64,000 nt of DNA from the NCBI GenBank assembly GCA_018814045.1, contig JAHJAR010000060.1, forward strand, positions 1 through 64,000, in the 5' to 3' direction. Shown here one piece after another: positions 1-64,000 of the stretch. The DNA comes from Planctomycetota bacterium. Lineage in GTDB: Bacteria; Planctomycetota; Phycisphaerae; UBA1845; Fen-1342. Made by a program: the position numbers and the translations under genes. Position 1 is the first letter of the stretch. Each line of letters starts with the position of its first letter. The notes beneath the pieces are model-generated. The model made no database searches. It saw nothing but the letters and a program-made list of their open reading frames with translations, and had not been told where the DNA came from.

Positions 1-195
1 GACAAACAGAACGAACGACTCCAGGCGCCGCAATCAATCGAAGTCGAACAGGCGGTGCTCGGCGCCATTCTGAAAGACCCGGAGGCCATCAACCGAGTGA
101 TCGATGTCGTCATGGATGCGGGGGATTTTTACGCGCCCAAACACCAGATGATCTTCCAGGCTGCCGTCGACCTCTACTCCCGCTCTTCGCCATGA
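1..195 (+). pseudogene. dnaB: Truncated 5' fragment of replicative DNA helicase gene
   Basis: Frame 1 is open from the first base to a TGA at 193-195 and gives 64 residues. They match the start of the DnaB N-terminal domain, with the family-typical stretches PQSIEVEQAVLGAIL and AGDFYAPKHQMIF. DnaB proteins are about 450 residues long and continue with an RecA-like ATPase core. Here the reading breaks off after LYSRSSP, where homologues continue into the rest of the N-terminal domain, and no ATPase motif follows in any frame. The start codon lies at or just before the window edge. I read this as a truncated copy left by recombination, not the cell's working helicase gene. Confidence 0.8.
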
Positions 196-328
196 CGGCA
201 GCCCCAACGAGCCGCGTTCGGCTTCACCGGGAAGCCAGCGCAAGCGCCCGACCAGTAGTCGTCAGGCTTGCCGGCCTGGTCCTTGTTCGGAGCCACAATC
301 ACTATAAGTGTTTGCCGGTACGATAGTT

Positions 329-370
329 GCCACCGTAGCTCAATCGGCAGAGCAGCGGTTTTGTAATTAA
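329..370 (+). pseudogene. 5' half of a tRNA-Thr(TGT) gene
   Basis: The sequence has a 7-nt acceptor strand GCCACCG, TA at positions 8-9, and a D arm GCTC...GAGC. It then has a candidate anticodon loop TTTGTAA with TGT in the anticodon position, as in tRNA-Thr. The 3' half is missing: the bases after the loop (TTAAG) do not pair with GCGGT on the 5' side, and no T arm or acceptor 3' strand follows. Half tRNAs are typical scars at integration sites of mobile elements. Confidence 0.55.
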
Positions 371-460
371 GTCATTATCCCGCATAGACTTACAGAAACG
401 CGGCTCCCATGCAGCTACGGCCGCTGGAAGTCGCACGAGAGCGCACGAAAAGGCTCATCC

Positions 461-504
461 GGTTGTCGCGACAACCCTAACACATTTAACGGTTCAAAGA
501 ACCG
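461..504. repeat. Two adjacent palindromes
   Basis: Bases 461-476 are a perfect 16-bp palindrome (GGTTGTCGCGACAACC). Bases 490-504 form a second hairpin, CGGTTC-AAA-GAACCG, 13 bp downstream. Both lie in the non-coding stretch between the tRNA fragment and the ATPase gene. They could be recombinase or regulator binding sites; neither has a T tract, so terminator function is not supported. Confidence 0.5.
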
Positions 505-577
505 AACTTACTGCGAACTTACCTTGCATCGCACCTCTAGGGGCATCGGCAGAGCAGCAGTCCGAGAAACCGCTACT

Positions 578-757
578 TTACTGATCGCGGTTGTCGCCCG
601 GTTCGCGCGCTTCCACCCACTCGGCTTCCACATCGCGCGGGTTGTCGTCCAGTCTTCGGCGGTTGTCGTACCCTGTCGTGGTCGCGTCAGTCGCGCTTTC
701 TGCCGGTCCGCTCGACCGGCGCGACCTGTGCTCAGTAGCGGTTTTTTCGTCCGCAGG
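578..757 (-). other. Start-less 59-codon open stretch, possible gene tail
   Basis: A reading frame on the minus strand is open from a TGA ending at 758 to a TAA at 578-580. It has the codon bias of the neighbouring genes and ends in the charged tail NPRDVEAEWVEAREPGDNRDQ with no start codon. It could be the C-terminal tail of a decayed gene, perhaps the same recombinase whose zinc-ribbon part is at 3160-3451, but no motif proves this. The remaining sequence between 371 and 977 shows nothing else I can support. Confidence 0.25.
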
Positions 758-977
758 TCACGTGACTCGCTCAGGGCCGGTCGGGTCGGTTTCACGATTT
801 CAGCGTGTTTCACCACGCGGTGAAACCGCCGGCGCTCGCGGAGCGCGAAGACCTACGGCCGGTTACTTCTCCATCCGAGCCCCCGGACGAGCTGTGGGAA
901 ATTATAACAGTGCATGATAGATTTTCCATCGACTCGCGGCTAGAGTATCCCACGTCAGCGATTCTCAGTAAGGTGTC

Positions 978-2174
978 ATGTATCCGCGCCATCTCACTCG
1001 CAACCTGCTCAGCGCCCTCGGCGACACGCCGATCGTCGTGCTGCATGGCCCGCGCCAAGCCGGCAAGAGCACGCTCGCGCAGCGGCTCGCCGAGCACAGC
1101 CACCCTGCGAGATACATCACTTTCGACAACGCGACGTCGCTGGCGACCGCGAGAACCGACCCAACCGGGTTCCTGGCTGGCGCACAAGGCCCACTGGTGC
1201 TCGACGAGATTCAACGGGTGCCCGAGCTCGTGCTGCCCATCAAGGCCGATGTGGATCGTGACCGCCGCCCTGGGCGGTTCTTGCTGACGGGGTCGGCCAA
1301 TGTCATGCAGTTGCCGAAGCTCGCCGACGCGTTCGTCGGCCGCATGGAGGTCCACACGCTTCTACCGCTCTCGCAGGGAGAGATCGAAGGTGTGCGGGAG
1401 GGGTTCGTCGACGCGCTCTTTGCCGCGAAACTGCCGCCGTGGCCAGGCCCAGCCACTCCCAAAGTCGGCGCGCTCTCGAAGGCGGATCTGGGGCGGCGCA
1501 TCTTTGCGGGTGGCTACCCCGAAGCCCTCGCGCGTGGCAACCCCGAGCAACGCCACCGGTGGTTCGAGTCATACCTCAGCACGGTCATGCTACGCGACGT
1601 TCGGGACCTGTCGAATATCGAGGGTCTGGTGGACCTGCCGCGCCTGCTGGTCGCGGTCGCGGGTCGCGCCGGTGGGCTCGTAAACTATGCCGAGCTTGGG
1701 CGCGATGTCGGTCTGAACCAAATCACCGCCAAGCGCTATCTGACGCTCCTTACCGCGACGTTCATCCTTCGGCCGGTGTTGCCGTGGTTCACAAACCGCA
1801 TCAAGCGGGTCGTGAAGAGCCCGAAGATGTACTTCGGGGACGCGGGCCTGCTCGCGCACGTACTGGGCGCAACTCCCGAGGGCTACGCTGCAGACGGGAG
1901 GCTGACCGGCACGCTGTTCGAGAACTTCGTCGCGACCGAACTGCTGAAGCAGATCAGTTGGAGCCGGGCGAAGCCGAGCCTGTGGCACTTTTGCGACCAT
2001 CGCGGCAACGAGGTCGACTTCGTGCTCGAACCGCGCGGCGGCCGGCGAATCGTCGGCATCGAAGCAAAGAGCAAGGCCACCCTCGACACCGACGACTTCC
2101 GCGGCCTGCGCGTACTGGCCGAGGCCGCCGGCGAGCGCTTCCACCGTGGCGTGGTCCTGTACACGGGCGTCTAG
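978..2174 (+). CDS. AAA ATPase with DUF4143-type C-terminal region, late premature stop
   Basis: The 398-residue product belongs to the large accessory family of ATP-binding proteins with a C-terminal DUF4143 region (COG1373). Walker A is GPRQAGKST at residues 24-32, Walker B is LVLDEIQR at 73-80, and a sensor-like LTGSAN follows at 103-108. The last third has ENFVATELLKQ and then GNEVDFVLE...GIEAKSK, resembling a PD-(D/E)xK nuclease fold. The annotated stop is TAG at 2172-2174. The same frame stays open for 25 more codons to TGA at 2250-2252 and reads SLPFGKQMYALPITALWRL, which looks like the usual end of this family. The gene is therefore probably shortened by an amber mutation close to its end. 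Partners and substrates of these ATPases are largely unknown. Confidence 0.8.
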   Translation: MYPRHLTRNLLSALGDTPIVVLHGPRQAGKSTLAQRLAEHSHPARYITFDNATSLATARTDPTGFLAGAQGPLVLDEIQRVPELVLPIKADVDRDRRPGRFLLTGSANVMQLPKLADAFVGRMEVHTLLPLSQGEIEGVREGFVDALFAAKLPPWPGPATPKVGALSKADLGRRIFAGGYPEALARGNPEQRHRWFESYLSTVMLRDVRDLSNIEGLVDLPRLLVAVAGRAGGLVNYAELGRDVGLNQITAKRYLTLLTATFILRPVLPWFTNRIKRVVKSPKMYFGDAGLLAHVLGATPEGYAADGRLTGTLFENFVATELLKQISWSRAKPSLWHFCDHRGNEVDFVLEPRGGRRIVGIEAKSKATLDTDDFRGLRVLAEAAGERFHRGVVLYTGV

Positions 2175-2312
2175 TCGCTGCCGTTCGGGAAGCAAATGTA
2201 CGCGCTGCCCATCACGGCGTTGTGGCGTCTGGGGGCGGAACCCGTGTCGTGATTCGTGCTCGGCTATTCGCGAGGTACTCCAACAGGGCGATTGGGCAAG
2301 CGGGAGTAAGCC

Positions 2313-2660
2313 ATGCGCAAACGCACGAAGAGCCCGGCCAAGCCGAAGATCGCCAAACGCCGCTTGGCTGAGTTGATCGAAGCGGCGACCGTTGACTGCT
2401 ACAACGATTCAGAGGCCAAGACGGGCTTTCTCACTATGATTGACGATCACTTGGCGATGCCCTTCACGACGACCGTCCTGGGCGCGGAGGTCGAGGTCGT
2501 CGCCGTCGATCTGCCGGACGACGAAAGCGTCGTGGCCGTCTGCCGCCGCGGCAAGGCACGTCAGCGCATCCCGATCCTCGACCTGCCGCTCCCTTCGCCT
2601 CCGCCTGCGGGGAGCGAGTGGATCGAGGCCTACCATGCTTGGCTCAAGGGCGGCTGGTGA
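2313..2660 (+). CDS. Conserved hypothetical protein (115 aa)
   Basis: The protein starts with a basic tail and continues AELIEAATVDCYND...GFLTMIDDHLAMPF. It ends with IPILDLPLP and a WIEAYHAW box. From memory this is a conserved family of short proteins, sometimes labelled calcium-binding in databases, that precedes the kind of gene found next here. The acidic stretch VDLPDDES is visible but no canonical EF-hand loop is. Spacing to the next gene is 6 bp, so the two are probably co-transcribed. No biochemical role is established that I know of. Confidence 0.7.
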   Translation: MRKRTKSPAKPKIAKRRLAELIEAATVDCYNDSEAKTGFLTMIDDHLAMPFTTTVLGAEVEVVAVDLPDDESVVAVCRRGKARQRIPILDLPLPSPPPAGSEWIEAYHAWLKGGW

Positions 2661-2666
2661 GGCACA

Positions 2667-3221
2667 ATGAGCGAATATCAATATTACGAGTTCCTTGCCA
2701 TCGACCGGCCGCTTTCCGCCGCGGATATGCGCCGGTTGCGCGACGACGATGACGACGGCACGGGCTGGATGGCGTCGCTCGCCCCGCTGCGAAACGACAT
2801 CATCGACGGGGATTACCGCAGCTTGTATCTGGCTTGGCTGCTGATTATCCAGTGTGATGCGCTCACCCCCGCGACGCGTGAACCTCCGGTTCCACCGGGG
2901 CTTGGAGCGCTCCCCGCTCCGTGCGAAGCGTTGGCGGACTTTCTGCACCTTGATCGGACTTTGCTCGGTTTGGCGGCCGAGCAGAGCCCGCCCCGTGTCG
3001 CCGCGGAAGTGTCTGGAGGCGATTGGCGCATCGTTCTTGCCGATCTGACGGCGGCGGAGAGGGACGAGCTGCTGTCGGACCTCCTCATACACGACGACCC
3101 GGCGACGCGACGGAACTTGCGGAAACGACTCCGCAGCAGCATATCGGGCGCTGCGGCGGAGCCCGGCGCGGCAGAACACTGCAGAGCATCGGGCTCTTCC
3201 AGCATCTCGGCGTGGCAATGA
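2667..3221 (+). CDS. Conserved hypothetical protein with internal deletion and altered C-terminus
   Basis: The start MSEYQYYEFLAIDRPLS is the characteristic opening of a conserved family that follows the preceding gene type. The later part, GWMASLAPLRNDI through EPPVPPGLGALPAPCEALADFL, also fits that family. As I recall the family, roughly 90-120 residues lie between these two parts. Here they are joined at about residue 25 (RRLRDDDDDGTGW), which suggests an in-frame deletion. After RKRLRSS the sequence becomes low-complexity and runs into the minus-strand recombinase remnant, so the native C-terminus is also missing. The frame is intact but the protein is probably not functional. The size of the missing part is from memory and needs an alignment. 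Confidence 0.6.
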   Translation: MSEYQYYEFLAIDRPLSAADMRRLRDDDDDGTGWMASLAPLRNDIIDGDYRSLYLAWLLIIQCDALTPATREPPVPPGLGALPAPCEALADFLHLDRTLLGLAAEQSPPRVAAEVSGGDWRIVLADLTAAERDELLSDLLIHDDPATRRNLRKRLRSSISGAAAEPGAAEHCRASGSSSISAWQ

Positions 3222-3451
3222 CAGGCGGAGACGATTTGCGGCACGAGGGCCTCGTCCGTCCGAAGCGTGCCTGCGATCGTAACGCAGAGGATTCGAGTGG
3301 CGATCTTGCGGGGGAGTGTGGAGTACAGCTCGCGCTCCGGCTCGGTGCGGCAGACGGGACACCCGAGGTGGCTGCCATTCGCACCACAAACGGCCAACAG
3401 GCGGTCATGTTTGGAGCAATAGAGCAATCCGTTCAAGAAACCTACAAACAC
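3160..3451 (-). pseudogene. Zinc-ribbon remnant of a large serine recombinase
   Basis: Reading leftwards from 3451 the frame gives FLNGLLYCSKHDRLL...GCPVCR, followed by LPRKIATRILC and a helical stretch. NGLLYC..H and a CPxC pair about 17 residues later match the recombinase zinc beta-ribbon that follows the catalytic domain in large serine recombinases. The catalytic resolvase domain is absent: a stop lies just upstream (codon TAG near 3470). The coding signal fades near 3160, where it meets the 3' end of the preceding plus-strand gene. This is a leftover of a mobile element. Confidence 0.55.
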
Positions 3452-3601
3452 AACGCGCAGCGCGCAACCCTAACAAACACCTAGCGCGCTACGATTGGGC
3501 TGAAACGGCTCTAATACAGTCGAAAACAGAATCCAGCCTCGCCCAGCCCGTCGACCCGGCCGATCTCCCCGCTGCGCTGGCTGCCACGACGACCGCGCGC
3601 C

Positions 3602-5053
3602 TCAGGGATGCACACCACCTGACTTGCCACTGCGCGTCAGCCGCGGCGGCCGTGATCGCAGCGTCTGCTGCAATGCTGCCTGCTGAGCACTGTCCACGCC
3701 GAAGAAGAAGACACCGCCGCGTTCGCCGAGCTTCATGTATACCCGGTTCACCAGTTTGCGATGCTCCTGGTAGGCCTCGGCGAACTCGTCGCGATCCTGC
3801 TGAGTATCCCAGTACGTCAACCACATCCCGACCTGCCCGCTGGCCGCCTCCGCCTTCTCTTGGTCGCCGGCGGGCGCGAGCAGATAGAAGCGGTCACCGC
3901 CCCACCCGGTCGCCGCCTTGGTCGTCCAGTAGCCGGGCATCGGCATCTGCATTGGATCGACCTTCTTGTCCGCCGGCGAAGTCACGATGGCACACATGAG
4001 TTCGCCGAACGTATCGGTGTGAACGACCTGGAGGCCCAACCCGCCGGCGAGCGTCTTGATGTCGTCGTCGTTGACCACGACCGGCTCGTCGCGTTTCTTG
4101 GGATCCCAGTACTTCTCGGGATGCAGGATCTGTTCGGACGAGCGCGGCAAGCCCTCGTATACCCGGCGGAGATCGTCGCCGATCGGCCCCGGGTCGCGGA
4201 TCCCCGCTATGATCATCCCCTCTCCGCGCAGCAGGAAACGCACGCCACACGGAAAGCGCGCCAGAAACGATGAAACGTACGGCGGCGCTTCCAGCAACCC
4301 CCGCATGTCACCCATCTGCTCCTGGCGCCCCTGCCAAAGCTCGACCGCATCCAGCTCACCCGTCACGATTCGCCGGTGGACGTAGCGTTCTTGCAGGATC
4401 ACCGCCGAGCCTTCGACCACGGCCCCGATCACCGCCTGCCGGTCGCTGCTGGCGTCGTCATCCTCGAGCAATCGCTCCAAATCGTAATGCTGATCGTCCA
4501 AGGCGTGCACCAACTCGTGTGCGATGACATCGCTGTGGCGCAGACTGTCCAACGTGACACCCGGGCGCCAGACCACGCCCAGCTTCTTCTCCCGATGATC
4601 GTATATCCCGGGCACAAACCCGCTGGTAGCCTCCTCGAAGATCCTGGCCACGTCGCAATCGGGGGGAACCAGTCCGACCAGCTTCAGGGTCGTCTCGGAA
4701 TCAGCGTGTGCTTCAGGCGTACCCGCCTCCTCGGCCAGACCGCGCGACATGAAGGCCCGCAGCTCATCCTCGGTGTAGACCGCCACGGAGACCGGCTGCT
4801 TGAACTTCCAACCCCGCAGACGCTCCACCTCTTTCTGAATTTCGGCGACCACGGGCGCAAGTTGAGCATCGGTAAGTGGCTCCGCCGCTGTGGAGGCCTT
4901 CTGGCCGGGCGCCGCTTGAGCGTCGACCTGGGCAACTGCCGCGCTCAAGCCTGACAGCACGCCCAGAAGAACCAAAGCCCCGCGCACCGGGCCGCTGAAG
5001 ACCGCCGCCTTTGTCGCTGGCAGCATTCTGAAAAGGCTGTTCTTTCCCGTCAT
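3602..5053 (-). CDS. Secreted zinc-metallopeptidase-like protein
   Basis: The 483-residue protein has a signal peptide (hydrophobic segment about residues 26-42, ending near AQVDAQA). HELVHALDDQH at 179-189 is a zincin HExxH motif with a further His, and VVEGSA about 30 residues later offers a possible third zinc ligand. It is therefore likely an exported metallopeptidase, although no named family was recognised with certainty. Its start codon overlaps the stop of the upstream regulator gene (ATGA at 5050-5053), so translation is coupled. The C-terminal region beyond about residue 330 has no motif I recognise. The 120-bp gap to 3482 contains no gene. Confidence 0.75.
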   Translation of the reverse strand: MTGKNSLFRMLPATKAAVFSGPVRGALVLLGVLSGLSAAVAQVDAQAAPGQKASTAAEPLTDAQLAPVVAEIQKEVERLRGWKFKQPVSVAVYTEDELRAFMSRGLAEEAGTPEAHADSETTLKLVGLVPPDCDVARIFEEATSGFVPGIYDHREKKLGVVWRPGVTLDSLRHSDVIAHELVHALDDQHYDLERLLEDDDASSDRQAVIGAVVEGSAVILQERYVHRRIVTGELDAVELWQGRQEQMGDMRGLLEAPPYVSSFLARFPCGVRFLLRGEGMIIAGIRDPGPIGDDLRRVYEGLPRSSEQILHPEKYWDPKKRDEPVVVNDDDIKTLAGGLGLQVVHTDTFGELMCAIVTSPADKKVDPMQMPMPGYWTTKAATGWGGDRFYLLAPAGDQEKAEAASGQVGMWLTYWDTQQDRDEFAEAYQEHRKLVNRVYMKLGERGGVFFFGVDSAQQAALQQTLRSRPPRLTRSGKSGGVHP

Positions 5054-5913
5054 GGTTGGTCTCCTCCGCTGACCCCCAGTGTGTCAAACAGCTCCCGCTG
5101 GCCCGGAACCTCCACCGAGTGGAAGGACGGGTGCCGGTTGACCAGCTCGCGCAGCCGCGGCGAAGAATCCCCCCCGTCCAACACCGCGGCGATCTCGTGG
5201 AATACGTGTTCACGCAACAGCCCCGCGTGCATGAAGCAGGACAGGAACAGGCTCCGCGTCCAGAGCGCCTGATGAACCGCGCTCAGTTCGTTGTTCAGGA
5301 GCGTGACCAGCGTCTCGCGGCCGTCGATCACACAGTGCAACTGCTGGCTGTTCCAGTGCCGCAGGATGCGCTCACGCTGAAACGCCAACGCGACCTGCGC
5401 GCCTGCCACGCTCACCGGCGCATAAGCCAACAAATACACGGCGACGCCGCGCTCCGCCGTCTCCGCGACCGCCGGCCTGATTTCCTCCAGCGCGTGCGGG
5501 AAGGCGTCGACCACGGCGATGCGTTCGCTGCGTGCCAGCATCGCCCGGCAACGCTCGAAGACCAGGGGCACCGACTCCAACTGATAGATGCGTTCATCCG
5601 CCAGGCGCGGGCGCTGCTGCCGCAGGCGGGTCTTCGCGGCCCGGGTCTGCCACACAAAGGTCCGCTCCAGATGTTCGAGAAACTCCGCCGGTGCCACGGC
5701 CCGGCAGACCCGCCGGTCGCCCTCTTCGACTACCACCGCCCCCTTACGCAACAACGCCTCGATCGCCTTGTAAACGTTGGCCGTAGGCTTGCCGAGCGTC
5801 TTCCCGATGCGGTACGCGGTGACCGGTTCGGGTTCGGCCAGGAGCAACAGGTAGACATCCGCCTCCAGCCGGTTCAGCCCCAACTCTTGCAGCAGCATGT
5901 GATTGGCGACCAT
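5050..5913 (-). CDS. TrmB-like transcriptional regulator
   Basis: From ATG at 5913 the product is 287 residues. The N-terminal winged helix, LLQELGLNRLEADVYLLLL...VTAYRIGKTLGKPTANVYKAIEALLRKGAV, is the classic TrmB-type DNA-binding domain. The rest resembles the C-terminal effector region, with SERIAVVDAFPHALEEI and a phospholipase-D-like fold expected. The frame is open further upstream to 6033, but the sequence before MVANHM is unlike a regulator, so the later start was chosen; ATG at 5898 is possible. The gene overlaps the downstream metallopeptidase gene by four bases, suggesting that it controls its own operon. Confidence 0.75.
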   Translation of the reverse strand: MVANHMLLQELGLNRLEADVYLLLLAEPEPVTAYRIGKTLGKPTANVYKAIEALLRKGAVVVEEGDRRVCRAVAPAEFLEHLERTFVWQTRAAKTRLRQQRPRLADERIYQLESVPLVFERCRAMLARSERIAVVDAFPHALEEIRPAVAETAERGVAVYLLAYAPVSVAGAQVALAFQRERILRHWNSQQLHCVIDGRETLVTLLNNELSAVHQALWTRSLFLSCFMHAGLLREHVFHEIAAVLDGGDSSPRLRELVNRHPSFHSVEVPGQRELFDTLGVSGGDQP

Positions 5914-5921
5914 AGCGCATC

Positions 5922-5942
5922 TAGTATCATGATTTGCTACTA
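5922..5942 (-). promoter_or_regulatory. Inverted repeat TAGTA-N11-TACTA before the regulator gene
   Basis: A perfect 5-bp dyad (TAGTA and TACTA, 11 bp apart) lies 8 bp upstream of the regulator's start codon. It overlaps an AT-rich stretch in an otherwise GC-rich region, with a TTGAAT/GATACT pair at 17-bp spacing on the minus strand. The position fits an autoregulatory operator over a sigma-70 promoter. Function is inferred from position and symmetry only. Confidence 0.4.
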
Positions 5943-6125
5943 CTAATTCAAGGAAGCATTTGTCGGATTTTGCACGGACTGGAGAGCCATCTGAACTGAG
6001 GCGAAACGCCAGCGGCAAGAAGGTGGCGGGCACAGCCCGCTCTACCCAGGTGTTGTTTCAAGGGGCCAGCGCGCACGGCCCACCCTACGCTACGGCTCTA
6101 CCCTCGGATGACCGTCACGATGCAC

Positions 6126-6155
6126 GGTAAACCCTCGCTCGCGCTTTGGGCTCGG
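6126..6155 (-). repeat. REP-like repeat, left of transposase
   Basis: This is a copy of the GAGCCCGAAGCGCAAGCGAG repeat in minus orientation, with one mismatch in the core. It lies 8 bp before the transposase reading frame and is inverted relative to the copy at 6734. The 5914-6125 stretch otherwise holds no gene. Confidence 0.65.
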
Positions 6156-6162
6156 CTATTCG

Positions 6163-6694
6163 GTGCCGGGCGTTTGTCTGGCAGCCGGAGGACTTTGCAC
6201 TGTCCGCAAGCCTGAGCCCAAGGGACACCTTTTGACCTGGACCTGCTACGGAACGTGGCTGCACGGCGACCAGCGAGGTGCGGTCGACGACAGCCACAAC
6301 GCACCCGGATCGGCGTTCCTACCGCCGGATTGTACGCGGCTGCTCCACGAGGTTCGGACGATGGCACACCGTCCGGTGAGAGCTAACGACTGCCGGCCGA
6401 CACCTCGTGCGCAAGGCAATCTCCCGGCACTGCGACATTCGCGAATGGACGCTTCACGCGGCGAACGTGCGCACGAATCACGTGCACGTCGTCGTGTCAT
6501 GCGACGTGCACCCGAGACAGGCGCTGGATCAATTCAAGGCGTGGTGTACACGGCGGCTGCGCGAGGCGGGCCACTTCGCCGCGGACCAGCCGGTGTGGAC
6601 AGCAGGCGGCAGCCGGCGTTGGCTGTGGGACAGCGACAGCCTGCGGCGTGCGATCGACTACGTCAGCGAGTACCAAGGTAACGACTTGCGTTGA
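6163..6694 (+). pseudogene. REP-associated tyrosine transposase (Y1/IS200-like), frameshifted
   Basis: The first frame reads LLTWTCYGTWLHGDQRGAVD and MAHRPV, and from about 6385 the next frame reads AISRHCDIREWTLHAANVRTNHVHVVV to AIDYVSEYQGNDLR. Joined, they give one RAYT-type protein: the HVHVVV strand carries the HUH histidines and the tyrosine near YVSEYQ is the likely nucleophile. An extra base (or loss of two) near 6381-6390 separates the frames, so no full transposase is made. The start codon is uncertain; the family opening begins near KGHLLTWTCYG at about 6220. Inverted copies of the same repeat flank the gene, as expected for this class. Confidence 0.75.
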
Positions 6695-6733
6695 CGGCCG
6701 GTCACCGCGTGAAACGCCGCCACCGCGCAAACC

Positions 6734-6758
6734 GAGCCCGAAGCGCAAGCAAGGGTTT
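6734..6758 (+). repeat. REP-like repeat, right of transposase
   Basis: This copy reads GAGCCCGAAGCGCAAGCA in plus orientation, 40 bp after the transposase stop. It pairs with the inverted copy at 6126 so that the two bracket the gene. Confidence 0.7.
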
Positions 6759-6821
6759 CGCGCCCGATTCACGCCGGCCGCCGGCAGCCTCAAACAACCT
6801 TTGAACGGAGACCCCCGATCC

Positions 6822-6845
6822 GAGCCCGAAGCGCAAGCGAGGGTT
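6822..6845 (+). repeat. REP-like repeat, third copy
   Basis: GAGCCCGAAGCGCAAGCGAG in plus orientation, about 88 bp after the previous copy. Confidence 0.7.
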
Positions 6846-6958
6846 CCGCACCCGGCCTGAAACACGCCCTCGGCATCCCGCTATCGCTGGCAAATGCCAA
6901 GGCAGTCTTCCACGATGACGGCCCCCGTCGAGAACGCCAGCACCCTCGACGACGGACG

Positions 6959-6990
6959 GTAAACCCTCGCTTGCGCTTCGGGCTCGGTTT
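6959..6990 (-). repeat. REP-like repeat, fourth copy
   Basis: The minus-orientation copy (plus strand CCCTCGCTTGCGCTTCGGGC) is inverted relative to the copy at 6822, giving a paired arrangement. No gene was found between 6695 and 7154. Confidence 0.7.
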
Positions 6991-7154
6991 ATGCGCAGCA
7001 GCGTCCCAGACGATTTCAACGCCGGCGTGGCGAATGGGCATGGCGAATGCGTCGGGTCGATGACCCGACCTACCGGCCTGCTCTGCTCCTAACAGAGCCG
7101 GGGTGCGGTCGCCTGTAGAGTAGGCGGCATGCCCACGGCGACGGCACAGGTGGC

Positions 7155-7715
7155 TCAGGAGCGATCAAAGAACACTGCGTCGAGATCCAGAAACTCGTCA
7201 GCCGTCTTCGGGATCGCTGGGTTCAGCCCACTTGAGAATGCCCCCACATAGACGATCTTCCCGCGTCGCATGATGTCCTGGATCAAGGGTATGTAGTCCC
7301 CGTCACCTGTCAGCAGCAGTATCTCGTCGATCGTGTCAGAGTAACTATGGCGCATTGCGTCGATGCAGATGTTGATGTCGACGCTTGCCACCTTTTGGCT
7401 TGCGCTGGGTTTCTTGAAGACGCGCGGAACAATGAAGCCGTAGTCGCGCAATCTGGACGGTCGAATGAACTTGTACCGCACGCTAGAAAGCTCAAGCTCC
7501 ATTTCATAAATCTTGTTCTCATCCCCGACTTGGGATGTATAGTAGCCGGTTCTTATCAAATCCCAGGCCCGGAATCTGGCTATGTCTGGATGCCACACGT
7601 AGGCGTCCTCTTTGTGCAGGACGCCGTCGCGCGGGACCCGATCCTCGGCACGCATAGCCTGGTACCTGTAAACCAGATTCTCGCCATCAACAAAGATCAT
7701 AGCCCGCCGGGACAT
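7155..7715 (-). CDS. NYN-domain (LabA/DUF88-like) predicted ribonuclease
   Basis: From ATG at 7715 the product is 186 residues. AMIFVDGENL at the start, SVDINICIDAM in the middle and LLLTGDGDYIPLI after it carry the spaced acidic residues of the NYN/PIN-like nuclease fold. This family cleaves RNA or is suspected to. The frame is open for 17 more codons upstream, but the chosen start places the conserved first strand at the N-terminus as usual. It stands alone between the repeat cluster and ftcD, and a specific substrate cannot be inferred. Confidence 0.75.
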   Translation of the reverse strand: MSRRAMIFVDGENLVYRYQAMRAEDRVPRDGVLHKEDAYVWHPDIARFRAWDLIRTGYYTSQVGDENKIYEMELELSSVRYKFIRPSRLRDYGFIVPRVFKKPSASQKVASVDINICIDAMRHSYSDTIDEILLLTGDGDYIPLIQDIMRRGKIVYVGAFSSGLNPAIPKTADEFLDLDAVFFDRS

Positions 7716-7812
7716 ACTCACCCTCGCGCCGGTCTGATTGTCTCCGCGATCACTGCCTGCGGACAATTCACACTAAGCAGTAACGTAGGGCGCGTCTTGA
7801 CGCACCATCCAG

Positions 7813-9516
7813 CTAATCCGCTTCCGCCAGCTTCTTGTCCACGGTCTCCAGAATCTCATGTTCCAGGGCGAGCGCTTGGTCTTGGATTGCCTCCCCGCGT
7901 TTGAGGATGTCGTCCATCCAGGCTTTGTCCTCGACGCCCGAGGCGTTGATGCGGACGTTCAGGTAGGCGCCCATGACCGCCGAACGGGCGGCTATGGCGC
8001 CGACGCCGGCGTCGGAGACGGAGTTGGGGTTGCCGATTTCGGCCATGGCCTTGGCCACGTCCATCGACGCCAGCGAGACTTCCATCACGCGGAACGGCAC
8101 CATGATCGCGTTCTTGGTGGCGTCCTGGATCGCCTGGTTCTTCGCCGCCCTTTCCGCGTCGCTGCCGGCGGGCAGACGGAAGGCGTCCATAATGGAATTA
8201 AACGCGTCGGTGTCGTTGTCGATCAGTTTCAGCAGCTCGTCGTGACAGGCTTTGCCCTTTTCGGCCCACGCGGAGAACTCCTCCCAGCGCTCATCCCAGC
8301 CGCGTTTATGCGACGAGAGGTTCGCGACCATCGTGCCCAAGGCCGCACCCATCGCGCCCATCGCGGACGAGATCGACCCGCCGCCGGGGGCCTTCGACTC
8401 GCTGGCGGTCTCGTGCACGAAGCCCTTGACGGTCATGTCCACCAGCCGCTTCTGCTGCGACTGTCGGGCGGCGATGGCGTACTCGATGATCTTCTCTTCC
8501 GGCTTGAACGGATACAGGTCGTCCAACCCCATCGATTTGACGGCGATCTTGATGATCTCGTCGTCGGACACACCCAGCGAACGCTGCTGCAAACGCAGGT
8601 AGTATTTGCCGGCGTCGAGCATCGCGCTGAGCGGGATCAGGCCGACCAGTTCCGACCCGGTCACCCGTACGCCGCGCTCCTCGGCCTTCTTCTTGCATTC
8701 CTCGAAGGCCACGTGCACCGACGTGACGCTGATATTCGTCAGGTTCATCGAGATTTGGGCGACGCCGTATTCCTCGATGAACCAGCCGATGCCCTTGACG
8801 CACTTGAGGCTGCCGGGAATCCAGACGGGGTTGCCGTGGTCGTCCTTCACGATCGGGCCGGTGAGTTCGTCGCCGGCGCGTTTCTGGCGGCCCTTCTCGC
8901 GCACGTCAAAGGCGATCGCGTTCGCCCGCCGGGTTGAGGTCGTGTTCAGGTTCACGTTGTAGGCCACGAGGAAATCGCGCGCCCCCACCGCGGTCACGCC
9001 ATATTTCGCGTCGAACGTGCCCGGCCCGAAATCGGTTTTCCACTCCGGCTGCTGCAACCGCTCCGGCAGGGCCTCGTACTCACCCGCCCGGCACGTAGCG
9101 AGATTGCGGCGCTCTTCCTTCGTGGCGGCGTATTCGTAGAAATAGCCGCTGATGCCGACTTCGTCGCCGAGCCGCTGCCCGAGCTTGTGGGCCCACGTCA
9201 CCGTTTCGTCCATGCTGATGTTCGCGACGGGTACGAGCGGGCAGACGTCCATCGCCCCGAAACGCGGGTGCTCGCCCGAGTGCTTCGACATGTCGATCAG
9301 CTCTTTGGCCTTGCGGGCGGCGCGGACGGCGGCCTCAAGCACCGCTTCGGGCGGGCCGACCAGCGTCACGACTGTGCGGTTCGTGGCCTTGCCCGGATCG
9401 ACGTCGAGCAGCGTGGCTCCTTCGACGCTTACGATCTCATCGGTGATCTGCTTGATGATAGCGGGGTCGCGCCCCTCGCTGAAGTTCGGCACGCACTCGA
9501 TCAACTGGTCGCTCAT
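7813..9516 (-). CDS. ftcD: Formimidoyltransferase-cyclodeaminase
   Basis: The 567-residue bifunctional enzyme transfers the formimino group of formiminoglutamate to tetrahydrofolate and then deaminates the product to methenyl-tetrahydrofolate, linking histidine breakdown to one-carbon metabolism in the cytoplasm. The N-terminal transferase begins LIECVPNFSEGRD and contains HSGEHPRFGAMDVCP, and its second subdomain contains GARDFLVAYNVNLN. The cyclodeaminase part starts near MTVKGFVHETAS and has the glycine-rich PGGGSISSAMGAMGAAL. The frame extends 37 codons upstream to 9627, but ATG at 9516 has a GGGGAACGAG sequence in front and begins with the conserved motif. No other histidine-degradation gene is in view. 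Confidence 0.9.
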   Translation of the reverse strand: MSDQLIECVPNFSEGRDPAIIKQITDEIVSVEGATLLDVDPGKATNRTVVTLVGPPEAVLEAAVRAARKAKELIDMSKHSGEHPRFGAMDVCPLVPVANISMDETVTWAHKLGQRLGDEVGISGYFYEYAATKEERRNLATCRAGEYEALPERLQQPEWKTDFGPGTFDAKYGVTAVGARDFLVAYNVNLNTTSTRRANAIAFDVREKGRQKRAGDELTGPIVKDDHGNPVWIPGSLKCVKGIGWFIEEYGVAQISMNLTNISVTSVHVAFEECKKKAEERGVRVTGSELVGLIPLSAMLDAGKYYLRLQQRSLGVSDDEIIKIAVKSMGLDDLYPFKPEEKIIEYAIAARQSQQKRLVDMTVKGFVHETASESKAPGGGSISSAMGAMGAALGTMVANLSSHKRGWDERWEEFSAWAEKGKACHDELLKLIDNDTDAFNSIMDAFRLPAGSDAERAAKNQAIQDATKNAIMVPFRVMEVSLASMDVAKAMAEIGNPNSVSDAGVGAIAARSAVMGAYLNVRINASGVEDKAWMDDILKRGEAIQDQALALEHEILETVDKKLAEAD

Positions 9517-9665
9517 CTCGCTCGTTCCCCAAACACCTGATTGAAGTCTCTGTGAAAAACGTGGCCAACAGGGACCCGCCGCGCAGGCCGGGTCAGCAGA
9601 GGATACAGCACTGGGCGCGATTCTCAAACATGCATCCCAGCACCGCCTGAGTGCTGCCCCCCGCG

Positions 9666-10379
9666 CTATTCCCCCCGCCGCTGCCGCGCCGCCGCGCGCC
9701 GCTTCTCATAGACCTCTTCGCATTCCGGCGGCCTCAGGTAATGCGGCACGATCTCTTCCGGACGGCAGAACTGGCCTGCCGCGGCCATCCGCCGCGCTAT
9801 CGCGATCACCGTCGCAGCGGTCGGCGTCCAGTAGTCCTCGGCGAGCACCTGCCCCCCCGCCGCCGCGCACGACTCGCGCTGCCGCCGTAGCCCCGGCCCG
9901 AGCGCCCAGAACGGTTGCGGAATGCTCGCCAGCCACGGCGCGACCAGCCGCAGAGCCGGCGCAGCGGTCTGGCGGAGTTCCGCCTCGCCGTGGCGTTCGA
10001 ACACCGCTCCAAACACATGCTCCGGCTTGGCGTCCAGGATGACCGCCAGGCGCGTCGGCCGCTGCGGATGATCGAGCGCGTTGCGCGCGATCACTTCCAT
10101 CGTCGGCACCGCAATCACTTCGCAACCCGTCGCCGACTGGAGCATCCGCCCCACCGTCGCGGCGATGCGCAGCCCGGTAAAACTACCCGGCCCGGCCGAG
10201 TAGGCGAACACGCCCAGATCGCCGGCGCGACACCCCGCCTCGGTCAACATGTCCCGAATCGTCGGCATCAACTCGGCGGTGTGCCGCCGGGCCGCGGAGA
10301 GCTGGCGCACCGCGCGCGTCGCGTCGCCGCGCCCCAGCGCAACGCTGCCCACGTCCGAGGAGGTCTCAATCGCCAGCAT
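9666..10379 (-). CDS. tsaB: tRNA threonylcarbamoyladenosine biosynthesis protein TsaB
   Basis: TsaB is the partner of TsaD in adding threonylcarbamoyl to A37 of ANN-decoding tRNAs. The product from ATG at 10379 is 237 residues, normal for the family. It opens MLAIETSSDVGSVALG and contains the diagnostic YSAGPGSFTGLRIAATVGRML. A GTG at 10394 gives an alternative start five codons earlier. The longer frame to 10673 runs through repeat DNA and was not accepted. The 149-bp gap to ftcD has no gene. Confidence 0.85.
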   Translation of the reverse strand: MLAIETSSDVGSVALGRGDATRAVRQLSAARRHTAELMPTIRDMLTEAGCRAGDLGVFAYSAGPGSFTGLRIAATVGRMLQSATGCEVIAVPTMEVIARNALDHPQRPTRLAVILDAKPEHVFGAVFERHGEAELRQTAAPALRLVAPWLASIPQPFWALGPGLRRQRESCAAAGGQVLAEDYWTPTAATVIAIARRMAAAGQFCRPEEIVPHYLRPPECEEVYEKRRAAARQRRGE

Positions 10380-10520
10380 CCAATCCGATTTCACGGCGGT
10401 ATTGTAGTGCGGATCAGGCAGGACAGGATCGGTTGGAGAGCCTGTTTGAAACCAAAAACGCCACTGCGCCATGCACTCTGACCAACAGCGCCCAACGAAG
10501 CCCAACCGCGCTGGTGATGC

Positions 10521-10612
10521 CCGAGCCGCGCCCGCGCGAACCGAGCCGCGCCCGAGACTGATCCGAGCCGCGCCCGAGACTGGTCCGAGCCGCGCCCGTG
10601 AGGAAGCGGTTG
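10521..10612 (+). repeat. Tandem array of 20-22-bp units from the GC-rich repeat core
   Basis: The block CCGAGCCGCGCCCG recurs at 10521, 10541, 10563 and 10585 with 20-22-bp spacing. The last unit runs into CGTGAGGAAGCGGTTG, the common core of the hairpin elements elsewhere in the window. It looks like slippage or recombination within one such element. Confidence 0.65.
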
Positions 10613-10729
10613 CCAGAGCCGATCTTGTAACGCGCTCGCGCTCGCGCTGCTGGTGCGAATCCTCATCTCGCACCCACCAACATCACGTCATTCTTCTACG
10701 ACGACGGCCGGGAGGGAACCCGAACACTG

Positions 10730-10850
10730 GAGGCTATCCCAAGACCCTCCAAACGCGTACCGCCCAGCCGCGTTGCGCGCATACCCAAGCTGTTCTACGC
10801 AACCGCTCCCTCACGGTCGCGGCTCGGAAGAGGTTTTGGGATAGCTTCTA
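10730..10850. mobile_element. MITE-like element with GAAGCTATCCCAAAAC ends
   Basis: About 120 bp bounded by imperfect inverted ends: GAGGCTATCCCAAGACC on the left and, read on the other strand, GAAGCTATCCCAAAACC on the right. The right half contains the ACGGTCGCGGCTCGG core shared with other elements here. There is no coding capacity. The element at 63616-63773 has the same ends. Confidence 0.6.
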
Positions 10851-10948
10851 CATAGTAGTTGGAGACGCTCCGCGCACAGATGAGAAACGGCGGAACCAGA
10901 TGCGGTAAGATCAGCATCCGGACCCGCCGAACTCCCTCGCTCGGTTTG

Positions 10949-13900
10949 CTACTCGTCGAAGCGGGCGTTGTAGTAGCCCACCTGACGCTGTGCGACGATC
11001 TCGGGCAAGCCGCTGTGATTCTTGATCAGCACCGGCTTCTCCACGGGCTGATCCAGGATGCCGTTACCGTTACCCTGATGCTCATCCTGGGCCCTCATCT
11101 CGCCCCAATACTTGGGCTCGATCCCCGCGTCCACCGGGACCAGGGCCACGCGCGGCAGCAGGTTGCTGCGATCGACCGTCATCTGCGAGCGCACACTCGC
11201 CTGCGGGTCGTCGCGATCGTTGACCGCCACGTACACCGTAAACGTGTTGCTGCGCGTCGTGATGTAGTGCGAATCCAGCAGCGCCAACAGGCTGATGGCC
11301 TTGATGTAATCGCCGCCGTTGTTCACGACCTCCAGCGGGGCCGCCGGCTGCTCGACGAAGTCACGCTGGCCGTTGAGCAGGTAACGCGTCGAGTCAAAGC
11401 CCTTGACGTTGGCCAGTTCGCCAAGCGTCAGGAACCCGTACTTCTTCTTCGCGTCGGTCGAGCCGCGTCTGACCAGGTCATAAACGTCAGTGTTTCGGTA
11501 CGGCGGAAAAGTCCCGGCGCCGACGTTGCGTTCCTCGGCTTCGACGTACGGAGTGAGCCCATCCTGGCTCCCATTGCCATTCACGACATAGCGCACGCGG
11601 TCGCGGTAGCTGACAATCGCCTGGGCCAGATCGGTGCCCAACGTGTAGGTGCCCTGCGCGTCGGACTCGATCAGGCTCTCGTCAAAACGCGGCTTGGTCA
11701 GGTCCCAGACCGGCGCGCCAAAGAGAATGCCGGAATCGTACTTCCAGAACGCGGGCGACGCGCCCACGGCACTGAGTTGATTCTGCGGGTTCAGCAGCGG
11801 CAAGGCCGCCAGCACGGTCCACGGTGCGACGTTGATGTTGATGCGGCCCGGCACGCGCAGCGGATCGAAGTCACCCGGTCCGTCGATGTTGCCATCGAGA
11901 TCTGCATCGCCGCTGACCGGGTTCACCGTCGTGAAGTAGTCGAACACGAGCATGCCCCAGGGGATGCGGCCGCCTTCGTCACCCGTGAAGTACCCGGCAT
12001 CCTTCGGCTCCTGCTTGTTGTCGAAAACCGGCATGTGCCCGAAGTCGGCCGGGTAGTGCTTCGTGTCGGCGTTGTAGTTGCGACTGTCGTTCTCGCCGAT
12101 ATCCCACTGGTCGCGCAGCGTCTTGCCCATCGGCACATTCAGCGCCCCACCGCGCACAACGTGCGAGAAACGCGGCACGAAGTACATGAAGCCGACGGTT
12201 GGAAACGCGTTCGGCCGGTAGGCACCCTGCATCTTGGTGGCGCCCTTGTTCGCATTCATGCAGTACAGCGGCACCGTCGGCCCGGCCTTGCCCGTATCCG
12301 GGTCAGGACCCTGCTTGGCCAGCGTGGTCACCGCCACTTCGGGGGCCCCGTTGTGGCTCCCCTTTGCGTAGCACTTGTCGCCCGGCTCGAAAGCGACCGC
12401 CATACGCCAGGTGGCATAGCGCGCCGTCCCATCGAGATGCAGCATCGCCGGGTTAACGCCCCAGTACGCCTCGCTGCGCGTATCGCGATAGGCCTGGGCG
12501 AACCAAGTGCTCTCATCGGGAGGACCCGCGTGCCTTACCTCCATCTGATCGACCAGGTACCAAGCGGCGCCGGAAGTGTCGCTACGCCACAGTTTGACGT
12601 TGATGGACTTCGGCCCACCCACGTCGATCAGACCGATCTTATAGAGATCGGGCAACACGATATCAGCGTGCGGAACACCCGGGGCCGGCACGTTGTTCAG
12701 CCGATTGGCGAAGAAGCGGTTGCTGCTTCCGCCCCCGTCACCCTTCTCGCGAATCGAGTAGGCGATGTAGCTGCGCCCCGGCATGCGGCCCGGATTGCCC
12801 GGGTCGAGCGGGTTCACGACCGGGTTTACCGCCGGGTCCAGCGCCAACAGAATGGAGTCGTTGAGGCTGAGCGCGAACTGCGCCAGGTTCAAGGCGTGGG
12901 CATCGGTCGAGGCCCCGTACGGCTCGTTCGGATTGAAGAGCTCGACGGCGATGGCGATCTTCTCCTGTTCGTCTTGCGGCAGGGTATCATCGTCCTCCTT
13001 GTCGTACATGATCGCCTGCGTGATGAACGGCTGCGGGGCGTAGCCCACGTACGTGTTGCCCGCCAGGGTCGTGTGCGTCACCACATCGATCAAGCCCGTC
13101 GCCTGGTCGCGCGGGGCCGCGAAGGCCACCGTGTTCACCGCCAGCATGTAGGCCTGTTCCAGCCGTGAGACGGTCTCGGTCGCATCGGTTTCGCCAGACC
13201 AGCCCTTGTGATCCGAGAGCATGTCGTAAAAGGCGCCCGCCAGCCGCTCGATGACGGCGTGCGTGTGGGGCTGGGCGCCTCTGAAATTCCCGTTGTCCCA
13301 GAAGCACTTGTACACGTCGCCCAGGAAGAACTTGAGTTGTCCGTTATACAACCCCGGCTTGTTGGGCTGCGGGTCGTCGGTCAGTCGCCGGGAAATCTCG
13401 TCGCTGTTGTTGACCGTCGTGAGCAGATGCCGGCGGTCGTAGAGCTGCAACTCCGCGTTTTGCAGGCCGCCGCGGCCGGGCAGACTCATGTTGTAATGTG
13501 ACGGGTCGTACGTCTGCGTGCGCCACCAGGCCCGCCACTCGTTGGTGTTCTGGTTGTCGACCAGCGTGGCCAGGTTGAAGCGCTGCCAGTTCTGGTCCTT
13601 CAGGAACGTGTTGCCGGGATACTCGAAGGTCGAGACCGTCGAGCGCGGGAAGAGCGCTTCCAGGTCGCGTACGGCACCGGGCACGCGGCCGTACTCGCGG
13701 TAGTCGCGTACGCCATCCCCGTCCTGATCGACAAAGCTGCTGGGCAACACGCCGCCCCGCCGCCGCAGCAGCGGCTCCACCGCCGCGCTCCCGGCCGCCA
13801 GCTCGTTGAACAGGGCGTCGTCGTTCACTTCCAGTTGCTGATCGTTGGGATGCCTGATCCTGTTGAACAGGTTGGCGACGAAACGCCGGTTGGGCGGGTA

Positions 13901-14719
13901 GGACCTTCCGGCGTCCCACTCGCCGCGCGATCCCAACGACACCATCCCGCCGTGCGAGATGACCTTGACCGCCACCTCGTAGCGGGCCTGCTCGTCGAAA
14001 CGCCGCCAGACCTGCGTGTTCGGATCGTTCGGGATCGACGAGTTCGGCGGCCAGACGTTGGGCAAACGCACCGGCACACCCGCCACGGCGTTGGCCAGCT
14101 CGGTCGCCACGCCCGTCTGGATAAACGCGGCATCGGCGATGCCGTCGCCGTCCGCGTCCATGAAGGGCGCCCGCGAGCGCTTGATCAGTTCGTACGTGTA
14201 ATTGGGGTTGTTAGTACTGGACGGGCCAAGGCGATCCAGCAATTCGACGCCCATCAGCGTGTCGAGCGAAGCCGTGTAGTAGCCCGAGACACCATCGCGC
14301 CGGGCGGCGGTTTGGCTGCCATCGAGCGCCGTCATCGCCGGGTAGAAGAAGGCCCCCGGGTTCACGTAGTGATTCCCGAAACTCAGGTCGCGGACGGGCT
14401 CGTTCGAGGCGAGGTAGGTCGAGCCGCCATAGCCGGGGATGTCCTCGTACGAGAACGTGTCCGAGTCTGGTAGATTGGTACCGGTCAGCAGGTCGCCATT
14501 GTTGTCGGCCCACTGCTGGCGGATTTGCGAGCGAACCAGGTCGTTGACGCTGTCGACAATCTGCTCGACTTTCTGCTGGTGCTGCACCTGTCCGAGAATC
14601 TGCCGCTCAAAACGCGCCAAAGTGATATAGGCGGACACGATGATGAAAAGCATCGCCAGCAGGCCCACGACCATCAGGAGGATGGTTGCCCGTCTGTTTG
14701 CCGCCTCGAATCGCCTCAT
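10949..14719 (-). CDS. Very long GspK/PilX-like minor pseudopilin
   Basis: The 1256-residue protein starts with a short basic tail and one hydrophobic helix (ATILLMVVGLLAMLFIIVSAYITLARFERQ, residues about 11-40), the arrangement of prepilin-like GspK/PilX proteins. Near the C-terminus GRININVAPWTVLAALPLLNP matches the GspK signature of repeated IN-x-AP and VL-x-x-LP. Classical GspK is about 330 residues, so this is almost four times longer, with a large periplasmic region between helix and signature containing acidic DxDGDG-like stretches (DQDGDGVRDYREYG, DADLDGNIDGPGD). It is the last gene of the leftward secretion operon and is separated from the preceding gene by a repeat element. In type II systems GspK caps the pseudopilus tip; the extra mass here has no known role. 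Confidence 0.75.
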   Translation of the reverse strand: MRRFEAANRRATILLMVVGLLAMLFIIVSAYITLARFERQILGQVQHQQKVEQIVDSVNDLVRSQIRQQWADNNGDLLTGTNLPDSDTFSYEDIPGYGGSTYLASNEPVRDLSFGNHYVNPGAFFYPAMTALDGSQTAARRDGVSGYYTASLDTLMGVELLDRLGPSSTNNPNYTYELIKRSRAPFMDADGDGIADAAFIQTGVATELANAVAGVPVRLPNVWPPNSSIPNDPNTQVWRRFDEQARYEVAVKVISHGGMVSLGSRGEWDAGRSYPPNRRFVANLFNRIRHPNDQQLEVNDDALFNELAAGSAAVEPLLRRRGGVLPSSFVDQDGDGVRDYREYGRVPGAVRDLEALFPRSTVSTFEYPGNTFLKDQNWQRFNLATLVDNQNTNEWRAWWRTQTYDPSHYNMSLPGRGGLQNAELQLYDRRHLLTTVNNSDEISRRLTDDPQPNKPGLYNGQLKFFLGDVYKCFWDNGNFRGAQPHTHAVIERLAGAFYDMLSDHKGWSGETDATETVSRLEQAYMLAVNTVAFAAPRDQATGLIDVVTHTTLAGNTYVGYAPQPFITQAIMYDKEDDDTLPQDEQEKIAIAVELFNPNEPYGASTDAHALNLAQFALSLNDSILLALDPAVNPVVNPLDPGNPGRMPGRSYIAYSIREKGDGGGSSNRFFANRLNNVPAPGVPHADIVLPDLYKIGLIDVGGPKSINVKLWRSDTSGAAWYLVDQMEVRHAGPPDESTWFAQAYRDTRSEAYWGVNPAMLHLDGTARYATWRMAVAFEPGDKCYAKGSHNGAPEVAVTTLAKQGPDPDTGKAGPTVPLYCMNANKGATKMQGAYRPNAFPTVGFMYFVPRFSHVVRGGALNVPMGKTLRDQWDIGENDSRNYNADTKHYPADFGHMPVFDNKQEPKDAGYFTGDEGGRIPWGMLVFDYFTTVNPVSGDADLDGNIDGPGDFDPLRVPGRININVAPWTVLAALPLLNPQNQLSAVGASPAFWKYDSGILFGAPVWDLTKPRFDESLIESDAQGTYTLGTDLAQAIVSYRDRVRYVVNGNGSQDGLTPYVEAEERNVGAGTFPPYRNTDVYDLVRRGSTDAKKKYGFLTLGELANVKGFDSTRYLLNGQRDFVEQPAAPLEVVNNGGDYIKAISLLALLDSHYITTRSNTFTVYVAVNDRDDPQASVRSQMTVDRSNLLPRVALVPVDAGIEPKYWGEMRAQDEHQGNGNGILDQPVEKPVLIKNHSGLPEIVAQRQVGYYNARFDE

Positions 14720-14828
14720 AAGTCACCCAAAACGTCTATTCAGGACTGCCACTATGATTATGCCGCGCCTGTCAATGTTCCCAGGTTTCCGATCCTGCTT
14801 CCGTCAGGCGTCCCAAGCGTCATTCCGC

Positions 14829-15034
14829 GCCGCGACCCAAGGACCGAGCCGCAACCCAAGGACCGAGCCGCGACCCAAGGACCGAGCCGCGACCGTGAGG
14901 GAGCGGTTGCGTCGAGAACCGCCAGGCACCGCTGATAACCGCTCCCTTACGGTCGCGGCTCGGTTACGGACACGCTCCCTTACGGTCGCGGCCCGGGTCT
15001 GCATACGATGCCTGATTCGCGAGACACTACCCTA
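14829..15034. mobile_element. Degenerate hairpin element ending at CTAG inside the pseudopilin operon
   Basis: The left part is a 19-bp tandem repeat (CCGAGCCGCGACCCAAGGA, starting at 14844, 14863 and 14882). It is followed by CCGTGAGGGAGCGGTTG and its inverted partner CAACCGCTCCCTTACGG-like sequence, present twice. The right end reads GAGACACTACC-CTAG. The CTAG at 15031-15034 includes the TAG stop (15032-15034 on the minus strand) of the upstream pseudopilin gene. The left terminal repeat is lost. The stem could act on operon mRNA as an attenuator or processing site. Confidence 0.6.
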
Positions 15035-16414
15035 GTCGAAGCGGTGCACGATGCTCCGCACGATCGGCTCCTCCAGCCGACCCCGCGGATCGAAAACGCG
15101 CACCGTGATCCGCAGCGCATAAGGCCACATGCGGATACGCTTGTTGGCTAAGTCGTCGTTCCCGGTCGGATCCAGCCGGGCGAAATCCGCCGGCCGGTAG
15201 AGCGCAGCCTGTTCGCGATTCTCCGCCGTATCCGGAATGAATACGTACGTCTGCCCCGCCGCGACCTCCGTCCAGCGCGCCATGTCGAAGCGCGTCTGAT
15301 ACTCAATCGTTGTTACGGGGTGGTCATACTCGATGCTGTTGCGCGGGTCTTCCGGCATCAGGAATTCGACTTCGAACCACGCGCAGCCCGGCACCATGTG
15401 CACACCCAGATTGCTGCGCAGCTCGGTCGGCGGTGACTCAAGCACCGTCGCCACATGGTGGTTAATCGGGTCGCCGCCCGCATACAGCACGTTCCAGAGA
15501 AGTCCAGGACCGCTGCTGAAGCCCAGCCAACGGCCGAACTGGTATGGCGAAGCCTGAACAGCCGCCGGTTGGCCGAACCCCCAGGATTCGTTCCCGAGAT
15601 AGTCCGGCAGGTCGAGCCGTGCCGCGTCGCCGGCAAAGCTGTCGTCGGTGGTGTAGCAACGCAGGATGCGGTCCCAAACGCCTGGGAGGAATTTAAGGCG
15701 GCCGGCGTAGTGGTCGATGATCGTGGCCCGCCGGGCCAGGTGCCAGCGATTCGCCGGCAGCAGGCTCTGCACCTGCGTGTTGCCGTCCGGGCGGTCGATG
15801 TGCCGCAGCCCCGTGCCCCACGAGTACTCAGTCCCACTGAAAACCGTGTCGCCCAACGCCGCGTGGCCGTAGACAATCTGCGTCGGCGAGAACTTCGCCC
15901 CGCTCGCCGCGATTTCACCGAACGTATTCTCCTTCGGGTTGGCCGGCGGCGCCTGCGAAGCAGTCGGCCGCTGCGTGAAGAACATCAGGATATCGGCCCG
16001 CGGATTGCTGTACTCCGGATCCACCGTCGGATCGAACTCGGGGTGATACCCCCCGGCCACCGCCGTCGGATCGCCCTTCAACACCCGGTAGTAGTTGCCG
16101 GCGGCCAAGTCTTCCTGCGTCAGTGCCGCGGCCTGCGTCCGCCCCACCAGCACCAGCACGCTGTTGGCCGGCGAGCAGTACTTCAGATCCTCTTCGATCT
16201 GAAGCGTGAACTCGCGCACCCACGATTGCACCTCGGCCACCGCCGCGGCTTGCGTCGCCGTCCGCGTCGTAACCGAGAAGACGACGCCCACCACGCTGAG
16301 TGCCACGGTCAGCACCGCCAGCGAGACCAGCATCTCAACCAGCGTAAACGCCCGCCGCCCGCGCCGCCCGGACGCGCCCTGCGAAAGCCGGAGTGGAACC
16401 AAACGCTGCGTCAT
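15032..16414 (-). CDS. GspJ-like prepilin
   Basis: The 460-residue protein has a basic leader and the prepilin motif RRAFTLVEMLVSLAVLTVALSVVGVVF, with Phe23 as the expected first residue after cleavage. Position -1 is Ala, not the usual Gly. After the helix come VREFTLQIEEDLKYCS and a long beta-rich region, as in GspJ but about twice as long. Its start overlaps the stop of the upstream pilin gene by four bases (16411-16414), so it is translationally coupled. The stop codon lies in the CTAG terminus of the adjacent repeat element. Confidence 0.75.
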   Translation of the reverse strand: MTQRLVPLRLSQGASGRRGRRAFTLVEMLVSLAVLTVALSVVGVVFSVTTRTATQAAAVAEVQSWVREFTLQIEEDLKYCSPANSVLVLVGRTQAAALTQEDLAAGNYYRVLKGDPTAVAGGYHPEFDPTVDPEYSNPRADILMFFTQRPTASQAPPANPKENTFGEIAASGAKFSPTQIVYGHAALGDTVFSGTEYSWGTGLRHIDRPDGNTQVQSLLPANRWHLARRATIIDHYAGRLKFLPGVWDRILRCYTTDDSFAGDAARLDLPDYLGNESWGFGQPAAVQASPYQFGRWLGFSSGPGLLWNVLYAGGDPINHHVATVLESPPTELRSNLGVHMVPGCAWFEVEFLMPEDPRNSIEYDHPVTTIEYQTRFDMARWTEVAAGQTYVFIPDTAENREQAALYRPADFARLDPTGNDDLANKRIRMWPYALRITVRVFDPRGRLEEPIVRSIVHRFD

Positions 16415-17796
16415 GGAATCTCAGGAAAACGAATGTACCGACGCGTAACCGCCAAAATCGGCGAACGATCCTCGAAACGCGGATTGCCGGCGGTATCCCG
16501 TTCCTTGAACGTCGGCGGAATCACCCACACGGGCCAGCGCAACGGGTTGCCGTCGTTGACCCACGGGTAGAAACCGTTGCTCTTGACGACCACCGTCGTC
16601 AGGTCCGGCCGGTCGATCACCTCGTAGATCGGCAGCGTGTCAGGCGCGTTCGGGACAAACCCGGCCATCTGCCCGCCCCAAGCGCCCAAGTTCGGCGCAA
16701 CGTCGTTCACCGCCGGGATGATCAGGGCCCCAACCGGTAACAGGTCACTGAAAGCCTCGAACATGTTCGTCGTGCGTTCCCGGCTGGCCCGGCACTTGAA
16801 TGTCACCGTCGGCAAGTCGGGCCCGGTCAGCGTACGCTCCAGCACATCGGTCCGGAAGAACGGCGGCACCGGCAGTTCCTTGAACGTCACCAGCCACGGA
16901 ACGGGGGCCACGGCCGCCGGTCCCGCGGCATACGCCCGCTTCGCCAGGACGTCGCTGCCTCCGGCCAGTGCGGTTTCGTCCGGGTCAAACCCGGTCGCCA
17001 ATGCGATCGCGCTCGGCAACTCGAACAGGTGCTGCGTGGTCGGCCGGCGCACCGCGACCACCAGCACCTCGTACAGCGTGCTATCTCCGCTGCCCTTGTG
17101 CGAAGACGCGTCAGCCCGCCGATAGAACGCCGTCCAGCTCACACGCCGATCCACCGCCTCTTCCATCTCGGGCGTCGAGATGCGGGCAGCGTTGGGATCG
17201 TACTGCGAAGCAAAGAAGCCGCTGGTCGAAAACACGTCGTCCGGCGTGACCGGCGGATAGACGCGGGCCACCGCGGAGAGCGTCGGATGGTGGAAGAGGC
17301 TGTCGAATACGCCGTCGCCTGGGGGGATGTCAAAACCGATCGGGAAATCGACTTCTTCCTGCGGTGGCGTCGCGGTAAAGGTCGCAAGCCATTGCCGGAT
17401 CATCTCCTCGGCCGGGTCGGCCCTGACGGTCCACGCGCCGCCCGCCACCGGACGGACCACATTGGCCGCCACCAGCGGCCGCACCTTGATCACCGGCTCC
17501 CACGAGACCAGTGTTCCGGTCGCGTTCTGTCGTGGCCGAAAGACGTTATCCCGATACGCCGTCCGCGAGAGGCGGATGCAGCGATCGACCTCGTCCATGC
17601 CGTACTCGGCGGCGGCTTCGCCCGTGGCCATGTCGATCGAGTCACGCGTATACGTCAACCCGACCGGCAGCGCCGCCCCGATAATCAGCAGCCCGAAACC
17701 GAGGATGACCAGCGCGATCATCATCTCGGCCAGGCTGAATGCCCTGGGCATCCGCCTGTAGGCCCGCCCCGCGCCGCTGGTTCTAGTACCCATCAT
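16411..17796 (-). CDS. GspI/PilV-like prepilin
   Basis: The 461-residue product has the N-terminal motif PRAFSLAEMMIALVILGFGLLIIG, with Phe20 after an Ala at -1, followed by AALPVGLTYTRDSIDMATGEAAAEYGMDEVDR. The SLAEMMIALVILGFGLL pattern is closest to PilV/GspI minor pseudopilins, which normally have 120-200 residues. It lies between the H-like and J-like genes, which supports the I-like assignment. It overlaps the downstream gene by four bases and is 8 bp from the upstream one. Confidence 0.7.
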   Translation of the reverse strand: MMGTRTSGAGRAYRRMPRAFSLAEMMIALVILGFGLLIIGAALPVGLTYTRDSIDMATGEAAAEYGMDEVDRCIRLSRTAYRDNVFRPRQNATGTLVSWEPVIKVRPLVAANVVRPVAGGAWTVRADPAEEMIRQWLATFTATPPQEEVDFPIGFDIPPGDGVFDSLFHHPTLSAVARVYPPVTPDDVFSTSGFFASQYDPNAARISTPEMEEAVDRRVSWTAFYRRADASSHKGSGDSTLYEVLVVAVRRPTTQHLFELPSAIALATGFDPDETALAGGSDVLAKRAYAAGPAAVAPVPWLVTFKELPVPPFFRTDVLERTLTGPDLPTVTFKCRASRERTTNMFEAFSDLLPVGALIIPAVNDVAPNLGAWGGQMAGFVPNAPDTLPIYEVIDRPDLTTVVVKSNGFYPWVNDGNPLRWPVWVIPPTFKERDTAGNPRFEDRSPILAVTRRYIRFPEIP

Positions 17797-17804
17797 TCGA
17801 TCCC

Positions 17805-18641
17805 TTACCTCATACTGTCCGCACGTTGAACGCCCATCACCAGCGCACCGCTATGCCGGTGCACAAAAAACGGCCGGCCGAACCGCCGCAGCGCAAGCTG
17901 ACGGTCCGCACCGTTAGCGGAGCCGGCCACTTCCAGGAACGGCTCGCGCTTGTAGATGACAATGCCCGAAAAGTTGTAGCGCTGAATGTTAGTCGACTCG
18001 ACCACATTCCCCGGCCCTTCCAGGTCGGCCCCCACGAGCTGGGATTTCTCCGGCGCTCCGCGTACGCCCGTACGCGGATCGAAGACGATCAGGAAGTCGT
18101 CCGCATTGAAGAAGCTCGGGTCGCCCGCATCCCGCTTGAACGTCTGCGGCACGCCGGCCAGGACGAAGTCGGCCCCGAAGTTGCCGTAGGGCGAAGCGTG
18201 CCCGACCAGACTGGTCGTCTCCGTGGCCAGGGCCTCCACCGGCGCCACCCACGTACTGCTCGACAACCGTAGCGGCGCGCTGCCCTTCAGCCGCTCGAAC
18301 CGCTCGCTGAAAGCCACGTTGACGTTGCTGCCGCTGAACTGGTCGGTGCTGCACACGTACTTGTACGTCACCGCGTGCTGCTCGTCGCCGGCCTCCTGCG
18401 ATTCCATCCGCTCCACCCGGTCCCATCTGCCGGGCATAAAACGGACGGCCGTGATGCTCATATCCGCCAACGCCGTGATATGCGCCCGCGTCAGCACGCC
18501 GTTGATCGACTGCTGCGCGGCACTGAAGCGCGCTTCGGCGGTCATCGCGCTCAGCCCGGGGATAGCGATCGCCAATATGATCACAATCACCGTTATGACG
18601 ACGATCAACTCGACGATGGTGAAGGCTGGCGAAGGACGCAT
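17805..18641 (-). CDS. GspH-like prepilin
   Basis: From ATG at 18641 the product has 278 residues and a very short leader, MRPSPA, before FTIVELIVVITVIVIILAIAIPGLSAMTAEARFSAAQQS. The later start was chosen over 18695 because it puts the motif near the N-terminus and follows a purine-rich GGGACGAAG. RFSAAQQSINGVLTRAHITAL fits the GspH/FimT helix, and the beta region after it is longer than in enterobacterial GspH. Residue -1 is Ala. Confidence 0.75.
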   Translation of the reverse strand: MRPSPAFTIVELIVVITVIVIILAIAIPGLSAMTAEARFSAAQQSINGVLTRAHITALADMSITAVRFMPGRWDRVERMESQEAGDEQHAVTYKYVCSTDQFSGSNVNVAFSERFERLKGSAPLRLSSSTWVAPVEALATETTSLVGHASPYGNFGADFVLAGVPQTFKRDAGDPSFFNADDFLIVFDPRTGVRGAPEKSQLVGADLEGPGNVVESTNIQRYNFSGIVIYKREPFLEVAGSANGADRQLALRRFGRPFFVHRHSGALVMGVQRADSMR

Positions 18642-18707
18642 TGTCACTTCGTCCCGTCTCAGAGCGTTATTCCATCTGTCGCGTACACAATCCATTGTAA
18701 CGTACCG

Positions 18708-19760
18708 TTACCGATCCTGATCCGGAATATAGCCGTAGTCGTCGACGTCGTAGCCGCCCGCACCAGGGACGCCAGCCACCGCGCGCACCCAGCCATTCCC
18801 ACTCGGATCTGAAACCGTGAACGTCCCCGTCGCGTCCACCTGCGCCGCGGGCGTGGGGAACGGCGTGCTGAAAACCCACTTCTTGCGGTCAAATACTTTC
18901 GTGTCGTTCGTGTATGCCTCCCGCTGAACTTCAAACACGTCGGCGGGCACACCGTGCGAGCGGAGCACCGGTATGCGGTCGGCCACGACCCAGCCCACCA
19001 CGCCGTTGGCCCGGATGCCGCGCTCCAGCTTCACATGCAGGAAGTAGTCGAGCGGGACGCCCCAGGCGTCATAGAAACCGAGCACCTCGGTGCGCCGGTG
19101 CGCATTCGCCGCCCCGCCGGCCCCGCGCGTGTTGACGTACTCACCTTCTGGCTCGTTATTGGGCAGTTCCTTGCGGGCTTGCTCCGGCACCTGCGACACC
19201 GCGTCGGAGGCGTAGAGCCGCAAGTACGTGTACAACGCCCGAATATCGTCGTTGGCCCTGTCAAACTGCGGCTCGGTCTCAATATTGACCCAGTTCGGCG
19301 TTTGCCCCCCATTCGCGTTGCCCAAATCACGCATCAGACGCCAATCCAGCGTCCTCGGTGCATCTTTCGTCCAATCCGTGTTCGTGAACGGCTCCAACGA
19401 ATACGCCACCGAATTCACCGCACCGTTGTCGCCGGCGAGCTGGTAGGGCGGGAAGTTGCCGAATGTGCGGCCGCTGCGCCGGTTGTACACGGACTTCAGC
19501 GGGTCCACGCTCGCGAACTGATCGATCGCGGCGTGGATCGTACGCATGATGTTCTCAGTGGCCCGCACCTTGTGGCTCTGCATGACCTTCCCGGCCACCA
19601 TCACCAGGATCACGACCAGCAGCCCGATCACCGCGATCACGACCAGCAACTCAACCAGAGTGAAGGCCGCCCGACCGTCACGCCGCGTTGCGCGCCGCTG
19701 TCTGGCTCTTTGGGCTGGCTTCTGTCGCGTGGTCACGATGGCAGTCCTCGTTGCGTGCAC
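18708..19760 (-). CDS. GspG-like prepilin with long leader
   Basis: The 350-residue product has a strongly basic 32-residue leader and then AAFTLVELLVVIAVIGLLVVILVMVAGKVMQSHKVRATEN, the type II pseudopilin N-terminus. Phe33 would be residue 1 of the mature pilin; -1 is Ala. MRTIHAAIDQFAS after the helix is typical of G-like pilins. A separate major-pilin candidate lies just upstream across a hairpin element, so the operon has two G-like genes. Confidence 0.75.
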   Translation of the reverse strand: MHATRTAIVTTRQKPAQRARQRRATRRDGRAAFTLVELLVVIAVIGLLVVILVMVAGKVMQSHKVRATENIMRTIHAAIDQFASVDPLKSVYNRRSGRTFGNFPPYQLAGDNGAVNSVAYSLEPFTNTDWTKDAPRTLDWRLMRDLGNANGGQTPNWVNIETEPQFDRANDDIRALYTYLRLYASDAVSQVPEQARKELPNNEPEGEYVNTRGAGGAANAHRRTEVLGFYDAWGVPLDYFLHVKLERGIRANGVVGWVVADRIPVLRSHGVPADVFEVQREAYTNDTKVFDRKKWVFSTPFPTPAAQVDATGTFTVSDPSGNGWVRAVAGVPGAGGYDVDDYGYIPDQDR

Positions 19761-19763
19761 CGG

Positions 19764-19916
19764 CTAGTGTAGTGCTTCACAATCACGGCATCATATTCAA
19801 ACCCGAGCCGCGACCGTCAGGGAGCGGTTGTCGGCGTCGCCGACGGGTTCTCGATACAACCGCTCCCTGACGGTCGCGGCTCGGAAGGATGTCGTATTTG
19901 TGAGACACTACACTAG
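19764..19916. mobile_element. Complete hairpin MITE flanked by CTAG
   Basis: The 153-bp block starts CTAG-TGTAGTGCTTCACAA and ends TTGTGAGACACTACA-CTAG. Inside, GAGCCGCGACCGTCAGGG is followed by its inverted copy, so almost the whole element folds on itself around a small loop at about 19830-19850. CTAG at both ends looks like a target duplication, or a fixed end. The right CTAG supplies the stop codon (19913-19915, minus strand) of the pilin gene next to it. IS5-type transposases are known to duplicate YTAR, so a member elsewhere in the genome could move it. Confidence 0.75.
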
Positions 19917-20956
19917 AGTCCGTTATGCTTGAAGTTGGCGATATCGTCCGCGTTGCCGTATACGCCGTCCTGCCCGGGGCTGATCAGCAGGTACGAATCG
20001 CGATTGTGCGGCGCCAGCTTGGCCCGGACGTTGCGGTCCTCGACGTACCACTCGAAGGTCCCTTCTTGTGTGCGGGCCCCGCCGCCGCCCGAACCCTGGA
20101 GCGGCGGCTTGCCGCTGGGGGCCTGCAACTGGTGCAGCTCGCCGGTCGGCTCGAGCACGAGGCGGTTGTCCCCACGCTGTCGGACCAGCTCGCCGTTATC
20201 CCGCCAGTGGTAGATGCCGCGGTCGATCGGGTCGCTGACGGCGAACGGATCACGGTCAACCATCTGCACGCCCGACGGGTCCGCCCGCCAGTACAGGATC
20301 GGGTAACCGAAGGAGTCCAGGAACATGGGGAACTGGCGCTCGATCGGCGACATGCCGGCCGACTCCCGCGCCTTGCGTTCGGCCGGGATGTCGAAGCTGC
20401 CACCGAAGAGCTTTTCGTCCCAGTCGCTCATGCGCATCTTGCTCAGATCGACGAACGGTCCGGAGCGGGCGAAGCGTGGGACACCCTTCTCTTTGCTCAC
20501 GCGATAGGCGCCCGGCGAGGCGGGTGTGCCCTGGTCGGTGTCAACCGCCCAGCGCTGGTTGGAATTGGTGGCCGTATCGCGAAACGCCCGAAAGCCGGGA
20601 CAGCCGAGCAGGTCGGCGCCGGCCAGGGCCCAAACGAGCAACCCGGCCCCGGCAATCTCGAACTCGTCACCATCCTTGTAAGGGCTGGCCACCATCCGAT
20701 CGGTCCGATCCGAGGCCGAGGGCGGCAGGCCGCCGCCGATGCGGCCATCGGCCCGAAAGCTCTCCAGCGCGGTCTCCAGCGAAGCGAACGCGGCCAGGGT
20801 CGAGGCGACCCGAGCCTGCTTGCGGACCTGGTTCACCGCGGGCAGCAGGATCCCGATCAGCAGCGCGATGATCACCATGACCGCCAGGAGCTCGACCAGC
20901 GTAAACCCGCGCCTGGCGCTGCGGCCGCGTTTCAGTGACCCGGTCTTGCTATTCAT
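19913..20956 (-). CDS. Major pseudopilin candidate (GspG-like)
   Basis: The 347-residue protein opens with a leader ending RRG and FTLVELLAVMVIIALLIGILLPAVNQVRKQARVASTLAAF. Gly17 at -1 and Phe18 form a canonical prepilin peptidase site, the only canonical one in this operon. The body contains SLETALESFRADG and a Gly/Asp-rich C-terminus with YLLISPGQDGVYGNADDIANF, reminiscent of the calcium-binding end of GspG. It lies 21 bp after gspF, which suggests it is the main subunit. Its stop codon lies inside the CTAG end of the inserted element. Confidence 0.8.
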   Translation of the reverse strand: MNSKTGSLKRGRSARRGFTLVELLAVMVIIALLIGILLPAVNQVRKQARVASTLAAFASLETALESFRADGRIGGGLPPSASDRTDRMVASPYKDGDEFEIAGAGLLVWALAGADLLGCPGFRAFRDTATNSNQRWAVDTDQGTPASPGAYRVSKEKGVPRFARSGPFVDLSKMRMSDWDEKLFGGSFDIPAERKARESAGMSPIERQFPMFLDSFGYPILYWRADPSGVQMVDRDPFAVSDPIDRGIYHWRDNGELVRQRGDNRLVLEPTGELHQLQAPSGKPPLQGSGGGGARTQEGTFEWYVEDRNVRAKLAPHNRDSYLLISPGQDGVYGNADDIANFKHNGL

Positions 20957-20977
20957 CTTCAGAACTCCTCGTCACCC

Positions 20978-22243
20978 TTACGCCGACAGGGTGTTAATCA
21001 GACTCACCAACGGCAGGAACAACGACACGACGATGAAACCGACGATCAAGCCCAGCACGACGACCATGATCGGCTCGAGCAGGCTGACCAGCGAGGCCAC
21101 CAGCGTATCGACCTCGTCGTCGTAGTTGTCGGCGACCTTCATCAGCATCTTGTCCAACTCGCCCGTTTCCTCGCCGACGTCCACCATGTTGACCACGATC
21201 GAGTCGACGCACTTCGAGGCCCGCAGGGGATTGGCGAATGAATCACCCTCGCGGATCGAATCGTGAATGTTGCCCATCATGCGGGCGTAGATCTCGTTGC
21301 CCGTGGTGTCCTTCGTAATGTTGATCGCTTCCAGAATCGGGACGCCCGCCGAGATCAGCGTGCCCAGCGTGCGCGTGAAACGCGCGATGCCCGACTTACT
21401 CACGATCTGGCCGGCGACGGGCACCTTCAGCACGATCGAGTCGATAACATAGCGTCCCATGCGGGCCTGGCGGATCAGTTTGAAAGTCATGATCGCAATG
21501 ATTGGCGAGACCAGCAGAACCACCCAACCGGGGGGAGTGCCGGTTGCGAACCAGTTCGAGATGTTGATCAGCAGAACCGTCGGCGCGGGCAACGACGCCC
21601 CGAAATCCAGGAAGATCTCGCGAAACTTCGGCACCACCTGCACCATGATGAACGACACGATCGTACCCGCGATCGTGATCACCACCGAGGGGTAGATCAT
21701 CGCACCGACGATCTTGCGGCGGAGCTTCTGGGCCTTCTCCATGAAGTCGGCCAGCCGCTGGAGAATCACGTCGAGCACACCACCCGCTTCGCCGGCGGCC
21801 ACCATGTTGCAGTACAGACGGTTGAAAGCCTTCGGATGACGGGCCATGGCTTCCGAGAGCGTGGCCCCCGATTCGACGTCTTCGCCCGTTTGCTTGATCA
21901 CGTTCTTCAGCATGCCCGGCTTCTGCTGTTGCTCCAGGATGCGCATGCTGCGCAGAATGGGCAGGCCGGCGTCCTGGAGCGTCGAAAGCTGACGCGTAAA
22001 CGCGGCCAGAGCCTTCGTCGATACCCAGCCCAGACCCGTGCCAGCCGCCTTGCGCCGTGAAGGGCCAGCGGCGGCCTCCCTGCGGGCGGCGGCCTTCTTC
22101 TTGTCGACCTTCTCGGATACCTTGGTCGGGAAGTAGCCCAACCCGCGCACCTTGGCGACCGCGTCCTCCTTGGTCGGCGCCTCGACCTCCGCCTTCACTT
22201 CCTGTCCCGAGGCGTTCAGAGCTTCATACGCGAACACCGCCAT
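20978..22243 (-). CDS. gspF: Type II secretion/type IV pilus inner-membrane platform protein GspF/PilC
   Basis: The product from ATG at 22243 has 421 residues and begins MAVFAYEALNASGQEV. Two GspF repeats are visible: FTRQLSTLQDAGLPILRSMRIL and FTRTLGTLISAGVPILEAINI. Each is followed by the conserved MVxxGExxGxLDxxL-type segment (MVAAGEAGGVLDVIL and MVDVGEETGELDKML). Three membrane segments are expected, including VVITIAGTIVSFIMVQVVP and IMVVVLGLIVGFIVVSLFLPL. A good GGAG site precedes this start, so the extension to 22321 was rejected. The protein couples the GspE ATPase to pseudopilus assembly. Confidence 0.9.
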   Translation of the reverse strand: MAVFAYEALNASGQEVKAEVEAPTKEDAVAKVRGLGYFPTKVSEKVDKKKAAARREAAAGPSRRKAAGTGLGWVSTKALAAFTRQLSTLQDAGLPILRSMRILEQQQKPGMLKNVIKQTGEDVESGATLSEAMARHPKAFNRLYCNMVAAGEAGGVLDVILQRLADFMEKAQKLRRKIVGAMIYPSVVITIAGTIVSFIMVQVVPKFREIFLDFGASLPAPTVLLINISNWFATGTPPGWVVLLVSPIIAIMTFKLIRQARMGRYVIDSIVLKVPVAGQIVSKSGIARFTRTLGTLISAGVPILEAINITKDTTGNEIYARMMGNIHDSIREGDSFANPLRASKCVDSIVVNMVDVGEETGELDKMLMKVADNYDDEVDTLVASLVSLLEPIMVVVLGLIVGFIVVSLFLPLVSLINTLSA

Positions 22244-22450
22244 TGTCGTGTCTCCGCCTAGTCTTTGGCACAGGCTGAGGGGGCCTGATCCATCCCGGCT
22301 CAGGATTGTGCCACGCAACACCTACCAGAACTTCTCTATTATGCACGGTCCCAAGTGGCCGGATAGTCAGGCTCATGATTATCGGACAACCATCAGCCCA
22401 ACCACACCACCACCGGGACCCGCTGCAACCAGTGGCGCCGCGTTGCCTCT

Positions 22451-24205
22451 TTATCCACCCTCCTCCGCAACCGTCTCGCGCACGACCTCCTCGATCGTCG
22501 TGACCCCGTCATACATGGCCAGCATGCCCACCTCACGCAGCATGCGCATCCCGTGCTTGCGCGCTTCCTGTCGCAGCACGGCCGTCGATGCGTGTTTCAT
22601 TATTAACTCACGCAACTCGTCGTCGAGTATCATGATCTCAAACAGCGCCATACGCCCGCGGTAGCCGGTGTTGTTGCAGTAGTCACAACCCTTGCCGTAA
22701 TAAAACGTCCGTCCGGTAACGTCGGCGGTCGTCAACGCCAGTTCCATGAGTTGCTGCTCGGCGGGGACATACTCCTCCTTGCAGTTGCCGCAGATCTTGC
22801 GAACCAGCCGCTGCCCCAGAATGGCCTCCAGCGTCGCGGTGACCAGGAACGGCTCCAGCCCCAGGTCGAGCAAACGCGCAATCGAGCTGGGGGCGTCGTT
22901 GGTATGCAGCGTGGTGAAGACCAAGTGCCCCGTAAGTGACGCCTGTACAGAGATTTGCGCCGTTTCGAGGTCGCGAATCTCGCCCACCAGCACAATGTCC
23001 GGGTCCTGTCGCAGAAAGCTCCGCAGGCAGCGCGCGAAGGTCAATCCGATATCCGGCTTCACTTGGCACTGGATCATTCCGTCGATGTCGTACTCGACCG
23101 GGTCTTCACTGGTCAGGATCTTCGTCTCGACCGTGTTCAGCTCGCGCAGCGCCGAGTAAAGCGTCGTGGTCTTTCCTGACCCGGTCGGGCCGGTAACGAT
23201 GATGATCCCGTGTGGCTTTTTGATGAGCTGCCGGACTGGCGCCAGTTCCTCCTCGCGAAAGCCCAGTTGCTCCAAATCCAGGTTAACCTGCGTCCGGTCA
23301 AGGACGCGCAACACCACGCTCTCCCCAAACATCGTCGGCAATACCGCCACACGCAGGTCTACCGGGCGGCCCTCGATGAGCAGCTCGATGCGGCCGTCTT
23401 GTGGCAACCGTCGCTCCGCGATGTCCAGGTTCGCCATCACCTTGACGCGCGAGGCGATGGCCATCGCCACGTATTTCGGCGGCGGCACCATCTCGAACAG
23501 GATGCCGTCGATGCGATAGCGCATCTTGAACTCGTCCTCGAACGGCTCGAAATGGACATCGGAACTGCGGTCGCGGATGGCCTGGAGCAAAACCAGGTTG
23601 ACCAGCTTCTTGACCGGGTTACTGGCGGCCATTTCCTTCAGCTCGTCCAGATCGATGCTCTCGCCGCGCCCCTCGAACTTGGCCAGTTCCTCATCAGCCC
23701 CGATCTCGGAGATGATCTCGTTGATGGTCTCGGCGGCCTCCTCGGGATAGTAACGGTTGAGAGCTTCGGTCATGTCCTCATCGGTGGTGATGCGGGCCAC
23801 GACCGTGTAACCCATCAGCGTCTTGAGGTCATCGGTGGCGTGAAAGTTGTCCGGGCTGGCCAGCGCAACGCCGAGTGTGTTCGTATCCCGGTCATACTCG
23901 GTGGGCACGATGTGGTAGGCTTGGGCCATCTGGGCGGGGATCAGATCGATCACAGACTGATCGATATCGATGACCCCGAGCGTGATCGACTCCATGCCGA
24001 CCTGGGCCGCCAGAGCGCGGTGGACGTCCGCCTCTTCGACGTAGCCCATCTCGATCAAGAGCTGCCCCAGCGGACCGCGTTTCTTCTTTTGCAGTTCCAG
24101 GGCTTCGGACACCTGCACGCGCGTGACCTTGCCCATCTTGATCAGGATGCGCCCCAGCGGACGCCCCTTTAGCTGCGCGATCGGCGGCATGCCGTCTTCA
24201 GCCAT
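22451..24205 (-). CDS. gspE: Type II secretion/type IV pilus assembly ATPase GspE/PilB
   Basis: The 584-residue cytoplasmic ATPase powers pseudopilus assembly. Two N-terminal MshEN-like modules (GRILIKMGKVTRVQVSEAL and GQLLIEMGYVEEADVHRAL) cover the first 70 residues. Walker A GPTGSGKTT is at 339-347, the Asp box ILTSEDPVEYDIDG near 364-376, Walker B DPDIVLVGEIRD at 401-412 and the His box LVFTTLHTNDA near 428-438. A four-cysteine zinc site is formed by C472, C475, C507 and C510. It is the first gene of the leftward operon. The 22244-22450 gap contains no gene. Confidence 0.93.
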   Translation of the reverse strand: MAEDGMPPIAQLKGRPLGRILIKMGKVTRVQVSEALELQKKKRGPLGQLLIEMGYVEEADVHRALAAQVGMESITLGVIDIDQSVIDLIPAQMAQAYHIVPTEYDRDTNTLGVALASPDNFHATDDLKTLMGYTVVARITTDEDMTEALNRYYPEEAAETINEIISEIGADEELAKFEGRGESIDLDELKEMAASNPVKKLVNLVLLQAIRDRSSDVHFEPFEDEFKMRYRIDGILFEMVPPPKYVAMAIASRVKVMANLDIAERRLPQDGRIELLIEGRPVDLRVAVLPTMFGESVVLRVLDRTQVNLDLEQLGFREEELAPVRQLIKKPHGIIIVTGPTGSGKTTTLYSALRELNTVETKILTSEDPVEYDIDGMIQCQVKPDIGLTFARCLRSFLRQDPDIVLVGEIRDLETAQISVQASLTGHLVFTTLHTNDAPSSIARLLDLGLEPFLVTATLEAILGQRLVRKICGNCKEEYVPAEQQLMELALTTADVTGRTFYYGKGCDYCNNTGYRGRMALFEIMILDDELRELIMKHASTAVLRQEARKHGMRMLREVGMLAMYDGVTTIEEVVRETVAEEGG

Positions 24206-24287
24206 GCAGTTCTCCTTGCTCTAAGCGGGTTAGTATACCCGCCCGCTCCGCCGTCGTGAACAATCTGAACGACCGCCCGCGCGCCAA

Positions 24288-24387
24288 GGGTGTACCGCTG
24301 GATCGTGGCGAGTGGCAGGCACGGAGGCCTGCCCCACTTGCTGGGTGGGGCGGGCGTCCCCGCCCGCCAGAGTCTTGCGGTACACCC
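24288..24387. mobile_element. 100-bp MITE with perfect ends and 9-bp target duplication
   Basis: Left end GGGTGTACCGC (24288-24298) and right end GCGGTACACCC (24377-24387) are exact inverted repeats. The element is flanked by the direct repeat GCGCGCCAA at 24279-24287 and 24388-24396. Two internal hairpins are formed by GTGGCAGGC...GCCTGCCCCAC and by the GGGCGGGCG...CGCCCGCC block. It lies between gspE and arcC and codes for nothing. The rest of 24206-24537 is non-coding. Confidence 0.8.
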
Positions 24388-24537
24388 GCGCGCCAACGCC
24401 GGACTCTGCGGACGATGTCGAGATCGCGCCGGCCAAATGCGTGCACTGCCGTGGGGAAAGGGCTCTCCGCTGAGCCGCGGCCTTCAGCCCGCGCGGCCAC
24501 ACGTCCAGTGGACTGTCGCCAGATCGCGCGCGGTGAT

Positions 24538-25497
24538 TCAGTCGCGTTCGATCCGCGTGCCGGCCTTACCGGCCAACGCGTCAGCCATCTGTTGCAGGGC
24601 AGAGATGATGACACGGGGCGAGGCGTGCGAGCTGCGCTCGAGAAAATCGAGCGCGGCCCCGACCTTCGGGCCCATCGAGCCAGCGGGGAACTGTTTGTCC
24701 GCCAGGTGCTGGCGGGCTTCGCTGACGGTCATGCGATCAACAAAACGCTGCGTGGGTGTGGCGAAATCGAGCGCCACGCCCTCGACGCTGGTAGCAATCA
24801 GCAGTGTGGACGCCTCGACGGCGTTGGCGAGCAACGCCGCGCTACGGTCCTTGTCAATCACGGCTTCGATGCCGATCAGGTCGCCATCGTCGTTGCGTGT
24901 CACCGGGATGCCGCCGCCGCCGCAGACAACCAATAATTCGCCGGCCCGCGCGAGTCGGCGGATGAGGTTGATCTCGACGATTTCGACCGGGATGGGTGAG
25001 GGCACGACGCGCCGCAGCCGCCCGGTCGACGTCTCCACCATCTGCCAGCCATAGAGCTTCTGCATCTGCTCGCCCAGCTCACGCTCGTAGTGCCCGCCGA
25101 TCGGCTTGGTGGGCTTATGGAAGGCTGGGTCGTCGGGCGCGACCTCGGTCATCGTGATGATCGCCGTCACCGTGCGGGCGATGCCGCGCTGTCGCAGCTC
25201 GTTGTTCAAGCACTGTGCGATCATGTAGCCCATGCCGCCCTGGGTGTCCGCGCCGCAGATGTCGAGCGGCAGCGGGTACACTTCTTTGGCGGCCAGTTCC
25301 ACGCGGCGCAGCACGTTCCCGACCTGCGGACCGTTGCCGTGTGTAATGACCAGATGGTGGCCAGCTTCGATCACGTCAGCCAGCAAGGCGACTGTCTGAC
25401 GGGTACGCTGGAACTGTTGCGTGATGTTGCCCTCCTCGTTCTCACGAGAGATGGCGTTCCCGCCGAGGGCAATCACGATGGGGCCGTCGTCTTTCAT
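24538..25497 (-). CDS. arcC: Carbamate kinase
   Basis: Carbamate kinase makes ATP from carbamoyl phosphate and ADP, or runs in reverse. The 319-residue product from ATG at 25497 starts IVIALGGNAI, contains HGNGPQVGN, GGMGYMIAQCL, VVCGGGGIPV and IDKDRSAALLA, and ends in the usual SMGPKVGAALDFL...VIISAL block. The extension to 25575 lacks family features. No arginine deiminase or ornithine carbamoyltransferase is nearby, so its carbamoyl phosphate source is not evident. Confidence 0.9.
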   Translation of the reverse strand: MKDDGPIVIALGGNAISRENEEGNITQQFQRTRQTVALLADVIEAGHHLVITHGNGPQVGNVLRRVELAAKEVYPLPLDICGADTQGGMGYMIAQCLNNELRQRGIARTVTAIITMTEVAPDDPAFHKPTKPIGGHYERELGEQMQKLYGWQMVETSTGRLRRVVPSPIPVEIVEINLIRRLARAGELLVVCGGGGIPVTRNDDGDLIGIEAVIDKDRSAALLANAVEASTLLIATSVEGVALDFATPTQRFVDRMTVSEARQHLADKQFPAGSMGPKVGAALDFLERSSHASPRVIISALQQMADALAGKAGTRIERD

Positions 25498-25621
25498 AAT
25501 CCGTCTACTATACCGCGCACGGAGCGCACCGCCCACCAACCAGCGGCAGCCGCGCGAGCCGAGCAACTCCTGCAATCCAGCCTATCGGTTGCCTATCAGA
25601 ACTGGCTCCACGCGCGCGCGG

Positions 25622-26890
25622 CTAGGTGCCTTCGTGCGAACTGGACAGGTATGTCACCTGCTCGCGCGTCAGGTGGTCGATGCGCACGCGCATCGATTCA
25701 AGCTTCAGCTTGGATACCCAGTCCTCGATCTTCTGGGGCACGTCGTGCACGCTAACGGAGAGCTTCTTGCGGAGTTTCTTGACCCATTCGGCCGCCAGCG
25801 CCTGCGTGGCGAAGCTCATGTCCATCACGCTGGCCGGGTGCCCGGTGGCCGCGCTGAGGTTCACGAGCCGGCCGTCGGCAAGCAAATGGATGCTCTTGTT
25901 CCGTGTGATCTGATACTCGTCCACGTTGAGGCGTACGCCCTTGACGACCTTCTTCGCCAGCTTGCGCAAGGCCGGGATGTCGATCTCGACGTCGAAGTGG
26001 CCGCTGTTGCAGACGATGGCGCCGTCCTGCATCTTGCGGAAGTGCTCCGCGCGCAGCACGTGCTTGTTGCCGGTGACGGTGATGAAAACCTCGCCGAACG
26101 TCGCCGCTTCAGACATCGGGCGCACATCGAAACCATCCATGACCGCTTCCAGCGCCTTGAGCGGCTCGATTTCCGTGACGGTGACGATCGCCCCCGCGCC
26201 GCGGGCCCGCATCGCCACCCCACGCCCGCACCAGCCGTAGCCGGCGACGACAACACGCTTGCCGGCCAGCAGGATGTCGGTCGCCCGGACGACGCCATCC
26301 AGCGTGCTCTGACCGGTGCCGTAGCGGTTGTCGAACAGGTGCTTGGTATCGGCATCGTTGACGGCGATAACCGGGAACGCGAGCGTGCCGTCGTTCTCCA
26401 TCGCGCGCAGGCGAATGACGCCGGTCGTCGTTTCTTCCATGCTGGCGAGGATGTTGGCGGCCTCCCGGCGGCGTTTGCCCTGTAGCGTGTTCACGAGATC
26501 GGCCCCATCATCCATGGTGATCTGGGGCTGGATGTCGATTACCGAGTTGAGGTGCTCGTAGAACACACGCACGCTCTCGCCCCGCCGGGCATAGACGCTG
26601 ACACCAAAGTCCTTGACCAGGCTGGCCGCGACGGGATCCTGCGTGCTGAGCGGGTTTGAGGCACACAGCGCCGGCGTGGCGCCGCCGGCCTTGAGCGTGC
26701 GCATCAGGTTGGCGGTCTCGGACGTGACGTGCATGCAGCAGCCGACGTGCAGACCGCGCAGTGGTTTCTCCTTCTCGAAGCGCTTGCGAATCAGGGCCAG
26801 CACGGGCATGTCGCGGTCGGCCCAGAGGATCTTCTTCTTGCCTTCAGCGGCGAGCCGCAGGTCGGTCACGTCACAACGTCGTTTTGCCAT
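25622..26890 (-). CDS. ahcY: S-adenosylhomocysteine hydrolase
   Basis: The 422-residue cytoplasmic enzyme splits S-adenosylhomocysteine to adenosine and homocysteine, keeping methylation running. Visible signatures are CMHVTSETANLMRTL, SNPLSTQD, NRYGTGQSTLDGV and the NAD-binding GYGWCGRGVAMRARG, with CNSGHFDVEIDI and the conserved LVNLSAATGHPASVMDMSF near the C-terminus. Length and order match the shorter bacterial and archaeal form of the enzyme, which lacks the insert of the eukaryotic type. It is 124 bp upstream of arcC in the same direction. I looked in the 26891-27187 leader for an SAH-riboswitch pattern and did not find a convincing one. Confidence 0.92.
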   Translation of the reverse strand: MAKRRCDVTDLRLAAEGKKKILWADRDMPVLALIRKRFEKEKPLRGLHVGCCMHVTSETANLMRTLKAGGATPALCASNPLSTQDPVAASLVKDFGVSVYARRGESVRVFYEHLNSVIDIQPQITMDDGADLVNTLQGKRRREAANILASMEETTTGVIRLRAMENDGTLAFPVIAVNDADTKHLFDNRYGTGQSTLDGVVRATDILLAGKRVVVAGYGWCGRGVAMRARGAGAIVTVTEIEPLKALEAVMDGFDVRPMSEAATFGEVFITVTGNKHVLRAEHFRKMQDGAIVCNSGHFDVEIDIPALRKLAKKVVKGVRLNVDEYQITRNKSIHLLADGRLVNLSAATGHPASVMDMSFATQALAAEWVKKLRKKLSVSVHDVPQKIEDWVSKLKLESMRVRIDHLTREQVTYLSSSHEGT

Positions 26891-27187
26891 TGGTGACTGC
26901 TCCCATCTTCGGCGGGTGACGCCCGCCGGTCATGCGTTGTCGTTGTTGGCCGAGCGGGACGAACATCCCCGGCTGGGGGAATGGTCCGGGCAGGCCGGTC
27001 TCGCGCCGAGATCGGCCTGCGCCCACTTGCAGCACGAAGGTTATCAGTGTTTGGGAGCGTGCACAAGCAAAGCGCGGCGAACTCCCCGGCACCAACCAGA
27101 GCCACGAGCACTAGCAAGCGAGCCCTTGCACACGGCGGTTGCCGAGTAGGACCCGCGCGCTTGCGCTCGGGGCGCGGAGCGTTGTTA
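26891..27187. other. Non-coding leader between ahcY and the transporter gene
   Basis: No open frame with coding character was found. Near 26907-26921 the plus strand has GGCGGGTGACGCCCGCC, a short hairpin just before ahcY. At 27155-27180 there is a diverged copy of the REP-like repeat (CGCGCTTGCGCTCGGGG). Both are weak signals. Confidence 0.4.
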
Positions 27188-28531
27188 CTACTCGACCGTC
27201 TTGTGCTTCGGGGCCTTCAGCAAGAGGGCCAATACCGCCGCCACCAGGCAGGCCACGCCGGCGACAATGAACGGCGTAATCCAGGCATTCACTCCGGCGC
27301 CACTCGTGGACGCGGCATCTTTGAAGTAGCCGGCGACCTGCGGGCCGGCGATGCCGGCGATGCCGTAGGCCAGAAACACCCAAGGGTAATTCGAGCCGAC
27401 GTTCTTATTGCCGAAGAAATCAGCCGTGGCGGCCGGGAACAAGGCGAAGTTGCCGCCGAAGTTAAAGCCGATAATGCAGGCACCGATCGTCAGGCCCAGG
27501 GTGGTTCCGCCAATCTTGAAGAAGACGAGCATCATGATGCCCTGGCTCAGGCACATCAGGAACAGGGCCGCCTTGCGACCGATCTTGTCGGAGGCGGTAC
27601 CCCAGATGATGCGCCCGAGACCGTTGAGGATCGCGTACCAGGCCATGGCCGTGCCCGCCGCAGCACCAGCGTTGCCGGCGTAGTTGTTCGCTTCCAGGGC
27701 GTCGATGCCGAAGAGGCGGATGCAGTAGATCACCATCAACCCGGCCAGCGCGGAACCGATGAACATCAACAACAGGCCCCAGTACTGCGGGGTGGCGAAC
27801 ATCTCACCGGTCGTGAGGTTCACGGCACCTGAGGGCGCGGCGGTTGCCGAGCTCGCCGCGGGTGGATTCCATCCGGCCGGCTTCCAACCCGCCGGTGGGT
27901 TCACCATCACGAGGCTGCCGAGCAACACGAAAACCAGGAACACTATGCCGTAGATAACGAAGACGCTCTGCACACCCGGCAAGCCGAAGACGTTGGTCGT
28001 GTTGAGCAGGCCACCAAACCAACTACCGGCCAGCTTCACCCAGATCGTAGCGCCGAACCCGAAGCCGGCCACCGCGAGCCCGGTGATCATTCCTTTCTTG
28101 TCCGGGAACCACTTGACGCAGACCGCGATGGGCACAACGTAGGCGAAACCGATGCCGGCACCGCCAATCAGCCCGATGCAAATGAACTGTGCCAGGAAGG
28201 TTTTGCCCAGGAGGCCGCCCAGGACGTATCCGAGCCCCAGTACGAGGCCACCCACGACTGCAACGATGCGCGGCCCGGACGCCGCCTGCCAGCGCCCGGC
28301 GAAAAGCATGACGAACGCGAAGGCTGCCAACCCGGCCGAGAACACCCACGCGGCCTGCCCGGCCGTAAACTCGTAACCACCGTCGGCTGCGGTGATCTTC
28401 TTGGTAAACACGCTCCAGGCGTAGATGGCGCCCAACGCCAACTGAATCAGAATCGCGCCGACCACGACCAGCCAGCGGTTCATCACTCGCTCCGCCGGCG
28501 CGGCGGCAACACCAGCCTCTTGACCCGGCAT
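27188..28531 (-). CDS. OFA-family (oxalate/formate antiporter-like) MFS transporter
   Basis: The 447-residue protein has 12 hydrophobic segments and starts MNRWLVVVGAILIQLALGAIYAWSVF after a short tail, typical of the oxalate:formate antiporter family. GIGFAYVVPIAVCVKWFPDKKGMITGLAVAGFGFGA is the strongest family segment, and GRIIWGTASDKIGRK is the MFS loop motif. A strong GAGAGAGGAG site precedes ATG at 28531. The neighbouring acetyl-CoA synthetase in the same direction suggests transport of a small carboxylate such as acetate, formate or oxalate; this is inference. Confidence 0.85.
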   Translation of the reverse strand: MPGQEAGVAAAPAERVMNRWLVVVGAILIQLALGAIYAWSVFTKKITAADGGYEFTAGQAAWVFSAGLAAFAFVMLFAGRWQAASGPRIVAVVGGLVLGLGYVLGGLLGKTFLAQFICIGLIGGAGIGFAYVVPIAVCVKWFPDKKGMITGLAVAGFGFGATIWVKLAGSWFGGLLNTTNVFGLPGVQSVFVIYGIVFLVFVLLGSLVMVNPPAGWKPAGWNPPAASSATAAPSGAVNLTTGEMFATPQYWGLLLMFIGSALAGLMVIYCIRLFGIDALEANNYAGNAGAAAGTAMAWYAILNGLGRIIWGTASDKIGRKAALFLMCLSQGIMMLVFFKIGGTTLGLTIGACIIGFNFGGNFALFPAATADFFGNKNVGSNYPWVFLAYGIAGIAGPQVAGYFKDAASTSGAGVNAWITPFIVAGVACLVAAVLALLLKAPKHKTVE

Positions 28532-28566
28532 GGTTACTCCTCTCTCTGTGAGGTTCTGAAAGAAAC

Positions 28567-28604
28567 CGGCCGCGGGGGGGCTCTGTCGCTGCTCCCCGCG
28601 GCCG
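28567..28604 (-). terminator. Strong hairpin between acs and the transporter gene
   Basis: A perfect 11-bp stem (CGGCCGCGGGG with CCCCGCGGCCG) and a 16-nt loop lie 20 bp after the acs stop codon. On the minus strand the stem is followed by GTTTCTTTC, a weak T tract. It may end or attenuate acs transcription before the transporter gene. Confidence 0.5.
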
Positions 28605-28623
28605 TCTTGCTTTCGATGTCTAA

Positions 28624-30594
28624 CTAGGGCTTATTCTCGATCAGGTCCCGGACCACGCCCGGATCGGCCAGCGTCGAGGTGTCGCCAACTTGATCGATTT
28701 GGTTCTCGGCGATCTTGCGCAGAATCCGCCGCATGATCTTGCCGGAGCGGGTCTTGGGTAGTCCCGGTGCCCAGTGGATCATGTCCGGTGCCGCGATCGC
28801 GCCGATCTCCTTGCGCACGTGCTTGACGAGTTCCTTCTTGAGCTCGTCGGTGTACTCCTCACCGGTCTTCAGGGTCACGTAGGCGTAGATGCCCTGGCCC
28901 TTGATCTCGTGCGGATAGCCCACGACCGCGGCCTCGGTTACGGCCGGGTGCGACACCAAGGCACTCTCGACCTCAGCGGTGCCCATGCGGTGACCGGAGA
29001 CGTTGATCACGTCGTCGATGCGGCCGGTGATCCAGTAATACCCGTCCTCGTCGCGGCGGCAACCGTCGCCGGTGAAGTAATACCCCGGCACGCGGACGAA
29101 GTAGGTCTCTTTGAAGCGCTCATGCTGGCCGTAAACGGTCCGCATGATGCCGGGCCACGGCTCGGAGATGAACAGGGCGCCCGAGGTGGCACCGGTCAAC
29201 TCCTCGCCCTGCTCGTCCAGGATGATCGGCTTGACGCCGAAGAACGGCAGCGTGGCCGAGCCGGGCTTCTGCGGGATGGCACCGGCCAGCGGGGTGATGA
29301 GAATGCCGCCGGTCTCGGTTTGCCACCAGGTATCGACGATGGGGCAGCGCTCCTTGCCGACGACGCGGTAGTACCACATCCAGGCCTCGGGGTTGATGGG
29401 CTCGCCGACGGTACCGAGCAGGCGCAGGCTGGAGAGGTCGCGCTTGTTCACCGGGTCATCGCCCTCGCGCATGATGGCGCGGATGGCGGTGGGGGCGGTG
29501 TAGAACTGGTTGACCTTGTACTTGTCGCAGACGTCCCAGAAACGGCCGGCATCGGGATAGGTCGGGATGCCCTCGAACATGATCGTCGTGGCACCGTTGC
29601 AGAGCGGGCCGTAGACGATGTAAGAGTGTCCCGTGACCCAACCGATGTCCGCTGTGCACCAGTAAATATCGCCATCGTGATAATCGAAAATGAGCTTGTG
29701 CGTAAAGGCGGTGAACACCATGTAGCCGCCGACGGTGTGCAGCACGCCCTTGGGCTTGCCGGTGGAGCCGGAGGTGTAGAGGATGAAGAGCGGGTCTTCG
29801 GAATCCATCCACTCGGGCTCACACTCGGCCGACGCGCTCTTCATCACGTCGTGCCACCAGTGGTCGCGACCGGCCTGCATGGTGACCGAGACCTTGTCGC
29901 CGACGCGCTCGTAGACGATGCAGGTCTTGACGTTGACGCCCTGTTTGGCGGCCAGGTTCATGGCTTCGTCCGCGTTGGACTTCAGCGTGATGGCCTTGGC
30001 ACCGCGGAAAACGCCGTCGGTGGTGACCAGGAACTCGCAGGTCGAGTCGACGATGCGGTCGGCCAGCGAGTCAGGGCTGAAGCCGCCGAACACTATCGAG
30101 TGAACCGCGCCGATGCGGGCGCAGGCCAGCATGGCGATAGCCAGTTCCTTGACCATCGGCATGTAGATCGAGACGCGGTCGCCCTTCTTGACGCCGAAGC
30201 CCTTCATCGCGTTGGCAAACTTGCAGACCTCGCCGTGCAACTCGCGGTAGGTCAGCTTGGCGTCTTCGCCCGGTTCGTTGCCTTCCCAGATGATCGCGAC
30301 CTGGTCGCCGCGCTTCTCGAGGTGCCGGTCCAGGCAGTTGTACGTGATGTTCGTCTTGGCACCGAGGAACCACTTGATTGAGATGGCGTTCTTGAAATCG
30401 TACTCGCGGACCTTGCTCCACTTCTCCTTCCAGTAGAACTCGCCGGCGATCTCACCCCAGAATCCACCCGGATCCTCGATCGACCGTTTGTACATCTCCT
30501 TGTACTGATCCATGGACTTGATGTAAGCGCCCTTGACGAAGTCGTCCGAGGGGTAGAAAACATCCTTTGCGGTGCGTGCGCTGTCCGCCGACAT
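28624..30594 (-). CDS. acs: Acetyl-CoA synthetase (AMP-forming)
   Basis: The 656-residue enzyme activates acetate to acetyl-CoA through acetyl-AMP. ATG at 30594 follows a GGAGG site and gives the family-normal length. Motifs in order are [18 protein letters not shown], the adenylate-forming A3 loop [66 protein letters not shown] and the acetylation-target loop [15 protein letters not shown] near the C-terminus. A frame extension to 30660 was not used. The gene heads a leftward pair with the OFA transporter. Confidence 0.95.
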
Positions 30595-30660
30595 GTGTAC
30601 CTCCAACTGGTTTACCAAAACCTCTCTGTTGCACCTGCGTTCAAGCCGTGGCCCAGGCAC

Positions 30661-31761
30661 ATGAGCCCGTCGCTAAGACAGCACCGGTGCGAGCGGGCCG
30701 TCGAACCGCGTAGTGTACGCGAAAACTGGGCCGCGCAGCCAGTCCCCCAAGCCACGCAAAACTCCCAAAATCCACCTCACCGGCCAGGGCCGGGTCGCTC
30801 AGAAAACGCTCGCCTGCGGGCTGCTCACCTTTCGGTGGCGAACACTCCGCCAATCACGACCCCTGCGATCGGACGCAGCCCGACGATGACGGGGCGGCCA
30901 TTACTGCTAACGCCTGACTCACCCACGCCCATCTACCCCGTAGCCGGCCGATCACGAACCTGGTGACTAATACTGTCGAGATTGCCCAGCGAGTCCCTTT
31001 CGGCAAAGGCTATGGTCGGGAAACACCCGCACGCCTCAAATAGACGCCCCCCGGGTTACTCTCCTGCCAGCGGCGGCCACGGGCTGAGTGGCGGGGATTG
31101 GTGCGTGTCACACCGAAGCTGCCGGCCCACCCGCAACGCAGGCGGGACCATGTACACCTACCATAGCAGCAGCGCCCCGACTGTGGTCGGATACCACTGC
31201 GTACCCGTCTCGCGGCAAGATCCATGCCGCGAATGTCGCCGGGGCGACCAGGCAACCGACGCCGCTCCAAGCATGGCCTGCCCACGGCTGACGGCATACT
31301 CGCACCCGCGTTCTGGCCCAAACTGGCGGACGGGAACTGGCCAACGGCAACGTAACCTTAAACATGTCAATTAGTTAGCGACTAATATGCGGCCTGCCTG
31401 GCGTGCAGATCAGCACGGCTCGAACGGCGGAACCACACGCAGATGCGAGCCGTGGCCCCTCACAGCAGGCAACCGGCGTGGATGCTCAGGGTGCGCGAAA
31501 GTGCGGCACACTGGGGCTTTTGGCCTACCTGATCATTCGAGGCCGAGAACGGGCGCCGCCCGCGGCCCACCGGCGGTCTTGGCGAGACAGCCCCGCGGCC
31601 GTCGGTCGAAACTCGCCTGCGAGACGGGCACCACCATGGCAGGTTTGGGGCTGCGGACCGGGCACGTGGCCAAGCCGGCACATCTGGTGCCCGAGGGCCG
31701 GGTCAACGCAACCGCCGCCTTCATTCCACATACATCAAGCGGCTTTTGCGGCGGACTTCTG
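30661..31761. other. 1.1-kb stretch without a supportable gene
   Basis: Several short frames exist on both strands but none has domain-like sequence, a good ribosome site or consistent codon bias. One AT-richer hairpin, ATTAGT-TAGCG-ACTAAT, lies at 31370-31386. The stretch may hold decayed sequence or regulatory DNA for acs. Confidence 0.45.
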
Positions 31762-33087
31762 CTAAGGACCGGCGCGCGGTCGGGCATCTCGGTCCGGCTG
31801 GGGAGCATTGCCCTGGACAGTCTGCTCGTAGAGCCTCCAAACCTGCTCGGCGCTGCGCGTGGCGCTGAACGAGGCTTGTACCGCGGCGCGACCCCGTTCG
31901 GCCAGACGGTCGCGCAGCTTGCGGTCGTCCATCAACTGACTCAGAGTGGCGACCAGGTCCCCCAGATTGCCCGGCTCATGGAGCAATCCTCCGCCGGTTT
32001 CCTCAATCAACTCGGGAAACGAGCCGTGATGCGGCAAGGCTGCGGGAACGCCGCTGGCGAGCGCCTCGAGCACGGAGTACCCCTTCGACTCGCGATAGCG
32101 TGTTGGCACGGCCAGCACGTGCAGCGACCGCAGGAAATCCAGCTTGCCCTGCCGATCGACTTCGCCGACGAAGTCACAGGCATCGGCCAGACCGCGCCCG
32201 CTCAACTCCGCGCAGACGCGGTCGCTGAATGCGCGCTCGGCGGGGCCGAGATAGCCCGCGATGCGCAGGCGGCAATCGCGGCCGGCCTCGCGCAGGCGCG
32301 CAAACGCGTGGCACAGATCGTCCAGTCCCTTCTCCGGGCAGATACGGGCCAAGTAGCCGATGACGAACGGGGGCGGTGGTGGCACGGTACTCCGAACGAA
32401 GTCGTTGACCCGGATGCCCATCCGCACCGTGTGCACCCGGTCTCGCGGCAAAGCGAAGTGCGCGGCGGCGTGCGCGGCGTAGTAATTCGTCAGGGCGACA
32501 AAGCCATCCACGTCCTGGGCACGTTGGCGGATCAGTTCGAAGGCGTCCGCGCGGTACGGCTCAGGCAATGCATCGAGGAAGATGTCTTCGCCGCTCAGCG
32601 TACACAGCACCGGTACGCCGAGCGCACTCTTGAGCCGGCGTACCAAGCCGAGCATCATCAGGTTGGGAATATGTACGAGCGCGGGCCTAAGCTGGCGAAC
32701 ACCGGATACCAGCCGTTCCAGCTCCCTGCGCAGCGGACCGTCTTCGCCCTCCAGCACCGAGACGGTCAGGGCGCCCAACGCGGTCGCGGAAGTACCGGAA
32801 GCGAAGCGGCCGATGTTGCGCAGCAGCGCCGGCGAATCCAGCAGCCGGCTGAGGAAACGCGGAGTGTGACGGAAAAACGCACTGGTGTGCTGCAAGTAGA
32901 CGTTCAACCCGCCGTAGAAGACCCGCCCCTGACTGACGTCCACCTCGTCGGTGCGCGGGGGTGTGTAGAGCGGAAGCAACACGACGTCGCGGCCCTGCTC
33001 GATAAGCGTGGCAGCCATCCGGTTGTCGTGCAGGCAACTGCCGCAGTACATGCCTCCGGCGCCGGCGGTCAGGTAGACGATTCTCAT
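31762..33087 (-). CDS. GT4-type glycosyltransferase
   Basis: The product from ATG at 33087 has 441 residues. The first Rossmann domain opens MRIVYLTAGAGGMYCGSCLHDNRMAATL, with the glycine-rich acceptor loop. The second domain starts near FVIGYLARICPEKGLDDL and contains YRESKGYSVLEALASGVPAALP...FPELIEETGGG, the E-x7-E nucleotide-sugar site of group 1 (GT4) transferases. LSGEDIFLDAL in the linker is typical of a planctomycete GT4 subset. The acceptor is unknown. The gene diverges from the PQQ-type gene across 165 bp. Confidence 0.85.
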   Translation of the reverse strand: MRIVYLTAGAGGMYCGSCLHDNRMAATLIEQGRDVVLLPLYTPPRTDEVDVSQGRVFYGGLNVYLQHTSAFFRHTPRFLSRLLDSPALLRNIGRFASGTSATALGALTVSVLEGEDGPLRRELERLVSGVRQLRPALVHIPNLMMLGLVRRLKSALGVPVLCTLSGEDIFLDALPEPYRADAFELIRQRAQDVDGFVALTNYYAAHAAAHFALPRDRVHTVRMGIRVNDFVRSTVPPPPPFVIGYLARICPEKGLDDLCHAFARLREAGRDCRLRIAGYLGPAERAFSDRVCAELSGRGLADACDFVGEVDRQGKLDFLRSLHVLAVPTRYRESKGYSVLEALASGVPAALPHHGSFPELIEETGGGLLHEPGNLGDLVATLSQLMDDRKLRDRLAERGRAAVQASFSATRSAEQVWRLYEQTVQGNAPQPDRDARPRAGP

Positions 33088-33252
33088 TCGGTCTCCGCGG
33101 AGGCGGCCGGGGCCCGCGCTGCGGGCCGCCACACTCCCGCCCAGACAGTATACTGACGGTCCAAGCGGCGTCGCCCCGGCTTCGCGGGGTCGGCCCCTGA
33201 GATCGTCGCATGGCGGCGCCGGGCTTGGCGGGAGGTGCAGGAGAGGATGCTC

Positions 33253-34695
33253 ATGCGAGTGATTCTGCTAATCGCGGCGATGACGGCGTCCGTCGCCCTG
33301 CTTCCGGCCCAGGAGCCCAAGCGCGGCGACAGCCCGATGTGGGGCGGAACGCCGGACCGGAACATGGTGTCGGATGAGACGGGGATTCCGCAGGAGTGGG
33401 ACGTCGAAACGAAACGAAACGTCAAGTGGGTGGCCCCGCTGGGATCGACCACGTACGGTACGCCGGTCGTGGCGAATGGGCGCATCTACGTCGGCACGAA
33501 CAACGACGGCCAGTTGCGCTCGGGAATAGAAGGCGATAAGGGGGTGCTGGTCTGCCTGGAGGAGCAGACCGGCAAGTTGCTCTGGCAAGCCACGCACGAC
33601 AAGCTGGCCAGCGGGGACGCCAACGACTGGGCCAAGCAGGGCATCTGCTCGGGGCCGTACGTCGCGGGCGACCGCTGCTACTACGTCAGCAATCGCTGCG
33701 AGCTGGTCTGCGCCGACGTCGAGGGTTTCCAGGACGGCGAAAACGACGGGCCATTCCAGGCTGAGAAATACCACGAGCAGCAGGACGCCGACTTCGTCTG
33801 GATCCTCGACATGATCAAGGAACTGGGCGTCTTTCCACACAACCTGGCCACGTCCTCGCCAGTCGTGGCGGGCGACCTGGTCTTCATTCTCACGTCCAAC
33901 GGCGTCGACGAGACACATGTGCACCTGCCGGCCCCCGATGCGCCGGCCTTCATCGCGGTGAATCGCAAGAGTGGACGTGTCGTCTGGAAACGCAACGACC
34001 CCGGCAAGAACACGTTGCACGGGCAGTGGTCGTCACCCGCCTATGGCGTCATCGCCGGCGAGCCCCAGGTCATCTTCGGGGGCGGCGACGGCTGGTGCTA
34101 TGCCTTCGAGCCTCAGACCGGGAAGCCACTCTGGAAATTCGATTTGAATCCGAAGGACGCGCTCTGGAAACCCGGGGGAAGGGGCACGCGCAACTACATC
34201 GTCGCCACGCCGGTTATCCACGCTGACAAGGTGTTCCTGGCGGTCGGGCAGGATCCGGAGCAAGGCGATGGCCCCGGCCACCTGTACGCCATCGATGCCA
34301 CCAAACGCGGGGACATCACTACGACTGGACGCATCTGGCACCGGGGCGGCGACGACTTTGGCCGCTCCTTGTCTGCCTGTGCCGTCAGGGATGGCCTGTT
34401 GTACACGGCCGACCTGGCCGGCTTTCTCTATTGTCTGGACGCCCAGACTGGGCAGCAGTACTGGCGCTGGGACGTCGAGGCGGCCGTGTGGGGCTCGCCC
34501 CTGGTCGTGGACGGCAAGGTGCTGCTCGGCGATACGGACGGCGAACTCGCCGTGCTCGCGCAGGGCAAGGAGATGCGCGAACTCGCGACAATCGACATGC
34601 AGAACGCCATCTACACGGCACCAGTGGCGGCAAACGGCGTACTCTACATCGCCAATCGGCGGGCGCTGTTCGCGCTCGCACAAGAGAAGCCCTGA
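33253..34695 (+). CDS. Exported PQQ-type beta-propeller protein
   Basis: From ATG at 33253, placed 6-7 bases after AGGAGAGG, the product has 480 residues with a signal peptide (MRVILLIAAMTASVALLPAQ). The mature part has repeated propeller blades such as GTPVVANGRIYVGTN..., GVLVCLEEQTGKLLWQ and GLLYTADLAGFLYCLDAQTGQQYW, in which Gly and Trp mark each blade. No PQQ-binding or dehydrogenase active-site set was recognised, so it is more likely a scaffold or binding protein than an enzyme. It pairs with a similar gene downstream. Confidence 0.8.
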   Translation: MRVILLIAAMTASVALLPAQEPKRGDSPMWGGTPDRNMVSDETGIPQEWDVETKRNVKWVAPLGSTTYGTPVVANGRIYVGTNNDGQLRSGIEGDKGVLVCLEEQTGKLLWQATHDKLASGDANDWAKQGICSGPYVAGDRCYYVSNRCELVCADVEGFQDGENDGPFQAEKYHEQQDADFVWILDMIKELGVFPHNLATSSPVVAGDLVFILTSNGVDETHVHLPAPDAPAFIAVNRKSGRVVWKRNDPGKNTLHGQWSSPAYGVIAGEPQVIFGGGDGWCYAFEPQTGKPLWKFDLNPKDALWKPGGRGTRNYIVATPVIHADKVFLAVGQDPEQGDGPGHLYAIDATKRGDITTTGRIWHRGGDDFGRSLSACAVRDGLLYTADLAGFLYCLDAQTGQQYWRWDVEAAVWGSPLVVDGKVLLGDTDGELAVLAQGKEMRELATIDMQNAIYTAPVAANGVLYIANRRALFALAQEKP

Positions 34696-34731
34696 TGACG
34701 CCCGCTCCCAAGCACGAACTGCGACGCCACA

Positions 34732-34856
34732 CTAGTGTAGCGTCTCACAATTACGGCTCCGTATTTAAACCCGAGCCGCGACCGTCAGGGAGCGGTTGCC
34801 GGCGATGCCGACCGGTTCTCGACACAACCGCTCCCTTACGGTCGCGGCTCGGAAGG
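34732..34856. mobile_element. CTAG-ended hairpin element, right end eroded
   Basis: The left end reads CTAG-TGTAGCGTCTCACAATTACGG, matching the complete element at 19764. The core GAGCCGCGACCGTCAGGGAG and its inverted copy follow. The right terminal repeat is missing after GCGGCTCGGAAGG. It lies between the two propeller genes, 36 bp after the first stop and 25 bp before the second start. Confidence 0.7.
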
Positions 34857-34880
34857 CGTGTTGGAACAGGTTCCACGCTC

Positions 34881-36080
34881 ATGGGCTGCGGGCCAACGGT
34901 AGCCTGCATTGCCGCGTTACTCTCTCTGACAGCAGGCACGCTTGCCAAGCCGCTCGCGAGAGACTCGGCGCAGGTAGCGCCAACCACCCAAGCGGTCAGC
35001 ACCACACGCGTAGCGCAGCCGGCTGACGAGGATTGGCCGATGTTCCGAGGGAATCCGGCCCTGACCGGTGTCACGACGATTAGCTTGCCCGTGCCTTTGC
35101 GGGTGCGTTGGCGTCAGACCTTGAGCGAAGCGATCCAGTCCTCCGCCGCTGTCGTGGACGACACCGCCTACGTAGGCTGCGATGATGGGTACTTGTACGC
35201 GTTCCGCCTGAGCAGCGGGGCCGAGCGCTGGAAGTACCAGGCCCGCGAAGGGATCGAGTCATCGCCCACTGTGGTCGCTGGGACGGTCTATGCAGGCGAC
35301 AGCGAGGGCGTGCTGCACGCGGTGGATGCCCGCACGGGCGCGGCACGCTGGACGTTCACAACTGACGCCCAGATCATCTCCTCCGCCAACTGTTGCGCCG
35401 AGCGCATCATCTTCGGGTCGTACGACGGTTTCCTGTATTGCCTGCGGCGCGAGACCGGCGAGCTGGTGTGGAAATACGAAACCGAGGATCGAGTTCACGC
35501 GACGCCGGCGGTTGCGGGTGACAATGTTCTCGTGGCGGGATGCGACGGTGAATTGCACGTCGTCCGCCTGACCGACGGGACGCTGGTTCGCAAAGTGCGG
35601 CTGGGATCGCCGTGCGGTGCCTCGGCGGCGGTCCACGGCTCCCGCGTGGTTCTGGGCACGTACGAGTGTCAAGTCCTGTCGCTCGACTGGTCGCGGGGCA
35701 CTCTGCTCTGGACGTACCAACATCCCACGCGCGAGTTCCCGTTTCTGGCGACCGCGGCGGTAACGCCGAAGTACGTCTTCGTCGGCGGACGCGATAAGCG
35801 CATGCGCGCCTTGACACTGTCGACCGGCGAGACGCGCTGGGAACACACTGCCAAGGGACGGATCGACTCCTCGCCGACCGTGACGCCGGAGTACGTATTC
35901 TTCGGCAGCGATGATGGCCGGATTTACGCCCTGGAGCGCGAGACGGGCAGAGAGGCTTGGCGGTTTGAGACCGGGTCCGCGGTGAGCGCCTCCCCCGCAG
36001 TGGGGCAGGGTTGCCTCGTGGTTGGGACGCTCGACGGCGTGTTGTACTGCTTTGCACCCGAGCCAGGGAAATCTCCCTGA
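34881..36080 (+). CDS. Second exported PQQ-type beta-propeller protein
   Basis: ATG at 34881 gives 399 residues with a signal peptide ending near TAGTLAKPLA. An upstream extension through the repeat element was rejected. Eight or so blades follow, for example AYVGCDDGYLYAFRLSSGAERWKY, TVYAGDSEGVLHAVDARTGAARW and YVFFGSDDGRIYALERETGREAWRF; the DG(Y/F/R)(L/I)Y core recurs. The start DWPMFRGNPALTGV is the usual opening of planctomycete outer-sheet propeller proteins. It may bind polysaccharide or act as an assembly scaffold like BamB; the sequence does not decide. Confidence 0.8.
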   Translation: MGCGPTVACIAALLSLTAGTLAKPLARDSAQVAPTTQAVSTTRVAQPADEDWPMFRGNPALTGVTTISLPVPLRVRWRQTLSEAIQSSAAVVDDTAYVGCDDGYLYAFRLSSGAERWKYQAREGIESSPTVVAGTVYAGDSEGVLHAVDARTGAARWTFTTDAQIISSANCCAERIIFGSYDGFLYCLRRETGELVWKYETEDRVHATPAVAGDNVLVAGCDGELHVVRLTDGTLVRKVRLGSPCGASAAVHGSRVVLGTYECQVLSLDWSRGTLLWTYQHPTREFPFLATAAVTPKYVFVGGRDKRMRALTLSTGETRWEHTAKGRIDSSPTVTPEYVFFGSDDGRIYALERETGREAWRFETGSAVSASPAVGQGCLVVGTLDGVLYCFAPEPGKSP

Positions 36081-36280
36081 AGCCGGCCTGCGGCAACACT
36101 CGAGTCGTTGTGTTGCGCACTGATGCGCGCAGATACCGAGCGGGGCTGTGCCGCGGAAATGTCTTCGGGCGCCGGGCAACCCTGGCTTGGGAGGTAGCCG
36201 CCGCACGCGTATTATGCCGGCGCGACGGATTCCGGCCGAGCGTTCTCACGCGCTCGGCGACGCGAGTCGGAGGTTGATAC

Positions 36281-36985
36281 GTGGCACAAAGCCTGAACCA
36301 GATCGAACGGCGGGTGCTCGGCGTGCTGCTCGAGAAATCGCTGGCCCAGCCAACGTACTACCCCATGACGCTCAACGCGGTCGTGGCGGCCTGTAACCAG
36401 AAGAGCAATCGCGATCCCGTCATGTCCCTCGACGACGACACAGTCTGGAACACGCTCGAAGTGCTGCGCGCCGCCGGCCTGGTGGCGCGCATCCTGCCCG
36501 GTGCCGCCTCACGCGTCGAGCGGTTCAAACACGCCGTCAAGGACCTCCTCGGCTGGGAGAAGCCGCAGCGGGCCGTGATGGCGGAACTGCTGCTCCGCGG
36601 CCCGCAGACGGCCGGCGAGCTACGCTCGCGCTGCGGCCGCATGTACCCATTCGAGAACACCGACGCCGTGGCCGCCGTGCTCGACAACCTGACTCAGGCG
36701 GACCCGCCGATCGTCGGGACACTGGCGCGCTCACCAGGGCAGTCGGCGGTGCGGCACGCCCACCGGCTCTATGAGCCCGACGAGTGGGCCACGTTGACGC
36801 GGGAGCGGGCCGGCGGAGACGCGGTCCCAGCAGCGACAGCCAATCAGCGCAACCCGGCATCGACGTCCGGCCGGCCAGACTCAGCAAACCCGACCGATGA
36901 GGTCGCAGAGCTGCGGCGAGAGCTGGCCGACCTTCGCCGACGGGTCGAAACGCTCGAGCGGCACACAGGCCTCGCCGGCGCGTAG
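36281..36985 (+). CDS. yceH: YceH-family (DUF480) protein
   Basis: The 234-residue product starts at GTG with a GGAGG site nearby and opens LNQIERRVLGVLLEKSLAQPTYYPMTLNAVVAACNQKSNRDPVMSLDDDTVWNTLEVLRAAGLV, the DUF480 signature. Two winged-helix modules are expected (second at AVMAELLLRGPQTAGELRSRC). The C-terminal tail after residue 190 has a coiled coil, ELRRELADLRRRVETLERH. The family is conserved in bacteria but its target is not well defined. Confidence 0.9.
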   Translation: MAQSLNQIERRVLGVLLEKSLAQPTYYPMTLNAVVAACNQKSNRDPVMSLDDDTVWNTLEVLRAAGLVARILPGAASRVERFKHAVKDLLGWEKPQRAVMAELLLRGPQTAGELRSRCGRMYPFENTDAVAAVLDNLTQADPPIVGTLARSPGQSAVRHAHRLYEPDEWATLTRERAGGDAVPAATANQRNPASTSGRPDSANPTDEVAELRRELADLRRRVETLERHTGLAGA

Positions 36986-38043
36986 CCCGACGCACCCCGA
37001 AACCGGTTTCGGCGCAGGCGACAGGGGCGGGCCGATGAACGACGCCGCGAGGAATAGTTATAGGACGCGTGGGCCTGAATCTCGAGACGTCGAGGACGCC
37101 TGAACCGCGGCCTTTTTCTTCAAAAAATCCGGACCAAGATCTTCTTCCCCGCGATGAACGCCTGTCGCACTAAAGTCCTTAACTTCAAGTGGTTATGTAG
37201 GCCATGCGAGTCCACGATACGTCAACTCTCCGGCCCGGGCACGGCGAACGTCCCTTTTTTCGGGAGTCAATGTAGAAATGCCGGGGGGGCGTGCCTAGCA
37301 TTCGATAACTCCTCCTCCTCCATGACCCGCCGCAAGGCGGGTTCTTTTATGCGCGCGTGTCTGAGCGCCAGCTCGCAGGCATCAGTTGCCCCGGGGTCGT
37401 GCTGCCGACATCGTACGCCTTCCTGCACATGACGGCAGAGCGGCACCCTCTACCGCAGGCGGTTGCGTTGTTGGGTGTCGAGGGTTGGGGTGGACCAGGG
37501 GTGGGGGGATGAGACCGGCGATGAGTAGCTGGTCAGGTGCGGGCACGTTTGGGACTGAAGCCGACGGCGCCGGGTTCCAGTTTGCTGAGGATCGAGTATG
37601 AACCTCATTGGGTCCGGATGTTTACGCGACGTTGGAGCCCGGAATTGTGCACGACTTCGAACCGCGTTCATCCGATATGCGCAACTGCGCACGTCACATC
37701 GCCGGTAGCCTCGGCCTGGACGGGCCCTTCTGCGATGCTTTCGGCCCACCAGCGTGCCAAGTAGACCACATGCCAAGGCACACACCGCCCCCCCCGCGGT
37801 AGAACGCTACCACCGCCACCACATCGGCCGTCGCCCTGGCTCCGACGAACAGCAGCCCGCTTACCGAGCGCCGCAAGACCGTGAGTAGCGACTTGGTGCA
37901 ATCGGCCCGAGGACGATTCGGTTCCAAACGCGCGCAGACGCCTTCACAGACGCTGGCCGCGCATGCACCGGGGCCGGGATTGCGGTAGGATTCCCTGGCG
38001 CGACTGCGCCGCATTGTTCATCCCGACCGGAAGGAGATACGCC
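36986..38043. other. 1.06-kb non-coding stretch with orphan terminator
   Basis: No convincing CDS was found. Bases 37090-37324 are AT-richer than their surroundings, with a poly-T/poly-A pair at 37110-37126, and lead into a strong terminator at 37325. A small RNA gene upstream of the terminator is possible. The rest contains short spurious frames. Confidence 0.4.
37325..37348 (+). terminator. Rho-independent terminator with GCAA tetraloop
   Basis: ACCCGCC-GCAA-GGCGGGT is a perfect 7-bp stem closed by a GNRA-type tetraloop, followed by TCTTTT. It lies 340 bp after the yceH stop and no gene ends closer. It may terminate a long yceH 3' UTR or an unannotated small RNA. Confidence 0.75.
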
Positions 38044-40197
38044 GTGTTTCGAAGACCGCGTGCCGCACTCCGCCTAGCCACGCCGCTTGCGGCGGTTGTC
38101 ATTGGTGTTTTCATCAGCGGCGTGTCCTGCGCCCAGTCTCACACCTTCGACCCGCGCGACTACCCCGACAGCGCGCCTACCGACGCCAGCTACATACGCC
38201 ACGGCGTCACCATCGCCGATCCATACGGCTGGCTGGAGGATGAGCAGAGCGAGGCCACGCAGGCCTGGCTTGACCTGCAAAACGCGCTGACCCACAGCAC
38301 GCTCGCGCGGTTCAAGAAAACGCAGCAGCAGATTGCGCGCGAACTGGAAGCCATCTACGGCGTGGATTCCGTGTCGAACATCTATCCCTACCAGGACCGC
38401 TACTTCCTATTCCAACGCGACGGGCTGGAGAACCACGCGAAGCTCCTCGTGCACAAGGGCAGCTATCGCGCCACACCGCGGGTCGTGCTCAACCCCAACG
38501 AGTTCAGCGCGGACGGCACGGTCGCCCTGGACTGGTGGTACCCCTCGCCCGACGGCGCGCTGATCGCCTACGGCAAATCCGCCAGCGGCTCGGAGAAGAG
38601 CACGCTCTACATCCGCGACGTCTTCGCCGGGCAGGACCTGCCCGACGTCATCCCCTTCACGCAGTACTGTAGCGTCGCCTGGAACGCCAGCGGCACCGGT
38701 TTCTACTACAATCGCTGCCCCGACCCAGCGACCGTGCCTGCCGGCGAAGAGAACTTCCACATGCGCGTGTACTATCACGAGCTCGGCGATGACTACAAGA
38801 ACGACCGCTATGTCTGGGGCGCGGGCCGCCCGATCGACGAGGAGCCCAAGCCCTACTCTTCCAGCGACCACACGTACGTCCTGCTCAACTTCTACCGCGA
38901 CCCGTCGAAGAACGACCTCTACTTCGGCAAGCTCGACAGCACCGACCCGCTACAGCCCATCGCCGCTGGCCTGGGGGCCATCACGACCGGCGACGTGGTG
39001 GACGGCCGCCTGTTTCTGCGGACAAACCACCAGGCTCCGCGCTTCCGCATCTGCACGACCACCGTCGACCAGCCCGGCTCAGAGCACTGGCGCGAACTCG
39101 TACCACAGCAAAAGGGCGTGATAAACGCGTTCGCCATCGTACACCGCAAACTGCTCGTGCGCGTCAGCGAGGACGTCCATTCGCGGTTGTTCGTCTATGA
39201 CCTCGAAGGGCAATTCATGGAGGAGATCCCGCTACCAGGCATCGGGACAGTGTCGAGCATGAGCGGCACGCTCGCGGACCCCGGCCTGTTCTTCACCTTC
39301 TCATCGTGGGTCGTACCAACGGCGGCCTACCGCTATGACCTCGATCGGCGAACGTGCGAAAAGCTCCACCAGCGCACCTGCCCGCTGGACCTGGCCCAAT
39401 ACGAGACAAAACAGATCTGGTACGACTCGAAGGACGGCACGCGCGTCCCCATGTTCGTCGTCGCGACCAAGGACGTGCAACTCGACGGCAACAACCCCAC
39501 CCTGCTCTACGGCTATGGCGGCTTCAACGCGAGCTTCTACCCCAGCTACCGGCCGCGCATCCTGCCTTTCCTCGAACGCGGCGGCGTGTGGGTTCTGGCG
39601 AACATCCGCGGCGGCGGCGAACTCGGCCAGGATTGGCACGCCGGCGGCCGGCGCGAGAACAAGCAACAGTGCTTCGACGACTTCTATGCCGCCGCTGAGA
39701 AGCTCATCGAGCTCGGCTATACGAACCCACACAGACTCGCCTGCAAGGGCGGCAGCAACGGCGGCCTACTCATCGGCGCCGCCGTCACACAACGTCCTGA
39801 TCTCTTTCAGGCCGCCCTGGCCCAGGTCCCGCTCATGGACATGCTCCGCTTCCACCACTGGGGCATGGGGGCCCAGTGGGTACACGAGTACGGCGACCCG
39901 GACAACCCCGACGAGTTCAAGTGGGTGCACGCGTACTCGCCGTACCACAATGTGCGGGACGGCACGGACTACCCGGCCACGCTGATCGTCACTGCCGAGA
40001 GCGACAATCGCGTAGACACCGCGCACGCGTTCAAGATGACCGCGGCCATGCAGCAGGCGACGTCGGGCACACGCCCGATCCTGCTGCGCTGCGAGCGCAA
40101 GGCCGGCCACGGCGCCGGCAAGCCGCTCAACATGCGCATCCAACATCAGGCCGAAGACTGGACTTTCCTGATGTGGCAGTTGGGTATGATTGACTAA
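38044..40197 (+). CDS. Secreted prolyl oligopeptidase (S9A)
   Basis: GTG at 38044 after GGAAGGAG gives 717 residues with a signal peptide (ATPLAAVVIGVFISGVSCAQ). The S9 N-terminal motif ADPYGWLED is at 58-66, followed by a propeller domain. In the C-terminal hydrolase domain the nucleophile is Ser571 (GGSNGG), Asp654 lies in ESDNRV and His689 in GHGAG. PTLLYGYGGFNASFYPSYRP and GGELGQDWHAGG are family hallmarks. It cuts short proline-containing peptides, here in the periplasm. The stop codon TAA (40195-40197) is inside the first bases of the following repeat element. Confidence 0.93.
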   Translation: MFRRPRAALRLATPLAAVVIGVFISGVSCAQSHTFDPRDYPDSAPTDASYIRHGVTIADPYGWLEDEQSEATQAWLDLQNALTHSTLARFKKTQQQIARELEAIYGVDSVSNIYPYQDRYFLFQRDGLENHAKLLVHKGSYRATPRVVLNPNEFSADGTVALDWWYPSPDGALIAYGKSASGSEKSTLYIRDVFAGQDLPDVIPFTQYCSVAWNASGTGFYYNRCPDPATVPAGEENFHMRVYYHELGDDYKNDRYVWGAGRPIDEEPKPYSSSDHTYVLLNFYRDPSKNDLYFGKLDSTDPLQPIAAGLGAITTGDVVDGRLFLRTNHQAPRFRICTTTVDQPGSEHWRELVPQQKGVINAFAIVHRKLLVRVSEDVHSRLFVYDLEGQFMEEIPLPGIGTVSSMSGTLADPGLFFTFSSWVVPTAAYRYDLDRRTCEKLHQRTCPLDLAQYETKQIWYDSKDGTRVPMFVVATKDVQLDGNNPTLLYGYGGFNASFYPSYRPRILPFLERGGVWVLANIRGGGELGQDWHAGGRRENKQQCFDDFYAAAEKLIELGYTNPHRLACKGGSNGGLLIGAAVTQRPDLFQAALAQVPLMDMLRFHHWGMGAQWVHEYGDPDNPDEFKWVHAYSPYHNVRDGTDYPATLIVTAESDNRVDTAHAFKMTAAMQQATSGTRPILLRCERKAGHGAGKPLNMRIQHQAEDWTFLMWQLGMID

Positions 40198-40321
40198 TGT
40201 AGTGTTTCACAATTGCAACATCCTGCCGAGCCGCAACCGGGAGCGGTTGCCGAAAGACCGCTTGCTTACGCGCGCGGGTGGGGTTTGGACGCGATGCCGC
40301 AATCGTGAGACACTACACCAG
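40194..40321. mobile_element. CTAG-type hairpin element abutting the peptidase stop codon
   Basis: The left end CTAATGTAGTGTTTCACAA and right end CGTGAGACACTACA-CCAG match the complete element at 19764, with diverged flanks (CTAA and CCAG). The internal core is shortened: GAGCCGCAACCGGGAGCGG, then an arm with ACCGCTTGCTTACGCGCG. The first four bases contain the stop codon of the peptidase gene. Confidence 0.7.
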
Positions 40322-40390
40322 GAAGCAGCTCGTTGGCGCGCGCATCCGCGCCGGATGCTGACTGGCTCTGCAAACACCGAAAGGCACAGC

Positions 40391-40786
40391 ATGGCCCCTG
40401 AACAAACGCTGGTCAGTGAGTTCCACCAGAAATACGGCGCACCGGTACAGGACGTTCCCCGACAGATCAGCGCCAAGGACCGCCTGCGCCGGGCACGGCT
40501 GATTGTCAGCGAGGCCGCCGAGTTTCTCGAAGCCGCCGACCAGGACGATTTCGTCGAGATGGTCGATGCGCTCGCCGACATCCTCGTAGTCACGTACGGC
40601 GCGGCGATCGAGTTGGGCGTCAACCTCGAACCGGTATTCGCCGAGGTGCACCGCTCGAACATGTCCAAGAACGGCGGCAAAGACGCCGGCGGCAAGATCC
40701 TCAAAGGCCCCGGCTTCTCCCCGCCAGACATACTGCGGGAATTGCGCGCCCAGGGTTACGAAACGCCGGCGGAAGTGACCGTCTGA
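40391..40786 (+). CDS. MazG-like/phosphoribosyl-ATP pyrophosphohydrolase-like protein
   Basis: The 131-residue product from ATG at 40391 has the MazG-fold core: LIVSEAAEFLEAADQDDFVEMVDALADILVVTYG. The E-x2-E and E-x2-D pairs bind magnesium in all-alpha NTP pyrophosphatases. The C-terminus (RSNMSKNGGKDAGGKILKGPGFSPPDI) resembles HAD-associated or phage-type PRA-PH proteins. The substrate is probably a non-canonical NTP. The longer frame to 40190 runs through the repeat element and was not accepted. Confidence 0.8.
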   Translation: MAPEQTLVSEFHQKYGAPVQDVPRQISAKDRLRRARLIVSEAAEFLEAADQDDFVEMVDALADILVVTYGAAIELGVNLEPVFAEVHRSNMSKNGGKDAGGKILKGPGFSPPDILRELRAQGYETPAEVTV

Positions 40787-40838
40787 CAGCCGACGTGGGA
40801 ATTCGTCCCGGCCCAGAAATGCTGCGGCAAATGTGCCA

Positions 40839-41342
40839 CTATTTGTCCGCTGCCGGGACCTCTGTGCCGCACTCGGGACAACGGCCGGATGCATTGCCAC
40901 GCAGGTCGTATCCACACGTGCGACAGCAGCCCTCCATCAGTCGCGCCAGCTTCTCCGCTCTTCGCAGCCCCAGCACCGGGAAGAGAACCACGGCGACTAT
41001 CGTGCTATACAGCAGTAGAAACACCGGCACTTCCGGCAATCCGAGTGCTTTGGGGATCACTCGACCATCCAGATGCGCTCCCATACCGGTAACACAAAGT
41101 GAAACGAGTAGTTGAAGCCCTGCCAGCACTTTCGAAGGGGCGTAGTAGTACGCAAGAAACGCCCAGACCCAGAATAGTCCGCGGGACACGAGGGCCAGGG
41201 CGGCGTGCACGACTCGGTCACTCAGAGGGCTGGGATGGCTGACATATGGCGCGACCAGCATCCCAACCGCCAGCACTTGCACCAGAGACGCCAGCTTGTA
41301 CCGGGCCCCGGATGTAGGTCGCCGTGCTTGCGTTGTCTGCAT
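40839..41342 (-). CDS. Membrane protein with C-terminal CGYDLRG zinc ribbon
   Basis: From ATG at 41342 there are 167 residues. Four hydrophobic segments are visible (LVQVLAVGMLVAPYV, LVSRGLFWVWAFLAYYY, LQLLVSLCVTGMG, VPVFLLLYSTIVAVVLFPVLGL), followed by CCRTCGYDLRGNASGRCPECGTE. The four cysteines form a rubredoxin-like zinc ribbon. The CGYDLRG...CPECG string is frequent at the ends of planctomycete membrane proteins, where its role is unknown. The gene overlaps nothing and lies 28 bp from the end of mtfA. Confidence 0.7.
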   Translation of the reverse strand: MQTTQARRPTSGARYKLASLVQVLAVGMLVAPYVSHPSPLSDRVVHAALALVSRGLFWVWAFLAYYYAPSKVLAGLQLLVSLCVTGMGAHLDGRVIPKALGLPEVPVFLLLYSTIVAVVLFPVLGLRRAEKLARLMEGCCRTCGYDLRGNASGRCPECGTEVPAADK

Positions 41343-41370
41343 TATCACATGTCCAGTGTGCGAATGTTGG

Positions 41371-42186
41371 TCATCTCGCACTATCCTGCCCCTTCTGCCA
41401 CGCGCTCATCCAACGCGCCGGGTCCTGCCGGTAGAAACCCGTCAGTTGCCCGTACAGTTCCGGGTGCCGCGCGCGTAGCCCCCGCGGCTGTTCGAAGAAA
41501 TGCTCCGTCAGCACGGCGAAGAACTCCGTCGGGTTGGCCGCGCCATACGGGTTCAGAAAAGTCGGCTGCCCACGCCGCTCCGCCGCGACAAATGCGTCAT
41601 ACTCGGCGTCGAAAACGCGCGCCCACGCGACCTGTTGCTCTTTCTCCAGCGGCGGACTGCCCCCGGTCCAGCCATCCTGCATATCGAGCACATGTGCGAA
41701 CTCGTGATAGACCACGTTGTAGCCGTCACACGGCCGGGCGATCGAGCGCGTCACGCTGTCCCAGGCAAGCCGTACCGGTCCCCGCCGCCACGCCTCACCG
41801 GCTCGCATCTGGGGAATCTGATACCGCGTCCCGTCCGGCCCCACGGCCTCGACGACTTCACCGTAGACGTGCGGGTGCACAATGATCTCATGCAGACGCG
41901 GAAACACGCCCAGGTGCGGAATCCCCGCGATCAGCAAACACGCCTGCCCTGCGATCGTTACCTTGACCTCGTCGTCGACCACGAGCCCACCCGTGCCGAC
42001 AAACCGCTTCTCCGCCACAAAGACCTGGATCGCCCGACGCAGCGTGTCCCGCGGCGCGGGTGGCATGGCGTGGTAGCACGGCAGACAACGCGCCACCGTT
42101 GGGAGCCAATCCGGGGGAAACGGCTGCGCAAGAAGCTCGGCGCGCTGCAATTGCTTACGCCGAAAGATGCGCTGGAACCACGACAT
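41371..42186 (-). CDS. mtfA: Zinc-dependent peptidase MtfA (M90)
   Basis: The 271-residue product starts MSWFQRIFRRKQ and contains VVYHEFAHVLDMQDG, an HExxH zinc motif with a conserved Asp, and NPTEFFAVLTEHFFEQP, whose glutamates supply the third ligand. The N-terminal IQVFVAEKRFVGTGGLVVDDEVKVTIAGQACLL is the M90 signature. In E. coli MtfA interacts with the Mlc repressor and has aminopeptidase activity; no Mlc homologue is in the window. Confidence 0.9.
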   Translation of the reverse strand: MSWFQRIFRRKQLQRAELLAQPFPPDWLPTVARCLPCYHAMPPAPRDTLRRAIQVFVAEKRFVGTGGLVVDDEVKVTIAGQACLLIAGIPHLGVFPRLHEIIVHPHVYGEVVEAVGPDGTRYQIPQMRAGEAWRRGPVRLAWDSVTRSIARPCDGYNVVYHEFAHVLDMQDGWTGGSPPLEKEQQVAWARVFDAEYDAFVAAERRGQPTFLNPYGAANPTEFFAVLTEHFFEQPRGLRARHPELYGQLTGFYRQDPARWMSAWQKGQDSAR

Positions 42187-42238
42187 ACGCTAACCCTGCC
42201 GGCTCAACTGCACGAAGGCCGCCCGCGCCAGCATTGAT

Positions 42239-42368
42239 GATAGTGCAGTGTCTCACAATTACGACATCCTTCCGAGTTCTCATGGGGCTTCCGCCGCACC
42301 CTCGGGGGATGAAGATCCGAATTTACGGAGCAGCCGCGACCGTCAAGGGACGGTTGGGTCGAGAATCG
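42239..42368. mobile_element. CTAG-family element variant, right end missing
   Basis: The left end ATAG-TGCAGTGTCTCACAATTACG matches the family. It continues with a 70-bp module (AGTTCTCATGGGGCTTCCG to GAATTTACGGAGCAGC) that recurs in the element at 63616, then the GCCGCGACCGTCAAGGG core. It replaces the last residues of the decayed arsS gene next to it. Confidence 0.6.
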
Positions 42369-42957
42369 GTCGGCTCCGCCGCACGAAGAGCCGCTGCCGG
42401 CCGTGCAGCCCAGGCAGTGCCGGGCCGTCCGGATCCGCCGGCGGCGAAGTTGTTCAACATCGAAATCCCGAATGTGCCGCGGCGCCGCGGCGTCGGTCGG
42501 CATGCCCAGCGCGTAGTTGAAGTCGCAATCGTGCAGCGTGCCGTTCCAGCTCACGTGGATTTGCTCGCGGCACATGAGGCGCTCCAGGGTGGCCGGGTTG
42601 TACGCTTCCACGAGCCGGCGCCAATAGCCCTCGTCGCGGCCGTCGGGTTGCAGGTCAGTGCAGGAACCGGCCGATGGGCATGTTCGTGATCGTCAGCAGC
42701 CGCGTGAAGATGATTCCGAAGCGCGCGTGCAGCTCCCGCCGGTAATCGTCTTCCAGCCGCGGCTGGTCGGGTGGCAGCGCCGGCCCGAGCGGGTTGTACA
42801 CCAGGTCGAGTGGCAGCTCCGGGTCGCGGCCGGCGACCCGTTCGCTGCTGACCAGTTGCAGGTATTCGTGGGCGCCGTTCTTCTTAAGCTTTTTGTGCCA
42901 GTCCTCGAACCGTCGCGCGTTCGGAACGTAACGTGACCACGAAACGTTCGAGACCCG
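42369..42957 (-). pseudogene. arsS: Decayed arsenosugar biosynthesis radical SAM gene, C-terminal half
   Basis: Reading leftwards, a first frame gives LPLDLVYNPLGPALPPDQ...RRELHARFGIIFTRLLTITNMPIGRFLH and stops at TGA 42655-42657. The next frame continues RDEGYWRRLVEAYNPATLERLMCREQIHVSWNGTLHDCDFN...HCLGCTAGSGSSCGGA. Together these are the C-terminal half of ArsS, including its cysteine-rich end. One extra base at the TGA explains the shift. The radical SAM N-terminal half (CxxxCxxC) is missing: upstream residues (RYVPNARRFEDWHKKLKKNG) do not look like ArsS and a stop lies at their head. A repeat element cuts the last residues. No arsM or other arsenic gene is nearby. Confidence 0.75.
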
Positions 42958-42983
42958 AGGCTATGGCAGCCACCACAGGTGCT

Positions 42984-43973
42984 TCAAGCGGTGGCAGCCC
43001 CAACGGTGGATGACCATATGAGGTAGACCATGTACGCAGCATAGCCGCTCAGAAACATCCAGCCCTCCCAGCGGTCGATCCGCCGGCCGGTGTAGAAGAT
43101 CGGCAAGCATGCAGCGGCCACAATGATCATGATGGGGATGTCGGTGCGCAGCGCGGCGGGCGACACGAAAACGCCGTCGTCGCCAACTGCCGCGGCGACG
43201 CCGAGGACAGCCAGGATGTTAAAGATGCTGCTCCCGACCACGTTGCCGACGGCGATATCTCGTTCGCCCCGGATGGCCGCGATGATCGATGTGGCCACCT
43301 CGGGCAACGAAGTCCCCGCGGCCACGATCGTCAACCCGATAACCAGCTCGCTGACGTCGAGCGAGGCGGCAATACCCACCGCTCCCGCAACAAGCCAGCG
43401 GGCCCCAAGGACCAGCAGGCCGAGTCCCAGCAGCACGAGCCCGATGGAGGCCGGGACGCTCATTGGCCTCGCAATTGAAGTACGCCCGAACTCTTTGGCG
43501 AACTCGCCCTGCACTGCGGCGTTCTCGCGGCGGCTCTGCCAGATCGACCACGTGGTGTAGGCCGTAGCGCCAGTCGCGAGGAACAGTCCGTCCAGCCGTC
43601 CGATGCAGCCGTCTGCGCCGAGCAAGTAAGTCAGTCCGGAGACGCCGAGCATGACCCACAAATCGAATCGCAGCAATTGGCGGCTGACGACCAGGGGCGT
43701 GATCGCGGCAGATGCACCGAGGATGAACAGAACGTTGAAGATGTTGCTGCCAACCACGTTACCTAGCGATAGATCAGCCTCACCAGCAAGTGCAGTTTTC
43801 ACGCTGATGGCCATCTCGGGGGCGCTCGTGCCATATGCGACGACCGTGAGCCCGATTACGAGCGGGGACACACCGGCCGCCGCGGCCAGCCGCACGGCCC
43901 CACGTACCAGTGCCTCCGCTCCGCACACGAGCAGGGCCAGCCCCAGAGCAAACATGAGAATGGTCGTGGACAT
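42984..43973 (-). CDS. Sodium/calcium exchanger (CaCA family, YrbG-like)
   Basis: The 329-residue inner-membrane antiporter shows the two inverted alpha repeats of the family: VAYGTSAPEMAISVKTAL...LGNVVGSNIFNVLFILG and VAAGTSLPEVATSIIAAI...VGNVVGSSIFNILAVLG. The acidic residue in each SAPE/SLPE helix binds the cation. About ten membrane segments are expected. It ends close to the arsS remnant, which lies on the same strand. Substrate ions are inferred from family. Confidence 0.88.
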   Translation of the reverse strand: MSTTILMFALGLALLVCGAEALVRGAVRLAAAAGVSPLVIGLTVVAYGTSAPEMAISVKTALAGEADLSLGNVVGSNIFNVLFILGASAAITPLVVSRQLLRFDLWVMLGVSGLTYLLGADGCIGRLDGLFLATGATAYTTWSIWQSRRENAAVQGEFAKEFGRTSIARPMSVPASIGLVLLGLGLLVLGARWLVAGAVGIAASLDVSELVIGLTIVAAGTSLPEVATSIIAAIRGERDIAVGNVVGSSIFNILAVLGVAAAVGDDGVFVSPAALRTDIPIMIIVAAACLPIFYTGRRIDRWEGWMFLSGYAAYMVYLIWSSTVGAATA

Positions 43974-44146
43974 TTGCGGACACCGTGCTCCCGAGCTCGA
44001 CGCCGTTCATCGAGTCAAACGGACGGGGCTGCTGGACACGACTGTCGCCGCTCTGTTTAGCGGCGTTGATACCGGCAGCTAAGAATATGAGACGGGGCAG
44101 CACTGTGTCTGCCCCGTCCGCTCTCTTCAACCCTTCATCCTTGCGT

Positions 44147-44281
44147 TCACTTCTTCGGCGGCGTGGCTGGCTTGGTCGTTCCCGGCTTGGGGCCAGGTGC
44201 CGAAGACGGGGCTGGTGTCTTCGGAGGTTGGCCGGGAGTTCCTGACTTCTGAGGATGGGGCTTGTCTGGCTTCGTACTCAT
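44147..44281 (-). CDS. 44-residue Pro/Lys-rich small protein
   Basis: ATG at 44281 is preceded by AGGAGAG at ideal spacing, the strongest support for this gene. The product MSTKPDKPHPQKSGTPGQPP continues with Pro, Lys, Ala and Gly to KPATPPKK. It has no hydrophobic stretch and is predicted to be disordered and basic. The upstream part of the frame (to 44425) has different composition and was excluded. Function unknown; it lies between the exchanger and the fasciclin gene. Confidence 0.6.
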   Translation of the reverse strand: MSTKPDKPHPQKSGTPGQPPKTPAPSSAPGPKPGTTKPATPPKK

Positions 44282-44502
44282 CTGTAACTCTCCTATGCGG
44301 CGCGCCTGAGCGCCGTCAACTCGAATCACCTCCGCGCCGGATTCGGCGCGGATTCTCTTCAGTCCGTTGCCGGTAGGCAGGCGGAGGGGCGCCCACAATG
44401 GGTGCCACCTCCGACCTACCCGCATCTGTGTGCGATCCCAGTCCGGCAGTTCATGTCGCGCATGACGCGCCGGCGATCGCAGCGTGCGATTCTGGTAGCC
44501 CG

Positions 44503-45045
44503 CTACGGCTTCGGCTCAGGCTTCTTGTCCGCGGGGACCAGCACCGCGTCAACCACGTGAATCACGCCGTTGCTCGCATCCGTGTCCGCCTTGGTGATCT
44601 TCGCGGCGTCGATCATCACGACGTCATCCTTGACCGTGATCTTCAGCTCTTTGCCGGCCAGCGTCTTGGCGGATTTCATCGCCTTCACATCTGCCGCGTT
44701 CTTGCGGCCTTCCAGCACGTGGTTCTTCAAGATGCGCTGGAGCTTCGCCTCGTTCTCCGGCTTCTGGAGCTCGTCCAGTTCCTTGCCGAGCTTCTTGAAA
44801 GCTTCGTCCGTGGGGGCGAAGACCGTGTACGGGCCCTTGCCCTTCAGCGTGTCGACCAGTCCGGCCGACTCCAGCAGCCTGCAGAAGGTCTTCAAGTTGC
44901 TGGCGTCTTTGGCGACAGTAACAATGTCCTTGGGCTTCGGCGGCTCGGGTTTCTTCTCCTGTGCCAGGCTCGCTCCCGTCCAGCCCGCCAGCACGACAAT
45001 CGCGGCTACAGATAGCCATCGCCGCACTAGTGAATTCGCAAACAT
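44503..45045 (-). CDS. Exported fasciclin-domain (FAS1) protein
   Basis: From ATG at 45045, after GGAGATTGGAAG, the product has 180 residues with a signal peptide ending near ASLAQ. One FAS1 domain follows: KTFCRLLESAGLVDTLKGKGPYTVFAPTDEAFKKL (H1 box) and KITKADTDASNGVIHVVDAVLVP (H2 box). Such proteins mediate adhesion or bind surface ligands. The protein is lysine-rich and ends KKPEPKP, a tail that resembles the neighbouring small protein in composition. Confidence 0.88.
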   Translation of the reverse strand: MFANSLVRRWLSVAAIVVLAGWTGASLAQEKKPEPPKPKDIVTVAKDASNLKTFCRLLESAGLVDTLKGKGPYTVFAPTDEAFKKLGKELDELQKPENEAKLQRILKNHVLEGRKNAADVKAMKSAKTLAGKELKITVKDDVVMIDAAKITKADTDASNGVIHVVDAVLVPADKKPEPKP

Positions 45046-45101
45046 CTTCCAATCTCCAAACCAGTATCGCCGTCCGCTCCGACCGTTACCGCGGCCGCCC
45101 A

Positions 45102-45653
45102 CCGTGGGCGGTACGCTCGTCTGATTTGCGGCGGCGTCAACTGCTCAAGCGTCCCAACAAGTCGACCCGCGATACTGCCAAGGCGACGCGGTGCACGCGA
45201 CATCGCCGGCCAGCCCCCTGCGAGGAGTTGCGGGGAATTCCGTAACGCGCTGTCAATGCAGGGCTTATCATTAGGCCCGCCTCTCTTCTCGATCGTCCGC
45301 AGAGGCGTTCGGCCCGGGTGCATTACCTTCCGCGGCCGAGACCATCCAGTGTCGACCGCTGGGCGCAGGTGCACGCTATCTGGCTTCGGATTAACGAGTT
45401 AGGGTCGACCTCGAGTTGCGACCGATCCCAGGGGAGAACATCGGGAGGGGTGCGAAAAGCAGCCGGGTCTACGCTCCACGGGCAGACACCCACCGCTCCT
45501 CTGATTCACGAGGGTTATACCCCGGCTCAAGAGCGGAGTACAGTGCACGAAACGTGGTTTTTTTGTACTCGCGCGGCGCCGCGCCTCCCCGTCGCCCGGC
45601 GCAGACAACCCAGGGCCATGTGGCAGTGTATAATGCGTCCTAGAGGCGCGACA
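45102..45653. other. 550-bp stretch without gene, one good -10 box
   Basis: No CDS was supported. A perfect TATAAT lies at 45629-45634, 19 bp before ATG at 45654, with no clear -35 box at 17 bp. The remainder shows no repeats of the families found elsewhere. Confidence 0.4.
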
Positions 45654-46001
45654 ATGATGGTGCATCGTTACTCAACGTTTCCGTGTCTCCTGGCGCTGGT
45701 GGCGGCGTTGCCCTGGCCGGCTTTCCTTGCCGATACGCCCGCGGCGGCCAACGCGCCAGAGGGCACGAAGTCTGCAGCTATTTCGGCGAGCGACCAAGCC
45801 GCCGTCGTCATGGCCATGCCCGCCGAGCGTAAGCCGGTTTCCAAGGGCGAGCGTGTCGGTCTTGACGGATCTGCGCATGCCGTCGCCGCACACCCATCCA
45901 TTTTCACCGCGAGAGCCAGTTCGCCCGTGGCTGAGGGTTATGCTCGGACTAAGTGCGTAGCCCATCCGACTTGTGCATTCCTTTGCAGGTTCCTGGTCTG
46001 A
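45654..46001 (+). CDS. Possible small exported protein (115 aa)
   Basis: ATG ATG at 45654 opens a frame with a signal-peptide-like start, HRYSTFPCLLALVAALPWPAFLADTPAAANA. It then has Ala/Ser-rich sequence and a cysteine-containing end (KCVAHPTCAFLCRFLV). A TATAAT box lies just upstream. There is no clear ribosome site and I know no homologue, so this could be a chance frame. Confidence 0.3.
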   Translation: MMVHRYSTFPCLLALVAALPWPAFLADTPAAANAPEGTKSAAISASDQAAVVMAMPAERKPVSKGERVGLDGSAHAVAAHPSIFTARASSPVAEGYARTKCVAHPTCAFLCRFLV

Positions 46002-46156
46002 ACAGACCCAGGCACCCTGCTTCGACTCACAGCTGATTCTTGAGTGTACGGATTCTTCGGACGGCGCACTGTGCCGGAGTTTGAACCTGCAATACGCCCA
46101 TCGTTCGCGGGTGCTTACATCCCGCCACGACTTGTGGCGCGAAGGAAAAGCAAACC

Positions 46157-46666
46157 ATGCCTCGAAACCCGGAGAAGGTCAGCGACGTGCTGGCCCTGGT
46201 TCAGAAACTGCTCGACGCGGCCAAGTTGAAGGACGCGGCCGAGCTGATTCGGGAATTCGGAACGAGCTCGGCGGAACTGAGCAACATGTACGGCGTCGCC
46301 CTGATGCGGGCTGGTGAGACGGCCAAGGCCGTCGAGGTGTACCGTGGTCTGTGCCTCAATGAGAGCGGCTTCTGCCTGAAACAGGACCTGCCTACGACGG
46401 TGAAGGCGAACTACGCCACCGCGCTGCTGCTGGCAAAGAACGTCAGCGGCTGTCAGGCGACGCTGCGCGAGATCGCGGAGCAGAACGACCCGTATGTACT
46501 GAAGCTGCGCGCGGCGATCGACCGCTGGCGCCGGTCGCTCGGCTGGTGGAAGCGGCTCGCGTTTGACTGGTACGGCGCCGAGCCGGACGGCCCAGTGCCC
46601 TTGGACTTCCCGCCCGGGGAACTACCCGCTGAGCCGCAGCGCGCCCGGCAGTCTGAGGAATCCTGA
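46157..46666 (+). CDS. TPR-like helical repeat protein (169 aa)
   Basis: After an AAGGAAAAG ribosome site the product reads KVSDVLALVQKLLDAAKLKDAAELIREFG, SAELSNMYGVALMRAGETAKAVEVYRGL and TTVKANYATALLLAKNVSGCQATLREIA, three helix pairs of TPR type. It ends in an acidic/proline tail. Its last 45 bases overlap the end of the converging transposase fragment, so the C-terminus may be altered. Partner unknown. Confidence 0.7.
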   Translation: MPRNPEKVSDVLALVQKLLDAAKLKDAAELIREFGTSSAELSNMYGVALMRAGETAKAVEVYRGLCLNESGFCLKQDLPTTVKANYATALLLAKNVSGCQATLREIAEQNDPYVLKLRAAIDRWRRSLGWWKRLAFDWYGAEPDGPVPLDFPPGELPAEPQRARQSEES

Positions 46667-47017
46667 ATCGAGCGAGCGGCGTGCCCACCGCGCATGCTGT
46701 TTGTGCAAAATCACCGGCCCGTGCCGCGACTGCACCTCCGGCTGCGTTTCGTCTTTCTCCAGGTATACCCCCTCCGAGCCGCAGTGGGGACAACGCCCCG
46801 CCCGATCAACCTGCGCGCTGTCCGCCAACGCCGACCGCTCCTCCAACGCCATCGGCAACGCGGCCTGGGCCAGAGTCTCCACCTGATCCTCGAAGTCCGC
46901 GAACGTGGCCCCCTTCGGCGGGATCGTCTCGTCGGCCGGGATCACCCGGTCCAACTGCGCCGTAAACGCCGCCAAAATCCGCGCCCGCGCCCGCTCACGT
47001 CTCGTCCGTGCTGGCAT
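46667..47017 (-). pseudogene. 5' fragment of a transposase with zinc ribbon
   Basis: The frame starts MPARTRRERARARILAAF and contains IPADETIPPKGATFADFEDQVETL and GRCPHCGSEGVYLEKDETQPEVQSRHGPVILHKQH. A CPxC knuckle followed by a strand with G-P-V is the N-terminal region of ISKra4/ISLre2-like transposases. The second knuckle is missing: KQHARWARRS replaces the expected C-x-x-C, and the catalytic DDE domain is absent. Family assignment is tentative. Confidence 0.5.
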
Positions 47018-47219
47018 GTCCGGCTTCCTCCTTGAAGCACCTCAACTCACCCGACCCCGTACACCGGGGCCAACCCGCCAACACCATACCCGAATCTCCC
47101 GCCGGAAGTGTCACGCACCCCACGCCGCGCGGGAGGAACGCTCTTCGTTGCCCAACGCCCCAGCGGCACGTAGAATCGCGAGGGCACAGGATCAGGTCCA
47201 TCCGGATAGCGCGATTGGA

Positions 47220-48158
47220 ATGACCAAGAAAGACCCGTACAAGATTCTCGGCGTAAGCGGTAATGCCACGCAGGACGAGGTCAAACGCGCGTACCGCCAA
47301 CTCGCCAAGAAATACCACCCCGACCGCAATCCCAACGACGGGAGCGCCGAGGCCAACTTCAAGGAGGTGCAAGCCGCGTACGAGGTGCTGGGCGACCCAC
47401 AGCGCCGCGCCCAGTATGACCGCTTTGGCGCCGGCGGCCCCGCGCCAGACATTCACAACTGGGCCAGCGGCGGAGCATCCCCCTTCGAGGACATGCGAGT
47501 CGACTTCGGCGGGATCGGCGATCTGACCAGCGTTTTTGAGCAGTTCTTCAGTCGCGGGGGGGCGCGCCCCCGCCGACGGTCCACGGCGCGTCAAGCCCAA
47601 CCACGCGGCGCCGATTTGGAACACGTCGTGGAGCTATCCTTCGAAGAAGCCGCGCGCGGAACCACGCGCGACGTTCTGCTAACGGCGGGCGGCACCGGAG
47701 CGCAGCCGGAACGCATCGAAATCCGAATCCCCGCGGGGGTAAACGATGGGCAGCGTATCCGCGTCAAGGGCAAAGGCCAGGAGGGGCCGGGCGGGCGCGG
47801 CGACCTGATGATCCGCTGTCGCATCCGCGCCCACGCATACTTCCGCCGCGACGGACACGATATCCTTCTGAATCTGCCGTTGACGCTCACGGAGGCCGCG
47901 CTGGGCACGAAAGTCGAGATCCCGACCCTGGACGGCCCGGCCGTCGTGACGGTCCCGCCCGGAACGTCGAGCGGCACGAAGCTCCGCCTGCGCGGCAAGG
48001 GTGTCCGTGATCAACGGTCCGGCGACGTGGGCGATCTGTTTGCTGTGGTGCGAATCATCGCACCGCGGCGCTTGTCCACCCGCGCGCGCGAGTTGCTCGA
48101 GCAACTGCGCGACGAAGTGGATGAACAGCCACGCCGCAATGCGGGCTGGCCGGTTTGA
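47220..48158 (+). CDS. cbpA: DnaJ-like co-chaperone of CbpA type
   Basis: ATG at 47220 gives 312 residues. The J domain DPYKILGVSGNATQDEVKRAYRQLAKKYHPDRNP occupies residues 4-70 with the HPD motif needed to stimulate DnaK. A Gly/Phe-rich linker and two C-terminal beta domains follow (HVVELSFEEAARGTTRDV, IPAGVNDGQRIRVKGKGQ, ILLNLPLTLTEAALGTKVEIPTLDG). The zinc-finger domain of DnaJ is absent, as in CbpA. The next gene starts 10 bp downstream. The longer frame to 46905 overlaps the transposase remnant and was rejected. Confidence 0.92.
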   Translation: MTKKDPYKILGVSGNATQDEVKRAYRQLAKKYHPDRNPNDGSAEANFKEVQAAYEVLGDPQRRAQYDRFGAGGPAPDIHNWASGGASPFEDMRVDFGGIGDLTSVFEQFFSRGGARPRRRSTARQAQPRGADLEHVVELSFEEAARGTTRDVLLTAGGTGAQPERIEIRIPAGVNDGQRIRVKGKGQEGPGGRGDLMIRCRIRAHAYFRRDGHDILLNLPLTLTEAALGTKVEIPTLDGPAVVTVPPGTSSGTKLRLRGKGVRDQRSGDVGDLFAVVRIIAPRRLSTRARELLEQLRDEVDEQPRRNAGWPV

Positions 48159-48168
48159 GGTGTGAACG

Positions 48169-48636
48169 GTGACGGCGAACGGACAATCGCCCTTCGGCCG
48201 GATCACTGTCGTGGTGATCCTGCTGGCTCTGCTGGTCATCATCGTCGGGGCGATGTTTCTGCTGTTTGGCGAACTCGACGGTTCCGGGACGACCCAGACG
48301 GAGACGGGTGCTGCGCGCCGCCCCGCCAATGTGCAGGAAATCAAGCGTCTCAGCTATACGCTGGCGATCCTGCTGGTCTCGGTGCTCCTGATCCTCGTCT
48401 TTGTCATTGGCACTTACGTGGTCATTCGCGTGGGACGGGCCGTGACACAGCGTCCGGTCGGCGGCGAGCCAACCCACTACGTTGATGCTTGGAGCAGCTA
48501 CCGCCTGAGCGCCGACGAGATCGACGCCGCCACGAGTGAATCCTCGCCGTCCGATGCGAGCGACAGACTGAACGCCGACGACGAGGACAACCAGAACTCT
48601 GACGAGGACCCTGACGATTCCGCCTTCCCAACTTAG
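48169..48636 (+). CDS. Two-TM membrane protein with acidic tail
   Basis: GTG at 48169 gives 155 residues with two membrane helices (ITVVVILLALLVIIVGAMFLLFG and LAILLVSVLLILVFVIGTYVVI) and a C-terminal Asp/Glu/Ser-rich tail (DDEDNQNSDEDPDDS). It is probably co-transcribed with the J-domain gene. No family recognised. Confidence 0.65.
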   Translation: MTANGQSPFGRITVVVILLALLVIIVGAMFLLFGELDGSGTTQTETGAARRPANVQEIKRLSYTLAILLVSVLLILVFVIGTYVVIRVGRAVTQRPVGGEPTHYVDAWSSYRLSADEIDAATSESSPSDASDRLNADDEDNQNSDEDPDDSAFPT

Positions 48637-48746
48637 GAAGAATGGTAGGACGAGCGCAGCGCTCGCGACGCTGGTCTCCAGCATGCCCGAGCCGCGGTGC
48701 GCTACACCGCTTCTGCTAACCCGCGCGCCCACCCGGGAGTGGCCCC

Positions 48747-50315
48747 ATGCCAAAGCCTGATCCCACCGCGAAGCCCAACACTTCCGATGCCGTCGAACGA
48801 CTCTACGTCTTCTGGCTCGCCGGAACACTCCTGCTGTTTGTTATTCTGATCGTCACGATCTTCTTCATGCGCGGCGCCCTGCACCGGCAGACGATGACCA
48901 TCAATCAGCAAACGGAGGCAATCAGCGCCTTGGCCACGCGGCTCGCCAAGCTCGAGCACGCGCTGGCCGACAAGGCGTCCCTCCCCCAGGCTCGGACGGC
49001 GGCACCCGGCGCCACGCCGCCGCCAAAGCCGTCAAACGACCCTCAACCATCCCAGCGCCCCGAAACCACGACCGCCGCGCCACGCCTCGATCGCGAAACG
49101 GTCGATACGCTGCTGAACAAGGCCCTGAAGTCGGGCGACGTGTTGCCATTCGCTCTGGCTGATTTTGCGGCGGCCACCGCCCTGCTCGAGCAAGTTCGTG
49201 ATGCGGGGGCAACGGCGGACCTCAGCGGGCCTACCTGGGAGCGGCTGGCCATCGTTGCCCAACTCCTGAACAAGAGTGCCACGGCCGAAGGTTGGGCCGA
49301 ACAGGCGCGCCTGCTCAACCACAGCCCCCGGCACTATTACGAGCTCTCGGCGCGCACCCTGCTTGCCCAGGGGCAGCCTGAATCTGCGCTGCGTTTCGCG
49401 CAGATGCTCTTTGATTCAGCCAGCAGCGCACCGCCGACAGACGCCGGCGCGCGCACTTTGGCGACTGCCCAACTCTTGCTGGCCGAGGTCTACCTGGCGC
49501 GCGACCGGCTCGACAAGGCGGCGGCGGTAATCGATGGAATGGCGGCGCCGGCCGCGCTGTTCCCCGCCGACCAGCTCCGCTTTGGCCAAATCTGTGTCGC
49601 GCTCGAACGTTGGAACGACCTGGAGCAGACGCTCGCTGCGTTGGGCTCGCCGCCGCCCGAACTGATAATGTCGCGCGACTTTCTGCGCGCAGTCTGGCTA
49701 ACGCACGCCGGCCAATTGGCCGAGGCGGTGGCAATCCTGGACTATCTGGCCGAGGAGTGTCCCGAGGATTACGACGTGCAAACCTGGCGCGGCGTGGCCC
49801 TGCTGAAGGCGCAGCAATTCGCCGCGGCGCAGCAAACGCTCGACAGAGCTGCGCAGCAGACCCCGGCGCGGCCGGAAGCCTGGTACTGGCGCGCCATGCT
49901 GGAGATCAAGACCGGACGGCCCGCCGGAGCCGTCGACTTCCTCAGCAATGCACTGGCCGCCTCGGCCCGCTACGCACCGGCGTGGGAAGCGCTGGGCACA
50001 CTGGCGCTCAACCGCGGCGACGTGGATGCGGCCCTGGAGAGCCTCCAAAACGCTGAGAAACACATGCCCGGCCGCGCTCCGACCCAATTCCTGATCGCCG
50101 TCGCCCACGCCAAGGCTTCTCGTCGCGACGAGGCGGCCCAGGCACTGCGCCTCGCCATCCAGTTGGACGAAGCCTATCTCGAAACGGCTCGGCAGACGCC
50201 CGTTTTGCAGCGGCTGTTCGACGCGCGCACGCTCGACGACTTCCTCCCCACCGCACCGACGACCCAGCCAGTGCAGGACCAGCCAAAAGAAGCAGCTACC
50301 GAGAAACGCCAGTAG
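48747..50315 (+). CDS. Membrane-anchored TPR protein
   Basis: The 522-residue product has one N-terminal membrane helix (YVFWLAGTLLLFVILIVTIFFM, residues 21-42), a coiled coil (QTEAISALATRLAKLEHALADK) and a Pro-rich linker. From about residue 105 TPR-like helix pairs follow; QPESALRFAQMLFDSA, AVAILDYLAEECPEDYDVQTWRGVALLKAQQ and APAWEALGTLALNRGDVDAALESLQNAE are clear. The repeat region should face the periplasm. It may organise a protein complex; the partner is not shown. A GGGAG site precedes the ATG. Confidence 0.78.
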   Translation: MPKPDPTAKPNTSDAVERLYVFWLAGTLLLFVILIVTIFFMRGALHRQTMTINQQTEAISALATRLAKLEHALADKASLPQARTAAPGATPPPKPSNDPQPSQRPETTTAAPRLDRETVDTLLNKALKSGDVLPFALADFAAATALLEQVRDAGATADLSGPTWERLAIVAQLLNKSATAEGWAEQARLLNHSPRHYYELSARTLLAQGQPESALRFAQMLFDSASSAPPTDAGARTLATAQLLLAEVYLARDRLDKAAAVIDGMAAPAALFPADQLRFGQICVALERWNDLEQTLAALGSPPPELIMSRDFLRAVWLTHAGQLAEAVAILDYLAEECPEDYDVQTWRGVALLKAQQFAAAQQTLDRAAQQTPARPEAWYWRAMLEIKTGRPAGAVDFLSNALAASARYAPAWEALGTLALNRGDVDAALESLQNAEKHMPGRAPTQFLIAVAHAKASRRDEAAQALRLAIQLDEAYLETARQTPVLQRLFDARTLDDFLPTAPTTQPVQDQPKEAATEKRQ

Positions 50316-50761
50316 TCGTGATCCGCGGCATCCCGCTCGATACGCGCGCCAGCCGGCACCGTCAGACCGGTGGCATCGCAATCGTCTTGCCCGGTGAGAC
50401 AGCTTCCGGCGCTGTGGGCGGTGTCAGCCGGGTGATCTGCGCCGGACGCGTCAACGCCTGCCACATGCTGTGCGCGCGTTAGGATTCCCGGCAATCACCC
50501 GGCGTCTGAAGCCTGCGACGGTGTCCTTTCCAGTATGGGGAGCGCGAGCCGTCTGTTATCATGGTCGTGTTTGAACAGACGGTGTTGTTCGGGAGCTCGC
50601 GAGCGTGGGCCGTAATCGCGCGGTGTCCATTGCCTGGCCTGATCGGTTTGCGACCGAGGGAGAGCTGCGAAACCCGAGACAGACGCCACGCCGTACCGCC
50701 GTAATGGCCCAGCTTCCGGCCACCGATCTCAACCGAGTGTGAGCGCGACGGAGCAGACGTC
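50316..50761. other. 445-bp intergenic region before the sigma factor
   Basis: No CDS was supported. The stretch likely contains the promoter of the sigma factor-kinase pair, but I could not identify an ECF-type -35/-10 pair with confidence. Confidence 0.4.
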
Positions 50762-51352
50762 ATGTACAGCACTACCGCAACCCATGCCAGCCTTCTGGCG
50801 CGACTCTCGTCCGAACCTGACCCGGCTGCGTGGCGCGAATTCCACGACCGCTATGGCGAGTTGATCAACCGCTTTGCCCGGCGGCGCGGGCTCCAGGCCG
50901 CGGACGCGGATGACGTCGTGCAGGATGTGCTGCTCGCTCTAAGCCAGGCGATGCCCGGCTTTCAATACGATCCGTCCAAAGGCAAGTTCCGTGCCTATCT
51001 CAAAACGGTCACTTTGCGAGTAATCCTGAAAAGAAGACGTCAGAAACATGGCGAAGTCGATCTAGGAGATATTGAGCAGGCCGTCCATGCGGCAGCCGCT
51101 GATACGGACGGCGAAGAGGCCTGGGAGGCCGAGTGGCGGCAATATCACCTGCGCCAGGCGACGCGCGTGCTGGAGTCCGAGTTCAACGCCGCCGACCGCC
51201 AGGCGTTTCAACTGTACGCCGTCGAGGGCCGCGATGCGTGCGAGACGGCGACTGAGCTCGACCTCAGCGTGGATCAGGTTTACCAGGCCAAGTCGCGCAT
51301 TTTGAAACGGCTGGCGCAGCAGGTTGAGTTGCAAGTTCAGGAGGAAGGTTGA
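50762..51352 (+). CDS. ECF-type RNA polymerase sigma factor
   Basis: The 196-residue protein has region 2 (WREFHDRYGELINRFARRRGLQAADADDVVQDVLLALSQ; DDVVQDV is the region 2.2 core) and region 4 (LDLSVDQVYQAKSRILKRL). AYLKTVTLRVILKRRR follows region 2, as in the planctomycete ECF groups encoded next to Ser/Thr kinases. No anti-sigma gene is present. A kinase gene starts 19 bp after the stop, so activity is likely controlled by phosphorylation, which is inference from context. Confidence 0.88.
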   Translation: MYSTTATHASLLARLSSEPDPAAWREFHDRYGELINRFARRRGLQAADADDVVQDVLLALSQAMPGFQYDPSKGKFRAYLKTVTLRVILKRRRQKHGEVDLGDIEQAVHAAAADTDGEEAWEAEWRQYHLRQATRVLESEFNAADRQAFQLYAVEGRDACETATELDLSVDQVYQAKSRILKRLAQQVELQVQEEG

Positions 51353-51371
51353 AAACCACCGGGGAGTAGCG

Positions 51372-53849
51372 ATGACAACCGGCTCGGACTGGTATCGCAG
51401 CGACCACATCCTGCTCGAGGAATTCAGGCAAAGTGGCTGGGGCAGCCGGCCCGTGCCACGGGTTCCCGGCTACGAGGAACTGCGTGAACTGCGGCGCGGC
51501 GGACAGGGCATCGTCTACGAAGCCACGCAACGCTCCACCCGCCGCCGCGTCGCCATCAAAGTACTGCTGGACGGACTGTGGGCCCAGGAGACCCAGCGCC
51601 GGCGCTTCGAACGCGAGATCGACCTGATCGCCACCCTGCGCCACCCCAACATCGTGCAACTCTACGACAGTGGCGTGACCGACAGCGACAACCCGTACTA
51701 CGTAATGGAGTTCATCGCCGGCGTCGGCTTGGACGAGTACGCGCGCTGTGGTCCGAACACTACTTCGCCAGCACCCGCGACCGCCCGGGCGGAAACGACC
51801 CGCCCAGCACAACCCGGCGTTTTCGACGTCCGCCAGACCTTGCACCTCTTCGCCAGGATTTGCGACGCGATCAACTACGCCCATCAGCGCGGCGTGATTC
51901 ACCGCGACATCAAGCCCAGCAATATCCGCGTCGATCCCGAGGGCCAGCCGCATGTGCTCGACTTCGGCCTGGCCAAGAGCGTACCCGGGCCGTTGGGCGT
52001 CGAAGCCGGTGCCGAGATGAGCCTGACCGGCGAGTTCATGGGCTCGCTGCCGTGGGCCAGCCCGGAGCAAACCGAGGGTCTGCCGGACAAGATCGACATC
52101 CGCACGGATGTCTATTCGCTGGGGGTAGTGCTCTACCAGTTGCTGACCGGACGCTTTCCGTACACGGTCGTGGCCGGCCTGCGTGAGGTGCTCGACAGCA
52201 TTCACACGGCTGAACCGCCCCCGCCGAGCCGGTACCGGGCCGAGATCGACGACGAGACCGACACGATCGTGCTGAAGTGTCTGGCCAAGCAGCCCGCGCG
52301 GCGTTACCAAAGCGCGGGCGAGTTGGCCCGCGACATCCGGCATTACCTGGCCGGCGAACCGATCGAGGCCAAACGCGACTCGGCCAGCTACGTGCTCCGC
52401 AAGCAGTTGCAACGCTACCGCCTGCCGGTCGCCGCTGCCGCCGCCTTCGTCCTGATCGTCACCGCCGGCTTCGTTACCTCACTGACCTTCTGGCGCCAAG
52501 CGGTGCGCCAGCGCGACGAGGCGCAACACGAGGCAGCCGTCTCGACGGCCGTGACAGCTTTCCTGGAACAGATTCTGGGGGTTTCGGACCCATACGGTTA
52601 CCGCTGGGCGGACAAATCCGCGCGCGAGTTGAGTGTCGCCGATGCTCTGGCCGAAGCGTCCAAGTGCATCGAGACGGCCTTTGCGGATCAACCGGACGTA
52701 GAGGTCGCCGCACGCACCACACTGGGACGCACGTTCCTGCACCTCGGCCAACTGCCGGACGCCGCGACCCACCTGGTTCAAGCCGTCGAGCTGGGCCGCC
52801 GAGTCTTGGGTGAAGAACACCCCACCACGCTTGCCGCCATGTTCCATCTGGCCGAAATGCACCGCGACCGTGGCGAATTCTCCGAAGCAGTACGCCTCTA
52901 CCGCCACGCCCTGTCCATTCGACGGCGGGATCTTGGCTCCGAGCATGCCGACACGTTGGCGTGTCTGCGCAACCTGGCGCTGACGCTGACGCGCAACGGA
53001 GACTTTGCCGAGGCCGAGCCACTCTACCACGAGGCGCTCGAGATGAGCCGCCGCGTTCTTGGTGAAAAGCACTTCGACACACTGACCACACTCAGCTACT
53101 GGGCGTTGCAACTCACGCTGCTTGAGAGGGTAACTGAGGCCGAACAGGCGAACCGCGAAGTCTACGCGGGGTACCGGGAGCTGCTCGGCGACGAACACCC
53201 ACTCACGCTGCTGCTGCAAAACTGCATGGCGGACATGCTGCGTCGGCAAGGAAAGTACGACGAAGGCATTGCCCTGGCGCGCGACGCGTTGGCCAAGCAT
53301 CGGCGTGTGCAAGGTGACAAGCACCCGGACACGCTGATTCTGATCAACAACCTGGGCCTGTTCCTGCGCGAGTGTGGTCAACTGGAGGAGGCGGAGGTGC
53401 TCGCACGCGAGGCGCTGGCGGGCTACGAAGTCCAGTATGGCGCGCAGAACCCGGAAACGCTGATCCTGTCGAACAACCTGGCCGAGACCTTGCGGGACCA
53501 GGGCAGACTGGCAGAGGCCGAAACGCTCTTCGAGCAGCTCGAGCAAACAGCGGCACAAGCCCTGAAGCCCGAGCACTGGCTGCTCTGGAAGTTCAGGGCG
53601 GCCCACGGCCTCTGCCTGATGAGGATGCAGCGCTTCGACGAAGCCGAAGCGCTGCTCACCGAGTGCCACGCCGCGTGGGCCGAGATCCTGGGCGCAGAGC
53701 AGGTCCGCACCGTCACGGTCGCAGACCACCTCGTCGAGCTGTATGAAGCCTGGTCAAAACCCGCGGACGCCGCCCACTGGCGCGCCGTGCGAGCGGGGCA
53801 CACCGATCCCGCTGACGCGCCGAACGCCGCACCGGCCAGCCGCGACTAG
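51372..53849 (+). CDS. Transmembrane Ser/Thr protein kinase with TPR sensor domain
   Basis: ATG at 51372 gives 825 residues. The kinase domain spans about 34-325, with a glycine loop RRGGQGIVYEA, catalytic Lys63 (VAIKVLL), HRDIKPSN at 177-184, DFGLAK at 197-202 and an APE-like ASPEQ at 229-233. A membrane helix at about 351-373 separates it from an outer region of tetratricopeptide repeats of kinesin-light-chain type (LYRHALSIRRRDLGSEHADTLACLRNLAL and similar, about residues 410-790). The 19-bp spacing to the sigma factor gene indicates co-transcription. It probably senses a protein or peptide outside and acts on the ECF factor. Confidence 0.92.
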   Translation: MTTGSDWYRSDHILLEEFRQSGWGSRPVPRVPGYEELRELRRGGQGIVYEATQRSTRRRVAIKVLLDGLWAQETQRRRFEREIDLIATLRHPNIVQLYDSGVTDSDNPYYVMEFIAGVGLDEYARCGPNTTSPAPATARAETTRPAQPGVFDVRQTLHLFARICDAINYAHQRGVIHRDIKPSNIRVDPEGQPHVLDFGLAKSVPGPLGVEAGAEMSLTGEFMGSLPWASPEQTEGLPDKIDIRTDVYSLGVVLYQLLTGRFPYTVVAGLREVLDSIHTAEPPPPSRYRAEIDDETDTIVLKCLAKQPARRYQSAGELARDIRHYLAGEPIEAKRDSASYVLRKQLQRYRLPVAAAAAFVLIVTAGFVTSLTFWRQAVRQRDEAQHEAAVSTAVTAFLEQILGVSDPYGYRWADKSARELSVADALAEASKCIETAFADQPDVEVAARTTLGRTFLHLGQLPDAATHLVQAVELGRRVLGEEHPTTLAAMFHLAEMHRDRGEFSEAVRLYRHALSIRRRDLGSEHADTLACLRNLALTLTRNGDFAEAEPLYHEALEMSRRVLGEKHFDTLTTLSYWALQLTLLERVTEAEQANREVYAGYRELLGDEHPLTLLLQNCMADMLRRQGKYDEGIALARDALAKHRRVQGDKHPDTLILINNLGLFLRECGQLEEAEVLAREALAGYEVQYGAQNPETLILSNNLAETLRDQGRLAEAETLFEQLEQTAAQALKPEHWLLWKFRAAHGLCLMRMQRFDEAEALLTECHAAWAEILGAEQVRTVTVADHLVELYEAWSKPADAAHWRAVRAGHTDPADAPNAAPASRD

Positions 53850-54059
53850 GGCGTCCTTCTTATCGCGGGCGCGTTTAGGCTCGAGCGCGGCACTCGCGGC
53901 GCAGGCTCTCCGCCGTGCCCCGGCAATCCCTGGCAACGGGTCCGATTTTCTGTCAGACTGCGGGTTGTGGGGGCTATGTTTGGGTGAAAGAGACCTCGGC
54001 GATCCGGGAGGTTCGCCGCGGGGCGCTCTGCCAAATACATAATTTCAGGGAGGTGCGTG

Positions 54060-55955
54060 ATGCGGGCAGCGACTCAAATAATGTGGCTGATTGGCGTTGG
54101 AGTGTTACTCGTCGGCGGGTGCCCAACTACCGAAGTTCCCGACGAACCGGTGAACTACCGTCCCGTTGCGAGCGCCGGCGCAGATGTGAACGCCTGCCTC
54201 AACGACACGGTAACCCTCACTTCGGCCGGCAGCACTGACGTCGACGGTGACGGCCTGACCTACGTCTGGGTCCAGACGCTGGGCGAACACGTCGACCTGA
54301 CCGGAGCCACGGGCCTGCAACCCACCTTCGAAGCGCTGCTGATCGGCACGTTCGAGTTCACCGTCACGGTCAACGACGGACAGGGCGGCTCCGACAGCGA
54401 CACCGTACGCGTCGCCGTCAGCGACTGCTCGTCCGGCGGCGGCCAGTCGAATCCCCCGCCCGAGGCCGTCAGCGTCGCAATCCTGCCTGCCACGGCCACG
54501 GTCACCATCGGCCAGACGCAGCAGTTCACGGCCAACGTTGAAAACGCGACCAACCTGGCGGTCACCTGGAGCATCGACAAAGGGCCGGCCTGGGGCACTA
54601 TGTCCGCGAGCGGGCTGTACACGGCCCCCGCGACCGCGCCGACACCGGCCCAGGTGACCATCACAGCTACCAGCGTGGCCGATTCCACCCGCAGCGCCAC
54701 CGCGCAGGTCACGATCATCGATGCGGGCAGCCCCACTGTCTCGATTCAAGTGACGCCCGCGACTGCCACGCTTGAACTGGGGCAGACTCAGCAGTTTCAG
54801 GCCAATGTGACCGGCACCGCCGACACGGCGGTGACGTGGAGTGTGGACGAGGGACCAACCAGCGGCAGCGTCGATGTAACTGGTCTGTACACAACTCCGG
54901 CCACTCTCCCGGCTGCGGCCTACGCGACAGTTCGAGCCACCAGCGTGGCCGATCCCACGCGCAGCGCCGCCGCCCAGGTCACGCTGACGGAACCGGCGCA
55001 AGGCGGACCGTCCGCAACTGAGCAGGCCTCCTACACCCAACTCTTTAGCGAGGGCGGCGAAGTTGTAAGCGACGTCAACAGCCTGACACGAAAGGCAGCC
55101 TCGGCGGTCTTCGAGGCCAGCACCATGAATGGCGGGGTTGAAACACTGACCGGCACGCTAACGCAGGTCAGCCAGGAGCCGGAGCAGTGGACCTACTCCC
55201 CCACACCGGCCGACAAGCTGGTCGTATCGATTCCCGGGCAGACGCCGATCGAGTTCCACTTCAGCGCTTTCGATGGCCACAAGCAAGGCGACGCGGGAGA
55301 CTTCGTCGACACCCACGACAACCTGGACTTCATCGTCGTCGTGGACGGTCTGTTCAACCTGCACATCCAGAGTTCATCCGTCCCAACCACGGGAGAGAAA
55401 TACAATTGGGCCCGCAAGTTCTCGCGGACCATCACCGGCAACGCCGTCTACGAAGGACAAATGCACACCGTAGACCTAACGTACGAGGGTACGCAGGAAG
55501 GCGAAGTGGATTACAACTGGGCGGCGTCCACCTGGGGCGACGAGTGCCGCGGAACCATCACGGCCGGTACGACGGCGCTCACGATCTCCGAGTCATACTG
55601 GGGCTACTACACCTACTGGGACGGCAAGCACGTCTTCAACCGCGGCATGACCAACAACAGCTCGGCCACGATCGGCGGCGTGACGCTGAAGTTCCAGGAA
55701 GCCAAGGTCAGGTGGGAGAAGGTCTCGCGCGGACCAAGCTCGGCGGATGACGGCTACCGTGACGTGGAGTACGCCTTCAACAAAGTGGCTGAGCCGGACT
55801 ACTGGTATTGCCAGGGGAACCTGCTCCGCAACGGTCAGGCCATCGGCACGGTCGAGTTCGACGGCCCGGTGGTCTACGACACCAAAGGCCCCGACCTGAT
55901 CCTCCGCCTCAACACGGGCGAGGCGATCCTGCTGCATCCACTGATCTACCCGTAG
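54060..55955 (+). CDS. Lipoprotein with PKD-like and Ig-like repeats
   Basis: ATG at 54060, behind GGGAGGTGCGTG, gives 631 residues. LVGGC ending near residue 21 is a lipobox. A PKD-like domain follows ([36 protein letters not shown]) and two Ig-like repeats of about 85 residues, each with [12 protein letters not shown] or LGQTQQF, WS-D-GP and GLYT. The C-terminal 300 residues are Trp/Tyr-rich and were not recognised. The protein is probably exposed on the outer membrane, with a binding or adhesion role. Confidence 0.78.
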
Positions 55956-56103
55956 ACACCGGGACACGCCGGGTCGTCGCCAATATCCCTGTGATGTCTG
56001 GGCGACCCGGCAGCGCTCCCTGAACAACAGCACGTGGATTATTGACGTAACCTGCACCCGCTTGGGCGCCCATACAGCGGCGAGAGTCCTCAGGAGATTG
56101 GCC

Positions 56104-59100
56104 ATGAGAGGATCACGACGAAAGAGCAGCTCACCGTGGACCGGCAGCTTGTGCACACTCATAGGATTCCTGTGTTTCGCCTGTGTCCTCGCAGAAGCAC
56201 AAGCAGTCCAGAAGCCCACACGACAGCAGAGTGGCGCCCAGGCGCAGCGCGTCCGTGGTGAAGGGCTGGGTCCGCTGTTTGACCCGACCGCCCGTCGGAT
56301 GCACCTTCAACAGGTCGATAGTCCGCGTGCGAAGACCATCGCCCGGAATGTGCAGCAGGTGATCAACACGCTGCGTGCGACCCAGCCCGAACCGACGGAG
56401 TACCCGGTTTCGGTGGCCCAGCGGTCCGCGGCTCTGGCGGCCCTCCAGGCCCGCGCGGCTGGAGCGGTGACGCTGAGTGTGCGTGAGGACGTGGGCACGC
56501 CGCGCGAAATTCGTGGCCCGGTTCTGGAACAACGCGTGGCCTTGTCCGAGGCTGGCTACGATCGCGGCGTCGCCACCGCCCACCGGTTCTTGCGCCGCAA
56601 TCAGGAGCTTCTACATCTTGAGGATGCTGACGCCGAACTGGTGTTGATTCGCAGCCAGACGGACGAACGCGGCAACCGGCACTTGCGTTTCTCACAAACG
56701 TACGCCGGCCTGGATGTCTGGCCCGGCGACGTGAACGTACACCTCGACGCGGATGGCAATGTCTACCTGATGAACGGCGCGTACGTTGCCTCGCCGGCGC
56801 AGCTCGACCTCCTGCCGACGATTGGCCCGGAGGACGCGGCCGCACTGGCGCGCTGGTCCACGTCGGTAGGCTCGGACGCCGAGACCAGCGAGCCGGTGCT
56901 GATGATCTATGCCCCTGGTGACGCCCCCACGCGTCTGGCGTGGAAGGTGGAAGTCTGGCATGGCCAGGACCAGGGCTGGCAGGTATTCGTGGACGCCTGG
57001 GATGGCAGCGCGCTCGACACGCTCAGCCTGGTCTACACGGAGAATGTCACCGGTAGCGGCATTGACGTCTCCGACCAGCAGCGCGCCTTGAACGTCTGGC
57101 ACAATGCCGGCGAGTACTATCTTGTGGATACCAGCAAGCCGATGTTCGACCCGACTTCGACGCCCCCCCGCATGGACCAGACGCGCGGCGGCATCTTTGT
57201 CTTTGACGGCGCCAACCGCGACCACAAGGACCCCAACTGGACAGCCGACGTCGTCTTCTCATCGAACGCCAACCAGTGGCCCTTACGCGACGCGGTCAGC
57301 ACCGCCCACGGAATGTCGCGCATATACGACTTCTATCGCGAGGTGCACCAACGCAACTCCTACGACAACGCTGGAGCCAATATCCTCGGCGTCGTGCGCT
57401 ATGGCCAGAACTACGACAACGCGTTCTGGAACGGCCGCTTCCTGGCCTATGGCGATGCGAAGCCATACGTAAGCGGCTTCGATCTCATCGGGCACGAGTT
57501 CACCCATGCGGTGGAAGGCTCCGAGTCGAAGATGAAGTACGAAAACCAGTCGGGCGCGCTGATGGAGGCCTGGTCGGATATCTTCGGCAACATGTTCGAG
57601 GAGTGGGTGGTCGGCCAAACGGACTGGATCCAGGGAGCCGATTTCGACGCCGCCGGCCGCAACCTGCTCAACCCTGGCAACGTTGAGATCATACCGGGCA
57701 GTGGCCGCAGGTACCCCGCCCGCATGGCCGAGTTCCTGGGCCCCGACGACCCGCTGCTCCTCCAGGCTGTGGATCGGGATCACGGCGGTGTCCACATCAA
57801 CTGCACGATCGTGGCCCACGCGTTCTACCTGCTCGCGGAGGGCATGAACGGCGCCATCGGCACCGCCGATGCTCAGAAGATCTTCTATCACGCCATGGTC
57901 AACCACATGGTTACCAACGAGCAGTTCATCGACGCCCGCCTGCACTGCGTCCAGTCGGCACACGAGCTGTTTGGCGACGGATCGACGCAACACACGGCCA
58001 CGCAACAGGCCTTCGATGCCGTCGAGATCTTCGCTCCCGGCAGCGGGGGCGGCGGCGGTGGTGCCGGTGGTGCCGGCGGCGGCAACGTCCTGCCCGACCC
58101 GCCCCAATTCCCGCCCGTACAGGCCCCGGACTCCACGCTCTTCCTCAAGCCGGACCCCTACGGCTACGGCCTGTGGTGTCTGGCACGCCGCGAGAACACC
58201 CTCGGTGATGGAGACGAAGGCGAGTGTCTGATCGAACCCGGCACGAACTACCTGATTCCGGTCACGCCCTCGCGGCTCGCGGTCTCCGGAAACGGCGACG
58301 TGGTGGCATACGTGACCGGCGACAAACGCCTGTGCATCTTGGCGACCAATCCAACCACCCCCGAAGAGGTTTCCTACTACGGCGACCCCGGCAGCGTGTC
58401 CGCCGTGGCAATGTCCCCAGACCAAAAACGCCTGGCGTTCGTGCTCTGCGACGAGAGCGGAAACGCCACGAATACGATCACCGTGGTAGACCTGGCGGCG
58501 GGTGGCCAACCGCAGACCTATGTCCTGGCCGCAACGGCTCCGGATTCCGAGGAGCCAATTCCGATTGACTACGCCGACGTGATGGACTTCGCCGCGGACG
58601 GCCGCGTCCTGATCTACGACGCGTTCACCGAGTTCACCGCCAACGACGGTTCGCAAGCCAACGCCTGGGCAATCTACGCGCTCGATCTGGAGAGCGGGTC
58701 AACATCGACGCTCTACGCTCCCGAGCCGGGCTCGGGCAACAACGTCGGCAATCCCTCGCTAAGCCAGACCTGCGACTACTACATGACCTTCGAGGCCTTC
58801 ACGATCACGCAGCAATACCCACTGACCGTGCAGACCCACATTCTCGCGGCCGACCTGCTGACCAACAGCATCGTGGAAGTTGACACCTACGAACTCTCGG
58901 GCGGGTTGCTCGGCTTCCCGTGCTACAGCGGCGACGACCAGGCGATCCTCTATACCGTGCCCGCTGCCACCACGTACGGCTGCGCCATCGAGGGCACACT
59001 GGTCGCCGATCGGATCACACCCCAGAGCGAACGCGGGGCCTGGCTGTCGAATGCTGCTTACGGTGTGATCTATCGCCGCGGCGCCTGGGCTGGCCCGCCG

Positions 59101-60003
59101 CCGGACGGCGATGGGGACTGGGTCCCCGATGATCAGGACAACTGCCCGACGACGTCGAACCCCGATCAACGTGACTCGGATGGAGATGGCCTCGGCGACG
59201 TTTGCGAGAACTGCCCGCAGGATCCCAATAAGACCGAACCCGGCGCCTGCGGTTGCGGACGGCCCGACATCGACAGTGACCACGACGGCGTCCTGGATTG
59301 CAGCGACGGCTGCCCCAACGATCCGAACAAGACCGAGCCCGGCGCCTGCGGCTGTGGGGAGCCGGAGACTGGCGACAGCGACGGCGATGGCGTACCCGAT
59401 TGCGCCGACGGTTGCCCCAACGACCCGCAGAAGACCGATCCCGGAGCCTGCGGGTGCGGGCAACCCGATACCGACAGCGACGGCGACGGCACGCCCGATT
59501 GCCTCGACGGCTGCCCGGATGACCCGTACAAGACCGGCCCCGGCGATTGTGGCTGCGGCCAAACGGACTCCGACCGCGACGGCGACGGCACGCCCGATTG
59601 CCTCGACGGCTGCCCGGATGACCCGTACAAGACCGGCCCCGGCGATTGTGGCTGCGGCCAAACGGACTCCGACCGCGACGGCGACGGCGTACCCGATTGC
59701 CTGGACGGCTGCCCCGATGACCCGTACAAGACCGATCCCGGCGGCTGCGGCTGCGGCCAACCGGAGACATCCGACTGTGGTGCCAGCACCGGTGGAGGCG
59801 GCAATGCGGGTGGCGGCGGCAACGAAGGTGGTGGTAACGCTGGCGGCGGTGAATCCGGCCAGACGACTCCGTTGATCATGCCGGCCGGGCCGTGCGGAAT
59901 CACCAGCACGATGATGTTGACGCTAACGCTGATCGGCTTGTCTTGGAGCAGTCGCACGCGTCGCTGCGGCCGCGCCCTCAGCGCCGCGGCGCGACGCCGC
60001 TGA
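56104..60003 (+). CDS. Secreted M4 (thermolysin-type) metalloprotease with C-terminal repeats
   Basis: ATG at 56104 after AGGAGATT gives 1299 residues. A signal peptide is followed by an FTP propeptide region and then the M4 catalytic domain: HEFTH at 464-468 binds zinc, and GALMEAWSD supplies the third ligand Glu488. DHGGVHINC near 560 holds the conserved catalytic His loop. A propeller-like region follows, then acidic repeats (DSDGDGxPDCxDGCPxDPxKT) from about residue 1000, likely calcium-binding. The end has a Gly/Asn linker, [19 protein letters not shown] and an Arg-rich tail, resembling C-terminal sorting signals. The protease is probably exported and surface-bound; host of the sorting system is unknown. 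Confidence 0.9.
59290..59787 (+). repeat. 99-bp (33-residue) tandem repeat within the protease gene
   Basis: Five units of DGCPxDPxKTxPGxCGCGxxDxDxDGDGxPDC follow each other. Units beginning near 59491 and 59590 are almost identical in DNA over the full 99-bp period, while outer units differ at many synonymous sites. This shows a recent duplication. Confidence 0.8.
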
Positions 60004-60171
60004 CCAACACGACCGCTCTACCGCCTACCGCGCGGAGCACTTGCCGGATAACGCGGCCTCGGGCAACCGCCCGCCGGGCCGTGGCGCGGCCGAGTGAGGC
60101 GCAGCAGAAAGCACAGCAGTCAGCGACCGGCGACGATGAACAGCGAAAGACCACCGAACCACCGGACCACG

Positions 60172-60193
60172 AAAAAACCCTGAAAAAACAGGG
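60172..60193 (-). terminator. Rho-independent terminator after the tRNA
   Basis: On the minus strand CCCTG-TTTTTT-CAGGG is followed by TTTTTT. It lies about 50 bp downstream of the tRNA 3' end, the expected position for terminating its transcript. Confidence 0.75.
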
Positions 60194-60242
60194 AAAAGTC
60201 GGACGCGAGCCCGCGTGTGCAACCGCCGACAAAACGGTCGGA

Positions 60243-60316
60243 TGGGCCCAGCAGGACTCGAACCTGCGACCAGCGGATTATGAGTCCGCAGCTCTAACCA
60301 ACTGAGCTATGGGCCC
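60243..60316 (-). tRNA. tRNA with CAT anticodon (Ile2 or Met)
   Basis: The 74-nt gene folds into a full cloverleaf: acceptor GGGCCCA/TGGGCCC, D arm GCTC...GAGC, anticodon stem GCGGA/TCCGC with loop CTCATAA, and T arm GCAGG-TTCGAGT-CCTGC. CCA is not encoded. CAT can read Met, or AUA-Ile when the C is lysidine-modified; the sequence resembles both classes and I cannot separate them without a model search. Confidence 0.93.
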
Positions 60317-60583
60317 CGTTCCCGGCGCCGCGACCCGATGTGTCAGGGTCGGTCACGCTCCTCTGCAACCAGTTTATGTTGCCTCGCTCTACGCGTAAAC
60401 ACGAATTGAATCGTCAATTCACAGCCGCCGGGTTCCAGCGACGATCCGCGCTCGTAACTGACGGCACGACCAACTCCGCGCGCCAGACTGAAGCGTAGTG
60501 CCGCGACGTCACAACCAGTTGCGCAGGCGGCGGTCAAGACCGCCCACGCCATCGCGAGAGTGTGAGGATGGCTGAGACGGTCG

Positions 60584-62002
60584 TCAGCGGCCCAGTTCGG
60601 ACGCCGGCAGCTTTCCCGCGTTGAGCCGGGGGAGGACTCGGATCAGTCGCGCGGCGCGATATTCCTCGTCGTCGGCCGTCACGACGCGCAGGCCCAACGT
60701 ATATTCCTTGGGCTCGGCGAGCGTCTTCTGCCCGTTCACACCATTGCAGATCGGCACGCCGTCGAGCGTCCACAAGAAATTAGCGGTGCGTTGCCAACTG
60801 GGCGGACATTCGGCCCAGAATCCAAGGTGCAGGGGTTCGATGCCAATCGCCGAGGAAACGTGGATGCTCAGCGGTGACCGCTCGGGCCCGGCTTGGGCGG
60901 TGTCCGCGGAACGCTCGGGGGTCGGTGTGCTGCCAGTGGAGGCGTACGGGCGACGCTCCTGCCTCACCACGCCTCGATCACCCCGCGTGCTCGGCTCCCA
61001 GGCCTGCGGCTGGCCACTCGGCCGGGGTGCGGTTGGGGACGCCGTACCGGCAACCTCAACACCACGCGCTGGTTCGGTTGGTGGAACCTGGAATCGGGAC
61101 GACTGTCCCGCCAGGAATGCCAGCCCCTCCGGATTGCCATCGATGGCCTGTCGCTGGACGAGCGCGGTTGGCGAGTGTTTGGGTTGTATGCCCGCAACAC
61201 GCCCGAAGAAGTCGGCCGCCATGTCGGGCGTACGCTCATGCCCGCGGTCCTTGATCATGATCCAGAAGTTGTTCTTGTAGCTGTGCTGCGTGTACCACTT
61301 GATGGCCTCGCGCGACTCCCGCTGGCAGCCAGCGAAGTCGTTTTCAGTCGACAAGACCAGCACGGGGTGGTATTGCGACTCTGCGGTCGCCGCCGGGTCG
61401 AGCACCTCTGCTGAGAAGTTGGACTGCCGGACTGCCAGGCACGTAAACCGGCCCGGGTGTCGGTTGAACATGTAGTGTGCCATGTACCCACCCGAGGACC
61501 AGCTTGTCGCCAGGACATTGCCGCGGTCGATCGGGAGTGTGGCGGCGACGTGGTCCATAATCGCCAACGTTGCCAACTCGTCCGACTTGAATGCCGGCGT
61601 GATGCTGTGCAGCGGGAATTGGCGAAGGACGTCGGGTGCCAGCAGTTGTGGGGCGAGGACGACGAAGTTGTAGCGGTCGGCCTCCTGCTCCCACTCACAC
61701 GCTTGCGGGCGCGCGTTGTCGAACGGCTTCATCCCGTGGAACGTAACCACGAGCGGCCAGGTGCGGCTGGCTCGGGCGCTCGCACTAGCCTTCATGTAGT
61801 CCGCTGGCAGGTACAACCAATACCCGCGCTTCGAGGTCGGCTCCACGACATGGGAGAGCTGGCCGCCGCCGCGCGGCTGGGGTACGGCGCAACCGGTTCC
61901 GACGAGCGTGGCCGCCAGGCCCAACAGCAGGCTTAGCCGGCGCCGACCAGCCGCACGCCACGCAGCAGGCGACGTTGCAAAAGCGCAGCTTCCGTGCTTC
62001 AA
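60584..62002 (-). CDS. Esterase/depolymerase-like lipoprotein
   Basis: TTG at 62002, behind CCGAGGTG, gives 472 residues; the longer frame to 62224 was rejected. LLLGLAATLVGTGC is a lipobox. The alpha/beta-hydrolase core starts RGYWLYLPADYM and WPLVVTFHGM; the nucleophile serine lies in ATSWSSGGYMAHYMF, and GHERTPDM holds the likely catalytic His. This resembles PHB-depolymerase/feruloyl-esterase type enzymes. After about residue 290 comes a Pro/Ser-rich linker and a short Ig-like domain (SIHVSSAIGIEPLHLGFWAE...FLWTLDGVPICN). Substrate unknown. Confidence 0.7.
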   Translation of the reverse strand: MKHGSCAFATSPAAWRAAGRRRLSLLLGLAATLVGTGCAVPQPRGGGQLSHVVEPTSKRGYWLYLPADYMKASASARASRTWPLVVTFHGMKPFDNARPQACEWEQEADRYNFVVLAPQLLAPDVLRQFPLHSITPAFKSDELATLAIMDHVAATLPIDRGNVLATSWSSGGYMAHYMFNRHPGRFTCLAVRQSNFSAEVLDPAATAESQYHPVLVLSTENDFAGCQRESREAIKWYTQHSYKNNFWIMIKDRGHERTPDMAADFFGRVAGIQPKHSPTALVQRQAIDGNPEGLAFLAGQSSRFQVPPTEPARGVEVAGTASPTAPRPSGQPQAWEPSTRGDRGVVRQERRPYASTGSTPTPERSADTAQAGPERSPLSIHVSSAIGIEPLHLGFWAECPPSWQRTANFLWTLDGVPICNGVNGQKTLAEPKEYTLGLRVVTADDEEYRAARLIRVLPRLNAGKLPASELGR

Positions 62003-62266
62003 GTCGTGTTCACCTCGGGCCCTCCGCGCCACCGGGAGTTCCACCAGGGCACCAGCCTTACCTATCGGATACGGACAACGATGCAATTGTGGCAGTCTCC
62101 AGTAACGACCCACGCCTGTTCGTCCGCGGACGCCGGCGCAGGAGATCCGTTGCATTCCAGTACCCTGTCGCCGGAATCTATATTCCGCTCGGCGGCGAAG
62201 TGGCCGATCTGTCGGGTTAGCCATGAAGCGGCGCGCGGCGCACAGAAGCCCCGCTTCGCAGCGAAG

Positions 62267-62470
62267 TTAGGGATCGCCGACTTCGGCCGGCCAGTCGGCG
62301 AAGGCGGCCAGGAAACTGGCACTCCAGAATTCGGCCAGGAGCGGGTCAACCGCGCCAGAGAATCCGTTAATCACCGTGCGGGCGGTCAGATCGACGCACG
62401 TGGTTTCGAGCAGCGGCAACGTCAGCGCCACGATTGCCGCCGCTCTTAACCAGCGCGCTCGAATCCGCAT
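62267..62470 (-). CDS. Small exported or lipid-anchored protein (67 aa)
   Basis: From ATG at 62470: a basic start MRIRARWLR, a hydrophobic core AAAIVALTLPLLETTC, then VDLTARTVINGFSGAVDPLLAEF and a short tail. Arrangement and Cys position suggest a signal sequence with a possible lipobox. I recall similar small proteins in Phycisphaerae genomes but no function. ATG at 62491 is an alternative start. Confidence 0.5.
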   Translation of the reverse strand: MRIRARWLRAAAIVALTLPLLETTCVDLTARTVINGFSGAVDPLLAEFWSASFLAAFADWPAEVGDP

Positions 62471-62618
62471 CGTCGTAGGCTTGCCAACCATGGTCGGCCC
62501 AGTCGTCCCTGTGGCCGGGATCCCTGCTCACACAATAGTCGCATTCTAGCGAACTGGCAACCGACCACAAAGTGACCGGTGCAGGTGCGGAGCCGGTTGG
62601 CGCGTGTACAATGCTGCG

Positions 62619-63593
62619 ATGCACCATGCAGTCCCGCTGCTGGAGTCGGCCTTTCATGCTCTGGCCCACGGGCAGCCAGTCGCTCTGTGTGCGGTCGTGG
62701 CCACGTCCGGGAGTGCTCCGCAGAAGCCCGGCGCGCTGATGATTGTCCATGCCGATGGCCGCACCGCGGGCACGATCGGCGGCGGCCACAGCGAAGAAGC
62801 CGCGCGCCGCCAGGCCCAGAGCCTGATCGAAGGCGGCCGGTCGCGGGTGCAGACCTTCAGTTTACACGGTGACGGAGAAGAGCCAGTCTGTGGCGGCACG
62901 CTCGACATCGCCATGCTGCCGTTATCACTGGAACACGACGAGCCGCGCTTGCGGCGCGCTGTGGAATCGCTGCGCCAGCGGCGTGAGGTGCACCTGCCCC
63001 TGCGCGTGCAGGGTGAGGCGGGACTGGTCGAGTACCACCTGCGGATTGAGGCCGTGCCCACCTTGCTGATCGCCGGCGCCGGACACGTGGGAGCGGAGGT
63101 GGCCCGACAGGCCGTACGGCTGGACATGCACGTCCGCGTGTTTGATGACCGGGCAGACCTGCTCTCGCCCGAACGTCTCGCCGAGCCGATTGTCGGCGTC
63201 CCCGGGCCAGTTGCCGAGGCTCTGGCGACCGAGACCATAGACCCGAACACATATATCGTCATCGTGACCCGCGCTCACAAGGACGATCAGGCGGCGCTGA
63301 ACGCCGTGATCGCCTCACCGGCGCGGTACATCGGAATGATCGGCAGTCGGCGCAAGATCAAGCACGTGTTCGACAATCTGGTCGCCTGGGGTGTGCAAGA
63401 GCACTTGTTGGCGCGCGTGCACACTCCGATCGGTCTGCCGATTCATGCCGTGACAGTCCCCGAGATCGGCATCAGCATCGCGGCCGAGCTGATCAAGTGT
63501 CGGCGTGAGGGCGGCACGAAAGGGCCGGCGGTCACTGGCCCGTTTCCGGTCAGCACCACCGCGCCCGGCGTGCTCGGCGAACCGGTCGGTTAG
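62619..63593 (+). CDS. xdhC: XdhC/CoxI-family protein
   Basis: ATG at 62619 gives 324 residues; GTG at 62604 is an alternative. The N-terminal XdhC domain contains AVVATSGSAPQKPGALMIV and GTIGGGHSEE. The C-terminal Rossmann domain has LLIAGAGHVGAEVARQA and RYIGMIGSRRK, with HTPIGLPIHAVTVPEIGISIAAEL at the end. XdhC proteins sulfurate or insert molybdenum cofactor into xanthine dehydrogenase-type enzymes. No such hydroxylase is in the window, so its client is elsewhere. A TACAAT box ends just 7 bp before the ATG. Confidence 0.88.
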   Translation: MHHAVPLLESAFHALAHGQPVALCAVVATSGSAPQKPGALMIVHADGRTAGTIGGGHSEEAARRQAQSLIEGGRSRVQTFSLHGDGEEPVCGGTLDIAMLPLSLEHDEPRLRRAVESLRQRREVHLPLRVQGEAGLVEYHLRIEAVPTLLIAGAGHVGAEVARQAVRLDMHVRVFDDRADLLSPERLAEPIVGVPGPVAEALATETIDPNTYIVIVTRAHKDDQAALNAVIASPARYIGMIGSRRKIKHVFDNLVAWGVQEHLLARVHTPIGLPIHAVTVPEIGISIAAELIKCRREGGTKGPAVTGPFPVSTTAPGVLGEPVG

Positions 63594-63615
63594 TGCGGCT
63601 GCCGAGATGCGCACA

Positions 63616-63773
63616 AGAAGCTATCCCAAAACTCCTTCCGAGTTCTCATGGGGCTTGCGCCGCACCCACGGGGGATGAAAATCCGAATTTACGGAGCAGC
63701 CGCGACTGTTAGGGAGCGGTTGCCGAAGGGCCGCTTGCTCACGCGCGCGGCTCGGTTCTGGGACAGCTTCTGG
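63616..63773. mobile_element. MITE-like element with AGAAGCTATCCCAAAAC ends
   Basis: Inverted ends AGAAGCTATCCCAAAAC (left) and, on the other strand, AGAAGCTGTCCCAGAAC (right) enclose about 158 bp. Inside are the AGTTCTCATGGGGCTTGCG module shared with the element at 42239 and the GCCGCGACTGTTAGGGAG core. There is no coding capacity. Confidence 0.65.
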
Positions 63774-63810
63774 CAAATGGGTGCTCAGGACGAGCGCGCT
63801 GCGGCGTAGG

Positions 63811-63838
63811 ACCCGCTCGCTTGCGCTTGGGGCTCGGG
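63811..63838 (-). repeat. REP-like repeat copy near the right edge
   Basis: CCCGCTCGCTTGCGCTTGGG on the plus strand is a diverged copy of the repeat that brackets the transposase at 6.1-6.7 kb. No gene was found between 63774 and 64000. Confidence 0.55.
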
Positions 63839-64000
63839 TTTTGCGCAGGCCGCGCGAAGCCCGGGACTTGGACAATGTCCGCCGGCGCGCGGTACGCTAC
63901 TCGCTTGGTGAGGAGTAGCAGCGCCGGCCGCCGGCTGGCCGCGGCAAACGCGATGCACTTGTGCGCTGGCCGGCATCATTCCAATCTGCGAGGTGACACG

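Follow-up and report, generated by a model that had tools for sequence, protein, structure and literature searches.

The 64-kb stretch of DNA analysed here (the window) contained five matches to the repeat GAGCCCGAAGCGCAAGC, against 0.05 expected in shuffled sequences, and all but one of them lie around a broken transposase gene. Upstream of the gene, a minus-strand copy spans 6130–6155 (core 6137–6153, two mismatches to GAGCCCGAAGCGCAAGC), and the first copy downstream of it spans 6732–6766 on the plus strand (core 6734–6750, exact), and these two, at 6137 (−) and 6734 (+), are inverted relative to each other across the gene. Two more copies follow at 6820–6845 on the plus strand (core 6822–6838, exact) and 6962–6987 on the minus strand (core 6969–6985, exact), which form the arms of an inverted pair and are perfect reverse complements over 26 nt (100%). 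A 90% match over 39 nt was also found between 6117–6155 and 6949–6987, and a lone variant with one mismatch, GAGCCCCAAGCGCAAGC, is present elsewhere in the window (63819–63835, minus strand). The sequence-only reading of this DNA had described the repeat as lying inverted on either side of a Y1 transposase with two more paired copies downstream, and both parts of that description were borne out.

The transposase is encoded on the plus strand in two overlapping pieces. The N-terminal part was read in frame 1 (LLTWTCYGTWLHGD..., 6229–6387) and covers positions 1–53 of the family profile with 73.8 bits, while the C-terminal part was read in frame 2 (6359–6691, stop codon 6692–6694) and covers profile positions 44–154 with 154.7 bits (match 6359–6688). 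Together with a TGA in the second frame at 6377–6379, this two-frame match places the frameshift within about 6359–6387, and the position near 6385 given earlier was off by no more than about 25 bases. The HUH motif NHVH is read at 6476–6487 and the catalytic tyrosine motif YVSEYQ, of the form Y----Q, at 6659–6676, both on the plus strand; the two histidines of the former (H.H), and Y144 and Q149 of the latter, are invariant in alignment A1. The Pfam domain PF01797 (Y1_Tnp) matched only the second half of the gene, with 23.4 bits. The frameshift itself could be a single-base assembly error, the source being a metagenome-assembled genome (MAG) of 365 contigs; the M..PLAY start region that is usual in relatives is missing as well, so the gene has decayed at more than one point. 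We put the probability at about 85% that 6229–6691 is a decayed Y1 (HUH) transposase of the class-3 type with its own REPs on both sides.

Class 3 of the TnpAY1 enzymes was described as a small, planctomycete-rich group with atypical flanking hairpins bearing a CnGA foot, on the basis of 10–24 members whose hairpins were identified by hand (Quentin 2018, PMC6006769); its authors stated that the behaviour of the class needs experiment, and no class-3 biochemistry was found in the literature. The window gene appears to fit this class, an assignment based on the published motifs. NHVH is present, the W[TA] motif appears as VWTA in the window protein, with the W invariant in A1, and the window repeat copies read CCGAG, in agreement with the CnGA foot. 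The window YVSEYQ keeps the spacing of the published YV[VI][AENY]EQ, and its inner residues deviate. The GT[AG]G foot of class 2 was not the rule, GTAG being found in 4 of the 111 class-3 flank hairpins described below, and the NCBIfam model REP_Tyr_transpos (NF047646) gave the window gene 25.1 bits, under its cut-off of 80. The structure model of a close relative (L039, pLDDT 84.7) had 4er8, a complex of TnpAREP with a REP hairpin, as its best PDB match, and the sequence profile resembles the IS200-type structures 2f4f and 2ec2.

The family profile is 155 aa long. Relatives were detected in 52 of 114 genomes of the order by search and in 52 of 392 genomes of the phylum by profile search, and a scan of public genomes yielded 80 named loci, mostly in Phycisphaerae and other Planctomycetota, also in Acidobacteria and in a few others. 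Only one free-standing class-3 copy was found in the window's own genome. For the comparisons below, class-3 genes were gathered by protein similarity alone (about 190 domains) and their flanks were tested afterwards. One class-3 gene, L194 of genome G498, is flanked by an inverted repeat of ∼440 bp, unlike the other loci.

In the source genome, GAGCCCGAAGCGCAAGC with at most one mismatch had 35 copies, versus 1 for the reversed control. Eight inverted pairs occur in this list, spaced 58–59 nt start to start and always plus then minus, where 0.02 neighbours closer than 100 bp were expected by chance; allowing up to four mismatches gave three further inverted pairs of 58–59 nt. Most copies of this genome sit in such pairs, and most are far from any transposase. 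The pairs are thus REPIN-like, namely dispersed, with the feet outward, the hairpins inward and a fixed spacing, whereas the downstream neighbours in the window are spaced 88 and 147 nt. Pair spacings of 74 and 58 nt were determined in another genome (G016). In an empty-site comparison of the sister species G009 and G025, 7 of 20 sites shared the REP in both, and the sites taken further stopped at the ends of contigs, which break at the repeats. A small cluster of a related repeat, GGCCCCGCATCAGAACCGGAAGCGTCAGCGCCCGGCCC, adjoins a REPIN of the source genome (L027, G000:C203:12125-12388) and resembles the REP of another class-3 type, ATCAGAACCGGAAGCGTCAGCG. In addition, a weak Y1_Tnp remnant (L037, G000:C332:20817-20945) lies 500 bp from the REPIN at C332:20303-20361; it is unmatched by the class-3 profile and is perhaps a second decayed RAYT (REP-associated tyrosine transposase) of this genome.

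By comparing the 400-bp flanks on the two sides of each gene for an inverted repeat (score at least 18), we detected one at 82 of 118 class-3 loci, versus 0 of 118 shuffled flanks, 3 of 118 cross-genome flank pairs and 0 of 148 random window sites. Inverted repeats were present beside 19 of 21 other Y1 genes too, and were consequently rejected as class-3-specific evidence, so that specificity rests on the motif, the foot and the loop. The strict motif GAGCCNNNAGCGCNAGCG occurred 40 times in the 95 kb adjoining class-3 genes and 9 times in the 169 kb farther out. Among the other Y1 genes examined, none of the intact ones carried the strict motif nearby, and the one weak, degraded match was at L037. 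Other-Y1 flanks contained 12 GTAG-footed hairpins versus 1.5 expected. Such GTAG-footed REPs (e.g. GTAGCCCAGCGTGAAACGCTGGG) were seen at other Y1 genes of the same genomes (L032, L033, L114, L118, L121 and others), and several REP systems, each with its own enzyme and foot, coexist in one genome.

Whether a genome has the repeat and the gene proved uninformative as a test, in that 59 of 61 genomes have some Y1_Tnp gene and high-copy genomes without a class-3 gene exist, and position and phylogeny were therefore used instead. The window-type REP was present at 33 of 184 class-3 loci. When its presence is mapped on a tree of these domains, 17 changes are required, compared with a mean of 30.8 for shuffled labels, and none of 500 shuffles gave as few. 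The window gene's five closest relatives belong to other genera and families, and each of them carries a variant of the window motif. In genome G008, GAGCCGCGAGCGC flanks the class-3 gene and is also dominant among the genome-wide copies listed. Judged from these sequence comparisons, GAGCCCGAAGCGCAAGC is the REP of the window transposase's subclade and not of the whole family. The earlier proposal that this widespread motif is the REP of the transposase family therefore holds in that a REP-type transposase is flanked by its own REP and its relatives carry variants of it, but is too broad in extending it beyond the subclade. Both situations that had been named as counting against the proposal occur when taken literally, i.e. 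related RAYT loci lacking the repeat (other class-3 genes have different hairpins, and ordinary RAYTs have GTAG) and, with respect to class 3, an abundant repeat lacking its gene: G004 has 398 copies of a degenerate motif and no class-3 gene found even by profile. G002, G009, G019 and G025 similarly have 16–53 motif copies and no clear class-3 gene. The compared genomes are mostly MAGs and incomplete, and the repeat can persist, perhaps spread, in genomes with no resident class-3 gene, or else the gene lies in the missing sequence. The positional and phylogenetic link between repeat and transposase survives, and a one-to-one dependence does not.

The window copies can be written as CCGAG-CCC-GAA-GC-GCAA-GC-GA-GGG. 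Single-strand folding of the four copies around the gene was no better than that of shuffled sequences, because the window type is one base short in the canonical 3′ arm. The class-3 flanks were scanned for an AG foot, 8 nt, GNNA and 8 nt, with pairing not required, and at least 6 of 8 pairs were formed in 111 of 366 distinct flank sequences, versus 5 of 277 from the window and 7 of 204 from distant flanks. Hairpins with an AG foot and a GNNA loop were found in 87 of 237 flanks at 0–200 bp versus 5 of 227 at 600–800 bp, and in 3 of 312 window tiles and 2 of 41 other-Y1 flanks used as controls. Before GNNA was imposed, it was already, by a wide margin, the commonest tetraloop among the flank hairpins (189 of 576, both strands), equalled by its complement TNNC (189), with the next at 22. 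Among the 111 hairpins, the foot was CGAG in 38, AGAG in 31 and GGAG in 10; stem position 3 was C-G in 55 and G-C in 53, position 7 was G-C in 59, C-G in 40 and A-T in 11, and positions 5–6 were often G.A and A.G and elsewhere Watson-Crick. These counts point to a class-3 REP composed of an NGAG foot, a 4-bp stem, a tandem G.A or two pairs, a 2-bp stem and a GNNA loop, with strong compensatory change. The short GC stem with a GCAA loop suggested beforehand fits this family-level hairpin, with its GNNA loop, but the fold of the window copies alone is insignificant.

Many class-3 matches fell in very long open frames, and 42 distinct class-3 copies were located in frame within alanyl-, valyl- and leucyl-tRNA synthetases (AlaRS, ValRS, LeuRS), PurH, MutS and DNA methylases. 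That such in-frame copies exist is well supported, and they are the surprising part of the analysis. Inserts in alaS were found in 12 genomes (L199, L200, L201-L204, L206, L207, L308-L311) at two insertion sites, near profile positions 263 and 378, both of which split the AlaRS catalytic domain, and one genome had two inserts. In each of the 12 genomes checked, every PF01411 match falls in the insert-bearing frame and no separate alaS was detected. G011 has two RAYTs inside alaS with site 263 empty, and G058 has an insert at 263 with site 378 empty, so the orthologues serve as each other's empty site. ValRS had the inserts L198, L209-L211, L297, L299, L303, L241, L244, L250, L252, L253, L265, L266 and L274, and one insert each was found in LeuRS (L302) and MutS (L300). 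In several families, a divergent RAYT-like domain interrupts PurH at about the same place (L197 at G000:C11:20807-21283, L214, L215, L304-L307), with HUH and tyrosine kept in most. The break was at profile position about 133 in the source genome and in five more; as a caveat, a purH fragment was also present at a contig end of the source genome. Further inserts lie in DNA methylase or restriction-modification-like genes (Eco57I/DUF7008, MmeI-like, DUF1156; L208, L239, L262, L264, L298).

The inserts have REPs on their flanks. In those alaS and valS genes that were read nucleotide by nucleotide, the REPs of the unit were all in codon phase 1 for plus copies and all in phase 0 for minus copies, and are read as DREGA- and PLPHGRGSE-like peptides. 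A methionine just upstream was found for 4 of the 42 embedded copies versus 109 of 146 free ones, and almost all embedded copies kept a recognisable HUH motif and the tyrosine. On the tree, the embedded copies group in a few lineages; in at least one case, the sister of an AlaRS copy is a ValRS copy. A structure model of an AlaRS-RAYT fusion, made with six sequences, had a mean pLDDT of 59.5 and was discarded as too poor to place the insert. In the literature searched, no description of such in-frame insertions was found; PMC6006769 had set aside ‘unexpectedly long proteins’. We consider it somewhat more probable than not that class-3 REPtrons on repeated occasions became in-frame domains of essential enzymes and were kept, and that in several planctomycete lineages the only AlaRS detected (elsewhere ValRS, LeuRS, PurH or MutS) would be one polypeptide with an HUH transposase whose catalytic residues are retained, joined by translated REPs. 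The embedded copies could be either tolerated passengers or retained enzymes.

The window locus is best read as a decayed class-3 REPtron, i.e. a single-copy, TnpAREP-like Y1 HUH transposase between its cognate REPs. The identity and decay of the gene, the flanking position and specificity of the repeat, the covarying family hairpin and the fixed pair spacing support this directly, and from the TnpAREP analogy and the conserved catalytic residues we infer strand recognition, foot cleavage and movement in trans. An unbroken enzyme would recognise the REP in its folded single-stranded form, most likely while exposed on the template for the lagging strand; cleavage and rejoining beside the foot would use the tyrosine of Y----Q, with NHVH as the metal site. 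REPs would be mobilised in trans, mainly as inverted pairs, the REPINs with feet outward and 58 nt apart. With the enzyme broken here, the roughly 35 dispersed copies may be remnants, or may depend on a source elsewhere.

An ordinary IS200/IS605 insertion sequence with the repeats as its ends could account for the Y1_Tnp domain, the class-1-like Y----Q and the profile resemblance to 2f4f and 2ec2. The ends of IS200/IS605 elements are two different hairpins and not inverted copies. Here the flanks are inverted copies of one repeat, and a whole element with two unlike ends and several copies was not found; the copies are many per genome and mostly far from any transposase, the genome has one free-standing class-3 copy, and the best fold match is TnpAREP, which leaves this explanation very improbable. 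Nearly as improbable is an origin from an unrelated DDE transposase, of which the motif would be a terminal-inverted-repeat MITE, with RAYTs nearby through shared intergenic hot spots. The paired inverted copies do resemble a MITE of about 85–90 bp, and the motif is abundant in genomes without class-3 genes, but it adjoins class-3 genes and not the other Y1 genes of the same genomes, its variants track the RAYT tree, its enrichment is gone at 600–800 bp, and within coding sequences, too, the gene is flanked by hairpins that fit the model.

That the repeats are RNA-level or chromosome-structure elements under selection (terminators, nucleoid or gyrase sites), with a historical link only to the transposase, was judged unlikely, being a reading that leaves the fixed-spacing pairs, the tracking of the RAYT phylogeny and the hairpins in coding sequence unexplained. 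It would suit the persistence of the repeats without the gene, as in the 398 copies of G004, and such roles have been assigned to REPs elsewhere (PMC3733652). A role of this kind is compatible with the REPtron explanation and does not exclude it.

With these results, a short repeat that is widespread in these planctomycete genomes is linked to one particular class of enzymes, and class 3 gains a DNA substrate (foot, stem and loop) that can be tested. The embedded copies matter more than the window locus: since simple disruption can hardly remove an element that sits within the sole AlaRS gene, the persistence of REP transposases without insertion-sequence behaviour becomes directly testable. 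If this reading of the embedded copies is true, a mobile element could in this way become inseparable from its host, and such copies may be an active source moving REPs in trans.

Compared with known systems, the window locus is a decayed addition to a known, little-studied class. It shares with class-3 TnpAY1 (PMC6006769) the planctomycete and acidobacterial taxonomy, NHVH, W[TA], Y----Q, the extended N-terminal conservation (about 155 aa), the CnGA-foot hairpins and the high copy number in the genome, and differs in that the window copy is broken; added here are a general hairpin model (GNNA, tandem G.A), REPIN pairing, subclade-specific REPs and in-frame copies in housekeeping genes. Like E. 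coli TnpAREP and its REP (4er8), the nearest solved fold, it is an HUH-Y1 enzyme flanked by REPs that form an imperfect hairpin with a 5′ foot, whereas the foot is NGAG here and GTAG there, the motif is Y----Q here and the class-2 Y..NP there, and the hairpin here is short and GNNA-capped. The dispersed, RAYT-associated inverted REP doublets of fixed spacing are those of REPINs (Bertels and Rainey 2011, PMC3116915), with a different REP and RAYT class and a spacing of 58 nt. As with the in-frame REPs of subclass 2.4 tnpAREP (PMC6006769), a REP is tolerated in coding sequence with the frame unbroken, but what is carried in frame here is a complete REP-RAYT-REP unit, within unrelated essential enzymes.

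Follow-up and report, generated by a model that had tools for sequence, protein, structure and literature searches.

Elements of the Mutator superfamily generate 8/9-bp target duplications and carry IRs of 18-39 bp, according to the accessible sections of Guerillot et al. 2014 (PMC3942029). In the same sections, TnGBS/ISLre2 and part of the ISKra4 group are described as inserting upstream of sigmaA promoters, 13-17 bp from the -35 box; the orientation of insertion is linked to IR asymmetry, and no promoter enrichment is given for IS256. Promoter-directed transposition has been known in a few groups of autonomous bacterial elements. Among non-autonomous elements, RUP, NEMIS, Nezha and other bacterial MITEs are short and non-coding, have inverted ends, occur in many copies and are presumed to be moved in trans, as far as the available part of PMC3733652 describes them; the same part covers GTAG-tagged REPs and RAYTs, families of which are also found in Planctomycetes.

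The element described here, which resembles these MITEs in each of the traits listed, lies in the window, i.e. the whole stretch of 64,000 nucleotides that was analysed. The features of the locus are as follows.

22451..24205, minus strand: type II/IV secretion ATPase gene (GspE/PilB type), downstream of the sigma70-like promoter
24232..24260, minus strand: sigma70-like promoter TTCACG-17-TATACT, with the -35 box beginning 27 bp outside the left end of the element
24279..24287, no strand: left copy of the target duplication GCGCGCCAA, read from the sequence, exact
24288..24387, plus strand: MITE of 100 bp, with 9 full-length copies in the genome
24288..24310, plus strand: left inverted end, composed of the exact 11 bp GGGTGTACCGC (24288-24298), an inner part unlike that of the right end, then TGGCG
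24314..24337, minus strand: first REP-like palindrome, GTGG head on its right side
24345..24368, plus strand: second REP-like palindrome, GTGG head on its left side
24365..24387, minus strand: right inverted end, composed of the exact 11 bp GCGGTACACCC (24377-24387) and an inner part
24388..24396, no strand: right copy of the target duplication GCGCGCCAA, read from the sequence, exact

The earlier note had described a 100-bp MITE with perfect 11-bp ends and a 9-bp duplication, and all of these proved exact in the sequence. Beyond the 11 bp the arms are imperfect (28-nt arms, 75 % complementary), and the inverted ends comprise about 23 bp in all. The element has no plausible coding capacity. 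The two GC hairpins noticed in its interior were correctly seen and correspond to the REP-like palindromes, which occupy element positions 27-50 and 58-81 and whose GTGG heads face each other across TTGCTGG. The oriented, promoter-directed insertion and the REP doublet reported below are additions to that first reading. The secretion ATPase gene matched the Pfam families T2SSE and MshEN when its first 475 codons were scanned.

The genome of the window (G000, assembled in 365 contigs) was searched for further copies, and the outcome favoured the MITE reading, which the lack of a second copy would have refuted according to the earlier note. Nine full-length copies were found, which excludes a chance origin of the structure in the window; a tenth match comprised 36 bp only. 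A search for pairs of exact ends gave such pairs 70-100 bp apart at 4 places, and none for the reversed control. Duplications of 8/9 bp were exact at 5 of the 9 copies and had at most one mismatch at 7, against backgrounds at shifted offsets of 2.7e-5 (exact) and 1.1e-3 (at most one mismatch). The copies differ from their consensus at 0 to 9 of 100 positions, and the distance between two copies is roughly what their own distances from it add up to, a star-like pattern such as a spread from a single source would leave. The window copy differs at 2 positions, so that the claim of recent movement received moderate support from these distances. Oddly, at C249:80013, where the copy matches the consensus at every position, there is only a poor 8-bp duplication (2 mismatches).

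Comparison across 27 genomes from this bacterial family revealed a second sub-family that has these ends. In G006, a member of another genus, an element of about 195 bp with a different core occurs in 15 full-length copies, of which 5 have exact 8/9-bp duplications and 10 have duplications with at most one mismatch. Left and right ends agree over their outer 11 bp in both sub-families, and the inner parts of the ends differ in the same manner in both, being mostly YGGATSTTGGCG on the left and mostly AARACTNTGGCG on the right. The exact 17-position end pattern was found in 2 of 114 genomes of the order. Degenerate copies are present, among the matches listed from a search of the 27 family genomes that allowed up to 3 mismatches in the ends, in G005, which belongs to the genus of G006. 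The promoter region flanking one such locus in G005 (L298, C24) is almost identical to that flanking a locus in G006 (L083, C150), and therefore this insertion seems to be common to two species of one genus; the gene downstream is one that we take to be smc-like. A left end followed by foreign DNA in G006 was considered as a possible autonomous partner and rejected, as it proved to belong to a MITE copy that an ORF interrupts. At L066 (G006:C332, from 3001 to the contig end) the copy is broken after 39 bp by ORF-bearing DNA, and the interrupting ORF, truncated at the contig end, is presumably IS110-type transposase-like.

When the surroundings of the window element were scanned for promoters, a single sigma70-like site turned up; it lies on the minus strand, in the gap that separates the element from the GspE/PilB-type gene. 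The left flanks of the other copies, read outward, showed this arrangement too. Each flank was then scored over 100 bp for its best promoter-like match. On the left side this match began 25-29 bp out from the element in 26 of 32 cases, but on the right side, where one flank was too short for scoring, in only 1 of 23; uniform positions would give 5 %. This scoring is descriptive and no blind test, as it was devised with the pattern already known. Full-length copies accounted for 18/24 (7/9 in G000, 11/15 in G006), and the match was at this distance in all 8 copies that were degenerate or had no right end. Single deviating copies had their best match at 14, 18, 19, 22, 24 and 46 bp. With matches scoring at least 8 placed in 5-bp bins up to 120 bp, 25 of 32 left flanks fell in the 25-29 bp bin and no other bin held more than 2. 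Hexamers of the form TAnnnT (-10) were found 46-54 bp out in 13/24 left flanks versus 1/23 right flanks; in 49 other windows the mean was 0.16 and the maximum 2. Right flanks, other offsets and ISKra4 insertion sequences served as controls for the promoter scoring.

An open frame with high third-position GC begins to the left of all nine G000 copies, at a distance of 52-144 bp from the left end in eight and 444 bp in one. Eight of the nine downstream frames gave Pfam matches over the cut-off (T2SSE, ClpS, RHS repeat, GH106, URO-D, PPIase, cytidylate kinase and MoxR AAA) and the ninth matched PMT_2 below the threshold; near the ClpS copy a second frame was also submitted to Pfam. Read from the sequences, the MITE inserts with its left end facing a predicted sigma70 promoter, whose -35 box lies at a near-fixed distance from it. 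This orientation and spacing hint that the mobilising enzyme recognises promoters. Insertion upstream of the -35 box would leave both gene and promoter intact, which may allow the family to accumulate.

A profile search of the 27 family genomes, confined to the ISKra4 transposase model (NF033572), gave a match in 11 genomes, over the cut-off in 3; the match in G000 reached 198 bits, slightly below the curated cut-off of 205. The 11 ISKra4 copies examined in G026 have the ends GGGTCGGC[AG]TCA with at most one mismatch, and their duplications are exact over 9 bp in 8 copies, exact over 8 bp in one and poor in two. One element each was delimited in G012 (ends GGGTCGGCGTCAGG) and in G000 (ends GGGTGCGTGACACTT, with no recognisable duplication), and clear ends were not found at the ISKra4 loci of G005, G015 and G018. 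The ISKra4-type elements of this bacterial family begin with GGGT and mostly have 9-bp duplications. Among 13 of them the best promoter-like match, weak in several cases, lay at 25-29 bp on the left side in 11 and on the right side in 3.

The MITE shares with the ISKra4 group (p-MULT 4) the 8/9-bp duplications, IRs within 18-39 bp with terminal G/C, the GGGT start of the local members and the spacing of about 27 bp seen in them. It differs in having no transposase gene, in inner end parts that are unlike each other, and in ends that agree with those of local ISKra4 elements over the first 4-5 bases only, so that they are not the ends of a known member. Furthermore, its 25-29 bp to the -35 box stand against the 13-17 bp given for ISKra4, and its single orientation against insertion on both sides by ISKra4 elements with near-perfect IRs, in the accessible sections of PMC3942029. 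As far as the sources available in part describe them, TnGBS/ISLre2 (p-MULT 3) are autonomous, have a spacing of 15-17 bp and are known from Firmicutes and a few other phyla. The spacing of the MITE and of the local ISKra4 elements exceeds the published one by about 11 bp, near one helix turn, and suggests that 13-17 bp is not universal. Mainly because this unusual spacing is common to both, the MITE was assigned to an ISKra4-group (Mutator-superfamily) transposase, which is the likeliest mobiliser.

An autonomous element with the same ends was not recovered in the collections searched. In G000, a result that bears on the earlier note's view that the transposase is not in the window, no pair of the exact 11-bp end occurs beyond the MITE copies, and these were also the sole end pairs in the complete list at up to 3 mismatches, in an assembly of 365 contigs that may lack the partner. 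No transposase element with the exact 17-position end pattern was found in the 114 genomes of the order or in viral contigs, and plasmid and phage collections held no match. A collection of 84,980 genomes gave 77 stretches with the exact end pattern; there was no partner element among the non-MITE matches inspected, and none of the stretches outside the G006 assembly had a convincing partner end. Five of the 77 were inspected closely as partner candidates and rejected, two closely similar ones falling inside an apparent gene. The autonomous relative of a MITE is often unknown, and for this reason the missing partner was not counted against MITE status.

We propose that a DDE transposase of the ISKra4 group, guided to promoters, acts on the MITE in trans, and that the REP core of the MITE is probably cargo; the probability of this explanation as a whole is put at about 70 %. 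The transposase would cut at the inverted ends of about 23 bp and duplicate 8 or 9 bp of target, and the orientation may be set by the unlike inner parts of the left and right ends. A literature search that had subscription papers largely outside its coverage brought up no MITE described as inserting in an oriented, promoter-directed way. Such a MITE, with two ends and no gene, would be a minimal substrate with which to study target recognition by the transposase and the way end asymmetry sets orientation. It could also act as a natural promoter trap in uncultured Planctomycetota, each copy marking a predicted promoter to within a few bases.

There are other DDE families with 8/9-bp duplications, for example IS256 and IS1595, and one of these could have moved the MITE, with the promoter pattern reflecting selection for survivors upstream of promoters. 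It would agree with this that none of the ISKra4 elements found has ends matching those of the MITE, and that the profile search covered ISKra4 among such families. This alternative appears unlikely, however, as selection explains neither a spacing constant within a few bases nor a single orientation, and local ISKra4 elements have the same spacing; promoter enrichment is moreover absent for IS256 in the accessible sections of PMC3942029.

The core of the element was compared with REP sequences. The pattern GTGGGGCNGGCN(4-8)GCCNGCC was found in 21 of the 27 family genomes, with up to 105 matches (G023) and 0-2 per strand in controls. G000 has 16 matches, of which 14 are inside the element (counted by eye over nine copies) and one more is at C145, so these palindromes are common in related genomes and nearly confined to the element in G000. 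Among the loci fetched, inward-facing pairs without MITE ends were seen in G002 (C206) and G001 (C9). At G001:C9 the palindromes stand on both sides of a Y1 transposase domain, as would be expected if they were RAYT-associated REPs; no such palindrome was seen at 30 other Y1 loci. Tandem REP-like palindromes with 78-bp spacing occur at about 1700-2000 of L291 (G014:C492).

REP/BIME sequences mobilised by RAYTs, as treated in the available part of PMC3733652, resemble the core in being tetranucleotide-headed palindromes in an inverted pair, and differ from it in the GTAG head, in the absence of enclosing DDE-type ends with target duplications, and in a link to RAYTs that here is seen as a Y1 association at one locus only. 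The core is probably captured cargo, a REP doublet spread by a transposon shell. In the simplest history the shell would have enclosed a REP pair and then spread it, a direction and mechanism of capture that we infer; such hairpins would then be carried by a second kind of transposon.

The same data bear on a third explanation, in which the whole unit is a BIME/REPIN-like REP doublet spread by a RAYT (Y1 HUH transposase) and the inverted ends are incidental. The GTGG-headed doublet, common in related genomes, speaks for it, as do the Y1 domains present in 26 of the 27 family genomes, with 6 matches in G000; comparing Y1 presence with REP number across the set is uninformative, since nearly all genomes have Y1. 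REPINs have no target duplication and their ends are defined by the REPs, whereas here the 8/9-bp duplications sit at non-REP inverted ends, the same ends surround an unrelated core in G006, and the G000 palindromes are almost all within the element. For the whole element this explanation is already largely refuted, and we consider it very improbable.

Returning to the ISKra4-type mobilisation of a REP-bearing MITE, a more detailed version can be suggested tentatively and at somewhat below even odds. The transposase might read promoter DNA or bound RNA polymerase, insert one way at about one helical turn beyond the position used by TnGBS/ISLre2/ISKra4, and spread the REP-doublet cargo as a portable upstream module or insulator.

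Folding of the element is strong on both strands (z -5.3 to -6.8). Because the element lies upstream of the target promoter, its hairpins would not arise in the mRNA that starts there, but in RNA reading through from the gene upstream, or else in DNA in its single-stranded state. A conserved, immobile intergenic regulatory or RNA structure, for which this folding and the location upstream of genes could be cited, has a negligible probability, as the target duplications largely refute it, the downstream genes are unrelated, the element is outside the transcript starting at the promoter, no terminator-like site was found at the window element, and the Rfam scan gave a single sub-threshold match, outside the element.

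A separate observation concerns Y1 (IS200/RAYT-like) transposase domains, which were found in-frame within ORFs of core enzymes, several of the Y1 matches being weak. In the window's own genome (G000:C11; L336:2324-5119, minus strand) the host is AICARFT/IMPCHase (PurH), and PurH is likewise the host at L343, L348 and L349. Class I tRNA synthetases carry the domain at L288, L337, L345, L346 and L347, which we take to be IleS-like, and at L339, presumably ValS-like. The glycine cleavage P-protein is the host at L340 and L344, and an AlaS-like frame (L342) has two Y1 matches. The linkers are often low-complexity or REP-encoded. Pfam identified a core-enzyme host in 13 of the 13 frames submitted, and no literature linking transposase, isoleucyl-tRNA synthetase and RAYT was found. 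The arrangement looks like a repeated, intein-like lodging of RAYTs. In the window itself, a 104-aa frame at 6398-6583 (plus strand) gave a weak match to Y1_Tnp.
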